From: a virus
Strand: one strand, 5' to 3'
Virus record (IMG/VR): IMGVR_UViG_3300027759_004167
Coordinates: 1 to 38,621 of that record
Length of the DNA: 38,621 nt
Shown here: in pieces, positions 1-38,621 of the stretch
Numbering within the stretch: position 1 is the first letter of the stretch
Layout: each line of letters opens with the position of its first letter
Program-made: the position numbers and the translations under genes
The notes under the pieces: generated by a model
Database searches by the model: none
Seen by the model: the letters and a program-made list of their open reading frames with translations, nothing else
Told to the model about the DNA's origin: nothing

Positions 1-609
1 ACGAATTTCACCAATCATCTTATCTGCCGGTTGGTGAATGTGTCCGCAGATTACATTTGTACACCCACGTTTTTCCGCCTGTCTAACCAATTCGTTTTCA
101 AAGTTGGTCATAAACTTAACAGCTTCCTTTACTTTATCTTTTAAGAACTTAGACAATGAACGTTTCATACCCAAACTCTTTAAGAACCTATCAACCATAA
201 TTGCGGTGTCATATCCGATGGAGCCAAGTAATGCCAACCATTTCATTTGAACAACTCCATCATATAAATCACCGTGAGTAATCAATGTGTTTTTCCAAAT
301 ATATTCGTTATGGAGTTCGATGTTACCAAATTTAACTTCACCGTACTCCCTAAGGAAGTCATCGTGATTACCGGTAATATAAATTATCTTTGTACCGTTC
401 TTAGATAACTTGAGTAGCTTTTGGATTACCTTTGTATGTGAGTTTGGCCAACGGAAGTTGCGTTTTAATAACCATCCATCAATAATATCACCAACAAGGA
501 ATAGTTTCTTTGGTTGGTATTGTTTTAGAACATCTAATAGCTTATCGGGATTAGAACCTCGACTACCTAAATGAACATCTGATATAAATAAAGCATCAAT
601 TTTCTTCAT
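1..609 (-). CDS. Metallophosphoesterase, LpxH/UDP-diacylglucosamine-diphosphatase-like (3' part outside window)
   Basis: The visible 203 residues from the start codon carry the calcineurin-like phosphoesterase blocks in order: SDVHLGSRGS at residues 10-19, GDIIDGW at 40-46, GNHDD at 80-84, THGD at 111-114 and CGHIHQP at 188-194. These supply the Asp, His and Asn ligands of a two-metal site. The pattern DVHLGSRGS plus GDIIDGW is that of bacterial UDP-2,3-diacylglucosamine diphosphatase-like proteins (usually about 250-280 residues), so most of the enzyme is here and only the C-terminus is cut by the window edge. Lipid A precursor cleavage is known for the family; the real phage substrate cannot be told. 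The ATG shares one base with the upstream stop (TAATG), so it is translated with the membrane protein before it. Confidence 0.88.
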   Translation of the reverse strand, partial: MKKIDALFISDVHLGSRGSNPDKLLDVLKQYQPKKLFLVGDIIDGWLLKRNFRWPNSHTKVIQKLLKLSKNGTKIIYITGNHDDFLREYGEVKFGNIELHNEYIWKNTLITHGDLYDGVVQMKWLALLGSIGYDTAIMVDRFLKSLGMKRSLSKFLKDKVKEAVKFMTNFENELVRQAEKRGCTNVICGHIHQPADKMIGEIR

Positions 610-944
610 TACTTCCAAAAAATTTGAATTAATATTACCGCTAATGATAAACAAACACATACCATTGTTTTCAATGTCATCTGTTCTTTAAATATCAACC
701 AACTTAATAGTGCAAATATAATTACACCAATAGATTGTCCTATTAGTCTACCAGGCCAAGTTTGTCCCGTATAATCATTAATGAGACCTGTTGACTTGAT
801 GTATAAGAATGATATTGGTAATCCCAAGAACATTAATATAAACGCGTTTTCTTTTGCCCATAACCATCTGCTCTGTCCTTGTAGTTGGAAAAATGCGATA
901 ACTTGTGCAATCACCACAATAATCATTCCGTAAATTAATTTCAT
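609..944 (-). CDS. Small four-helix membrane protein, function unknown
   Basis: 111 residues with four hydrophobic stretches (about residues 3-19, 33-52, 66-86 and 91-109) separated by short polar loops, so it is an integral inner-membrane protein. Size and helix count recall small multidrug-resistance or EamA-half proteins, but I see no conserved Glu in helix 1 and do not assign transport. It is the first gene of a two-gene unit with the metallophosphoesterase (1-base overlap). A host-type promoter (TTTG-N20-TATATTTG) lies 17-48 bases upstream. Co-transcription with an envelope-lipid-type phosphatase suggests an envelope role; this is inference. Confidence 0.72.
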   Translation of the reverse strand: MKLIYGMIIVVIAQVIAFFQLQGQSRWLWAKENAFILMFLGLPISFLYIKSTGLINDYTGQTWPGRLIGQSIGVIIFALLSWLIFKEQMTLKTMVCVCLSLAVILIQIFWK

Positions 945-960
945 CTTATAAACGTTTTTA

Positions 961-992
961 CAAATATATGGTTTTTAAACTACATTATCAAA
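961..992 (-). promoter_or_regulatory. Bacteroidota-type promoter for the 944/609 unit
   Basis: On the minus strand a -33 TTTG (plus 989-992) is followed after 20 bases by TATATTTG (plus 961-968), matching the Bacteroidota housekeeping consensus TTTG / TAnnTTTG. It points to the gene starting at 944. Its upstream end abuts the divergent lysozyme gene's own upstream element. Confidence 0.7.
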
Positions 993-1000
993 TATTTATA
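993..1000 (+). promoter_or_regulatory. Candidate late-type element TATTTATA upstream of lysozyme
   Basis: AATATTTATA ends five bases before the ATG at 1006. The same octamer on the coding strand occurs five bases before the hydrolase gene at 16110 and close to several other probable virion genes. The role as promoter or leader element is inferred from recurrence only; the sequence is AT-rich. Confidence 0.35.
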
Positions 1001-1005
1001 TGTTA

Positions 1006-1575
1006 ATGAAGTTAGTATCTATAGTATCCGACATTCTTAATGAGCAAATAGCGACAGCGTTTGCAACATCTCAAGCTTTAAAACCGCAGGATAAACCTAA
1101 ACAAGGTGGTCAGTATCAACCAGGACAAGGACCGGTTATGTATAGTAATCAGGCTGTTGAGCTAATTAAAAAATTCGAAAAGTTTGTAGATAAAACATAT
1201 CTTTGTAGTGCCGGTAAAAAAACAATTGGTTATGGCACTCGCTTGGATTATCATCCTGAAATTAAAAAGAATGTTTGCATCACCGAACCCAAAGCAACTG
1301 AGTTATTAAGAAAAGACTTAGATACGTTGGTAACGCCGGTAATCAAAAAGAATATTAAGGTTAAGTTAAAACAAAATCAGATTGACGCTTTATACTCATT
1401 GATACATAACATTGGTATGGATAATTTTATTAATTCAAATGTTCTTAAATTAATTAATTTGAGAAGATTTACAAAGATGAAAAAAGATTGGCAAGAATTT
1501 CAAATGGGTGGTGGTCAAGTTTTAAAAGGTTTAGTGAGAAGAAGACAAGAGGAGTTGGCACTATTCTTCGCCTAA
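1006..1575 (+). CDS. Endolysin, GH24 lysozyme (T4 lysozyme-like fold)
   Basis: Peptidoglycan muramidase for host lysis or virion entry. The catalytic pattern E-x8-(D/C)-x5-T is present as E58, C67 and T73 in the stretch FEKFVDKTYLC...KKTIGYGT, with Cys in place of the T4 Asp20, as in many phage endolysins. The C-terminal helical half has the expected Q-x-D-A-L-x-S-x-x-x-N block and ends in GLVRRRQEELALF. I start at 1006 rather than the in-frame ATG at 1000 because MKLVSIVSDILNEQ then fits the MK...(I/L)NE tag seen on other proteins here, and TATTTATA sits 5 bases upstream. About 45 residues, Gln/Gly/Pro-rich at the end, separate the tag from the enzyme. There is no obvious signal peptide. It is a lone plus-strand gene; its end overlaps the convergent gene at 1561 by 15 bases. 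Confidence 0.92.
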   Translation: MKLVSIVSDILNEQIATAFATSQALKPQDKPKQGGQYQPGQGPVMYSNQAVELIKKFEKFVDKTYLCSAGKKTIGYGTRLDYHPEIKKNVCITEPKATELLRKDLDTLVTPVIKKNIKVKLKQNQIDALYSLIHNIGMDNFINSNVLKLINLRRFTKMKKDWQEFQMGGGQVLKGLVRRRQEELALFFA

Positions 1576-1761
1576 TCCATCAGACAAAGTAACATCCCAA
1601 TCCAAAACTTCATCTTCAGGTAATTCGTATCCCCGATTTGGTTCAACCATTCTATCCACATCATGTAACATACTCATTAATCTTTCAAAAGCTTCCCTTC
1701 TATTTTCTCGTGGAACCTCATAGTCTTCAATAAACCCATGAAAGAATTTAAACTCGGTCAT
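1561..1761 (-). CDS. FKFF-tag small acidic protein
   Basis: 66 residues, strongly acidic, beginning MTEFKFFHG. This N-terminal tag is shared with the proteins at 1758, 2174, 25543 and 25788. The remainder (EVPRENRREAFERLMSM and a Glu/Asp-rich tail) has no match I recognise. It is the last of three overlapping tag genes: its ATG overlaps the upstream stop by four bases (ATGA). The 3' end runs 15 bases into the convergent lysozyme gene. Function unknown; grouping with the other tag proteins suggests a virion or assembly role, which is inference. Confidence 0.7.
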   Translation of the reverse strand: MTEFKFFHGFIEDYEVPRENRREAFERLMSMLHDVDRMVEPNRGYELPEDEVLDWDVTLSDGLGEE

Positions 1762-2177
1762 AATATTATTGCGTTAATTTCTAAGTTTCTGTAGGGGTCA
1801 TCGTTGGTAAAATGATATATGGAGTTACAATTGTGTCTAAAGAATGTTTCACCGTAAAATTCTATTCTATAAATTAATATTTTAGCATTTCCATATTGCA
1901 TTAAAAAATTAGGTAGGCTACCATGATATCCCCTGACACTTGTAAGTTCGCCCTCAATGTAATGTCCTTCACCAACAACTGTAGTTTCTATCCATGTGAA
2001 TTCATATTGGTCACCCGAATATGGAAACACTCCACCCACATGAACTCTTTGCACGGGGTCACCATAATCATTATAGATTAAGTTTCTATATTGGACACCG
2101 CAAATGTTTCTCATAGATGCCGTATTAAAACTATCCTCGCCATCATTCTTACTGAAAAACTTAAAATTACTAATCAT
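1758..2177 (-). CDS. FKFF-tag protein, 139 residues
   Basis: Begins MISNFKFFSKN, the shared FKFF tag. The body is rich in aromatic and beta-forming residues (YEFTWIETTVVGEGHYIEGE) and ends in LEINAIIL, which resembles the FRIIAIVV end of the protein at 2174. The two look like diverged paralogues with conserved ends. Four-base overlaps on both sides join it to the neighbouring tag genes. There is no signal peptide or membrane helix. A small beta-rich virion, head-decoration or fibre-associated protein is plausible but unproven. Confidence 0.7.
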   Translation of the reverse strand: MISNFKFFSKNDGEDSFNTASMRNICGVQYRNLIYNDYGDPVQRVHVGGVFPYSGDQYEFTWIETTVVGEGHYIEGELTSVRGYHGSLPNFLMQYGNAKILIYRIEFYGETFFRHNCNSIYHFTNDDPYRNLEINAIIL

Positions 2178-2533
2178 ACTACAATTGCAATTATTCTAAA
2201 GTTATTACTCCAATCGTAAATGCCCATTTGACCAAATGTTGTCCCTTCGGGTATATGTGTTATCTCACCATTAGCGTACATTGTCATATCAAAAATATAA
2301 AACAATCTACTATCCATTATAACATTACCAATGAATCCACTAAAGGTACCATAATAGTTTCTGGCGGTATGTGTGATGTCAATTATTGCACCGGTGTTAT
2401 AATCAAAATCTGAAATTGCAATTCTTGGCTCATCAATCCATGTCCATCTATCATTAAGTGGGAGTTCACCTCTATTGTCAGGTAAAAACACCAGTTCTTT
2501 TGACTGACCCTTAAAGAATTTAAACTCCCTCAT
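2174..2533 (-). CDS. FKFF-tag protein, first of the minus-strand trio
   Basis: The ATG at 2533 gives MREFKFFKG, nearly identical to the start of the protein at 25788 (MREFKFFHG). The frame can be read three codons further up, but only to a TTG, so I chose the ATG. 119 residues, beta-rich, with RWTWIDEPRI, a Tyr/Gly central part and the hydrophobic end FRIIAIVV that parallels the end of its neighbour at 1758. It overlaps the next gene by four bases. Function unknown. Confidence 0.7.
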   Translation of the reverse strand: MREFKFFKGQSKELVFLPDNRGELPLNDRWTWIDEPRIAISDFDYNTGAIIDITHTARNYYGTFSGFIGNVIMDSRLFYIFDMTMYANGEITHIPEGTTFGQMGIYDWSNNFRIIAIVV

Positions 2534-2559
2534 TGATAACAAAATATAAAGAAAAATTA

Positions 2560-3093
2560 TTAGAATAACAATTCCTCTAATTTAATTTTTAAACCGGTTT
2601 CTTTCTTAAACGCTTCATTCTCCCACGGTCTATTTTTATACTCAATATTATCTACATTATATACCTCACCATCAAACATCATAAAACGGTCTTCCATTCT
2701 TATTAGTCTACCTGATGTATATTGTTGTAAATGTATTAGCTCATGTGACAATATGGTTAATGATTCTTGTCTATCCAAATCGCCAATGTAAATAATATAT
2801 TGATTTCGTTCACCAATAATGTAAGCTCTGAGTTCGGTATCGGCACCTAATGCGCTTTTAAGTGATGGGTCCATCGTCCTAATCATTACGTACTCACCCT
2901 TTAAACCAAGAACATCCAAACCCCGTGACACTAACGTATCAAGATAGGATTTGGATGTATTATTGCGAATAATGTTATTACGAGATAACGTAACCTTTTT
3001 AAATGTTTGTTGTTTTTGGTTTGACAATAAGTAAATTGCAAATCCAATTAATAAAACAACTATAATGCCTATTACTATATTTTTTCCTTTCAT
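2560..3093 (-). CDS. Membrane-anchored HExxH metalloprotease-like protein
   Basis: 177 residues. The ATG at 3093 (MKGKNIVIG) is preferred over a TTG five codons upstream. A single N-terminal helix (residues 5-23) is followed by an extracytoplasmic or periplasmic domain. HELIH at 117-121 in ILSHELIHLQQY is the zinc-binding HExxH motif, and WENEAF about 35 residues later offers a Glu as third ligand, the spacing of gluzincin-like families. A protease acting on envelope or cell-surface protein is likely. I do not recognise the exact family. The coding-strand element ATATTTATT lies just before the start. Confidence 0.7.
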   Translation of the reverse strand: MKGKNIVIGIIVVLLIGFAIYLLSNQKQQTFKKVTLSRNNIIRNNTSKSYLDTLVSRGLDVLGLKGEYVMIRTMDPSLKSALGADTELRAYIIGERNQYIIYIGDLDRQESLTILSHELIHLQQYTSGRLIRMEDRFMMFDGEVYNVDNIEYKNRPWENEAFKKETGLKIKLEELLF

Positions 3094-3117
3094 AGTAATA
3101 AATATCAAGAAAAACTA

Positions 3118-3513
3118 TCACCCTCTAAATTCTATGTTATTATATAGTTTAGTAATATCTTGACACTTCTCATATTCTTCGTCATCTTCATAGTGCTTAA
3201 CCACGTAAACAATATTTTCAATGTCAATCTCTCTAAGATTTTCGAACGTACTTTTTGTATAATACTCATATAAATCAATCATGAGTGTATCGTAATATGT
3301 TGAATCAATTATCTTTGGAAATGATGAGATAAACGAGTCAATGCCCAATTTAAGAACAACACCAATTAGTTTTCTTTTACCTCTTTGATTAATTGCGGGT
3401 TTATCATTATCTTCGTGAATACCTCTTAAGAATTGTTTTATTCTTTTTTCTTTGTCGTTGTCTAAATTTTCTGGTTTGAAGTCTTCCTCTTCATCGTCAT
3501 CGAATATGCTCAT
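3118..3513 (-). CDS. Hypothetical phage protein with acidic N-terminus
   Basis: 131 residues. The first 30 are very acidic (MSIFDDDEEEDFKPENLDND), followed by a basic patch (RGKRKLIGVVLKLG) and a helical C-terminal half rich in Tyr and Glu. No family recognised. It begins 22 bases after a strong host-type promoter, so it is probably read early by host RNA polymerase and may be the first gene of the unit 3513-2560. Confidence 0.7.
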   Translation of the reverse strand: MSIFDDDEEEDFKPENLDNDKEKRIKQFLRGIHEDNDKPAINQRGKRKLIGVVLKLGIDSFISSFPKIIDSTYYDTLMIDLYEYYTKSTFENLREIDIENIVYVVKHYEDDEEYEKCQDITKLYNNIEFRG

Positions 3514-3534
3514 AATTTGATTTTTTAATTATTA

Positions 3535-3566
3535 CAAATATAAAAAAAATGTGGGTAAAACGCAAA
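3535..3566 (-). promoter_or_regulatory. Bacteroidota-type promoter for the 3513 gene
   Basis: Minus strand: TTTGC (TTTG at plus 3563-3566), 20 bases, TATATTTG (plus 3535-3542). Both blocks match the Bacteroidota -33/-7 consensus exactly, and the ATG is 21 bases beyond the -7 box. Confidence 0.75.
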
Positions 3567-3570
3567 CAGT

Positions 3571-3861
3571 TTAGATGTTTTGTTCGTACATTTTGAGAAC
3601 ACGATTGTGTCCATCAATAGCTTCGTCGTATGTTTTATACAATTCGCTATAATCGACGCCTAATTGATTGGTTACTTTTGTGTTGAATAACAACGGCTTA
3701 CCGTCGTGTTTTTGTGTACCGTAAAAAAGAAATGTGGTGGTAATTGCTGTACCATCGTTCAACCTATCCTCTTGGATGTTTTTCATTTTATCCATGTTTA
3801 ATACAACTTGGTCTAATGTAGTTTGATACGGTGTCTTGTCCTTGTCGAGTATATAGTACAT
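3571..3861 (-). CDS. Hypothetical phage protein, 96 residues
   Basis: MYYILDKDKTPYQ start; soluble, no membrane segment. The middle (TAITTTFLFYGTQKHDGKPL) reads as a beta hairpin and the C-terminal part (ELYKTYDEAIDGHNRVLKMY) as a helix, a layout often seen in small phage proteins of unknown role. It sits alone between a promoter region downstream and a 54-base AT-rich gap upstream. Function unknown. Confidence 0.68.
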   Translation of the reverse strand: MYYILDKDKTPYQTTLDQVVLNMDKMKNIQEDRLNDGTAITTTFLFYGTQKHDGKPLLFNTKVTNQLGVDYSELYKTYDEAIDGHNRVLKMYEQNI

Positions 3862-3915
3862 ATTATTAATAAAAAAGTTAAAAGATTAAACAAAAACCCT
3901 GTAATTGGATTAATG

Positions 3916-4101
3916 TTATTTTTTCATAATGAATTTGGTAAATAATTTACCTTCGCCCATATCAGCTTCTTTTGATACTGTGTTATCTTTAGATTCACGT
4001 GGTTTATACTCACCATAGTAACGATTATAAATTGCTAACAATTCATTATATGAATTCTTATTGTTTAAATTTTCTTCGTTTAAATTCTTATTGCCTTTCA
4101 T
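3916..4101 (-). CDS. Hypothetical small protein, Asn/Lys-rich
   Basis: 61 residues, highly polar: an Asn-rich start (KGNKNLNEENLNNKNSYNEL) and a basic end. No domain recognised. TATTTATA (plus 4106-4113) lies four bases before the ATG on the coding strand, the same arrangement as the lysozyme and the large hydrolase, which hints at late expression. Low sequence complexity lowers confidence, but the packed context supports a real gene. Confidence 0.55.
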   Translation of the reverse strand: MKGNKNLNEENLNNKNSYNELLAIYNRYYGEYKPRESKDNTVSKEADMGEGKLFTKFIMKK

Positions 4102-4105
4102 AATA

Positions 4106-4113
4106 TATAAATA
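4106..4113 (-). promoter_or_regulatory. Candidate late-type element TATTTATA
   Basis: Coding-strand GATATTTATATATT ends directly at the ATG of the 4101 gene. Same motif and near-identical spacing as at 993 and 16116. Promoter activity is inferred from recurrence. Confidence 0.3.
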
Positions 4114-4118
4114 TCAAG

Positions 4119-4301
4119 TTATTCGTCTTTTTTATTTGCCATAATATAAAACATTAATCCGAAGATAAATGTAAATAGATATCGGTACCATTCAATTTCT
4201 TTATCAAACATAATCTCTTCGGTTGCATATGCAGCTAGATTAAAAACCGATAAAATAAATAGTGACCACGAAAGCCACTTAGGATATCGTTTGATTGGCA
4301 T
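4119..4301 (-). CDS. Small two-helix membrane protein
   Basis: 60 residues with two hydrophobic helices (about residues 8-27 and 40-55) and a charged KKDE end. The positive N-terminus (MPIKRYPKW) suggests both ends are cytoplasmic. No family is recognised; holin-like in size, but helix count alone does not support that call, and the lysozyme is 3 kb away on the other strand. Confidence 0.6.
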   Translation of the reverse strand: MPIKRYPKWLSWSLFILSVFNLAAYATEEIMFDKEIEWYRYLFTFIFGLMFYIMANKKDE

Positions 4302-4303
4302 AA

Positions 4304-4519
4304 TTATATTCCGAAGTGGTCGTCGGGTTTAATTGATGTATCGTATTTTTGTTCGTAATAGGTATCGAAGTTCCCATTAGCACCTGACATGATACCGTGA
4401 ACAAATGCCTGTTTTAATTGTTGTTTAAAATGTCTTTGAAGACATAACTTTTGTTCATCGGTTAGAATACCACCGATTTCCTCAAGAATCAATTCAATTT
4501 TCTTTGGCGACTTGCTCAT
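4304..4519 (-). CDS. Hypothetical helical phage protein, 71 residues
   Basis: MSKSPKKIELILEEIGG start, mostly alpha-helical, with one Cys and an HFKQQLKQAFVHG amphipathic stretch and a polar C-terminus. It lies two bases before the membrane protein at 4119 and six bases after the caspase-like gene, so the three are probably one transcript. Function unknown. Confidence 0.65.
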   Translation of the reverse strand: MSKSPKKIELILEEIGGILTDEQKLCLQRHFKQQLKQAFVHGIMSGANGNFDTYYEQKYDTSIKPDDHFGI

Positions 4520-4525
4520 GTTACA

Positions 4526-5083
4526 TTAGTTTATATATAATCTATTATAATTATAAAGCGCAATCGGATTCTCTTTTGCTATGATACCATATTCGTTCCG
4601 AACATTCTCATAGATGTTTTCCTTTTCATCGTTGATATACTTTGAGATGATGTTAACAAATCCATAGTTAGACTCATCAACGGTCTCTTGGTCCATACCG
4701 GGTAATCCACAATAGGTTGCTTCACCAACTTCTGAGATGAACATACCAGAATAGAACCCCTTAAGGTTATAGTAGTCAACAAATCTGTCGGCGTTACACC
4801 AAATAAAAACTGAATTGTCTTTTTGTTCTAACAATTCCACGGTTGAATGGTCGATAACGTAACCTGAAAATGTGTTTACATCTCTAAATTGACCAACAGC
4901 AAATAGACCTTGTGGTGAGCCGTGACCCATCATCATTACTCTATCATGTGATTCAATAAGTTCTCTTACTTCTTGCTTTGTTCCTGATTGAATAAGTGTT
5001 AATTCATCAGTGGGAATGTTCTTGTACACTATATCCAAAAACGTAGTAGATGGGTCTATTGGGTGAATGACTAATGTCTTCAT
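4526..5083 (-). CDS. Caspase-like (clan CD) His/Cys protein
   Basis: 185 residues with the two hallmark blocks of clan CD cysteine peptidases: a hydrophobic strand ending in GHGSP (RVMMMGHGSPQGL, H54) and a second hydrophobic strand ending in Cys (NSVFIWCNAD, C96). The His-Cys distance of 42 residues equals that of caspases. A third short strand (ATYCGLPG) follows. The size fits a minimal caspase-like p20 domain with no other module. Family knowledge would make this a protease cutting after an acidic or basic residue; the role in a phage is unknown. It could act in processing or counter-defence, or be an inactive relative. It is followed by two small genes in one unit. Confidence 0.6.
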   Translation of the reverse strand: MKTLVIHPIDPSTTFLDIVYKNIPTDELTLIQSGTKQEVRELIESHDRVMMMGHGSPQGLFAVGQFRDVNTFSGYVIDHSTVELLEQKDNSVFIWCNADRFVDYYNLKGFYSGMFISEVGEATYCGLPGMDQETVDESNYGFVNIISKYINDEKENIYENVRNEYGIIAKENPIALYNYNRLYIN

Positions 5084-5111
5084 GATATTACTTTAAAATG
5101 TGTAAATTAAA

Positions 5112-5336
5112 TTAAAAATTACCAAACAAGTACTGATATACTACTTGTGGTATTGTGGTGCAAGCATATGGTATATTACCTCTATGACATTCAAGGCCAT
5201 CATCGAGACCTTTTATATATCCCCTCATGTACTTTGGTGCCTTTAGTAAACTACTTACAATAAATTGTTTGTCATATAACTTTTCGGGGTCATAATTCTC
5301 ATTCACCAATTGTTTGTAAGTAGTTGTAAGTTTCAT
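5112..5336 (-). CDS. Small protein with MK...VNE N-terminal tag
   Basis: 74 residues, starting MKLTTTYKQLVNEN, which fits the MK...(I/L/V)NE pattern shared with the lysozyme and large hydrolase. The remainder has a helix (YDKQFIVSSLLKAPKYMRGYIKGL), two Cys and an aromatic end (VVYQYLFGNF). Coding-strand GTATTTATTAGT precedes the ATG. No known family. Confidence 0.65.
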   Translation of the reverse strand: MKLTTTYKQLVNENYDPEKLYDKQFIVSSLLKAPKYMRGYIKGLDDGLECHRGNIPYACTTIPQVVYQYLFGNF

Positions 5337-5356
5337 ACTAATAAATACACTGAATA

Positions 5357-6394
5357 TTATAAATCTCTAGGTTCTTCAAAAACCGTAGTTTCTGAAATAC
5401 CACCCATGTCATAACTTGGGGACTCTTGTACGGGTACAGGTTCCATCAACAGAGATAGTTCATCTTCATCTCTACGAAGTGCATTCTGAATACGTCTTGA
5501 TAAACGGCTTTCTTTCATCTTAGGTTTGGTATCCATACTAAATTCACGAACAATATGATTGATAGAATCCATAGACATCCATTTGCGCAGACTCTTGTTC
5601 TCTCTTTCTAATTGCTCGGGACTTAATAATCTACGATTGGAAACTGCTTCAGGGTTTTTAGATACATCACGAATGATACGTAACATTGAATCGCTTAACT
5701 CTGAGTCCATTGATTCAATTTTAGTGTCCTTTTGATTCCAAAATGAGAACTCGGGGTCACTTGATTTCAATGAATAGAACGATGCAACCTTATAACCGGT
5801 TTTCTTGTTCATACAATAAATTAATATACCTCTCTCAGAATATTTTAGGAAATACTCGGGATTAGATTCTGAAGTGGTACACCATTTGGTATTTGCGCCG
5901 TACTTCTTTGATGCCAAGAATGTCATTGGACGAACAAGTAACCACTCATCATCTTCATGAACACGAACAACCTCATTCTCCAATTCCTTCATCTCAACTT
6001 TAATCTCTGCGATGTTGACTTGTGTTATAATATCCTCAAATGATTTATAAGTTGATAAGTCGTTTTGTTCAACAAGATTTCTCTCATTGTAATCGCAGAA
6101 CTTTTTAAAATTATGCAAGTCATCAGTGTTAAAGTATGTTTCTGTGAACTTGTACATCAATAACAGTTGAATTGGATTGAATTTCTTCAAATCTTCTTTA
6201 TCAATGAAATCAAAAGTTGTTGTCATATGAGAAATAATCTCATCTCCATGTTCCTTTAGATTAGGTGTACCATTCATTACACGAAGTAACATATCAACAT
6301 ACTTGCTTTTACCTTTAGGTACAAACAATTCAATAGCTTCAACTACATTGAAACAATTGTCGGGATTGGTTTTTAGGTCTCTAATTTTTGACAT
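5357..6394 (-). CDS. Phage protein with GANTKWCT motif domain
   Basis: 345 residues. The central block WLLVRPMTFLASKKYGANTK then WCTTSE (TKWC at 169-172), followed by YFLKYSERGILIYCMNKK and a beta stretch with ASFYSL, is a conserved arrangement I know from uncharacterised phage proteins: a TKWC(T/A) turn followed by a Y...G.LIY strand. It is reminiscent of the HHC...R core of PcfJ-like proteins, one of which is encoded at 16134. The N-terminal 130 residues are helical, and the C-terminal 100 are Arg/Ser/Glu-rich with probable disorder. No catalytic role is established. It directly follows small exported-protein genes on the minus strand. Confidence 0.7.
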   Translation of the reverse strand: MSKIRDLKTNPDNCFNVVEAIELFVPKGKSKYVDMLLRVMNGTPNLKEHGDEIISHMTTTFDFIDKEDLKKFNPIQLLLMYKFTETYFNTDDLHNFKKFCDYNERNLVEQNDLSTYKSFEDIITQVNIAEIKVEMKELENEVVRVHEDDEWLLVRPMTFLASKKYGANTKWCTTSESNPEYFLKYSERGILIYCMNKKTGYKVASFYSLKSSDPEFSFWNQKDTKIESMDSELSDSMLRIIRDVSKNPEAVSNRRLLSPEQLERENKSLRKWMSMDSINHIVREFSMDTKPKMKESRLSRRIQNALRRDEDELSLLMEPVPVQESPSYDMGGISETTVFEEPRDL

Positions 6395-6395
6395 C

Positions 6396-6653
6396 TTAAT
6401 TGAAAGTTATAATTTTTTGCTCTGGTAATTCAATCTCCAATCCATCCTTATAAGATGTTTTGGCGGTTATACTATCACACTCGTAATAGTCAATTGTACC
6501 GTGACCAGTCTCGTAATATACTTTAATTGGATAATGATGTCCAACTCTAATATGTTTATGGAACGTCTGTGGTAAAAATAAATATACAAACAAACCACCA
6601 ACAATGATAGCCATGTTTATAATAACCAAAGTTAAAGCTAATTTCTTTTCCAT
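6396..6653 (-). CDS. Single-pass membrane protein, 85 residues
   Basis: One N-terminal hydrophobic segment (about residues 5-27) then a His- and Tyr-rich domain (HKHIRVGHHYPIKVYYETGHG) and a beta-like end. Probably anchored in the inner membrane with the C-terminal part in the periplasm. It is separated by one base from the genes on both sides, so it is translated as part of the 7598-5357 run. Function unknown. Confidence 0.65.
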   Translation of the reverse strand: MEKKLALTLVIINMAIIVGGLFVYLFLPQTFHKHIRVGHHYPIKVYYETGHGTIDYYECDSITAKTSYKDGLEIELPEQKIITFN

Positions 6654-6654
6654 A

Positions 6655-6921
6655 CTAATTTATTTTAACATTAATTATTTGTGTTTGACGAATTGTTTGT
6701 TCAATTAATCTAACCTCATCAATCAATTGCATGGCCAAGTCTTTATTATGTAATGGTTGATTTGATACATCTATCCATTGTTTTTGTATAAATCCCGGTA
6801 CCTTTTTCCATGTCTGTGGAAAGTAAACAGTATCGGTACCAACAACTTTAATTTGTAACCTGTACTTTGGTTTTGCTTCAGCTACTGAACAAACCAACAA
6901 TAGTAATAGTAATTTTTTCAT
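6655..6921 (-). CDS. Small secreted protein with signal peptide
   Basis: 88 residues. A typical Sec signal peptide (MKKLLLLLLVCSVAEA) with a cleavage site after AEA at 16; the Cys at 11 is not in a lipobox. The mature part begins KPKYRLQIKVV and is polar, ending in a helix and a short strand (IINVKIN). No family recognised. The ATG overlaps the upstream stop by four bases. It is one of four exported products encoded between 6.6 and 12.6 kb. Confidence 0.68.
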   Translation of the reverse strand: MKKLLLLLLVCSVAEAKPKYRLQIKVVGTDTVYFPQTWKKVPGFIQKQWIDVSNQPLHNKDLAMQLIDEVRLIEQTIRQTQIINVKIN

Positions 6922-7103
6922 ATTTTATTATACGTTTTATTTATTTTATAACCAATGTTGTATGGATTAAGATTAATGGTTACTGTTATTGTACTTAACC
7001 CGTCTTCTTTGACATTTTCATATAAGTCAGCAACCGCCTTTAATACGGTATTTTTTCTTGACTTTTCAAGGGCTTCCAAATATTGTTTCTCTTTATCTTC
7101 CAT
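6918..7103 (-). CDS. Hypothetical small protein, 61 residues
   Basis: I start at the ATG at 7103 (MEDKEKQYLEALEKSRKNT) because it lies one base after the upstream stop; the longer frame would overlap the lipoprotein gene needlessly. N-terminal charged helix, then alternating polar/hydrophobic strands (STITVTINLNPYNIGYKIN). No membrane segment and no recognised domain. Four-base overlap with the secreted-protein gene downstream. Confidence 0.6.
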   Translation of the reverse strand: MEDKEKQYLEALEKSRKNTVLKAVADLYENVKEDGLSTITVTINLNPYNIGYKINKTYNKI

Positions 7104-7104
7104 T

Positions 7105-7356
7105 TTATTTAATATTTTCCTCGTAGCGACTTTCGTGTTTACTACTACCACTCGTCTGTGTTGTTATGGTTTCACCTCCACTTGTAAAATAATGGTAGTT
7201 TAATCCATCCGAAAAACGATAAACCTTTATACCGTCTTTTTCAAAAAGATATGTTACGGAATAATCATCGTTATTTGTTTTTGTTTTTTCAATACCGTCG
7301 CCATAGCAGGAGACTAATAAGATTGAAATTAAAAGTAACCCAATTGTCTTTTTCAT
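7105..7356 (-). CDS. Small lipoprotein, DUF4884-like
   Basis: 83 residues. Signal peptide with a clear lipobox (LISILLVSC, lipidated Cys17). The mature domain reads VTYLFEKDGIKVYRFSDG then YHYFTSGG, a pattern I associate with DUF4884-type lipoproteins of Bacteroidota and their phages; this match is from memory. It likely sits in the inner or outer membrane facing the periplasm. A phage lipoprotein expressed in the infected cell could alter surface receptors or block superinfection; that is inference. Four-base overlap with the gene upstream. Confidence 0.68.
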   Translation of the reverse strand: MKKTIGLLLISILLVSCYGDGIEKTKTNNDDYSVTYLFEKDGIKVYRFSDGLNYHYFTSGGETITTQTSGSSKHESRYEENIK

Positions 7357-7598
7357 TCTACTAAGTTATCTAAATTTAAGTTATACTCATCTAATATCTC
7401 AAAAAATTCTTTTTGTATACTCTGAATTGCTTTGTACTCATCATCCGGCATATCGTCCGGTACATGTTTCAACTTGCGCCATAGACTATTTTTAAAACTC
7501 CACATTGCTAATGCCATATCGGTTGATTGCATAAACCTCCTATGGGTCATAATATCATCGGGGTCATTTAAATCAAATATTATTTTTACCTTTGCCAT
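7353..7598 (-). CDS. Conserved phage protein, 81 residues (DLNDPDD type)
   Basis: Begins MAKVKIIFDLNDPDDIMTHR and continues with FMQSTDMALAMWSFKNSL, a pattern I recognise from many phage genomes (an acidic DL.DPDD turn, then a helix with ALxxW). The C-terminal half is a long acidic helix. The family has no established function. It starts one base after the RNA ligase stop, so it is translated with it. Confidence 0.72.
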   Translation of the reverse strand: MAKVKIIFDLNDPDDIMTHRRFMQSTDMALAMWSFKNSLWRKLKHVPDDMPDDEYKAIQSIQKEFFEILDEYNLNLDNLVE

Positions 7599-7599
7599 A

Positions 7600-8814
7600 T
7601 TATAAATCGTTATTGTTTTTAAATGGTTTCTCGTACTTTGGTTTAATCATACTCCAAATTATGTTATCATATGGTTGTTTATCCCACATCTTAAACATAA
7701 CAGCCGCAAGTTCTTTTGGGAACTGTTTAACATATTCAGCAAACTCTTTTTTAGTTGGTTCGGGGTCAATATCATTATACTTACCATAACGAAAATAGTC
7801 GTGCATTTTACCTGCTCTCTCATCAATGTGGTGGAAACTATATCTTAAATTCATAATAATCGCTTTCACCCATTTATCAAACTCGTCAGGTACTCTCTCC
7901 AAGAATGGTTCCAACGGTTCGTTATTTCTTAACAGTTCCCATATATCTTTGGTTGAGAAGTTAGTTAATATTTTATGTAGGCGAACATACTCAGTACCTT
8001 TAATCTTCATTCTCATACCGCCTGAAAATCTAATAACATAACCTTCGTTATCCTTTGATATCTCTCGTTTAAGAGTCTCCCAATCTTCACCCCAAGTTTT
8101 ATATGTGGTTACAACATCCCATCCATCTTCTACCATAAAATATAAAGCACTGTTTGGAATTTCTTCACCACTTTCAGTATCTATAACGGCAAGTAAAACT
8201 AATTTTTCATCATTACCATAATCTACAACAATACGATTTTCAGGATAAATAATCTCAAACAAATACGTTCTTGTTTTTCTTAAAGAACTCACATTGTATT
8301 TTGTATCAAGTATCTGTTTTGCTTTTATTGCTTGTTCGGATTGGAATGAACCACGAGTTGCCATATGCCATTCACCTTTTATTCTTGGTGTTGGTTCATA
8401 ATACGGGTCATCAAAATCAGGTAGATTGTTTGGGTCAAAGAACCTTTCCATACCGGTTTGAAAATTGTTATTAAACCATATATTATATCGTCTTTCATCA
8501 CTCAATTCTTCTTCGTAATAAAATAATATACCTAACGACCCATCCATCTTTTCGTACACCTCAAAGTTTTCATTTGGGATATCTCCTTGTTTAAGTTCTT
8601 CGTAATTAAAGAACTTTGGAAATGGTTTGGCAATGACATTACCTTTGTTATCCAACACTAACCCTCTACAATTCAAGGTGATATCATCCCATTTACCATC
8701 ATACTGACACTCTCTTGAGTAGTTGTATATGGACAATGGAAGTGTTGGGTGCACCTGTTTAATGATGAGTCCCTCATCAATATATTTGCTCAATATGTTT
8801 AAGTCATATTTCAT
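7600..8814 (-). CDS. rnlA: RNA ligase, T4 Rnl1 family
   Basis: ATP-dependent single-strand RNA ligase; in T4 it reseals tRNA broken by host anticodon nucleases. All nucleotidyltransferase motifs are present: motif I YEKMDGS with adenylated K89, the RG pair at 50-51, motif III FEIIYPENR at 186-194, motif IV DNEGYVIRF (E257) and motif V MRMKIK (K270/K272). A C-terminal Rnl1-type helical domain of about 120 residues follows. At 404 residues it is slightly longer than T4 Rnl1 (374). The next gene upstream is a P-loop kinase and an HAD phosphatase is encoded at 18581, so an RNA-repair set is complete. The -7 box TATATTTG is only four bases before the ATG, so the message may be nearly leaderless. 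Confidence 0.92.
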   Translation of the reverse strand: MKYDLNILSKYIDEGLIIKQVHPTLPLSIYNYSRECQYDGKWDDITLNCRGLVLDNKGNVIAKPFPKFFNYEELKQGDIPNENFEVYEKMDGSLGILFYYEEELSDERRYNIWFNNNFQTGMERFFDPNNLPDFDDPYYEPTPRIKGEWHMATRGSFQSEQAIKAKQILDTKYNVSSLRKTRTYLFEIIYPENRIVVDYGNDEKLVLLAVIDTESGEEIPNSALYFMVEDGWDVVTTYKTWGEDWETLKREISKDNEGYVIRFSGGMRMKIKGTEYVRLHKILTNFSTKDIWELLRNNEPLEPFLERVPDEFDKWVKAIIMNLRYSFHHIDERAGKMHDYFRYGKYNDIDPEPTKKEFAEYVKQFPKELAAVMFKMWDKQPYDNIIWSMIKPKYEKPFKNNNDL

Positions 8815-8818
8815 ATGT

Positions 8819-8826
8819 CAAATATA
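8819..8826 (-). promoter_or_regulatory. TATATTTG -7 box directly before RNA ligase
   Basis: Coding-strand TATATTTG followed by ACAT then the ATG. No clear -33 TTTG is seen at 19-20 bases; the nearest TTG-like sequence is 28 bases away. If active, transcription would begin at or within a few bases of the start codon. Confidence 0.45.
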
Positions 8827-8857
8827 TTATTTTTAATTTAAATAAAAAAATAAACAA

Positions 8858-9241
8858 CTATAATTTTACAGAAAATCTGTTTCGCATATTACCCAATGTT
8901 GCATCAGGTACATTATGTACGTTTACACCACCGTGTCTGTTCTCCACAATAATTGTGTGAACTCTATATTCATATTGTTTTGCAAGTTCAATATATGATT
9001 CCATTTCCCAATCTTGAGTAAATGTATTTGAAATTGCTATCTTTGGTTTCTCCTTTTGCATATAGGATTCACATTGGTCTTTACACCATTGGTGCGCTTC
9101 TTTTAGTTTAGAAGCATCGAATTTGTATTCACCATCTTGGTTAAAATACATATCGGCCTCCAATGTTAAGGCCGAAAATAATTGAGAAAGGGTAGTTTTT
9201 CCACTACCCGGTAATCCCCTCACTAAAATAAGTTCTTTCAT
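8858..9241 (-). CDS. P-loop kinase (AAA_33 / polynucleotide-kinase-like)
   Basis: 127 residues. Walker A GLPGSGKTT at 9-17 near the N-terminus, then EADMYFNQDGEYKFD and KLKEAHQWC, the signature of small AAA_33/N4BP2-type kinases related to the 5'-kinase domain of T4 polynucleotide kinase. The strand IAISNTF and the NRHGGVNVHNVP turn follow. It is next to the RNA ligase gene and is the natural candidate for the 5'-OH RNA kinase of a repair set. It lacks the phosphatase half of T4 Pnkp. One-base overlap with the exported protein gene upstream. Substrate not provable from sequence. Confidence 0.82.
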   Translation of the reverse strand: MKELILVRGLPGSGKTTLSQLFSALTLEADMYFNQDGEYKFDASKLKEAHQWCKDQCESYMQKEKPKIAISNTFTQDWEMESYIELAKQYEYRVHTIIVENRHGGVNVHNVPDATLGNMRNRFSVKL

Positions 9242-9897
9242 TATTTAATTTTTATTAGGTAACCAACCCCAACGATAGGTTTTGGTTCCATATAACCTTC
9301 GCGAATTGTACCACCAATTGACAATTGAAGCATATTATCACCCAATCCTTTTCTTAATAAACTTAAATTAATTGACTGAAGTGGTTGACTCAATGGGTCA
9401 GAAACTCTTGTGGTTATACTTGGTCCCATAAACCATTGTACAGTCTTTGGTCTATATACCTCAACAATTCTTTCTTTAACTTGTGGTTTAACATCCGCAC
9501 TAAAAGTTCTACCAATAATCTGATTATTAGACACTTTTTCTTCAACAACCACAACACCTTGATTCTTCTCTAATGTATATGTTCCTTTTTGTGTTGATAC
9601 TTTAGCAAACTCATTACCCATATTATTAATGATTGAGTTTAATGAATCAACCTTGCGGTTATCAACAACTAGCTTCTCAACTTGTAGCGTGTCTACCAAT
9701 TTCACCACTTTCACTTTTTGTTTTGATTTAACGGGTACATATTTTACTTGTGTAACTTCAACCTTGGTAACTAACGGGTATGATTTACTTGAAACCAATT
9801 GTCCATTTTTCCAACGTTTAACTGTTATAAACTTAGGGGCTTGTGAATATGACACAAATGTCAATATCACCAAACATAAAGTTATTAAATTTTTCAT
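9241..9897 (-). CDS. Exported protein with signal peptide, beta-rich end
   Basis: 218 residues. Signal peptide MKNLITLCLVILTFVSYSQA, cleaved after SQA in Bacteroidota style. The mature protein has many Lys/Val repeats (VKYVPVKSKQKVKVVKLVD), a helical segment, then a C-terminal half with beta strands alternating with Gly and ending VGVGYLIKIK, as in outer-membrane or periplasmic beta proteins. No family recognised. A phage protein directed to the envelope could be a receptor modifier or part of cell lysis; inference. Gene ends and starts overlap by one and four bases with its neighbours. Confidence 0.7.
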   Translation of the reverse strand: MKNLITLCLVILTFVSYSQAPKFITVKRWKNGQLVSSKSYPLVTKVEVTQVKYVPVKSKQKVKVVKLVDTLQVEKLVVDNRKVDSLNSIINNMGNEFAKVSTQKGTYTLEKNQGVVVVEEKVSNNQIIGRTFSADVKPQVKERIVEVYRPKTVQWFMGPSITTRVSDPLSQPLQSINLSLLRKGLGDNMLQLSIGGTIREGYMEPKPIVGVGYLIKIK

Positions 9898-10115
9898 TCT
9901 TTTTTCTTTTTAAAAGCATTCATTATTTCCATGGTGGTTACCACCAATATAATTAAGATTAATGGTATCCACAATGGTCCGAATACAAAATACCAAGATA
10001 TGTCTATTTGCCATTCTAACTTAATTATTACTAATATAATAAAAGTAAAGAATAAAAGAAAGCCTATTCCTTCTAATCCATCATTTTCTTCTGATAATTT
10101 TTTTCTATTTTCCAT
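9894..10115 (-). CDS. Two-helix membrane protein, 73 residues
   Basis: Charged N-terminus (MENRKKLSEENDG), two hydrophobic helices (about residues 16-31 and 42-64) and a FKKKKE end, giving a hairpin with both ends cytoplasmic. It sits between the HAD gene and the exported protein with overlapping or one-base junctions. Size and hairpin form fit a holin, but nothing specific supports it. Confidence 0.62.
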   Translation of the reverse strand: MENRKKLSEENDGLEGIGFLLFFTFIILVIIKLEWQIDISWYFVFGPLWIPLILIILVVTTMEIMNAFKKKKE

Positions 10116-10116
10116 A

Positions 10117-10584
10117 TTATATACTTAAATCTTTTAGTTGTAAAATTGTGTCCTCAGTATTCTTATGTAAAATACCAATACCACCCGCGCCAACCCAATC
10201 AGCAATGTTATCTACCCTATCATCAATTAAGATTGATGTTGGTGAAGCAAAGTCTTTCTTGTGTTTAGCACTACGAAGTATTAGGTGTACGCCTGGTAAT
10301 TCCCTATTAACCCAATCGTTTTTGGCAACTCTTGATTCGGGTTGTCTTGATGGTGCGGATAGTAATTTGGGTTCATACTTTTCAATATAAGACCATAACT
10401 CTTCACCGTCGGACATCCATTTCAAATTAATCCAAAAGTCGTAACCCGCCTTATTTATGGGGTCCCAAAAGCGTTCATCTGTTCTATGTACACCATCCAA
10501 TTTGTTGCCGGTAAGTTTAAAGTATCCATCGTTAAAATCAACGAGTACACCATCCATGTCACAGTATATTTTGTAATCTGTCAT
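10117..10584 (-). CDS. HAD phosphatase, 5'(3')-deoxyribonucleotidase-like
   Basis: 155 residues. HAD motif I DMDGVLVDF at 9-17, then FWDPINKAGYDFWINLKWM, which is typical of the NT5C-like 5' nucleotidase family, a Ser in LLSAPSR as motif II, a Lys in NDWVNRELPG to RSAKHKKDF as motif III, and motif IV ILIDDRVDNI near residue 128. The family dephosphorylates (deoxy)nucleoside monophosphates; in phages it may adjust the nucleotide pool, in line with thyA at 19089. It is first in its unit, 104 bases after a host-type promoter. Confidence 0.85.
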   Translation of the reverse strand: MTDYKIYCDMDGVLVDFNDGYFKLTGNKLDGVHRTDERFWDPINKAGYDFWINLKWMSDGEELWSYIEKYEPKLLSAPSRQPESRVAKNDWVNRELPGVHLILRSAKHKKDFASPTSILIDDRVDNIADWVGAGGIGILHKNTEDTILQLKDLSI

Positions 10585-10687
10585 AATAAAAAATAAAGCA
10601 GGTAATGCGATAAAGGGTGATGGGTAATAGTGTGGTAAATTTTCTTAATTAATAAAATTAAAGATAAAACAATCTTTTTCATTTGAG

Positions 10688-10718
10688 CAAATATAATACT
10701 TTTTTTTTAATTCACAAA
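10688..10718 (-). promoter_or_regulatory. Bacteroidota-type promoter fused to a terminator
   Basis: Minus strand: TTTG (plus 10715-10718), 19 bases, TATATTTG (plus 10688-10695). The TTTG is the end of the T-tract of the upstream terminator. It drives the HAD gene at 10584 with a leader of about 100 bases in which I see no gene. Confidence 0.72.
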
Positions 10719-10742
10719 AAAACTCTCAGCGTGTGAGAGTTT
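10714..10742 (-). terminator. Rho-independent terminator after the 11007 gene
   Basis: Stem AAACTCTCA / TGAGAGTTT (plus 10720-10728 and 10734-10742), five-base loop, and on the minus strand a seven-T tract (plus 10722-10716). It lies ten bases beyond the stop codon at 10753. The minus-strand T-tract runs directly into the TTTG of the next promoter. Confidence 0.85.
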
Positions 10743-10752
10743 TTATTATTTT

Positions 10753-11007
10753 TTATTCGGCAGCCATCGGTAGATTATCGTCGGCCACACTTTTGTTTGG
10801 ATTATCCTTGGCTAATATCTTACCAGTTTCAGCATCTAATATGTAGTAGTTACCTTCATTATCTTTACCGGCATATACTTTTTTCATTCCAATGCTTTTA
10901 TTGTCACCTAACATTAGGTACTCATCTAATTCACCTTCGTTTTCATTGATGACATTATTAACAATTTTTTCAATGTCTTTTTGATTTAATTTTACAACTT
11001 TCTTCAT
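10753..11007 (-). CDS. Small virion-type protein with MK...INE tag
   Basis: 84 residues. The N-terminal 22 residues read MKKVVKLNQKDIEKIVNNVI followed by NE, the clearest copy of the tag also seen on both cell-wall hydrolases. After the tag comes a short acidic linker, a small beta domain (KVYAGKDNEGNYYILDAETG) and a disordered PMAAE end. If the tag is removed at INE by a prohead protease, about 62 residues would remain in the head. Single-gene unit: RTATTTATA element upstream and a strong terminator downstream, which suits a late, abundant product. Family unknown. Confidence 0.72.
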   Translation of the reverse strand: MKKVVKLNQKDIEKIVNNVINENEGELDEYLMLGDNKSIGMKKVYAGKDNEGNYYILDAETGKILAKDNPNKSVADDNLPMAAE

Positions 11008-11018
11008 TTCTTTTTATA

Positions 11019-11026
11019 TATAAATA
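11019..11026 (-). promoter_or_regulatory. Candidate late-type element TATTTATA
   Basis: Coding-strand AAGTATTTATATATA, 11 bases before the ATG at 11007. It shares AAGTATTTATATAT exactly with the element in front of the 14534 gene. Both genes encode MK...INE-tagged proteins. Confidence 0.4.
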
Positions 11027-11040
11027 CTTCTTTATTGAAT

Positions 11041-11634
11041 TTATTTTTTATCATTATAATAAATATTACCACCTTGGTAATCCCACCAACCTGTAACTAT
11101 ATATTTTTTTTCGGTGCTTGAAATAATACCACGATGAGTGTGTGTCCAAAATGCGGGCCATATTACTAATTTACCCGAAACCGCCTCTTCTTTATGGTTT
11201 TGATAAAGGAATTCGGTGCCACCGTTATCTACATCGTTTAGATAAATCATGAAAACTAAATTTCTATTAATAATTGATATGTCCCCATTATTTTCACAAT
11301 GCCAATTATAAAAACCTTCACCCGGTTCATACTTTTGTATATTAAAAAAATTGATGCTGAATGGTTTCATAATTTCCAACATATCATATTTTTTAACATA
11401 TTCAACCACACCGTCTTTTAATGCGCCCATTAATGGAACAAAAATCTCACCCCATTCACCCCACTTATTAGTATTGTGTAAAATACGTGGGTCAAAATAA
11501 ATGTCTGTTGATTTTTTTGAATTACGATTGTCCGATGGTGTTTTTAAATCGGATTGCTCAAACAATTCAATAATTCTTTGACAGACATTTAAGTCTAAAG
11601 AATTCTCTTTTGTGTAAATAAAATTATCTTCCAT
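11041..11634 (-). CDS. 2-oxoglutarate/Fe(II) oxygenase
   Basis: 197 residues. A prolyl-4-hydroxylase-like double-stranded beta helix: metal ligands WHCE (H112, E114; Glu in place of the usual Asp), the NGGTEFLYQ strand, GKLVIWPAFWTHTHRG with distal H167, and a following K/R-bearing strand KKYIVTGWW for 2-oxoglutarate. Phages often carry such enzymes; known relatives hydroxylate protein side chains or nucleic-acid bases. The substrate here is unknown. The HxE variant is tolerated in some members but should be noted. The gene overlaps the metallophosphoesterase gene upstream by 11 bases. Confidence 0.83.
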   Translation of the reverse strand: MEDNFIYTKENSLDLNVCQRIIELFEQSDLKTPSDNRNSKKSTDIYFDPRILHNTNKWGEWGEIFVPLMGALKDGVVEYVKKYDMLEIMKPFSINFFNIQKYEPGEGFYNWHCENNGDISIINRNLVFMIYLNDVDNGGTEFLYQNHKEEAVSGKLVIWPAFWTHTHRGIISSTEKKYIVTGWWDYQGGNIYYNDKK

Positions 11635-12313
11635 CTTGTCCTAAAAATCTTTGCTCGTGATGGTCAAACAACATATCCGATACAGTATCTCGTTTATTCA
11701 TCAACGGCACAATCTCTTCAATTATATTGTAAGGTCTGAACTCGGGGTGACCATCAACACCAACATCCATCTTCTTACCTCTGCCAAACTTCTTATTGTT
11801 TGGTAAATGAACATGTCCGTGTAGATGAATAACACCGTCATTTAATCCGTACCAAGATGAAATTGGGTAGTGACATAATGTAAACATTTGGGTAATGTTC
11901 TCTTTGTTTCTATTGGTGTACTTTAATTCAAATTGGGTTAATGAATCCACGGTAATAAAGTGTCGTTGTGAATCATCACGATTCCTATCGATATGATGGT
12001 CGTGATTACCTAATACCAAATGAATATTCTTACAATAGATTCTATCTCTAAACGCTTCAATACTTTCAAACCCACCGAATGACCAATCACCTAAGTGAAT
12101 AAGAATATCGTCTTGACCAACATTATTATTAATGTTATTAATCAATGTTCTATTCATATCCTCAAGTAACTCAAATGGGCGCGTACTATCAATAGGTACT
12201 TGACCATCTAATGTTCTCCAATTGGTTACACCTCTACAAATATTCTTATGATTGTAGTGGGTGTCGGATGTTATCCAAATATTTTGATTAGCCTCTAATT
12301 TAATCTTTAACAT
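11624..12313 (-). CDS. Calcineurin-like phosphoesterase
   Basis: 229 residues with all five blocks: SDTHYNHKN at 16-24, GDWSFGG at 75-81, LGNHDHH at 101-107, CHYP at 147-150 and HGHVH at 165-169. The compact HYNHKNI form is that of phage and bacterial phosphoesterases acting on small or nucleotide substrates, unlike the LpxH-type enzyme at 609. Real substrate unknown. It overlaps the lipoprotein gene upstream by one base and the oxygenase gene by 11, so the 13057-11041 run is one unit. Confidence 0.9.
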   Translation of the reverse strand: MLKIKLEANQNIWITSDTHYNHKNICRGVTNWRTLDGQVPIDSTRPFELLEDMNRTLINNINNNVGQDDILIHLGDWSFGGFESIEAFRDRIYCKNIHLVLGNHDHHIDRNRDDSQRHFITVDSLTQFELKYTNRNKENITQMFTLCHYPISSWYGLNDGVIHLHGHVHLPNNKKFGRGKKMDVGVDGHPEFRPYNIIEEIVPLMNKRDTVSDMLFDHHEQRFLGQDGR

Positions 12314-12558
12314 TACTTTGAATAGTCGTTGTGATTTATTTCTTTTACTTCCGGTCTAATATACTTCTTAATGTATGAACCGTGAACTTCGATTGTATCT
12401 TTAGCATTTATACTATAGAATTTTACACCATTATTAATTTCAATAACATTCTTTGTGTAAAATACATTCTCACCAACCTTAATAATATAATATGGTGGTG
12501 TGACCGTATCGTCACATGAATATAAAGCTAATACCAATAAAAATAATAACTTCTTCAT
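12313..12558 (-). CDS. Small lipoprotein
   Basis: 81 residues. Signal peptide MKKLLFLLVLALYSC with a lipobox at LYSC (Cys15) followed by DD, an acidic +2 position. The mature part is beta-rich (YYIIKVGENVFYTKNVIEI) and ends in a polar helix. No family recognised. Second of two phage lipoproteins in the window (other at 7105). One-base spacing to the MGTNYY gene and one-base overlap with the phosphoesterase. Confidence 0.7.
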   Translation of the reverse strand: MKKLLFLLVLALYSCDDTVTPPYYIIKVGENVFYTKNVIEINNGVKFYSINAKDTIEVHGSYIKKYIRPEVKEINHNDYSK

Positions 12559-12559
12559 A

Positions 12560-13057
12560 TTAACAAAAATCGTTTGAACTTGAAACCCTTAAACCATCAA
12601 TGATTTTATCATCATAACTATCTGTGTGTAGGAATGTACCATAACCTTTATCCCATTGCTTCATACGATATTCTTTATCATATATTGCACCATCAGGTTC
12701 TCCCCATTCAAGAGCCATTGTAATGAATTCTTCCGGTGTTAGTTCTTCACCATATTCATTAATCACTCTACCCGAACGAATGTATGATAACAACTCCTCC
12801 TTATTGGTATAGTATTTGTTATCGTTGAAGTTCCAACAAAATTTCCACCCCATGCTTCTTTTACCTAAGTGGACAACAGTCCCTTTGATAAATGTATCCC
12901 ATGGGTTTTCACCGTTCCACATGTCATCAATGGCAACACGAAATCCACTCTCAATTGACAATGGAGACAAATCCATATTCAAAATGTCAATCTGTAGCTT
13001 GTTGTGCTTAACTTTTATTTCATCCTCAGTAGGGATTCTGTAGTAATTTGTACCCAT
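12560..13057 (-). CDS. MGTNYY-type conserved phage protein
   Basis: 165 residues. Starts MGTNYYRIPTEDEI and has VHLGKRSMGWKFCWNFND plus YGEELTPEEFITMALEWG, features of the widespread MGTNYY family in phages and bacteria, in which a short metal-binding-like start is followed by an HxGxxxxGWxF strand. The function of the family is not known. First gene of its unit, 18 bases after a very good host-type promoter. Confidence 0.8.
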   Translation of the reverse strand: MGTNYYRIPTEDEIKVKHNKLQIDILNMDLSPLSIESGFRVAIDDMWNGENPWDTFIKGTVVHLGKRSMGWKFCWNFNDNKYYTNKEELLSYIRSGRVINEYGEELTPEEFITMALEWGEPDGAIYDKEYRMKQWDKGYGTFLHTDSYDDKIIDGLRVSSSNDFC

Positions 13058-13075
13058 TGGTTTTTATTTAATGAG

Positions 13076-13106
13076 CAAATATAAGTAAATTATTTTATGA
13101 TGCAAA
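13076..13106 (-). promoter_or_regulatory. Bacteroidota-type promoter for the 13057 unit
   Basis: Minus strand: TTTGC (TTTG at plus 13103-13106), 19 bases, TATATTTG (plus 13076-13083), then C. The TTTG again comes from the T-tract of the preceding terminator. Confidence 0.78.
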
Positions 13107-13130
13107 AAAAACCCCCACATTTCTGTGAGG
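13104..13130 (-). terminator. Rho-independent terminator after the 14534 gene
   Basis: Minus strand stem CCTCACA / TGTGGGG (plus 13124-13130 and 13113-13119; one T-G pair), GAAA loop, then GTTTTTTTT. It lies 24 bases after the stop codon at 13155 and overlaps the promoter of the next unit. Confidence 0.8.
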
Positions 13131-13154
13131 ATTTCTAAACAAATTTAATTTGTG

Positions 13155-14534
13155 TTATTGTTTAAGTTCGTTAATAATTTTACTAACTATTGAATCAATT
13201 GTTTCGTTTAATTGTAAAGTTGTATCTGCTTTACCAACACCCGCGAATCTGCGACGTAATTCTCTTCTTGGTTCAATAGACTCAATTTTTGATACCATGT
13301 CTGTAAGTGCTTCTTTAAAAGCATCCATAATTGCTTCGTTTGTGGCGATTGAACCATTTGGTCCCAACATTTCTTGTAACGCACCGGTTGATGCTGTCGA
13401 AGTAAAATACACGTTTTCATCATCCTCAATTAAACCTCCTGATATTCTTGTTTCTTCTTTAAGTTTTTGACCGTATTTTGTTTTAAATTCTAATGTCCAA
13501 GTAAAACCATTACCCTCATTTACTTGTCCTCTGAATGTAAATACGGATGCTATCATCGCATCTACATCATTAGGGTCATAACCACCTTTTTTTAATTGAT
13601 AGATTGGCGTTAATGGATTCTCTTTATATGCTTGGTTTTTAATTTCTGATGGTCTTGTTATTGACCAGTTTAAACCAGGGTTATCTTGACGAACGGCATG
13701 TGTTGCTACGGGTACGTATGTTGGTGTTTGACCTCTATACATAGCCTTTGCATTATCAATATACTGCTCTATTGGATAACCATATACACTTTGAGTTGAC
13801 CAAACAATTTGATTATTACTAATTGTTGTATATTGATTTATATTTTCTTTTTGGTCTTTATATTTGTGATATGGTGCAACAATTTCGGGTAAACCCGCAG
13901 CATTTAAACGTTCTTTGGTAATAAAAGCAAATTGTCTAATTAGTGGATTAATCTCCTCTAATATTTTTTGTTGTTCAGTAGATTCTCTTGGTTCACCATC
14001 GGGTGCCGGAAATTGTTGATTAGCAATTTTTTCTCTACGTGCCATCTGTATATCACCAGGTTGTTTTCTACCTAAACCAAGCCAATCTGCACCAATTTTT
14101 TTCTTTACATCGATAAAAGATAATCTATTTGGTGGCGTTGTTGCCCATTTGTGAAAATCAGGATTGTCTTCTTTTAATTGTTCTTCAGTTAATAATTGAA
14201 TTTGATGTCCTTCTACTTGAACAACAACTATTAATCCACCCACATTATCGGGGTCATCAACAACTATCATATCAGGTTTAGGTGCATTATTGTCTCTATC
14301 TAAAATTGCTCTTGCCGCTCTTCTATCAAACCAATCCGGTGATTCTTTTGCACCTTTGGGGCGTTTTGGATATTCACGAGGTAATCCTCTTGCTTCTCTT
14401 GCGTCGGGCTGCGATTCTTTTTCCCAAGCACCATATTCATCACGAGGTATGTAACTTGCGCCACCTGCACCCCTTCCTTCAAATTCGGCTTCGTTAATTT
14501 GTTGTAACAATTGTTTTTTAGATATTTCTTTCAT
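13155..14534 (-). CDS. Probable virion protein with tag-like ends, 459 residues
   Basis: N-terminus MKEISKKQLLQQINEAEF carries the MK...INE tag; the last 20 residues contain LNE and end SIVSKIINELKQ, which closely resembles the SIVSDILNEQ tag of the lysozyme. Thus the tag peptide occurs at both ends. Between them are a Gly/Arg/Pro-rich low-complexity region (residues about 18-60), two mixed alpha/beta regions and TSTASTGALQEMLGPNGSIA. No enzyme motif is visible. It is preceded by the RTATTTATA element and by the tagged hydrolase gene at 16110, and followed by a terminator. A structural or head-internal protein is the best guess. Confidence 0.65.
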   Translation of the reverse strand: MKEISKKQLLQQINEAEFEGRGAGGASYIPRDEYGAWEKESQPDAREARGLPREYPKRPKGAKESPDWFDRRAARAILDRDNNAPKPDMIVVDDPDNVGGLIVVVQVEGHQIQLLTEEQLKEDNPDFHKWATTPPNRLSFIDVKKKIGADWLGLGRKQPGDIQMARREKIANQQFPAPDGEPRESTEQQKILEEINPLIRQFAFITKERLNAAGLPEIVAPYHKYKDQKENINQYTTISNNQIVWSTQSVYGYPIEQYIDNAKAMYRGQTPTYVPVATHAVRQDNPGLNWSITRPSEIKNQAYKENPLTPIYQLKKGGYDPNDVDAMIASVFTFRGQVNEGNGFTWTLEFKTKYGQKLKEETRISGGLIEDDENVYFTSTASTGALQEMLGPNGSIATNEAIMDAFKEALTDMVSKIESIEPRRELRRRFAGVGKADTTLQLNETIDSIVSKIINELKQ

Positions 14535-14564
14535 TTTAAAATGTTTTTCAGTCTATTAGTAATA

Positions 14565-14572
14565 TATAAATA
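14565..14572 (-). promoter_or_regulatory. Candidate late-type element TATTTATA
   Basis: Coding-strand AAGTATTTATATATTAC, 30 bases before the ATG at 14534, giving room for a real leader. Shared 14-mer with the 11007 gene's element. Confidence 0.4.
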
Positions 14573-14586
14573 CTTATCAATCTAAA

Positions 14587-16110
14587 TTAAGCCATTGACG
14601 AAGTATCTTTTTGCGCCAAAGCATTTGTTACACTTGCAACCTTGGGTGCTCCTTGTGAAATCAATGAGTTACCCGAACCTGCTCTAACTTGATTAATCAA
14701 GTCATTCAACGATTTAGGGTCAGTATTTCCCGATGCTACGGACTTATTTAGTGGTTTTGAAAATCTTTCAAACCATCCCGGTCCATTCCAAGTTGCATAA
14801 ATAAAATTAAATGTCAACGGTGCATAATTGTTAACAATTGCGGCAGCTTCAGATGACATATATGATTTCATAAATTGTGCATATAATGGTTTAATGTAGT
14901 TACCCGCAAGCACTCTTAGTTTAGAACCTACCTCACGATTATCCTTCGCCATATAATTCCACTTCCAATTACTACGGGCATTTAATGAATCAATATACGC
15001 CCAAAACTCTCTACCTTCTGCCGTTGATTCATTCTTCCCTGCTCTTCTATCAAGACCAAACATTGTTTCACCAGAAGCACCATATCTTGAATCTTTAACT
15101 CTACCGTCATTTAACATGTCAGGATGATAATATCCACCTTCCAATTTATCGATAACCAAGTTAACCATACCTTGCCAATCTTTAACATCGACATTGATGT
15201 TACTTGCATTTAATTTAACCGTATCAATTAATTTTTTTAATTCATCGGATGTGACGCCTCTTTCTTTAATTTTGGTAAAAAGAGCCCTTAACATTGATGG
15301 ACTTGCAAATACTTTAACAGCACTCGCGGAACCCGGCGCAGCAACATTACCACCATATTGTAAGTGAAAGTGTCCACCTGTTGATGCGCTTGAGGGGTGG
15401 TCGTATTCGTTTATGTATTTGAATTTAGCATCTTTAGTTTTATAAAGATTTAATATGTTTTCAAAAGCACTCTTAGTTTCTCTGTTAGCAGGTTGTAATG
15501 TTAAATCAACCGCATTTCCATACTTATGTTGGCTATTATAACTTAAACCTTTGTGAAACTTATCGTTGCCTGATGTTATTGTCACACCAACATTTGGGTT
15601 TGTGGTTTTAAAATCTTTTAAGATTTCACCAACGGTGCCACTAATGTCATCACTTATATTTCCACCAGAATCTAACTGTCCCGATTTTTCTTTATAGCCT
15701 AATGATTTGATGTCGCTTCGTAATTGAGCCGAACTTTCATTTAATACATTACTATCTTTTTTAAACGCTTCAACCGCACGAGCGGTCTCGGGTCCAAATC
15801 TACCGTCAACACCAAACTTAGGTAATTCATAACCTAATAATTGCAAAGCCATTTGCATGGTCTCCACATCTTTTTGATATGTAATTAGATTACCTTCTTG
15901 TTGAGTTAGACCGTCCGTTTTAGATAAATCTTCAAGTGTTTTAAAGAAGTCTTCAACATCATTTGTAACCAAATCTGCTTTTTTTGAATCGTCAACCTTT
16001 TTGAAACCTATTTTTTCTTTTAACTTGTCCCAAAACTGTTCATTAACCGGCCCTTTCTTATAATTAAGACGATGAATTCTTTCCAAATCTTCTTGTAATA
16101 TCCTTTTCAT
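14587..16110 (-). CDS. Three-domain peptidoglycan hydrolase (PG-binding, M15 peptidase, GH108-like)
   Basis: 507 residues. Order: N-terminal tag ending PVNEQ (residues 1-25); PG_binding_1 domain (about 80-122: TMQMALQLLGY...FGVDGRFGPETARAVEAF); M15/VanY-type peptidase (about 130-253) with zinc ligands in SQHKYGNAVDL (H195, D202) and GGHFHLQYGG (H247/H249); linker; and a GH108-like muramidase domain (about 300-460) with LEGGYYHP (catalytic-type E324) and GASGETMFGLDRRAG. So it can cut both peptide and sugar bonds. No signal peptide is present and it carries the virion tag, so a tail-tip or head-injected lysin for entry is more likely than the lysis endolysin, which is the GH24 gene at 1006. 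TATTTATA lies five bases before the ATG. GH108 assignment is by motif only. Confidence 0.82.
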   Translation of the reverse strand: MKRILQEDLERIHRLNYKKGPVNEQFWDKLKEKIGFKKVDDSKKADLVTNDVEDFFKTLEDLSKTDGLTQQEGNLITYQKDVETMQMALQLLGYELPKFGVDGRFGPETARAVEAFKKDSNVLNESSAQLRSDIKSLGYKEKSGQLDSGGNISDDISGTVGEILKDFKTTNPNVGVTITSGNDKFHKGLSYNSQHKYGNAVDLTLQPANRETKSAFENILNLYKTKDAKFKYINEYDHPSSASTGGHFHLQYGGNVAAPGSASAVKVFASPSMLRALFTKIKERGVTSDELKKLIDTVKLNASNINVDVKDWQGMVNLVIDKLEGGYYHPDMLNDGRVKDSRYGASGETMFGLDRRAGKNESTAEGREFWAYIDSLNARSNWKWNYMAKDNREVGSKLRVLAGNYIKPLYAQFMKSYMSSEAAAIVNNYAPLTFNFIYATWNGPGWFERFSKPLNKSVASGNTDPKSLNDLINQVRAGSGNSLISQGAPKVASVTNALAQKDTSSMA

Positions 16111-16115
16111 ATTAA

Positions 16116-16123
16116 TATAAATA
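16116..16123 (-). promoter_or_regulatory. Candidate late-type element TATTTATA
   Basis: Coding-strand GATATTTATATTAAT directly before the ATG at 16110; five-base spacing, exactly as at the lysozyme gene. Confidence 0.38.
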
Positions 16124-16133
16124 TCTTTAATCT

Positions 16134-17879
16134 TTAAAACGGAACTTCGTAATTAAACAAGTGTTCATTTAGTGTTGGTACCATTGGTGGCTTGGGTACC
16201 TCGATACCATTAATCTTAACCTGTGACCTCTTTTTCTCAACACAATTAAGTAATCCAAGTCTTGCATGCTTCTTAGTTTTCACTTTGAGTTGGTCGATTG
16301 CCAACATCATATCCTCCGGTGGTTGCTGATTACAAAAGTGTCTCGCCTGTATCATTAGTCCTGTTTGCGTTGTAAACTCACAGGTAACTCTATCGCTACC
16401 ATCTTTGGTACGAACGGATACGATTATAGACTTATCTTTATCGGAATATGTTGCCACACAATGGTGCATGAATGTACCTTCCTCTGAATAATCATCCTCA
16501 CGTTTTAAAATGTAGGGGTAGAATGTTTCGGTAACCAATTCTTCATCAACTTTAAATTCAATTGTCAATGGTTTTTCAACATCCTCAATCATCTTTGGAT
16601 TGAAGACATACTCAGTTACCCAACCTTTACGAATCATGGAGATGATGTTTGTAAATTCACGATGCTCTTCTTTAAAATCTTTCCAAGTTTTAGCTTTCAT
16701 ACAAATGTCAGCATCATATGGTCGTATTTTTTCCATCATAATAACGTGGTCATCAATCAAGGATACATAATTACCATCTTTCTTTTCGTATTCATCCGCA
16801 TTTTTGACAAAATCATTCAAGATGAAACATAATGTTTCTTTATCTTTACCATTCAATGGTTTTATCTTTTCTCTCATTTGAGCATAATGTATTCCAATAT
16901 ATGGTGACGTACCGCTTTTTGGTATCTCAAACAAACTATAATTAATATTGTTGATGAATTTTGGGTACTCATCACCTAACAAATTACATATCCAATATAA
17001 TGAACCTAAGTCAATTTCAACGTTATCGTGTAACATCTTAATCGTAATCTTAGACTTAATACCAATAGCATCTAATACGGATGCAACCAGTTTTCGCTCA
17101 TTCTTCTTCAAAAACTTTTCAGTAGGGTAGTGTGTGGTTAATAACCCAAGGTAATTGTTTGGAACCTTTATTTTTTTAAGCTCAACAAACTTAACAATAA
17201 TCGAGTTATATAATGTACCACCTTTTAGATTAAGTATTCTTACCACTTCGCTTGTATAAGAACTGTTTTCATCACTATTAAAAATTGTACGACTGTGTGT
17301 TATGTATTCACTTGACATAATCTGATTAAGTACAACCTCCAATGATTGAAATGAATTGGTTCTAAATTGCTTACCGGTGTTTCTTCCTCTCTTACAGGTA
17401 ATAACCGTTGTAAAATTACCTGTCTGTAAATTAACCGTTACCGAATAGATGTATGTTATTTTCCTAAAGTAAATTGAGTTAATGTTTCTTGTTTTTACCT
17501 GATGATATTTCTTTATTGTAATTTTATCATCCTTACGAGTAATGCTACGTTCGTATGTGTTAATTTCTATGTGTGAATAGGGATTACCATAGTGTGCCTT
17601 AATGTGTCGGTCTTTATCTGTATAGAACGGTTTATTACTTGATGTGCGAGAATATAAGGACACATTTTCGTCCACAGATTCGCTGTTATAATAATACCTA
17701 AGGCGTCTTTTACCTTTTTGTAATTTTGCGGGTAATGTAACAACATTTTGATTTATTATCTGTGTAACGTTATTCCATGGGTCCTTAGCATTATATTCAA
17801 TCATTCCATCTATAGGACTGTAATCCTTCATTGGTGTGATGGCCGCTAAATTGTGTCTTTGAGAGAATAAAATTTCCAT
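16134..17879 (-). CDS. PcfJ-like protein
   Basis: 581 residues. I start at MEILFSQRHN (17879) because the longer frame begins in an AT-rich leader and adds an implausible MYCKIFHIYC stretch. The C-terminal part has the PcfJ signature: EGTFMHHCVATYSDK (HHC at 472-474), IIVSVR, then CEFTTQTGLMIQARHFCNQQP. PcfJ was first seen on conjugative plasmids and is common in phages; its role is unknown. The N-terminal 450 residues are mixed alpha/beta with no further motif. The ending overlaps nothing; 23 bases separate it from the hydrolase gene start downstream. It is divergent from the basic peptide gene at 17959. Confidence 0.85.
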   Translation of the reverse strand: MEILFSQRHNLAAITPMKDYSPIDGMIEYNAKDPWNNVTQIINQNVVTLPAKLQKGKRRLRYYYNSESVDENVSLYSRTSSNKPFYTDKDRHIKAHYGNPYSHIEINTYERSITRKDDKITIKKYHQVKTRNINSIYFRKITYIYSVTVNLQTGNFTTVITCKRGRNTGKQFRTNSFQSLEVVLNQIMSSEYITHSRTIFNSDENSSYTSEVVRILNLKGGTLYNSIIVKFVELKKIKVPNNYLGLLTTHYPTEKFLKKNERKLVASVLDAIGIKSKITIKMLHDNVEIDLGSLYWICNLLGDEYPKFINNINYSLFEIPKSGTSPYIGIHYAQMREKIKPLNGKDKETLCFILNDFVKNADEYEKKDGNYVSLIDDHVIMMEKIRPYDADICMKAKTWKDFKEEHREFTNIISMIRKGWVTEYVFNPKMIEDVEKPLTIEFKVDEELVTETFYPYILKREDDYSEEGTFMHHCVATYSDKDKSIIVSVRTKDGSDRVTCEFTTQTGLMIQARHFCNQQPPEDMMLAIDQLKVKTKKHARLGLLNCVEKKRSQVKINGIEVPKPPMVPTLNEHLFNYEVPF

Positions 17880-17958
17880 ACGATTTATGTTTTTGATGTT
17901 GCAATATATGTGAAAAATTTTACAATACAATATATTTAATAGTATAAAATTTTTAAAA

Positions 17959-18096
17959 ATGGCAAAAGCAAAAATTAAAGGAGGTGGCGCCGGTGGTGTT
18001 AAAATCTCATTTGGTAAAAGAAAGAAAGGTAAATTAAAAAAATCTTACGGACCAAAATCAGAAAAGCCTAAAAAGTACAGAGGACAAGGAAGATAG
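17959..18096 (+). CDS. Very basic 45-residue phage peptide (YRGQGR type)
   Basis: MAKAKIKGGGAGGVKISFGK then RKKGKLKKSYGPKSEKP and KKYRGQGR. About one third of residues are Lys or Arg with almost no acidic ones, and Gly-rich linkers. I know similar short phage peptides with SFGKR(R/K)KGK and a YRGQGR end, but no function is established; nucleic-acid or capsid-interior binding is the obvious guess. It is a plus-strand gene alone in a 10-kb minus-strand region, in the 80-base divergent gap after the PcfJ gene start and 15 bases before the convergent gene at 18111. Upstream AATATATTTAATAGTATAAAA may be its promoter. Confidence 0.78.
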   Translation: MAKAKIKGGGAGGVKISFGKRKKGKLKKSYGPKSEKPKKYRGQGR

Positions 18097-18110
18097 TTAA
18101 ATCTTAATTG

Positions 18111-18341
18111 TTAGTTTGGTTTAATTTGTATAAAAATTCCTGCCAATCCACAGGAGATATCATAACTATTTTGTCGATTATCGTTTAGCCAACCACATTT
18201 ATTAAAATTATAAAGGATTATTTCTTTATTCTCAAATACTGCGTGTATTGAATTTGTGTAATAATCGATATGAAGGTTATGAACGTAAGCCAATTTCCAT
18301 GGCTCTAAATCTATTTCTTTTGGTAAGATTGTAATTAACAT
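18111..18341 (-). CDS. Hypothetical protein, 76 residues, with Shine-Dalgarno
   Basis: MLITILPKEIDLEPWKLAYV start; reads as a small beta sheet (HIDYYTNSIHAVFENKEIILYNF) with a Cys and a hydrophobic end (GLAGIFIQIKPN). No family recognised. The leader contains TTTTAGGAGCCCATG, a good AGGAG ribosome site, which is unusual in this window. ATATTTATT lies just upstream. Confidence 0.65.
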   Translation of the reverse strand: MLITILPKEIDLEPWKLAYVHNLHIDYYTNSIHAVFENKEIILYNFNKCGWLNDNRQNSYDISCGLAGIFIQIKPN

Positions 18342-18362
18342 GGGCTCCTAAAATAATAAATA

Positions 18363-18584
18363 TTATTTACCTTGCTTCTTAATAATTTCGTGAACTAAAT
18401 TGGACCCTCTTTTTTTTAGTTGTATATCAATATAGTTTAGTTTTCGCCATTTGGCATTTTCTTTTTCTTGTCTTTGTTTACCGCCCAACCAATAATACTC
18501 AATAAGCATACCAAATATTCCGGGTGGTTTCGGTGCATAGAAACCAATAAAAATTGTAACAGCTAAAATAATCAGTCCTATCAT
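18363..18584 (-). CDS. Single-helix membrane protein, 73 residues
   Basis: N-terminal hydrophobic helix (residues 2-16, LIILAVTIFIGFYAP) then a Pro/Gly turn, an aromatic stretch (MLIEYYWLGG) and a strongly basic helical end (KRGSNLVHEIIKKQGK). Probably anchored with its basic tail in the cytoplasm. Four-base overlap with the HAD gene upstream. Function unknown. Confidence 0.62.
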   Translation of the reverse strand: MIGLIILAVTIFIGFYAPKPPGIFGMLIEYYWLGGKQRQEKENAKWRKLNYIDIQLKKRGSNLVHEIIKKQGK

Positions 18585-19087
18585 AATGTTTTCAATTTTT
18601 TAATTATTTTATCTTTTACACTCGATTTTTTAATACCTTCCGAATCTGTTGTAACAAAAACTCTTGTAACATCATCAGGGAAAAATTGTTTCATGTTTAA
18701 GTCATCAACAATAACCCAATTATCTACATTGTGTTTCTTGATATATGAATCAATCTCACCGGCTCTCCATCTCTCTAATTGAATACCTCCATATGGAAAA
18801 TGTTCTGTAACATCTATCGGCGATTTAATAATATTGTTTGCTTTAAAAATCTTATCAAGTTGTTCCAAATCCCAACGGATTCTCCAGTCTGAACTTAATA
18901 CAATATCAGCGTCAGTCTTCTCCAATATTTCGTTGAATACTTTAACACACTTGTCATCATATGGGTATGGTACACCTAAGTCGGAAGCCCACTCATAGTT
19001 ATGATGAAAATTTGTACGATTCATCATATACTGTTTGTGTGTAGCTAACACACCGTCGATGTCAAGAAATATTATTGCCTTACCCAT
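18581..19087 (-). CDS. HAD phosphatase of the RNA-repair 'Swiss Army Knife' type
   Basis: 168 residues. Motif I FLDIDGVLATH at 7-17 (nucleophile D9, D11), motif II IVLSSDWRIRWDLEQL, a basic helix region and motif IV VIVDDLNMKQFFPDDV. The SSDWR motif II with following helix is that of HAD_SAK proteins, a family linked by comparative genomics to RNA repair kinases and ligases. It could supply the 3'-phosphatase step that the small P-loop kinase at 8858 lacks, acting before the Rnl1 ligase at 7600. It is separated from those genes by 10 kb, so cooperation is an inference. One-base gap to thyA. Confidence 0.82.
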   Translation of the reverse strand: MGKAIIFLDIDGVLATHKQYMMNRTNFHHNYEWASDLGVPYPYDDKCVKVFNEILEKTDADIVLSSDWRIRWDLEQLDKIFKANNIIKSPIDVTEHFPYGGIQLERWRAGEIDSYIKKHNVDNWVIVDDLNMKQFFPDDVTRVFVTTDSEGIKKSSVKDKIIKKLKTL

Positions 19088-19088
19088 A

Positions 19089-20183
19089 TTAATTTGATAA
19101 CGGTGCTTTAATTTTTGGGTGTGATTCGTAACCTATTAGTTCAAAGCAATCCGGTCTATAGGATAGTATTATATCTCTAAATGTTTTTGGTGCCAAATTT
19201 TCTTTTACTTTTTCGTGCTGATACCAATTACGTTCTGTAATTTGTACCTTCGGTAATGAATATGGTTCTCTACTGATTTGTTCTTTAGCTTGTTCAATGT
19301 GGTTTTTATATAAATGCACATCTCCCAAATTGCCAATCAAATCTTCAGGCATCATATCAACTTCCTTCGCAATGATTTCAAGTAACAATCCATAAGATGC
19401 GATGTTAAACGGCAATCCCAAAAATGTATCTACGCTTCTTTGATTCCACATTAATGATATTGCTCGTCTCGGTACTGGATATAATTCATCTATTTCCTCG
19501 TGGTCAACTTTATAAAAATCAAAAGGTTCAAATAGTTCTTTATATGTTTTATATCCTAAATCCAATCGTTCTGCTATACTCAATTCTCTTGTATAAACTT
19601 GAAATCCGTAATGACAAGGAGGTAAAACCATTTGGTCTAACTCCGCCACATTCCAAGCATTTACCATCAATCTTCTACTATCTGGATTTGTTTTTAGGGA
19701 ATGAACTAATTGTAGGATTTGGTCATACCATAATGAACCTTTCTCATTACCATTCATATCCATCCAACCTTGCCATTGTCTCCATTGCTTACCATAGATT
19801 GGTCCTAAATCTCCCCATTGTTTTGCAAACTCATTATCGGTTTTGATGTACTTAATAAAGTTATCTTTTGAATATGTAAGTAGATTTAATTCATTTTGTT
19901 TTGATACATAATTCTTATACGCATCACCATCCCAAATGTGGCAATCGTAATCCAATAGGAATTTGATGTTAGTATCACCTCTTAAAAACCATAGGAGTTC
20001 TGTCACAATGGAATTCCAATGCATCTTTTTTGTAGTAAGTAATGGAAAACCTTCTGACATCTTATGACGAATCTGTCTACCGAATACAGATATAGTACCA
20101 GTACCGGTTCTATCATCTTTTTCAACTCCGTTATCTAAAATGTCCTGTAATAATTCTTGGTACCTACTATCGATTGTATTCAT
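19089..20183 (-). CDS. thyA: Thymidylate synthase
   Basis: Converts dUMP to dTMP with methylene-tetrahydrofolate. All ThyA blocks are visible: RTGTGT at 25-30, ELLWFLRGDTN at 62-72, GPIYGKQWR at 127-135, DSRRLMVNAWN, the active-site LPPCHYGFQ (C190), QRSVDTFLGLPFNIASY and GDVHLYKNH. At 364 residues it is about 100 longer than the E. coli enzyme. An insert of about 35 residues (from YTRELSIAERL to VPRRAIS) lies between the catalytic Cys and the RS.D block, and a shorter one near residue 90-120. Inserts at such sites occur in phage and some bacterial ThyA and need not affect activity. The 5' end overlaps the gene upstream by 17 bases. Confidence 0.96.
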   Translation of the reverse strand: MNTIDSRYQELLQDILDNGVEKDDRTGTGTISVFGRQIRHKMSEGFPLLTTKKMHWNSIVTELLWFLRGDTNIKFLLDYDCHIWDGDAYKNYVSKQNELNLLTYSKDNFIKYIKTDNEFAKQWGDLGPIYGKQWRQWQGWMDMNGNEKGSLWYDQILQLVHSLKTNPDSRRLMVNAWNVAELDQMVLPPCHYGFQVYTRELSIAERLDLGYKTYKELFEPFDFYKVDHEEIDELYPVPRRAISLMWNQRSVDTFLGLPFNIASYGLLLEIIAKEVDMMPEDLIGNLGDVHLYKNHIEQAKEQISREPYSLPKVQITERNWYQHEKVKENLAPKTFRDIILSYRPDCFELIGYESHPKIKAPLSN

Positions 20184-20547
20184 CTTTAATATTTAATCTT
20201 TTTTTGTTTTCTCTTTCATCTTGATGGCTATAGTATTCCTTATGTGAAAGAATTCTATGAAATTCTTTATATGCTTCAGGTTGATAATTTTTAAGGTGGT
20301 CAATACCATAATTAAGTTCAAAAATTATTTGTTCATAACGCGTTTCTCTACTATCCCAACCATCTTCCAACGTAGTGATGTCAATTTGTAATGATTGAAT
20401 TACGTTCCTCAATGAATCTTCTTTACAAACATGTGTACCATTTTCAATAGGTACACTACGTTGGATGAAGTCATTAGTTAGACCCCACGATAATAAAATT
20501 GCAATTGCAATTAAAAGTACCATTAATAAATTGTTTCTATTTTCCAT
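20167..20547 (-). CDS. Membrane-anchored phage protein, 126 residues
   Basis: N-terminal helix (about residues 7-24, LLMVLLIAIAILLSWGL) followed by a polar domain with predicted helices: DSLRNVIQSLQIDITTLEDG, then RYEQIIFELNYGIDHLKNY and a basic end DERENKKRLN. The EAYKEFHRI...KEYYSHQDERE segment looks conserved to me from other Bacteroidota phages, without a known role. An i-spanin would have this topology, but no outer-membrane partner is visible, so I do not call it. It overlaps thyA by 17 bases. Confidence 0.68.
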   Translation of the reverse strand: MENRNNLLMVLLIAIAILLSWGLTNDFIQRSVPIENGTHVCKEDSLRNVIQSLQIDITTLEDGWDSRETRYEQIIFELNYGIDHLKNYQPEAYKEFHRILSHKEYYSHQDERENKKRLNIKDEYNR

Positions 20548-20746
20548 AATATGGGTTTTTTTGTGATTGAATTCCTGCTGTTATTTTTAACCATTGAAAG
20601 TATAAACCCCAACTTTGTGATGTTTTTTTACCATCCCAAAATTGATTTGGGTTATTGAAAAATACTATGGTTGGAATTATAAACCATTCCTTTCTACCCC
20701 ATCTAATAAAGTAGTCAGTATATCTTTTAGGCTCTTTATTCGTCAT
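20537..20746 (-). CDS. Small aromatic-rich protein, 69 residues
   Basis: I start at the ATG at 20746 (MTNKEPKRYTDYF); a GTG three codons upstream is the alternative. Very rich in Trp, Phe and Tyr (FIRWGRKEWFIIPTIVFFNN, then SWGLYFQWLKITAGI), suggesting a membrane-associated protein. No family recognised. Overlaps both neighbours by about 11 bases. Confidence 0.6.
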   Translation of the reverse strand: MTNKEPKRYTDYFIRWGRKEWFIIPTIVFFNNPNQFWDGKKTSQSWGLYFQWLKITAGIQSQKNPYYGK

Positions 20747-21038
20747 AATTTCCACTTGTTCTTCTCATTAATCTATCAACTTCATCCTCTTTCTCTTTTA
20801 ATTCAATGATTCTCATGTAATAATTTTTCTTATCTCTATTTGAGTCCGCGTTAACATTTTTATCAAACCATTTACTAAACCATGTCCCTTTATATACTAA
20901 AACCTGACATCTTTCATCAAACTCATCCGCATCATCTTTTTTCAGTAATCCCTCTTCAATTAATTTTGATAAGATTAATTCTTTTACTTTTTGGTAGTTA
21001 GACATGTCTTGTTCTAACTCTAACAATTGTTGGTCCAT
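20736..21038 (-). CDS. Hypothetical helical protein, 100 residues
   Basis: Mostly alpha-helical and highly charged: MDQQLLELEQDMSNYQKVKE start, a middle with TWFSKWFDKN and a C-terminal coiled-coil-like stretch (IIELKEKEDEVDRLMRR). No membrane segment. Follows the 44-residue gene by one base (TAAGATG). Function unknown. Confidence 0.66.
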   Translation of the reverse strand: MDQQLLELEQDMSNYQKVKELILSKLIEEGLLKKDDADEFDERCQVLVYKGTWFSKWFDKNVNADSNRDKKNYYMRIIELKEKEDEVDRLMRRTSGNYDE

Positions 21039-21039
21039 C

Positions 21040-21174
21040 TTATTTCTTTTTAAAGTAATCTAAAACAATATTAAATGACCCGAGACCAATGGCTCCGAAT
21101 CCAAAATACTTATCAAGTTGTGGGTCGCCGCCACTACCGTACTTTTCAATTAGAATCCCCGTGATTATCAACAT
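21040..21174 (-). CDS. 44-residue membrane mini-protein
   Basis: MLIITGILIEKYGSGGDPQL then DKYFGFGAIGLGSFNIVLDY, ending FKKK. Two short hydrophobic stretches (residues 1-9 and 24-38) around a Gly/Asp/Pro turn and a basic tail. It fills the otherwise empty space between the 21038 and 21146 genes; its stop is one base before the next ATG, and it overlaps the upstream gene by 29 bases. The reading frame fit supports a gene despite its size. Function unknown. Confidence 0.55.
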   Translation of the reverse strand: MLIITGILIEKYGSGGDPQLDKYFGFGAIGLGSFNIVLDYFKKK

Positions 21175-21397
21175 CACGTAGATTATTTGTTTCAATGTTA
21201 TCTTCATTTTCTTTTAATTTATTGATACATTTATAAAGACAAAAAGTTTCACCCATTGAATATAAACCATTACTTAACGCATAATTTATACCAACTTCAA
21301 TTATCTTTAATGCGGATTCTTTATCCAATGATTCGACAAAATTATCAAAATCTTTTTGTGTATCAAATTCTATTAATCCTCCAAATATATTTTCCAT
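21146..21397 (-). CDS. Hypothetical protein, 83 residues
   Basis: Helical, acidic: IEFDTQKDFDNFVESLDKES then ALKIIEVGINYALSNGLYSM and GETFCLYKCINKLKENEDN. Reads as a short helical repeat-like fold with two Cys. No recognised family. First gene of the minus run down to thyA; divergent from the DUF192 gene, with a 47-base AT-rich gap between them. Confidence 0.64.
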   Translation of the reverse strand: MENIFGGLIEFDTQKDFDNFVESLDKESALKIIEVGINYALSNGLYSMGETFCLYKCINKLKENEDNIETNNLRDVDNHGDSN

Positions 21398-21444
21398 ATG
21401 ACAATAATAAAAAAATATTTTGATAAAACCAAATAATTATAGTT

Positions 21445-21810
21445 ATGTCAGTACACATTAACAGCAAAACATTTCCCGCAGAATACTTATCAAGTCCCGA
21501 GGACATCCGTCAAGGTATGCAAGGACGTACATCGTTAGATGGTTGTATGGTATTTAAAATGGGAAAGGGTCATCATTCATTTTGGATGAAGAAATGTTTA
21601 ATAAACTTAGATATTGTTTTTGTTCTTAACAATCGTATCAACCGTATCCACTCAAATTGTGAAGCTCCCGATTCTCATATAATGAATCCACCAAAATATA
21701 CAGGTATTGGTGACCATGTTATTGAGTTTCCCGCAGGTGCAACTGATGGTTGGAGGGTCGGTGATAAAGTTGCTATGTATTTGGGGACCCCTCAGAATCC
21801 TGTTCGATAG
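21445..21810 (+). CDS. DUF192 family protein
   Basis: 121 residues. The DUF192 pattern is complete: DIRQGMQGRTSLDGCMVF, SFWMKKCLINLDIVFV, a loop, then VIEFPAGATDGWRVGDKV. Bacterial and archaeal DUF192 proteins are small beta-barrel-like, often exported; this copy lacks a signal peptide. Role unknown. Lone plus-strand gene, whose end overlaps the convergent methyltransferase gene by 38 bases. A near-consensus AATATTTTG lies upstream but does not match TAnnTTTG exactly. Confidence 0.85.
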   Translation: MSVHINSKTFPAEYLSSPEDIRQGMQGRTSLDGCMVFKMGKGHHSFWMKKCLINLDIVFVLNNRINRIHSNCEAPDSHIMNPPKYTGIGDHVIEFPAGATDGWRVGDKVAMYLGTPQNPVR

Positions 21811-22483
21811 TTACCTCCTCCGAATACGGTTCAATATTTGAAAAATCATATTTTACCTTTGGTTTAGTCTTTTGGAATACCCAAAAATATGAATGATACT
21901 TACGTGCATGTTGTTGTCGAGTCCATTTGGTACCGAAGCTATTAATACGTAAATTGGCCACCAATATAAAAAGGTCTTTAGGATAGAAACCTAACTCCAT
22001 GGCCATATTCATTATCATTGAGTGTGTAAAGTGATTGCGACCACCTGACACGGTGTCTTGGCATTTGAAAACGACCAAACCATCCTTATCGGTGATTCGA
22101 TACAATTCCTTTAAGGTGTTATAATAATTTCTCATTAAATGACCATAAGTTTCATACCCCTCATATCGTTTAGCTATGATTGAACTACCTTCTACGTTAT
22201 CACGATATGATTTACCTGCAATAACAAAAGGTGGGTCGTACATAATACTCTTCATTGAATTATCATCAAATGGTAAGTTTTCCGAACTTGCTTTAATGAT
22301 AGTATCATTTTTGGGTAATAAATCCGATTTGATTTTAGGACCTGGTAAATTTTTCCAAAAATTACCAGTAGAATACGTACAATCGAGGTCAAATTGCTCA
22401 ATTTCATATAATTCCATGATGCTTTTGATTACATCGTCATTTGTGTTATAAACACTTTTAATCGGTTTAAAGTCTTTTTCCAT
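21773..22483 (-). CDS. DNA/RNA methyltransferase with DPPF motif
   Basis: 236 residues. I start at MEKDFKPIKS (22483): a longer frame to 22537 would run through the TATATTTG promoter. FDLDCTYSTGNFWK, SENLPFDDNSMKSIMYDPPF (DPPF at 83-86) and a later LYRITDKDGLVVFKCQD block give a Rossmann methyltransferase with the (D/N)PP(F/Y) motif of amino-methyltransferases acting on adenine or cytosine N atoms. Phage uses would be protection from host restriction or control. There is no specificity domain, so the target site is unknown. Confidence 0.78.
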   Translation of the reverse strand: MEKDFKPIKSVYNTNDDVIKSIMELYEIEQFDLDCTYSTGNFWKNLPGPKIKSDLLPKNDTIIKASSENLPFDDNSMKSIMYDPPFVIAGKSYRDNVEGSSIIAKRYEGYETYGHLMRNYYNTLKELYRITDKDGLVVFKCQDTVSGGRNHFTHSMIMNMAMELGFYPKDLFILVANLRINSFGTKWTRQQHARKYHSYFWVFQKTKPKVKYDFSNIEPYSEEVTIEQDSEGSPNT

Positions 22484-22515
22484 TGATTTTATGATTTTTT
22501 TTACGTAACTTTTAA

Positions 22516-22523
22516 CAAATATA
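22516..22523 (-). promoter_or_regulatory. TATATTTG -7 box for the methyltransferase
   Basis: Exact TATATTTG on the minus strand, 33 bases before the ATG at 22483. A -33 element is not clear. It falls inside the longer reading frame and decides the start choice. Confidence 0.55.
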
Positions 22524-22571
22524 GATAATAAAAACAATAAACCGAAATATTTATAAAAAAAGACTACGACT

Positions 22572-22682
22572 ATGGCATGTGGATGTAAAAAAAGAAATGA
22601 AGAACCGGTAGCACCGGCATCAATTAAAGTAAATGAAGTAAGAACTCCAGCACCGACTCAACCGAGTCCTGCTCAACAATAA
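22572..22682 (+). CDS. Cys-rich 36-residue mini-protein
   Basis: MACGCKKRNEEPVAPASIKV then NEVRTPAPTQPSPAQQ. A CGCKK start, two Cys three residues from the N-terminus, and a Pro/Ala tail. I have seen similar short (A/S/G)CGCKK phage peptides, role unknown. AATATTTATA lies 17 bases upstream and a hairpin terminator directly after the stop, so it is a self-contained single-gene unit. Confidence 0.65.
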   Translation: MACGCKKRNEEPVAPASIKVNEVRTPAPTQPSPAQQ

Positions 22683-22686
22683 GATG

Positions 22687-22712
22687 TATCGGGTAATCCC
22701 CGATATATTTTT
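22687..22712 (+). terminator. Rho-independent terminator after the mini-protein
   Basis: Stem TATCGGG / CCCGATA (22687-22693 and 22699-22705), loop TAATC, then TATTTTT. Begins five bases after the stop codon and separates this gene from the glycan cluster. Confidence 0.85.
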
Positions 22713-22724
22713 AACAAAAGATTA

Positions 22725-22740
22725 TATAAATATATAAATA
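22725..22740 (+). promoter_or_regulatory. Tandem TATAAATA before the glycan cluster
   Basis: TATAAATA occurs twice in direct repeat (22725-22732 and 22733-22740) and runs into the ATG at 22740. It matches the T4 late -10 box but is too close for a usual leader. Possible promoter of the plus-strand cluster. Confidence 0.35.
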
Positions 22741-22937
22741 TGAAAAATGTTACAAAATTAACAAGTGTAAATGTTATTGAAGATGTTTACAATAAATTTA
22801 AAGTTAAGGCGGTTAACAGTGAAATTAATTTACAAAAGTTAGTTAATAGGTCATTAGACTTATATAATAATGATGAAGTTTTCAGAGAAAAGATAAATAA
22901 TCATGATAACTTAACAGCCACCGGTACAAAATTTTAA
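22740..22937 (+). CDS. Small RHH-like protein heading the glycan cluster
   Basis: 65 residues: MKNVTKLTSVNVIEDVYNKF, then KVKAVNSEINLQKLVNRSLD and a polar tail. A short strand followed by two helices with hydrophobic spacing (VYNKFKVKAV...LQKLVNRSLDLY) resembles ribbon-helix-helix DNA-binding proteins of the Arc/CopG type. First gene of the plus-strand run, so it may regulate it. RHH assignment is by pattern only. Confidence 0.6.
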   Translation: MKNVTKLTSVNVIEDVYNKFKVKAVNSEINLQKLVNRSLDLYNNDEVFREKINNHDNLTATGTKF

Positions 22938-22940
22938 TTT

Positions 22941-24299
22941 ATGAAGAAAAAAATATTATTACTATCAGATGATTTAAGGTCGACATCAGGTATTGCTACG
23001 ATGTCAAAGGAATTTGTATTGGGTACGGTGGATAGATACGATTGGGTTCAGTTAGGTGCTATGATAACCCATCCCGACCTTGGTAAAGTAATTGACCTAT
23101 GTGACGATGTAAAGAATAGAACCGGTGTACAAGATGCAAGTGTAAAGTTATATCCAAGCAACGGGTACGGTGATATGTTTACATTAAGAAAATTAATTGA
23201 AATTGAGAAGCCCGATGCCATCTTACACTTCACCGACCCACACTATTGGCAATGGTTATATGATAACGAACAAGAGATAAGACAAACTTGTCCAATTTTA
23301 TTCTATCACATTTGGGATAACTTACCCGACCCACAATACAATAGAGATTACTATGAAAGTTGTGATTGGTTAGGTTGTATCTCTAAGCAAACCTACGGGA
23401 TTGTTCATCGTGTTGGTAAAATGACCAATGAGATAACATATAAACCATTAGAAGATTGGCAAATAAGTTATGTTCCTCACGGAATTAATGAGAATTTGTT
23501 TAAGCCAATTGATAAAATATCCGAAGATGTGAATAACTTTATTCATGGTGATAAAAAATATGACTTTGTCTTATTCTATAACAATAGAAACATAAGAAGA
23601 AAACAACCTTCGGATGTAATCATGTCATATAAATTGTTCTGTGATAGTTTACCTAAAGATAAAGCTGAGAAGTGTTTGTTATTAATGCACACCACACCAA
23701 TTGATGAGAATGGTACTGACTTAGTGGTGGTAAAGAACACTTTATGTCCTGACTATGATGTTAAATTCACAGGTATTAAGTTGGAACAAGATAAACTAAA
23801 TGAATTCTATAACGCTGTTGATTGCACAATTAACATTGCAAACAATGAGGGATTTGGTTTAACTACTGCTGAAAGTATTATGGCGGGTACACCAATCATT
23901 GTGAATGTTACCGGTGGTTTACAAGACCAATGTGGATTTATGTATACTGCTGATGATTATATTGAGGTTGGCTCGTTACATAATAAGGAGAAACACAATT
24001 TTTCATTACACGGTGAATGGGTTATTCCTATTTGGTCATCATCACAAAACTTAAATGGTTCTGTGCCAACACCTTACATCTACGAAGATAGGGTTAATTT
24101 AAAAGATGTTTCAGATGCTATAGGTGAAATGTACAAATTGGGTAAAAAGAAAAGAAAAGCTAATGGACAAAAAGGAAGAGAATGGGCAATTAATAACTTG
24201 TCTTCTAAGGTGATGTGTGATTCAATGGGTGAAGGTATTGAAACCGCAATTAAAAACCATAAACCAAAACAAAAATATAATTTATACAAATTGTCATGA
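22941..24299 (+). CDS. GT-B glycosyltransferase (GT4-like)
   Basis: 452 residues. N-terminal Rossmann domain KKKILLLSDDLRSTSGIATM, inter-domain YVPHGINENLFKP at 177-189 and the C-terminal donor-binding block NNEGFGLTTAESIMAGTPII (EGFGLTTAE at 303-311), the E-x7-E motif of retaining GT4 enzymes. It transfers a sugar from a nucleotide donor, in the cytoplasm. A second, related enzyme follows with a four-base overlap. Donor and acceptor unknown. Confidence 0.85.
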   Translation: MKKKILLLSDDLRSTSGIATMSKEFVLGTVDRYDWVQLGAMITHPDLGKVIDLCDDVKNRTGVQDASVKLYPSNGYGDMFTLRKLIEIEKPDAILHFTDPHYWQWLYDNEQEIRQTCPILFYHIWDNLPDPQYNRDYYESCDWLGCISKQTYGIVHRVGKMTNEITYKPLEDWQISYVPHGINENLFKPIDKISEDVNNFIHGDKKYDFVLFYNNRNIRRKQPSDVIMSYKLFCDSLPKDKAEKCLLLMHTTPIDENGTDLVVVKNTLCPDYDVKFTGIKLEQDKLNEFYNAVDCTINIANNEGFGLTTAESIMAGTPIIVNVTGGLQDQCGFMYTADDYIEVGSLHNKEKHNFSLHGEWVIPIWSSSQNLNGSVPTPYIYEDRVNLKDVSDAIGEMYKLGKKKRKANGQKGREWAINNLSSKVMCDSMGEGIETAIKNHKPKQKYNLYKLS

Positions 24300-25543
24300 G
24301 TAAACCAAGTTTATTATTTAGAGGACCGGTAGAAACAAGGTCGGGGTACGGAAGTCATTCAAGAGATATATTAGAATCGTTACGTGCGATGGATATGTTT
24401 GAGATTGGTATTGATAGTTGTAATTGGGGTGTAACCCCTTTAACGGCATTGGAAGATGGTAATGAGTTCCACCAATGGATTAAGAAACGTAAAGTATTAT
24501 CAATTGATGCTCAACCCGATGTATATGTGTCAGTTACCATATCAAATGAATTTAGAAGAGTTGGTAAGTTTAATGTAGGAATCACTGCGGGGATTGAGAC
24601 TACCGTTGCGGGTAAGGATTTAATTGATGGTTGTAACAATATGGATTTAATTATTGTCCCATCTAACTTTACTAAAGATGTGTATTTTCAAACAGTTTAC
24701 AATGAAACTGAAAATGGTACCAATAGATTGATTAAACAACATAAGCTTGTTAAACCAATGGAGGTGTTGTTTGAAGGTGCTGATACTAATATATACAACG
24801 ATGTTGTTGATGATAGTTTTAATTTAGACATCAAAGAAGACTTTGCTTATCTATTTGTTGGTCACTGGTTAAAAGGTGACACAGGTCAAGATAGAAAAGA
24901 TGTGGGTATGCTAATCAAAACATTTGTTGAGACATTTAAAGATGATGAAAACAAACCAGCTTTGGTCTTAAAAACATCGGCAGGTGCATTCTCAGTTAAA
25001 GATAGGGAGCTAATCCGTAAGAAGATTAAGTCTATTGTTGGTGGGACAAATGTACCCATTTATTTATTGTACGGTGACTTAACAGATAATGAAATGAATT
25101 CATTGTACAATCATCCTAAGATTAAAGCTATGGTTAGTTTAACTAAGGGTGAGGGATTTGGTAGACCATTGTTAGAATTTACAATGACAGGTAAACCGGT
25201 GATAGCGTCTAATTGGTCAGGTCACAAAGACTTCTTACCATTAGATAGAGCCGTAATGGTCGGTGGGACGTTAACTGATGTTCATGATAGTGCGGTCGAT
25301 AAGTTTGTATTAAAAAATGCAAAATGGTTTACTGCAAATTATAATGAAGCATCCGCTATTATGAAATTGGTAAGAGATGAGTATGATTCTTTTAAAACAA
25401 AGTCTGAAGAATTAAAAGAAATTAATAAAAACAATTTTAGTATGGATATGATGACTAAGAAGTTAGAAACTATCTTGTCGCCATATATTCAAAGACCTGA
25501 ACGTGTTGAACTAAAATTACCAAAGTTAAACAAGATTGGATAA
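24296..25543 (+). CDS. GT-B glycosyltransferase (GT4-like), second copy
   Basis: 415 residues. Starts MSKPSLLFRGPVETRSGYG (a G-rich acceptor-side loop), has FVGHWLKGDTGQDRKDV and the donor motif KGEGFGRPLLEFTMTGKPVI (EGFGRPLLE at 286-294). It shares the fold with its neighbour but not close identity. Overlaps the next gene by one base (TAATG). It may act with the first in building the glycan. Confidence 0.86.
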   Translation: MSKPSLLFRGPVETRSGYGSHSRDILESLRAMDMFEIGIDSCNWGVTPLTALEDGNEFHQWIKKRKVLSIDAQPDVYVSVTISNEFRRVGKFNVGITAGIETTVAGKDLIDGCNNMDLIIVPSNFTKDVYFQTVYNETENGTNRLIKQHKLVKPMEVLFEGADTNIYNDVVDDSFNLDIKEDFAYLFVGHWLKGDTGQDRKDVGMLIKTFVETFKDDENKPALVLKTSAGAFSVKDRELIRKKIKSIVGGTNVPIYLLYGDLTDNEMNSLYNHPKIKAMVSLTKGEGFGRPLLEFTMTGKPVIASNWSGHKDFLPLDRAVMVGGTLTDVHDSAVDKFVLKNAKWFTANYNEASAIMKLVRDEYDSFKTKSEELKEINKNNFSMDMMTKKLETILSPYIQRPERVELKLPKLNKIG

Positions 25544-25791
25544 TGAAAGATTTCAAATTTTTTAAAAATAACGATGCACAATTAAGTTTTGGGAATTGTT
25601 TATTTGCCATTCAACCTCAAATAAGATATGATAACGTTGAGTTTTGTTTTCAATTTGATAATGAGGAACCAACCGTTTTTGCAAACGGAACCGAAGAAAT
25701 GAGTATTAGAATAGAACCAACGAGTGGTGGTAATATCACATTTACCGCTAATGATAAACAGTTTACAATATTTGCAAGAGAAAGACAATGA
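25543..25791 (+). CDS. FKFF-tag protein, 82 residues
   Basis: Starts MKDFKFFKNNDAQLSF, the FKFF tag. The rest is a small beta domain: NVEFCFQFDNEEPTVFANGT then EEMSIRIEPTSGGNITFTAN and KQFTIFARERQ, reminiscent of an immunoglobulin-like or carbohydrate-binding sandwich. Overlaps by one base upstream and by four bases with another tag gene downstream. It is embedded within the glycosyltransferase run. Confidence 0.7.
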   Translation: MKDFKFFKNNDAQLSFGNCLFAIQPQIRYDNVEFCFQFDNEEPTVFANGTEEMSIRIEPTSGGNITFTANDKQFTIFARERQ

Positions 25792-26141
25792 GAGAGTTTA
25801 AATTTTTCCACGGAATAATACGTCATGGACTTACCGGAATTTTAGAGCCTGAATTAAATTACAATTTAAATCTTTATGATGAAATTACTGAGGCACTTGG
25901 TAATGAAATCAGACACGAAATTGATAGACAAATAATAGATAATCTAACAAGAAACTATCCGTTAACGTCAGCCGGAACAACAATAACTTCGTTACCGTTA
26001 ACCGGAACAATAAATACTACTAATGGTTTTACGCTAACAACAACAAACACAGGTACTGCCGATTACACAACATCAACAAATACCCACAATTTACATTATT
26101 TAAACCATTTTATAAATTTGGGAGGAGGTAGTCGTGCATAG
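25788..26141 (+). CDS. FKFF-tag protein, Thr/Asn-rich, 117 residues
   Basis: Starts MREFKFFHGIIRHGLTG. The N-terminal half is polar and helical (YDEITEALGNEIRHEIDRQI), the rest is a Thr/Asn/Leu-rich beta stretch (TTNGFTLTTTNTGTADYTTS) ending HFINLGGGSRA. The Thr-rich repeat-like end suggests an adhesin or fibre segment. Its last codons carry GGAGGAGG, which also serves as a ribosome site for the overlapping next gene. Confidence 0.68.
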   Translation: MREFKFFHGIIRHGLTGILEPELNYNLNLYDEITEALGNEIRHEIDRQIIDNLTRNYPLTSAGTTITSLPLTGTINTTNGFTLTTTNTGTADYTTSTNTHNLHYLNHFINLGGGSRA

Positions 26142-26451
26142 ATGTGATTGGCATATGTGGCAACCAGAAGGATGGGAATTCTGTTGGAGATGTGAAGAAT
26201 TAAATAGAATAGAAAATAAGAAAAAAAAATATAAAAATAAAATGGAAACTTTAGATATTAAACATTTTAAAAATCAACTAGATAAAGGAACAATTCTACC
26301 TGAAAAACTTTTTTATATGTTACAGGAGGAATTGGAGAATGGGGAAACTAAAATGACATTAATTGGTCACGATGTTGAGGATGATTTACCCAATTATCAA
26401 TTTATTAACTTCGATTTAAATTTATTAATGTTCCCAATAGTTAAAAAATAA
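26134..26451 (+). CDS. Small Cys/Trp-rich protein, GTG start
   Basis: 105 residues. The GTG at 26134 follows GGAGGAGGTAGTC, a perfect Shine-Dalgarno at five bases, and is preferred. It starts MHRCDWHMWQPEGWEFCWRC (three Cys, four Trp; zinc-knuckle-like), then a Lys-rich linker and a second part METLDIKHFKNQLDKGTILP. Internal METLDIKH could be a separate start. Function unknown; lies between tag proteins and a glycosyltransferase. Confidence 0.6.
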   Translation: MHRCDWHMWQPEGWEFCWRCEELNRIENKKKKYKNKMETLDIKHFKNQLDKGTILPEKLFYMLQEELENGETKMTLIGHDVEDDLPNYQFINFDLNLLMFPIVKK

Positions 26452-26453
26452 TT

Positions 26454-27074
26454 ATGAAAATAAGTTTTGCTATTACTGTGTGTAATGAATTAGAAGAAAT
26501 AAAAAAATTGGTTTCATTTATTTTAGAACACAAAAGACCTCAAGACGAAATTGTGGTTCTATATGACGATAAGAATGGAAATTCTGAAGTCTTAGATTTT
26601 CTATTACCTTACAACATTAAACCAAATGTCCAAACATGGAGAGGTTTTGATTTTAAGGATAACTTTGCCGATTGGAAGAATAAACTTACTGAGTATTGTA
26701 CGGGTGATTACATTGTTCAACTTGATGCCGATGAAATGATTAGCAAGTACATTGTACAGAATATTAATGTAATTATTGGTATGAATCCTGATGTTGATTT
26801 GTTTTTTCTACCAAGAATTAATACTGTCGAGGGATTAACTCAAGAACATATTGATAAATGGGGATGGCATTTAAATGAAAAGGGACACATCAACTTTCCC
26901 GATTTTCAGGGACGTGTGTTTAAAAAGGATTTAAGATGGTCGGGTAAGGTACATGAAAAAATAATTGGTTCAAAAAAATATTCATTATTACCAGAAGATT
27001 TCGTATATTGCATTCAACATTATAAGACAATTGAACGTCAAGAAAAACAAAATAACTATTACGACACAATATGA
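26454..27074 (+). CDS. GT2-family glycosyltransferase, short
   Basis: 206 residues. GT-A fold: MKISFAITVCNELEEIKKLV start, VLYDDKNGN and the metal-binding DAD in VQLDADEMI (91-93), a following acceptor loop RWSGKVHEK. Inverting GT2 enzymes use a nucleotide-sugar donor. Short C-terminus; ends in a four-base overlap with the next gene. Donor unknown. Confidence 0.82.
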   Translation: MKISFAITVCNELEEIKKLVSFILEHKRPQDEIVVLYDDKNGNSEVLDFLLPYNIKPNVQTWRGFDFKDNFADWKNKLTEYCTGDYIVQLDADEMISKYIVQNINVIIGMNPDVDLFFLPRINTVEGLTQEHIDKWGWHLNEKGHINFPDFQGRVFKKDLRWSGKVHEKIIGSKKYSLLPEDFVYCIQHYKTIERQEKQNNYYDTI

Positions 27075-27682
27075 CATATAATTATCCACCACATTTCAAA
27101 TATCCCGATACCGAAAAGGTCTATTTTTCAGACCATATACAATTATGGGAAAATATTTTAGGGGTTTTAAAAACAAAACCTAATGTTTGTTTGGAAATAG
27201 GTGCGTTATATGGCGGTTCGTCCGTTTACATACTTGAGGAGTTCTGTAAAATGGAAGGTTCACATCATTATATAATGGATATCAATTCAAATGAATACAT
27301 AGAGATTAACATATACCCTTATGGTGATAAAGTAACATACCTAAAAGGTGAATCTGCTGATAGTTTTAAACGATTTGAACATTTAAGTGAGACAAAAGAA
27401 TTTTTAGATTTTGTTTATATCGATGGTAATCATATGTCAAAGTATGTTTTAGAAGATGCCGTTAATGCTTTCTATTGTTTAAAAAATGGTGGGGTAATGA
27501 TATTTGATGATTTTGGTGGTGGTTTAGAACAAGAATCACATATGCAAGTTAAAACAGCTGTGGATTCATTTATTAATTCATATCAAAAATATTTGAATGT
27601 GGTTTATGTGGGATATCAATTGATAATACAAAAAATAGAATATATTAATCAAGAAGAATTAAAAGGAAATTATTATAAATAA
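27071..27682 (+). CDS. Class I SAM methyltransferase (Methyltransf_24)
   Basis: 203 residues. Motif I LEIGALYGGSS at 41-51, then DFVYIDGNHMSKYVLEDAVN and GGVMIFDDF, the pattern of the Methyltransf_24 family that often O-methylates sugars in glycan clusters. Lies before the aminotransferase with a 41-base AT-rich gap, the largest gap in the plus-strand cluster, which may hold a promoter (TAACTTTTAT is seen, no exact consensus). Confidence 0.8.
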   Translation: MTYNYPPHFKYPDTEKVYFSDHIQLWENILGVLKTKPNVCLEIGALYGGSSVYILEEFCKMEGSHHYIMDINSNEYIEINIYPYGDKVTYLKGESADSFKRFEHLSETKEFLDFVYIDGNHMSKYVLEDAVNAFYCLKNGGVMIFDDFGGGLEQESHMQVKTAVDSFINSYQKYLNVVYVGYQLIIQKIEYINQEELKGNYYK

Positions 27683-27723
27683 AATTACAGATAAAACTAA
27701 ATAACTTTTATAAAAAAAATAAA

Positions 27724-28905
27724 ATGAAAAAAGAGATTCCATTATTTAAGGTTTTTATGGCCGATACTGCAGCAGAAAAAGTTGCAAAAGTATTAAACAG
27801 CGGATTTATTGGACAAGGTCCCGTTGTTAATGAATTTGAAAATACGCTTAGTCAATATTTTCAACATCCATATATCTCGACATTAAATGCCGCAACATCT
27901 GCGGAACATTTAGCGTTACATCTAATTAAAAAACCATTTACGTTTACTAAAGTGGACGGTTACGGAATTAGAGAGAACGTTTGGGATGGTATGAAGGATG
28001 GTGATGAAGTATTAACAACTGCACTTACTTGTACTGCAACTAATTGGCCTATACTAGCCAATAATTTCAAAATCAAATGGGTTGACATTGACCCTAATAC
28101 TTTAAACATGGACTTAGATGATTTGGAAAGAAAGATTGGTCCTAAAACAAGAGCGATTATGGTTGTTCACTGGGGTGGTTATCCGGTTGATTTAGATAGA
28201 CTTAGACAAATACAAGAGAAGTCTTTACGTATGTACGGATTCAAACCCGCCGTGATTGAAGATTGTGCACATGCAATGGGTAGTAAGTACAAAGGTAAGT
28301 TGATTGGTACTCATGGTAACATTTGTACATTCTCTTTACAAGCCATTAAACACATTACTTCTGTAGATGGTGGATTGTTATTCTTACCACACGAGGAATT
28401 GAATAGAAGAGCCCGTCTATTAAGATGGTATGGTATTGATAGGGATTCACCAAAAAAGGATTTTAGATGTGAGTCGGATGTTGAAGAGTGGGGATTTAAG
28501 TTTCATATGAATGATGTGAACGCAGCAATTGGATTGGAGAATTTTAAACATGTGGACACTATTGTTGGTAAACATAAATCCAACGCCAAGTACTATGATG
28601 ATAATTTAAAAAATGTACCGGGTCTAACATTATTAGAAAGGAACCCCGACATGGAAAGTGCGTTTTGGATTTATTCAATACTTGTTGAAAGAAAAGGTGA
28701 CTTTATGAAATATATGAAGGAATGTGGAATTGCGGTTTCTCAAGTACACGAGAGAAACGATATTCATACTTGTGTTAAAGAATATCGTTCAATGTTACCA
28801 AATTTAGATAAAACTATTGGTCGAGTAATTTCAATACCTATTGGTTGGTGGTTAAGTGATGAGGATAAAAAATACATTGTAGATTGTATAAAGAAAGGAT
28901 GGTAA
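27724..28905 (+). CDS. DegT/DnrJ/EryC1/StrS sugar aminotransferase
   Basis: 393 residues. PLP-dependent transamination of a nucleotide-linked 3- or 4-keto sugar. Motifs: GFIGQGPVVNEFE, ALTCTATNW, VHWGGYPVDLDRL, PAVIEDCAHAMGSKYKG (D180 stacking on PLP) and the Schiff-base Lys in TFSLQAIKHITSVDGG (K209). Length is as usual for the family. It makes the amino sugar which the GNAT encoded at 33096 could acylate. No 4,6-dehydratase or nucleotidyltransferase is encoded in this window; it would come from the host or the neighbouring sequence. Confidence 0.92.
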   Translation: MKKEIPLFKVFMADTAAEKVAKVLNSGFIGQGPVVNEFENTLSQYFQHPYISTLNAATSAEHLALHLIKKPFTFTKVDGYGIRENVWDGMKDGDEVLTTALTCTATNWPILANNFKIKWVDIDPNTLNMDLDDLERKIGPKTRAIMVVHWGGYPVDLDRLRQIQEKSLRMYGFKPAVIEDCAHAMGSKYKGKLIGTHGNICTFSLQAIKHITSVDGGLLFLPHEELNRRARLLRWYGIDRDSPKKDFRCESDVEEWGFKFHMNDVNAAIGLENFKHVDTIVGKHKSNAKYYDDNLKNVPGLTLLERNPDMESAFWIYSILVERKGDFMKYMKECGIAVSQVHERNDIHTCVKEYRSMLPNLDKTIGRVISIPIGWWLSDEDKKYIVDCIKKGW

Positions 28906-29870
28906 TGGATAAAATAATAGATGAATCTTTTTTAAAATCCGATGTAACGGAGTTTGCGTTAGGTTATGATAAAGTTAAGAACCATACTTGGTATGATAAT
29001 TTAAATTACATGGTTGATTTATCTAAAAAATATTTTAATGATGATGATTTTATAATGGATTACTCTTGTGGTACCGGTATATTTCCTGAAAGATTACTAA
29101 AATCAACTGTTAGTTGTCCAAGAATTTTGATGATGGACTCATCTCCAAAGTATCTTAAATTATCATATGATAAATTTGGTAATAATTACAAATTCTTTTT
29201 TAGATTAATGAAATATCTGAAAGAAGAGAATAGATTACAAACCATCGATGAGTCTATGGGTGAAGACTATAAAGAATTATTAAATGGTATTATATGTACC
29301 AATGCTATTCATCTTTACCCAACAATTTCTGACACAATAAAGTCTTGGAATAAGTTGTTGGTTAAGGGAGGTAAATTATTAATCAATTCGGGTAACATTT
29401 ATAATCCATTAATGGGTGCGGATACTAAATTGATTGACCAAACAGTAAATGAAATAGCTAAATTATCATTTGATATTGTAAAAGAGAATTCAAAATATTC
29501 CAAATATATTGATTTAATAGAAGATTTTGGATATATTAATAAACATAACACACTTAGAGATAAATATTTTTTACCTATTAGACCTATTAACTTTTATACA
29601 GATGAGTTAATTAAAAATAGATTTAAAATAGTTGAGGTTAAAACTATCGATATTGGTGCAAAGGTGGATGAATGGTTTGACTTTTTAAAGGTTTATCACG
29701 AAGGTGTTCTCGGTTGGATTGGGGGCGTTAATAAAATAACCGGTGTTGACCCAAAAGAAAATGAAGTTGAAGACAGGATTGATATAATAAAATTAGCTTT
29801 AAATAAAATGTTTAATAATAAAAACGATTTTAAAGCATGTTGGAATTACATAATTTGTGAAAAACTATGA
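28905..29870 (+). CDS. Class I SAM methyltransferase
   Basis: 321 residues. The ATG at 28905 overlaps the upstream stop (TAATG); a longer frame exists only with TTG. SAM motif I FIMDYSCGTGIFPERLL (DYSCGTG at 52-58), motif II LMMDSSPKYLKLS, later ICTNAIHLYPTISDTI and LLVKGGKLLINSGN. The C-terminal 120 residues are specific to this protein. Possibly an N- or O-methyltransferase of the amino sugar. Target not readable from sequence. Confidence 0.8.
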   Translation: MDKIIDESFLKSDVTEFALGYDKVKNHTWYDNLNYMVDLSKKYFNDDDFIMDYSCGTGIFPERLLKSTVSCPRILMMDSSPKYLKLSYDKFGNNYKFFFRLMKYLKEENRLQTIDESMGEDYKELLNGIICTNAIHLYPTISDTIKSWNKLLVKGGKLLINSGNIYNPLMGADTKLIDQTVNEIAKLSFDIVKENSKYSKYIDLIEDFGYINKHNTLRDKYFLPIRPINFYTDELIKNRFKIVEVKTIDIGAKVDEWFDFLKVYHEGVLGWIGGVNKITGVDPKENEVEDRIDIIKLALNKMFNNKNDFKACWNYIICEKL

Positions 29871-30616
29871 GTAAATGTGCTAAAATAATCTGTACTTATT
29901 TTGGTAAGCGAAGAGCCGGTACCTATAATAACCCAAATGATATGAAATCATTTTTTTTTAAGATGATGGAAAATGAAGTTAGTATTGATATGGGGATTGA
30001 AACTGATGTTATTTTAATTAACAATAATTGTGGGAATCCTACCATAAATGAAAGTATAAACAGTTTTAATAATAATAAAACAAAAAATGGTAAGATTATT
30101 GTTGAACATAGAGAAAACATCGGGGGTTCTTTTGGTGCATACTTTGATATGTTTAAAAAATATTTATCAAAATACGATTATTTCTTTTTTTGTGAAGATG
30201 ACCACATAATTTTTAAAGAAGGATACATGAAAGATTTTGTTGATTACTTGGATTCTGATGAAAAGATTGGTTATGTTTGTTTAGCTCCGATTACTCCATT
30301 AGGTCTTAGTGGTTATCCTATACATTCGGGTGGAGGTATTGGGTTAACATCAACCAAAAATTTTAATAAGGTCTACGGTGAAGGTTCAAAATGTAATTTT
30401 AGGGAAACTATGGAATTAGATATGAGTTATGAAAATTTACAAGGTTATGAAAGTAAGTTTAATGCCAATTTTATATTACACGGTGGACTTGAGTTAAAAA
30501 ATCACCCAAAATATTCTTGTATTCCTAAAAATTATGAAAACTTTGAAATTAACTATAAAAATTATTTAAATGAGGAGGTTTTACAAAAAGAGTTTATTTA
30601 TAATGTAGGAGAATAA
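29867..30616 (+). CDS. GT2-like glycosyltransferase
   Basis: 249 residues. Starts MSKCAKIICTYFGKRRAGTY, with the DxD-like EDD in YFFFCEDDHIIFK (110-112), and HRENIGGSFGAYFDMF before it, as in GT-A enzymes of phage and bacterial glycan clusters. Acceptor part follows (PLGLSGYPIHSGGGIG). Overlaps the methyltransferase by four bases. Confidence 0.76.
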   Translation: MSKCAKIICTYFGKRRAGTYNNPNDMKSFFFKMMENEVSIDMGIETDVILINNNCGNPTINESINSFNNNKTKNGKIIVEHRENIGGSFGAYFDMFKKYLSKYDYFFFCEDDHIIFKEGYMKDFVDYLDSDEKIGYVCLAPITPLGLSGYPIHSGGGIGLTSTKNFNKVYGEGSKCNFRETMELDMSYENLQGYESKFNANFILHGGLELKNHPKYSCIPKNYENFEINYKNYLNEEVLQKEFIYNVGE

Positions 30617-30626
30617 TATTAAAAAT

Positions 30627-31514
30627 ATGAAAAATTACACACAAAACTCAGAAGAAATGAATTGGCCGTGGGTTGAATCCCCGTTTTTTAGTGAATTATT
30701 AAAAAATCAGGATTTAACTGACGAAGAAAAAGAATTGGCCACCAAATATAACAAAGATGGTTACGTTGTTATTGATTTAGGATTAAGTGACGAAGAAATC
30801 GAACAATGTAAACTTGATGTTAATTTTTTAAATAATAAGGACGATACAAACATTCAAAACCCAAGATATCACTATTCACAAGGAAAAAGAATATTTGAAG
30901 CATGGAAAGAATGTGAATCTTTATTGACATTAGCGAATCATCCTAAAGTATATGACACCTTAAAAATGTTATATAAAAGGGAACCATATCCATTCCAAAC
31001 AATAACATTTAATTATGGTTCAAATCAACCGTTACATAGTGACACAATACATTTTGACTCAATGCCACAAAGATGGTTATCCGCAGTGTGGGTGGCTCTT
31101 GAAGATATGACCGAAAGTAATGGTTCCTTACTATACGTTCCTGGCTCACATAAATTACCCATATTTGATTTTTATGACTTAAAACTTAAATGTGCAGGTT
31201 TCGATGACCAATTTGATTCTTACGCGGAATATGAAGAATTTATTAGAAAGTTAGTTGAGGTCGGTAATTTAAAAACAGAATCGTTAATTTGTAAAAAGGG
31301 TCAAGCGCTTATTTGGTCTGCAAATTTAATACATGGTGGTGACATAATTAGAGACCCTAATAGTACTCGTTACTCTCAAGTAACCCATTACTATTATGAT
31401 GATTGTGATGTGTATCATTCCCCAATGTTTTCTGAAAGATGGAAAGGTAAATTCGCACATAAAGATTTAGTCTCAAAAAATATTAGAGACCATAAAATAG
31501 ATAAAAATGATTAA
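30627..31514 (+). CDS. PhyH-type 2-oxoglutarate/Fe(II) dioxygenase
   Basis: 295 residues. Phytanoyl-CoA-dioxygenase-like: iron ligands H137 and D139 in QPLHSDTIHFD, VWVALEDMTESNGSLLYVPG and SHKLP as the typical second block, distal H236 in WSANLIHGG and R248 in NSTRYS for 2-oxoglutarate. Known relatives hydroxylate lipid, amino-acid or sugar-linked substrates. Its position inside the acyl-amino-sugar run suggests that it oxidises the sugar or the acyl chain. The next gene starts eight bases inside it. Confidence 0.87.
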   Translation: MKNYTQNSEEMNWPWVESPFFSELLKNQDLTDEEKELATKYNKDGYVVIDLGLSDEEIEQCKLDVNFLNNKDDTNIQNPRYHYSQGKRIFEAWKECESLLTLANHPKVYDTLKMLYKREPYPFQTITFNYGSNQPLHSDTIHFDSMPQRWLSAVWVALEDMTESNGSLLYVPGSHKLPIFDFYDLKLKCAGFDDQFDSYAEYEEFIRKLVEVGNLKTESLICKKGQALIWSANLIHGGDIIRDPNSTRYSQVTHYYYDDCDVYHSPMFSERWKGKFAHKDLVSKNIRDHKIDKND

Positions 31515-32445
31515 AGTAAATAATGTTGGTATTATTGGAATTGGTTCATATTTTCCTGAGAAAATATTAACAAATGAAGATATTGATTTATTAGGGATTG
31601 GAACCGATTCATCTTGGACTAAAGAAAAATTAGGTATCGAAGAAAGAAGAGTTGTTGTGGATGAGAACCCATCGGATTTAGCATATCACGCATCAATTGC
31701 GGCAATTAAAGACGCAGGAATTGATAAGGAAGAAATTGATTTAATTATAGTTGCAACATCAAGCCCTGACAGAATATCCCCATCAACAGCCTGTATAATG
31801 GCTAAAAGATTAGACATTAAAAAACCCGCCTTTGATATAAATGCAGTATGTACGGGATTTGTATATGGTATTCAACTCGCAACTAATTTGATTAGTACCA
31901 AACAATATAAAAAAATATTATTAATTGGTGCCGAGGCTTATTCTAAAATAACAGATTGGAGTAAAAGAGATTGTGTGTTTTTTGGGGATGGTGCCGGCGC
32001 AATTATACTATCTGAAGTTAATGGTGGATGGATTAGTACGAATATATTTGGGGATGCAAATGGTAAGGAGGCGTTTACTTGTCACCATTCCGGTAAATTT
32101 AAAATGGACGGTAAAGCGGTTTATGAATTTGGGACAAATACATTACCTAAAACAATAAAAAATTCATTAGAGCAATTACAAATATCTAAAGAAGATGTTG
32201 CTTGGATAATTCCACATCAACCGAGCCATAGAATTTTATTTAAAACCGCTGAGATTCTTGATTTCCCTTTAGATAAAATGGTTTTTAATATGACAAAGTT
32301 TGGTAACACAGCAGGCGCTTCCATTCCAATGGCGTTAGATTCACTATATAAACAAAATAAAATTAATAGTGGAGATATTTTGGTTCTACCAGCAATCGGG
32401 TCTGGATGGACATTTGGTGTAAGTGTTATAAAATATATTAAATGA
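31507..32445 (+). CDS. 3-oxoacyl-ACP synthase III-like enzyme (KAS III)
   Basis: 312 residues, the length of FabH. Complete thiolase-fold triad: C115 in INAVCTGFVYG, H237 in IIPHQPSHR and N267 in KFGNTAGASIP; also FFGDGAGAIIL and the terminal GSGWTFG. FabH condenses an acyl-CoA with malonyl-ACP to a 3-oxoacyl-ACP. A phage copy amid sugar genes is unlikely to serve bulk fatty-acid synthesis; with the SDR next to it (four-base overlap) it could make a 3-hydroxybutyryl-type acyl group for an amino sugar. Inference. Confidence 0.93.
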   Translation: MIKVNNVGIIGIGSYFPEKILTNEDIDLLGIGTDSSWTKEKLGIEERRVVVDENPSDLAYHASIAAIKDAGIDKEEIDLIIVATSSPDRISPSTACIMAKRLDIKKPAFDINAVCTGFVYGIQLATNLISTKQYKKILLIGAEAYSKITDWSKRDCVFFGDGAGAIILSEVNGGWISTNIFGDANGKEAFTCHHSGKFKMDGKAVYEFGTNTLPKTIKNSLEQLQISKEDVAWIIPHQPSHRILFKTAEILDFPLDKMVFNMTKFGNTAGASIPMALDSLYKQNKINSGDILVLPAIGSGWTFGVSVIKYIK

Positions 32446-33086
32446 AAAAATTAATAGTATTCGGTGGTACAGGTGGATTGGGACAAAAACTAATACCATT
32501 TTTAGAAAAAAAATATTCAGTTACTTCAGTTGGTAGTAAAGACATTGATATCACATTATTTGGTGAGGTTCAAAAATACTTTAATGAAAATGAATTTGAT
32601 ATTGTATTAAACATGAGCGGAAGTAAATATGATGTGTTTTTAAGTAAAATTAAAGATAGTGACCAAGAAGATATAAATAAAATGATTGATGTTAATATAA
32701 AAGGAAATATCAACATAGTATCATCTTGTTTACCTAAAATGATTGAAAAGAAATATGGTAGAATTATTTCAATCTCATCTGTGTTTTCTGAACTTAATGT
32801 TCCAAAAAATTCAATCTATTGTGCATCAAAGGCGTTTGTTGATAGATTTATTAGTAACGCAAATAAAGAAAACGTGAAGTTTGGCATAACTTGTAACACT
32901 ATTCAATTAGGTTATTGGGATGGCGGTATGTGTTATAGAGTAGATGAAAAATATCAAGAGATGGCTAAGGAAAAAATTGGTTTAAAAAGGTGGGGTAAAA
33001 TTGAGGAATTATATAACACCATTGATTATATCGTAGAAAATGAGTATATTTCTGGTACAAATTTAAGAATAGACGGTGGACTATAA
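32442..33086 (+). CDS. Short-chain dehydrogenase/reductase (FabG-like)
   Basis: 214 residues. NAD(P)-binding GGTGGLG at 8-14, NMSGS (NAG-like), catalytic S112/S113 in ISISSVFSE, and YCASK (Y126, K130) with the closing GTNLRIDGGL. A classic SDR, smaller than typical FabG (about 245). Immediately follows the KAS III gene with a four-base overlap, as expected if it reduces the 3-oxo group. Alternatives are sugar epimerase-like roles. Confidence 0.88.
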   Translation: MKKLIVFGGTGGLGQKLIPFLEKKYSVTSVGSKDIDITLFGEVQKYFNENEFDIVLNMSGSKYDVFLSKIKDSDQEDINKMIDVNIKGNINIVSSCLPKMIEKKYGRIISISSVFSELNVPKNSIYCASKAFVDRFISNANKENVKFGITCNTIQLGYWDGGMCYRVDEKYQEMAKEKIGLKRWGKIEELYNTIDYIVENEYISGTNLRIDGGL

Positions 33087-33095
33087 ATAAATCTT

Positions 33096-33674
33096 ATGTA
33101 CATACACAAAAACGGAATTGCATTACGAAAATTAGAAAGAACGGACCTATCAAAATTAAAAGATTTAAAAAATGAATCTTGGTTTGGTACGCACAACATC
33201 ACATTATTAAATGATTATGAACAAGAAAAATGGTTTGAATCTTTAAATAGACACACCCATTTAATATTAATCGCAATTGATACTAAAACAAACAATGAAG
33301 TAGGATTATATAAGATACAGAACATTGATTGGTACAATAGGACCTACGATTCCTCTCATGATGTTTTTAAAGAATATAGAGGTCAAGGATTATCAAAACC
33401 GGTTCTTTGTGCCGGTACCGATTTTGCCTTTGAAGTTTTAAATATGAATAGGATTGACGGTGAGATATTAGAAAACAATGTTGCTAGTATAAAGTCGGCC
33501 GAATATGCGGGTTTTAAACATGAAGGTGTTAGAAGAAAATCAATCCATAAATGTGGTGAGTATTTGAATAGTATACATATTGGTATATTAAAAGAAGATT
33601 GGGTTAACTTAGAAAGAATAAAAGAATATGAGGGAATATGTAACATATCTTATCAACCTAAAAATGATTTATAA
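33096..33674 (+). CDS. GNAT acyltransferase (RimJ/RimL, PseH-like)
   Basis: 192 residues. ALRKLERTDLSKLKDLKNES start, EQEKWFESLNRH, the acyl-CoA loop EYRGQGLSKPV (R/Q-x-x-G-x-G type, 93-101) and NNVASIKSAEYAGFKHEGVR, the standard C-terminal strand-helix of the RimJ/RimL group. Such enzymes N-acylate amino sugars in glycan pathways (PseH is an example). It is the proposed step joining the acyl chain to the amino sugar. Confidence 0.84.
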   Translation: MYIHKNGIALRKLERTDLSKLKDLKNESWFGTHNITLLNDYEQEKWFESLNRHTHLILIAIDTKTNNEVGLYKIQNIDWYNRTYDSSHDVFKEYRGQGLSKPVLCAGTDFAFEVLNMNRIDGEILENNVASIKSAEYAGFKHEGVRRKSIHKCGEYLNSIHIGILKEDWVNLERIKEYEGICNISYQPKNDL

Positions 33675-33677
33675 ATT

Positions 33678-34424
33678 ATGAAACTTAACAAATTTTTAAT
33701 TGCAATGGTTTATTATGAAAGACCAAAAGTGTTAATAAATGCACTAAAATCTATATTAGATATTTCATATCCGGAGTTTGAAGTTCATTTAATTGACGAT
33801 GGTTCCACTAACAGAGCTGAACCAATTGTTAGAGATGTCTGTTCATCAATAATAGACAAGTTTAAGTTTAGTTATATTGAAAATACCATAGAACAAAAGA
33901 AAGAACAAGGTGGTAGTCTTCATGGACGATACTTAACTGACGCAATAAAGGAAAGTGATGCTGACCATGTCATTGTATTATGTGATGATGACGCAATTTA
34001 TCCTCATTTTTTAACTAAATTAAATTTACTAATAAATAAACCAGAAAATAAGGATAAAAATTATTTTTATCATAACATAGTTTTATATGACTGTCTAAGA
34101 GAACCATATACTAACGGTGTTGAAAGGGGTGATTTAAGTTACTTCACCAATCAATGGAAAGAACCAATAAACTGTTATTGTAAGGTTGATGGTTCTCAAG
34201 TAACTTATAATAGAAAAAAATTTGTTGAGGATGGGGTATTTTATCCCGCACCTCAAACATCGGGATTGGATGCCGCTTCATTTCAACAAATGTTTGATAA
34301 ATGGGGTTTAGCTGAATATAGTAAATTGATATCTCAAGTTAAATCTAATAATGAAGATAATTTAGTTTGGAAAGATATGGAAGCTGATAAGGATGTTATC
34401 TATAAAACTAAAGATATGAATTAA
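33678..34424 (+). CDS. GT2-family glycosyltransferase
   Basis: 248 residues. GT-A pattern: LNKFLIAMVYYERPKVLINA, EVHLIDDGSTNRAEPI (DD at 40-41) and VIVLCDDDAIYPH with the DDD at 103-105. Ends with SGLDAASFQQMFDKWG. One-base overlap with the next glycosyltransferase. Donor and acceptor unknown. Confidence 0.84.
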   Translation: MKLNKFLIAMVYYERPKVLINALKSILDISYPEFEVHLIDDGSTNRAEPIVRDVCSSIIDKFKFSYIENTIEQKKEQGGSLHGRYLTDAIKESDADHVIVLCDDDAIYPHFLTKLNLLINKPENKDKNYFYHNIVLYDCLREPYTNGVERGDLSYFTNQWKEPINCYCKVDGSQVTYNRKKFVEDGVFYPAPQTSGLDAASFQQMFDKWGLAEYSKLISQVKSNNEDNLVWKDMEADKDVIYKTKDMN

Positions 34425-35524
34425 TGAATATAACAATCGTACTTGCTGTTTACAACAACCTATCATTAACTAAAGAATGTTACAAACACATTCGTAGATT
34501 ATATCTCAATGCTCCAATCGTTATTAGTAGTGGTGGGTCAAATGATGGTACGTTAGAATGGTTAGAAGAAACATCTAACAATGATGAGTTTCTATCTTTT
34601 GTACACGAGTCTGAAAAAATAAACTTTTCAGAAAACTATAACCAAGGTATCAAGATTGTGGATACAGATAAGTTGGTTCTTATTCATAATGATATGGTTA
34701 TTGGTAAAGGATTCTTAGAAACGCTTGACCAACAACTGACTGAAGATACATTGTTATGCTACACCACTGTTGAACCGCCCATATTTGCTGGACATAATAG
34801 ACCCGGTAAGTTCATATTGGATTGTGGAATGTCTTTTGAGAATTTCAATATGAGCTTGTTCAATCAATACATTGATAGTGTGCAAAAGACCGGTAAGCTT
34901 TATGACGGTGGTTCATTCTTTATGTCAGGTTACAAATCATTATTTGAGGATGTTAATTACTTTGATGGGTTTAGTTTCTTCCCGTGTTTCTGTGAGGACG
35001 ATGACTTCTTAATAAGAACCAAACTAAAAGGATATAATATTAAAACAACTGAAGAAGCAATAACGTATCATTTCGTTTCTAAGACCTCAAGATTCAGTGA
35101 AGAGTACAAAGACACCACCAGACAAAATGAACTCAACAGCAACCGTAATTTCATACGCAAATGGGGTGTCCCATCCTACGTGTTCACCCTGATTCGTTAT
35201 TGGGAGGAGAAAAACTTTACATATAAAAATTATGACATTGGATTAACGCTATCCAACTCGTCTCAATTAGAAACACTAGAACCATTCTTTGATAAGATAT
35301 CAGTGAACACATCACCAGAAAACTATATCATGATGGAGCAATATAAAACTAATTACGATTTAAGAAGTAAGTTTAGTTTCATAGATAATGTTGATGTAAT
35401 GATTTACATAGATGGGAATATCAGTGAGCCTGAATTTGAAATTTTACAAAAGTTAAGATTTAGTTTGCCTGACTATGAAAAAGGAGTATATGAAACTGGT
35501 AGATTAAAGATTGAAATTAAATAA
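34424..35524 (+). CDS. GT2-family glycosyltransferase with C-terminal extension
   Basis: 366 residues. MNITIVLAVYNNLSLTKECY start, SSGGSNDGTLEWLEE and IHNDMVIG (HND at 88-90), then FFPCFCEDDDFLIRTKLKGY, the acceptor-side ED motif typical of GT2. After residue 265 comes an extra domain of about 100 residues (IGLTLSNSSQLETLEPFFDK) that is not part of the GT2 core. Codons are slightly richer in C/G than in the 29-33 kb genes. Its end overlaps the convergent minus-strand gene by eight bases. Confidence 0.85.
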   Translation: MNITIVLAVYNNLSLTKECYKHIRRLYLNAPIVISSGGSNDGTLEWLEETSNNDEFLSFVHESEKINFSENYNQGIKIVDTDKLVLIHNDMVIGKGFLETLDQQLTEDTLLCYTTVEPPIFAGHNRPGKFILDCGMSFENFNMSLFNQYIDSVQKTGKLYDGGSFFMSGYKSLFEDVNYFDGFSFFPCFCEDDDFLIRTKLKGYNIKTTEEAITYHFVSKTSRFSEEYKDTTRQNELNSNRNFIRKWGVPSYVFTLIRYWEEKNFTYKNYDIGLTLSNSSQLETLEPFFDKISVNTSPENYIMMEQYKTNYDLRSKFSFIDNVDVMIYIDGNISEPEFEILQKLRFSLPDYEKGVYETGRLKIEIK

Positions 35525-36119
35525 TAGTCATATTTTTTAATAACATTTTTTTTGTGATAAAAAATGGGTTCCAATTTTCACCATTCTGAATAAAATTTAA
35601 TTCGGCATTATACCTATCAGTCTTATCGACATTATCGGTGTTTATTGATTTTATGTACTTACCGGTCGCCCACCAAAAATTTCCACTATAAATGTCAATG
35701 CCATTATCTAATTGCTCCAACTGATAACCAAATGTGTTATATTCTTTAAGATTTCTTATAACTTCTACGTATTTGGTGATTAAATAATAATTTAAATGTT
35801 TCCTCCAATTTGATTCTAACTCATATAGACCGGTGTTTATTTTTGATGCACCCTTTGTGTGAAAATAAAAAATATAATCATCATCTTTGATATCGTCCTG
35901 TTGAATTAAATTAAGGGTTAAGAATTCATTTTCACCGTATTTTATTATGCTTGGGGATATTTTATCTAAAATATTATCATAATTGTATGATTCATCAGAA
36001 ACAGATAACCCCACGGTTAATTTGAATGGTTCTTCTATTTTATTTAATAATGTTAATTGTTCATCAATAATTTTTTCAACATCATCAACACCGTATACGT
36101 GATAGTATATCCTAATCAT
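35517..36119 (-). CDS. Glycosyltransferase-like protein (FHTKG type)
   Basis: 200 residues. MIRIYYHVYGVDDVEKIIDE start, DDDYIFYFHTKGASK, an SNWRKHLNYYLI segment and IYSGNFWWATGKYI, the conserved blocks of glycosyltransferase-like domains related to rhamnan-synthesis and large polysaccharide enzymes in bacteria and phages. First gene met when reading into the minus-strand tail, and last in its transcript; convergent with the previous cluster. Catalytic residues are not defined for me in this family. Confidence 0.72.
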   Translation of the reverse strand: MIRIYYHVYGVDDVEKIIDEQLTLLNKIEEPFKLTVGLSVSDESYNYDNILDKISPSIIKYGENEFLTLNLIQQDDIKDDDYIFYFHTKGASKINTGLYELESNWRKHLNYYLITKYVEVIRNLKEYNTFGYQLEQLDNGIDIYSGNFWWATGKYIKSINTDNVDKTDRYNAELNFIQNGENWNPFFITKKMLLKNMTII

Positions 36120-36877
36120 AATATCTTTTTGTTTTTACAAAAATCAAATAATTTATTAGCATATTCTTTGTTATGATTGGCGGTTGCATGTTTACCATCT
36201 ATTGAAAATTCTCTAAAGTTACCATACTCACCATCAAATCTATAATCATCCATTACACTATCATCATTCAAAAAAGAACCATTCCAAGTGTACGGTATTT
36301 TTTTATTTTGTAATAAATTTGTTATTAATAAGTGATTTTTATACCAATTTATTAAATCATTCTCATCGTGCGTTACTCTCGCAATTGCTTTATATTCTTC
36401 TTTTCCTTCTTTATCTTCTTCAAAATATCCCCAAGGGTTCATATGAAATGGTTCTAATTCTCCACCATATCTATAATATTCTTTTCTTGATGGATATGTG
36501 TACATAATGTTTACAAGATTTGGTCTAAATGTATCAACTAATGAAACTATACATCTTACTATATAATCATTACTCCTACCACCAAATCCTGCATTCAAAT
36601 CAACTCCTTTATCTATTAATCTTGAAAAATAATGAGGCCAAGTTTGATTATCAGATACACCAACTCCTTCGGTATGAGAACACCCAACTGATAAGATTCT
36701 AAATCCATCTTTATAAATTGAATCTCCCCTAAAACCCATTTCGTTATATGTGTAAACATTAGTTCCACTTTCATCTGAACCAGAGCCATTAAATGTTTGA
36801 TTTCTTCTTTCGGCCAAGTTCCACTTATAAGTAGCAACATCGAATCCGTCTTTTTTCCAATACTTTATAGATTTCAT
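36116..36877 (-). CDS. SGNH-fold hydrolase or acyltransferase
   Basis: 253 residues. Block I ILSVGCSHTEGVG with nucleophile S67, block III-like GFGGRSNDYIVR (N103) and block V IDGKHATANHNKEYA with D227 and H230. This is the SGNH/GDSL arrangement. Members remove or add acetyl groups on sugars. N-terminal 60 residues read as a beta lid. It is joined to its neighbours by four-base overlaps, so it belongs to the glycan unit of 38.6-35.5 kb. Confidence 0.82.
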   Translation of the reverse strand: MKSIKYWKKDGFDVATYKWNLAERRNQTFNGSGSDESGTNVYTYNEMGFRGDSIYKDGFRILSVGCSHTEGVGVSDNQTWPHYFSRLIDKGVDLNAGFGGRSNDYIVRCIVSLVDTFRPNLVNIMYTYPSRKEYYRYGGELEPFHMNPWGYFEEDKEGKEEYKAIARVTHDENDLINWYKNHLLITNLLQNKKIPYTWNGSFLNDDSVMDDYRFDGEYGNFREFSIDGKHATANHNKEYANKLFDFCKNKKIL

Positions 36878-37464
36878 AACATTATTTTTTTACCTTGTTG
36901 ATTTATATCTATCTCATTATTTATCAGTTTGTTATAGTAAATGTTTTGAATTTTAACTTGATTAAGTAAAAAGTTAATTTCTTTTGGATACATATCTTTT
37001 AACATTTCAAATAATTCTTCTTTTGGCCACCATTTCTTATATTTTTTAAAATTATATTCTTCTTGAATATATTCAATATTGTGTCCCAAATTTTTTAATA
37101 ATTCAGTTAAATTTTCTAATTTAACCACTTGAATATCTTCACCATATTTGTTTCTGTAATAGTACAAATATTCATAAAAAGGAAAACACCAATGTGTGGC
37201 ACCTATTGACCTTATAAACTCACCTATTTGATGGTAAAAATCATCTCTTTTACCAAATTCATTTATAAATCCGACAGTTTCCGTGTGAAGTGCGGTCACT
37301 AAATGACTCATGGGTTCTCTCAAAACTATGTACTTTACTTTTGGAAATCTTGAATACTGACCGTGGTTAAATTCAATTCTTTTATCTTCCCAAACTTTAT
37401 CCAAAAATCTACTACCACATTTTACAGGTGCCAATATTGTATTATCGTATATTTTTATAACCAT
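36874..37464 (-). CDS. Sulfotransferase-like protein
   Basis: 196 residues. TILAPVKCGSRFLDKVW near the start resembles the 5'-phosphosulfate loop (K/R-x-G-S/T), and VKYIVLREPMSHLVTAL contains the R...S 3'-phosphate block (R49, S53). This fits the PAPS-dependent sulfotransferase superfamily, used to sulfate sugars or proteins; the short length and weak motif spacing make this tentative. One-base and four-base overlaps to neighbours. Confidence 0.62.
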   Translation of the reverse strand: MVIKIYDNTILAPVKCGSRFLDKVWEDKRIEFNHGQYSRFPKVKYIVLREPMSHLVTALHTETVGFINEFGKRDDFYHQIGEFIRSIGATHWCFPFYEYLYYYRNKYGEDIQVVKLENLTELLKNLGHNIEYIQEEYNFKKYKKWWPKEELFEMLKDMYPKEINFLLNQVKIQNIYYNKLINNEIDINQQGKKIML

Positions 37465-38162
37465 TAAAGTAAATTTGTTTTAAGAATGAATTTATTATGA
37501 TTTTTCTTTTCAATCATGTGACAAACGCCATGTTTTTCTAAATGTTGAAAATCGGGGTTTTTATTAAATAAATAATTTATATCATTAAAATATAAATTTA
37601 AATATTGTTGGTTTAGTGTGATTGGTGGTATTTCATTTATCCTTATACTAAAAAATAATATATCGTTTTCAATCAAATTACAAACATCTGAGAATGCTTT
37701 ATTAATTTTTTGATATTCGGATGTAGATATAACACAAGTATTGTTTAATGTATTAAATGGGATTATTTCTTTTGTGTATTTTTTAAATATTTCAATAAAA
37801 ACGGATGATTTATCCAAATCTATTTTGTGTTTATGCGATAAATTTAATCTATCCGATTTTATTTTTGAAATTAAATAACTTAAATCTTCAACAACAAAAT
37901 CATTATCTAAATGTATAAATGGATAGTTTATTTGTGATAAAACTTTTAATTTAGGATATGACCATAATGTATTAATTTTAAATTTTTTATCCACATCAAA
38001 TTCACGCCAATCATATTCTAATTGTGTATTTTTAAAATAATTTTTATCTGAGTAGATTATTGGAATTATATTTTGTTTATTTAAATTTGCAATAGAATAT
38101 TTTAAATAAATTTCTGTTATTTCAGTTAATCTGATTGGTAAATATGTAAAAACTACTTTCAT
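37464..38162 (-). CDS. Glycosyltransferase-like protein with DxD
   Basis: 232 residues. VVFTYLPIRLTEITEIYLKY start, WSYPKLKVLSQINYPFIHLD followed by NDF: LDND at 85-88 is the likely metal-binding DxD. Layout agrees with small GT-A enzymes of capsule and LPS clusters. Very AT-rich, like the rest of this tail. Joined by one-base overlaps to both neighbours. Confidence 0.66.
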   Translation of the reverse strand: MKVVFTYLPIRLTEITEIYLKYSIANLNKQNIIPIIYSDKNYFKNTQLEYDWREFDVDKKFKINTLWSYPKLKVLSQINYPFIHLDNDFVVEDLSYLISKIKSDRLNLSHKHKIDLDKSSVFIEIFKKYTKEIIPFNTLNNTCVISTSEYQKINKAFSDVCNLIENDILFFSIRINEIPPITLNQQYLNLYFNDINYLFNKNPDFQHLEKHGVCHMIEKKNHNKFILKTNLL

Positions 38163-38621
38163 TAAAAAATTGATTTGTATTGTTTTTCTTCTTTTTTAAA
38201 TCCTTTTAAGTATAAATCTAAAAAAGAATTTTCACTTTGAATTCGCTTAATAAATTCAATATGGCATTCATTTGTCCAATCCTTACACAATTGGTAGTTT
38301 TTATCAAAATCTTTTAAAAAATCAAAAATAAATTCACTTATTTTTTCCACATCACCTTGTATATCTTGAAAATTTTTTATAAATGGGTGTGGTCTAAGAT
38401 TTAATAACTTCTGTAAAAAATATATTGGGTATGAATGAGTTGATATAAATGGTATATTAGCAAGAACCAATCCAATTGTTTTTTCAGATAAATAATGTGA
38501 ACTAAAGTTTGTGTTGGACCACGCCCAACTTTCATCCATTATTTGTATTTTTGCCATTGGAAATATTCTAAAAAATATATCCAAACCAACCGTATGTATT
38601 CGTTGATTTTCTACAGTTTCC
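38162..38621 (-). CDS. Glycosyltransferase-like C-terminal part (partial)
   Basis: The reading frame is open to the window edge (38621), so the start is missing; 152 codons are visible. SSHYLSEKTIGLVLANIPFI is the motif (S/T)EKT...PF(I/V) seen at the C-terminus of phage and bacterial exostosin-like or related glycosyltransferases. The remainder is helical and ends KKEEKQYKSIF. Starts downstream at one-base overlap with the next gene. Family not certain. Confidence 0.6.
   Translation of the reverse strand, partial: ETVENQRIHTVGLDIFFRIFPMAKIQIMDESWAWSNTNFSSHYLSEKTIGLVLANIPFISTHSYPIYFLQKLLNLRPHPFIKNFQDIQGDVEKISEFIFDFLKDFDKNYQLCKDWTNECHIEFIKRIQSENSFLDLYLKGFKKEEKQYKSIF

Follow-up and report, generated by a model that had tools for sequence, protein, structure and literature searches.

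Can a phage encode not only the transfer of a sugar but the making of an N-acylated amino sugar, including the acyl group itself? Glycosyltransferases and single sugar genes are familiar from phage genomes. The question is raised here by a viral contig, IMG/VR record IMGVR_UViG_3300027759_004167, in which genes for a DegT-type aminotransferase, a KAS III condensing enzyme, an SDR and a GNAT acyltransferase occur in one gene island. The window that we analysed is the whole of this record (38,621 bases), which probably represents only part of a larger genome.

A glycan island in a T4-like phage

The window contains genes for an endolysin, an RNA ligase/tail-fibre attachment protein of T4 type, a thymidylate synthase and a phosphoesterase, which identify it as part of a T4-like phage, in agreement with a first-pass annotation that had described the locus as phage-borne. 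No near-identical DNA was found in isolate phages. The host phylum is probably Bacteroidota, since both the cultured relative, Flavobacterium phage immuto, and the Flavobacteriales relatives of the SDR point there.

The glycan island comprises 16 consecutive genes on the plus strand (22941-35524) with intergenic gaps of -8 to +41 bases. Full-length family matches place DegT, KAS III, SDR and GNAT where they had first been annotated, and further family matches bear out their company of two methyltransferases, a PhyH oxygenase and several glycosyltransferases (Table 1). The four genes had been described as lying in this order on one strand with short gaps or overlaps. The single strand and the short gaps or overlaps are correct, however the four enzymes are not contiguous, as a methyltransferase, a weakly GT2-like protein and the PhyH oxygenase separate DegT from KAS III. 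In the relative L010 the four genes are contiguous. Comparison with the relative L002 gave amino-acid identities of 79-98% and dN/dS values of 0.03-0.17, and KAS III, SDR and GNAT gave dN/dS values of 0.05-0.19 against L005 and L010. Such strong purifying selection indicates that the genes are maintained.

Table 1. Annotated genes of the glycan island, with positions in the window
Feature	Position	Strand	Evidence or remark
Glycosyltransferase (PHROG 2170), opens the island	22941..24299	+	Kept in relatives
Glycosyltransferase (PHROG 2170)	24296..25543	+	PHROG match, conserved in relatives
GT2-like glycosyltransferase	26454..27074	+	PF00535, E 2.6e-6; kept in relatives
SAM methyltransferase, Methyltransf_24 / rhamnosyl O-methyltransferase-CmcI type	27071..27682	+	Family match
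DegT/DnrJ/EryC1 sugar aminotransferase, PLP Lys209	27724..28905	+	PF01041, E 5e-75
SAM methyltransferase, weak Methyltransf_23	28899..29870	+	ATG start within a TTG-started ORF at 28884
Weakly GT2-like protein, possible glycosyltransferase	29867..30616	+	PF00535, E 0.006, under cut-off
PhyH-type Fe(II)/2-oxoglutarate oxygenase	30627..31514	+	8-base overlap with KAS III gene
KAS III (FabH-type) condensing enzyme, C115-H237-N267	31507..32445	+	NCBIfam beta-ketoacyl-ACP synthase 3, 310 bits
Short SDR, FabG-like 3-oxoacyl reductase, 214 aa	32442..33086	+	PF13561, E 2e-24; Y126, K130
GNAT acyltransferase, clade found only with KAS III-SDR	33096..33674	+	PF13302, E 1e-10
GT2 glycosyltransferase	33678..34424	+	Family match
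GT2 glycosyltransferase, closes the plus-strand island	34424..35524	+	Family match

Active sites and a predicted pathway

The catalytic residues named in the first-pass annotation were correct, both the PLP lysine of DegT and the triad of KAS III. DegT belongs to the DegT/DnrJ/EryC1 family by its profile match and by K209, and lies outside PseC (217 bits against an NCBIfam equivalog cut-off of 423). Its nearest solved structures, aligned over the full length with E-values of 1e-112 to 1e-123, are AtmS13 and CalS13 (PDB 4xau, 4zwv, 4zas), which, unlike the phage enzyme, serve antibiotic aminopentose pathways in actinomycetes. According to a review (PMC10951976), AtmS13 is postulated to introduce the C-4 amine of an aminopentose, and on account of this kinship a 4-amino product is the best guess for the phage DegT.

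The KAS III is a member of the FabH family by its full-length profile match and its Cys-His-Asn triad, with a score above the cut-off of 249 bits for NF006829 (310 bits) and just below that of 292 bits for TIGR00747 (286 bits), and it matches PDB 2ebd with an E-value of 8e-66. C115, H237 and N267 are invariant across 11 diverse phage homologues with identities down to 45%. The gate position, which we take to be that of Phe87 in FabH, is occupied by the small residue Ser91. The aligned Aquifex enzyme has Phe at this position, and the phage KAS IIIs have Ser or Ala. Small gate residues occur in FabH enzymes that take longer primers. Hence a larger primer would be possible, a parallel being F. 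psychrophilum with its 3,5-dihydroxyhexanoyl group.

The SDR has the classical YxxxK motif (Y126/K130) and an NAD(P) glycine motif, GGTGGLG. Its best match is a 3-oxoacyl-ACP reductase, yet its score falls well short of the NCBIfam equivalog cut-off for FabG and a 3-oxoacyl substrate is therefore only predicted. A search for closer bacterial SDRs returned only relatives at 46% identity, in Flavobacteriales (L034-L036), which lie beside an AAC(3)-family transferase and lack KAS III, as does the locus L056. The GNAT matches its family above the cut-off and has an acyl-CoA loop of the R-x-x-G-x-G/A type (RGQG at 95), and lies outside PseH (25.7 bits against an NCBIfam equivalog cut-off of 93.1). 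The active-site comparison proposed in the first-pass annotation confirmed the residues. Structure prediction, also proposed there, gave a GNAT model of low quality from an alignment of 14 rows (pLDDT 64.6, with residues 118-165 under 50). In the PhyH oxygenase the metal-binding set H137, D139 and H236 is present, with Arg248 read from the sequence by position.

The genes present, their active-site residues, the selection acting on them, the conserved neighbourhoods and the co-inheritance of GNAT with KAS III-SDR (the last two described below) lead us to propose that the island probably encodes a pathway for an N-acylated amino sugar. Every chemical step that follows is a prediction from sequence, as are the identity of the 3-hydroxyacyl group, the reliance on the host for ACP and NDP-sugar, and the acceptor that finally receives the sugar. 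DegT would aminate an NDP-4-keto sugar supplied by the host. KAS III would condense an acyl-CoA primer with malonyl on host ACP, and SDR would reduce the resulting 3-oxo compound, yielding a 3-hydroxyacyl group, for which 3-hydroxybutyryl is the simplest guess. GNAT would then move this group onto the sugar amino group. The PhyH oxygenase probably hydroxylates the acyl chain or the sugar, the methyltransferases would cap the product, and the neighbouring glycosyltransferases may transfer the sugar to an acceptor on the phage or host surface. D-S/T-x O-glycosylation motifs are few among the window proteins and uninformative on the acceptor.

KAS III neighbourhoods and module exchange

Viral contigs were scanned for KAS III, SDR and GNAT, which gave several dozen contigs. 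Their ORFs were annotated with profiles built from these loci and the KAS IIIs were clustered at 95% identity into 43 clusters. Within 6.5 kb of KAS III we found an acyltransferase in 40 of the 43 (35 hexapeptide, 5 GNAT), an aminotransferase in 39 and both in 38. In 38 clusters the acyltransferase was no more than two ORFs away from KAS III, compared with 12% of 851 other ORFs of the same loci. An SDR was near KAS III in 24 clusters, directly adjoining it in 20, and in 19 there was none beside it; a GDP-mannose dehydratase was near in 24 and PhyH in 26, the latter suggesting further hydroxylation.

The smaller class of loci, with full-length DegT and GNAT, comprises the window, L002/L003, L004, L005 and L010. 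In the larger class, KAS III occurs with a hexapeptide acyltransferase, PhyH, a GDP-mannose 4,6-dehydratase and a mini-DegT some 200 residues long, and often with SDR; such a gene set would suit an N-acylated perosamine-type sugar. The mini-DegT keeps the lysine and is predicted by AlphaFold (pLDDT 90) to have a DegT-like fold, with AtmS13 and GDP-perosamine synthase among its matches. Loci of this class also encode a small conserved protein, cupin-like on visual inspection but with no Pfam match. A 4,6-dehydratase and a nucleotidyltransferase, for which the first-pass annotation had suggested a search nearby, were absent from the window and from most close relatives of the GNAT class, so that the host would have to supply the NDP-4-keto sugar. 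No acyl carrier protein (PF00550) was found in 18 phage contigs, the window among them, the control search being positive in 11 of 14 genomes, and therefore host ACP or CoA must serve. Dozens of related uncultured viruses carry versions of the proposed pathway with swapped parts.

In the isolate phage collection searched we found no isolate with this KAS III. The KAS III matches in isolate records (Listeria, Staphylococcus, Enterococcus, Helicobacter) are less than 40% identical, look host-derived and were set aside. A search for a bacterial source in 395 genomes from the class to which a Maribacter genome belongs gave only seven genomes with a KAS III above the strict cut-off, and the five of these that we inspected lay outside glycan clusters in the short stretches seen.

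Genes of such islands are often shuffled together, and neighbourhood alone is no proof of a single pathway. The first-pass annotation had held that independent carriage of these genes would speak against one. The DegT-GNAT and KAS III-SDR modules are indeed separable: DegT-GNAT occurs in 13 contigs that lack KAS III-SDR, in nearly all of them as adjacent genes, and a huge phage of 595 kb has the two next to each other. It follows that two modules were joined. Where DegT-GNAT is missing, however, KAS III-SDR is paired with another acyltransferase and aminotransferase, which argues for a pathway role. In all, the KAS III-SDR pair is combined with acyltransferases of two unrelated folds and with aminotransferases of two types. 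KAS III of the GNAT type nests among those of the hexapeptide type, and the acyl-maker has therefore moved between acyltransferases.

Trees of the two partners differed. The GNATs from KAS-bearing loci form a single clade (support 100/98), whereas the DegTs from these loci are scattered and a single clade is rejected (AU test, p 3.4e-8). Hence the GNAT travels with KAS III-SDR, as would be expected if it uses their product. Between L005 and the window the identities are 80, 81 and 91% for KAS III, SDR and GNAT, 64% for DegT and 45-57% for the outer glycosyltransferases. Five positions separate the GNATs with and without KAS III almost fully (T54/K, C105/E, A111/G, G122/T and R146/K, KAS class given first), and Y80 and T83, too, occur in the KAS class only. 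These fixed differences look like a change of acyl donor and could reflect one, although shared ancestry by itself might also account for them.

These data bear on three other readings. That KAS III and SDR are auxiliary metabolic genes for host fatty-acid synthesis or membrane lipids, with an incidental place in the island, would fit their best family models (FabH and FabG) and the small gate residue. We regard it as very improbable, given the sugar-type acyltransferases and the aminotransferases that flank nearly all phage KAS IIIs and the lack of an accompanying ACP. An unlikely reading, though less so, is that of two independent pathways, with DegT-GNAT making an N-acetyl amino sugar and the acyl group of KAS III-SDR(-PhyH) going elsewhere, to sugar O-acylation or lipid. 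The 13 contigs with DegT-GNAT alone speak for it, as does the fact that most KAS III-SDR loci lack DegT-GNAT; against it, the GNAT and not DegT tracks KAS III-SDR in the trees, the KAS III loci without GNAT have another acyltransferase alongside, and in every GNAT-type locus that extends as far as the GNAT, KAS III-SDR is flanked by DegT on one side and the GNAT on the other.

The third is a variant of the N-acylation pathway itself, in which SDR acts on the sugar and KAS III hands a 3-oxoacyl group directly to the acyltransferase. The KAS IIIs with no SDR beside them, and the SDR relatives without KAS III in Flavobacteriales and in L056, mean that the SDR may have another substrate. We think this unlikely, as the best match of the SDR is a 3-oxoacyl-ACP reductase, it adjoins KAS III in nearly half of the clusters, and P. 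syringae requires VioR, which bears the same annotation of 3-oxoacyl-ACP reductase, for its modified viosamine (PMC3927599). The initial reading of aminotransferase, acyl-maker and acyltransferase as one pathway is strengthened by the near-constant company of KAS III with both partners and by the co-inheritance of GNAT.

Related systems and implications

Acyl-amino-sugar chemistry is known from bacterial surface sugars, and by comparison with these the phage set would be its viral form. The likeness to the P. syringae viosamine island, drawn in the first-pass annotation, proved close at the level of activities: aminotransferase, KAS III, 3-oxoacyl reductase, acyltransferase, methyltransferase and glycosyltransferase, the first four occurring together in the phage also. 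That island (vioA, vioM, vioT, vioS, vioB, vioR and acp) makes N-(3-hydroxybutanoyl)-2-O-methylviosamine (PMC3927599). It is chromosomal and has its own ACP, whereas the phage set has no dedicated ACP and adds the PhyH oxygenase. In F. psychrophilum, of the phylum that these phages probably infect, O-antigen genes wfpC-wfpG (R1) are predicted to specify a type II fatty-acid-like route to 3,5-dihydroxyhexanoyl-Qui2NAc4N (PMC6519341). There too KAS enzymes, a reductase and an acyltransferase are predicted to acylate a 4-amino sugar, the acyl group being polyketide-like, but with two KAS enzymes, an ACP and a PglD-type acyltransferase, and for a cellular O-antigen.

Among viruses, the cultured Flavobacterium phage immuto (NC_055915) has an island with the same GT-GT-GT2-DegT start (DegT 57% identical) and with a mini-DegT and a weakly hexapeptide-like protein, but with neither KAS III nor a matching SDR. 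Giant viruses (Megavirinae) encode N-acetyl viosamine, a 4-amino sugar, for their particle fibrils (PMC10117803); this is likewise a virus-encoded N-acylated 4-amino sugar, though N-acetylated and in eukaryotic viruses, and the parts of that account consulted mention no KAS III. The phage version is set apart from the known systems by the missing ACP, its PhyH and the swapped acyltransferase folds. The open-access literature searched, with most subscription journals outside it, contained no report of a widespread phage gene set for acyl-making and acyl transfer to an amino sugar.

More tentatively, and with rather less than even confidence, we suggest that aquatic Bacteroidota (and other) phages swap a KAS III cassette, often with SDR and PhyH, between unrelated N-acyltransferases, so that the 4-amino sugars of virions or of infected cells would acquire new oxidised acyl groups. 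This would be a diversification of surface antigens comparable to O-antigen serotype switching. The GNAT clades with and without KAS III offer paired enzymes for a direct comparison of acyl-donor specificity. If the proposed pathway is correct, phages have a means of producing surface chemistry that may be absent from the host, which would bear on adsorption, superinfection and the recognition of virions.

Mini-DegT and a small protein near KAS III

The mini-DegT proteins are approximately 195-215 residues long, against 360-400 for a normal DegT, and in many phages they are adjoined by a GDP-mannose dehydratase and an acyltransferase. Their lysine is invariant and their fold is confidently predicted to be DegT-like; mini-DegT is thus far a putative enzyme. 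It is also present in a cyanophage.

A conserved 138-residue protein lies near KAS III in 26 of the 43 clusters of phage KAS III genes and has no Pfam match; it may be a sugar isomerase or another small-molecule enzyme. KAS III matches were also found in unannotated INPHARED records (OR84xxxx) labelled as Listeria, Staphylococcus and Enterococcus 'phages', and these look like host chromosome contamination.

Locations of the features discussed
Feature	Location	Strand	Remark
Mini-DegT	L028:12053-12673		also L025, L024 and ~30 further loci
Mini-DegT	NC_055915 (cultured phage immuto), gp172
Mini-DegT	PQ898602 231862-232449
Conserved 138-residue protein	L028:8638-9051		with homologues; cupin-like by eye
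Formyltransferase	L005:9342-9941		between DegT and KAS III
Nucleotidyltransferase	L005 6006-6755
Thymidylate synthase	window 19089-20183	-	364 residues
Protein with GCSHTEG motif	window 36116-36877	-	motif recalls SGNH hydrolases, by eye
Possibly sulfotransferase-like protein	window 36874-37464	-	by eye

Genes of the window and of a viral relative

In the related viral contig L005 a formyltransferase occupies the place that PhyH holds in the window. Outside the window's glycan island, alignment of the thymidylate synthase covers only ~280 profile positions, and the protein possibly carries an insertion. The two proteins encoded at 36116-37464 have no PHROG match.

SDR relatives in Flavobacteriales

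In Flavobacteriales MAGs, at L034:9078-10648 and in L035 and L036, an SDR sharing 46% identity with the phage SDR is immediately preceded by an AAC(3)-family (PF02522) transferase, a third acyltransferase fold paired with an SDR of the phage type.
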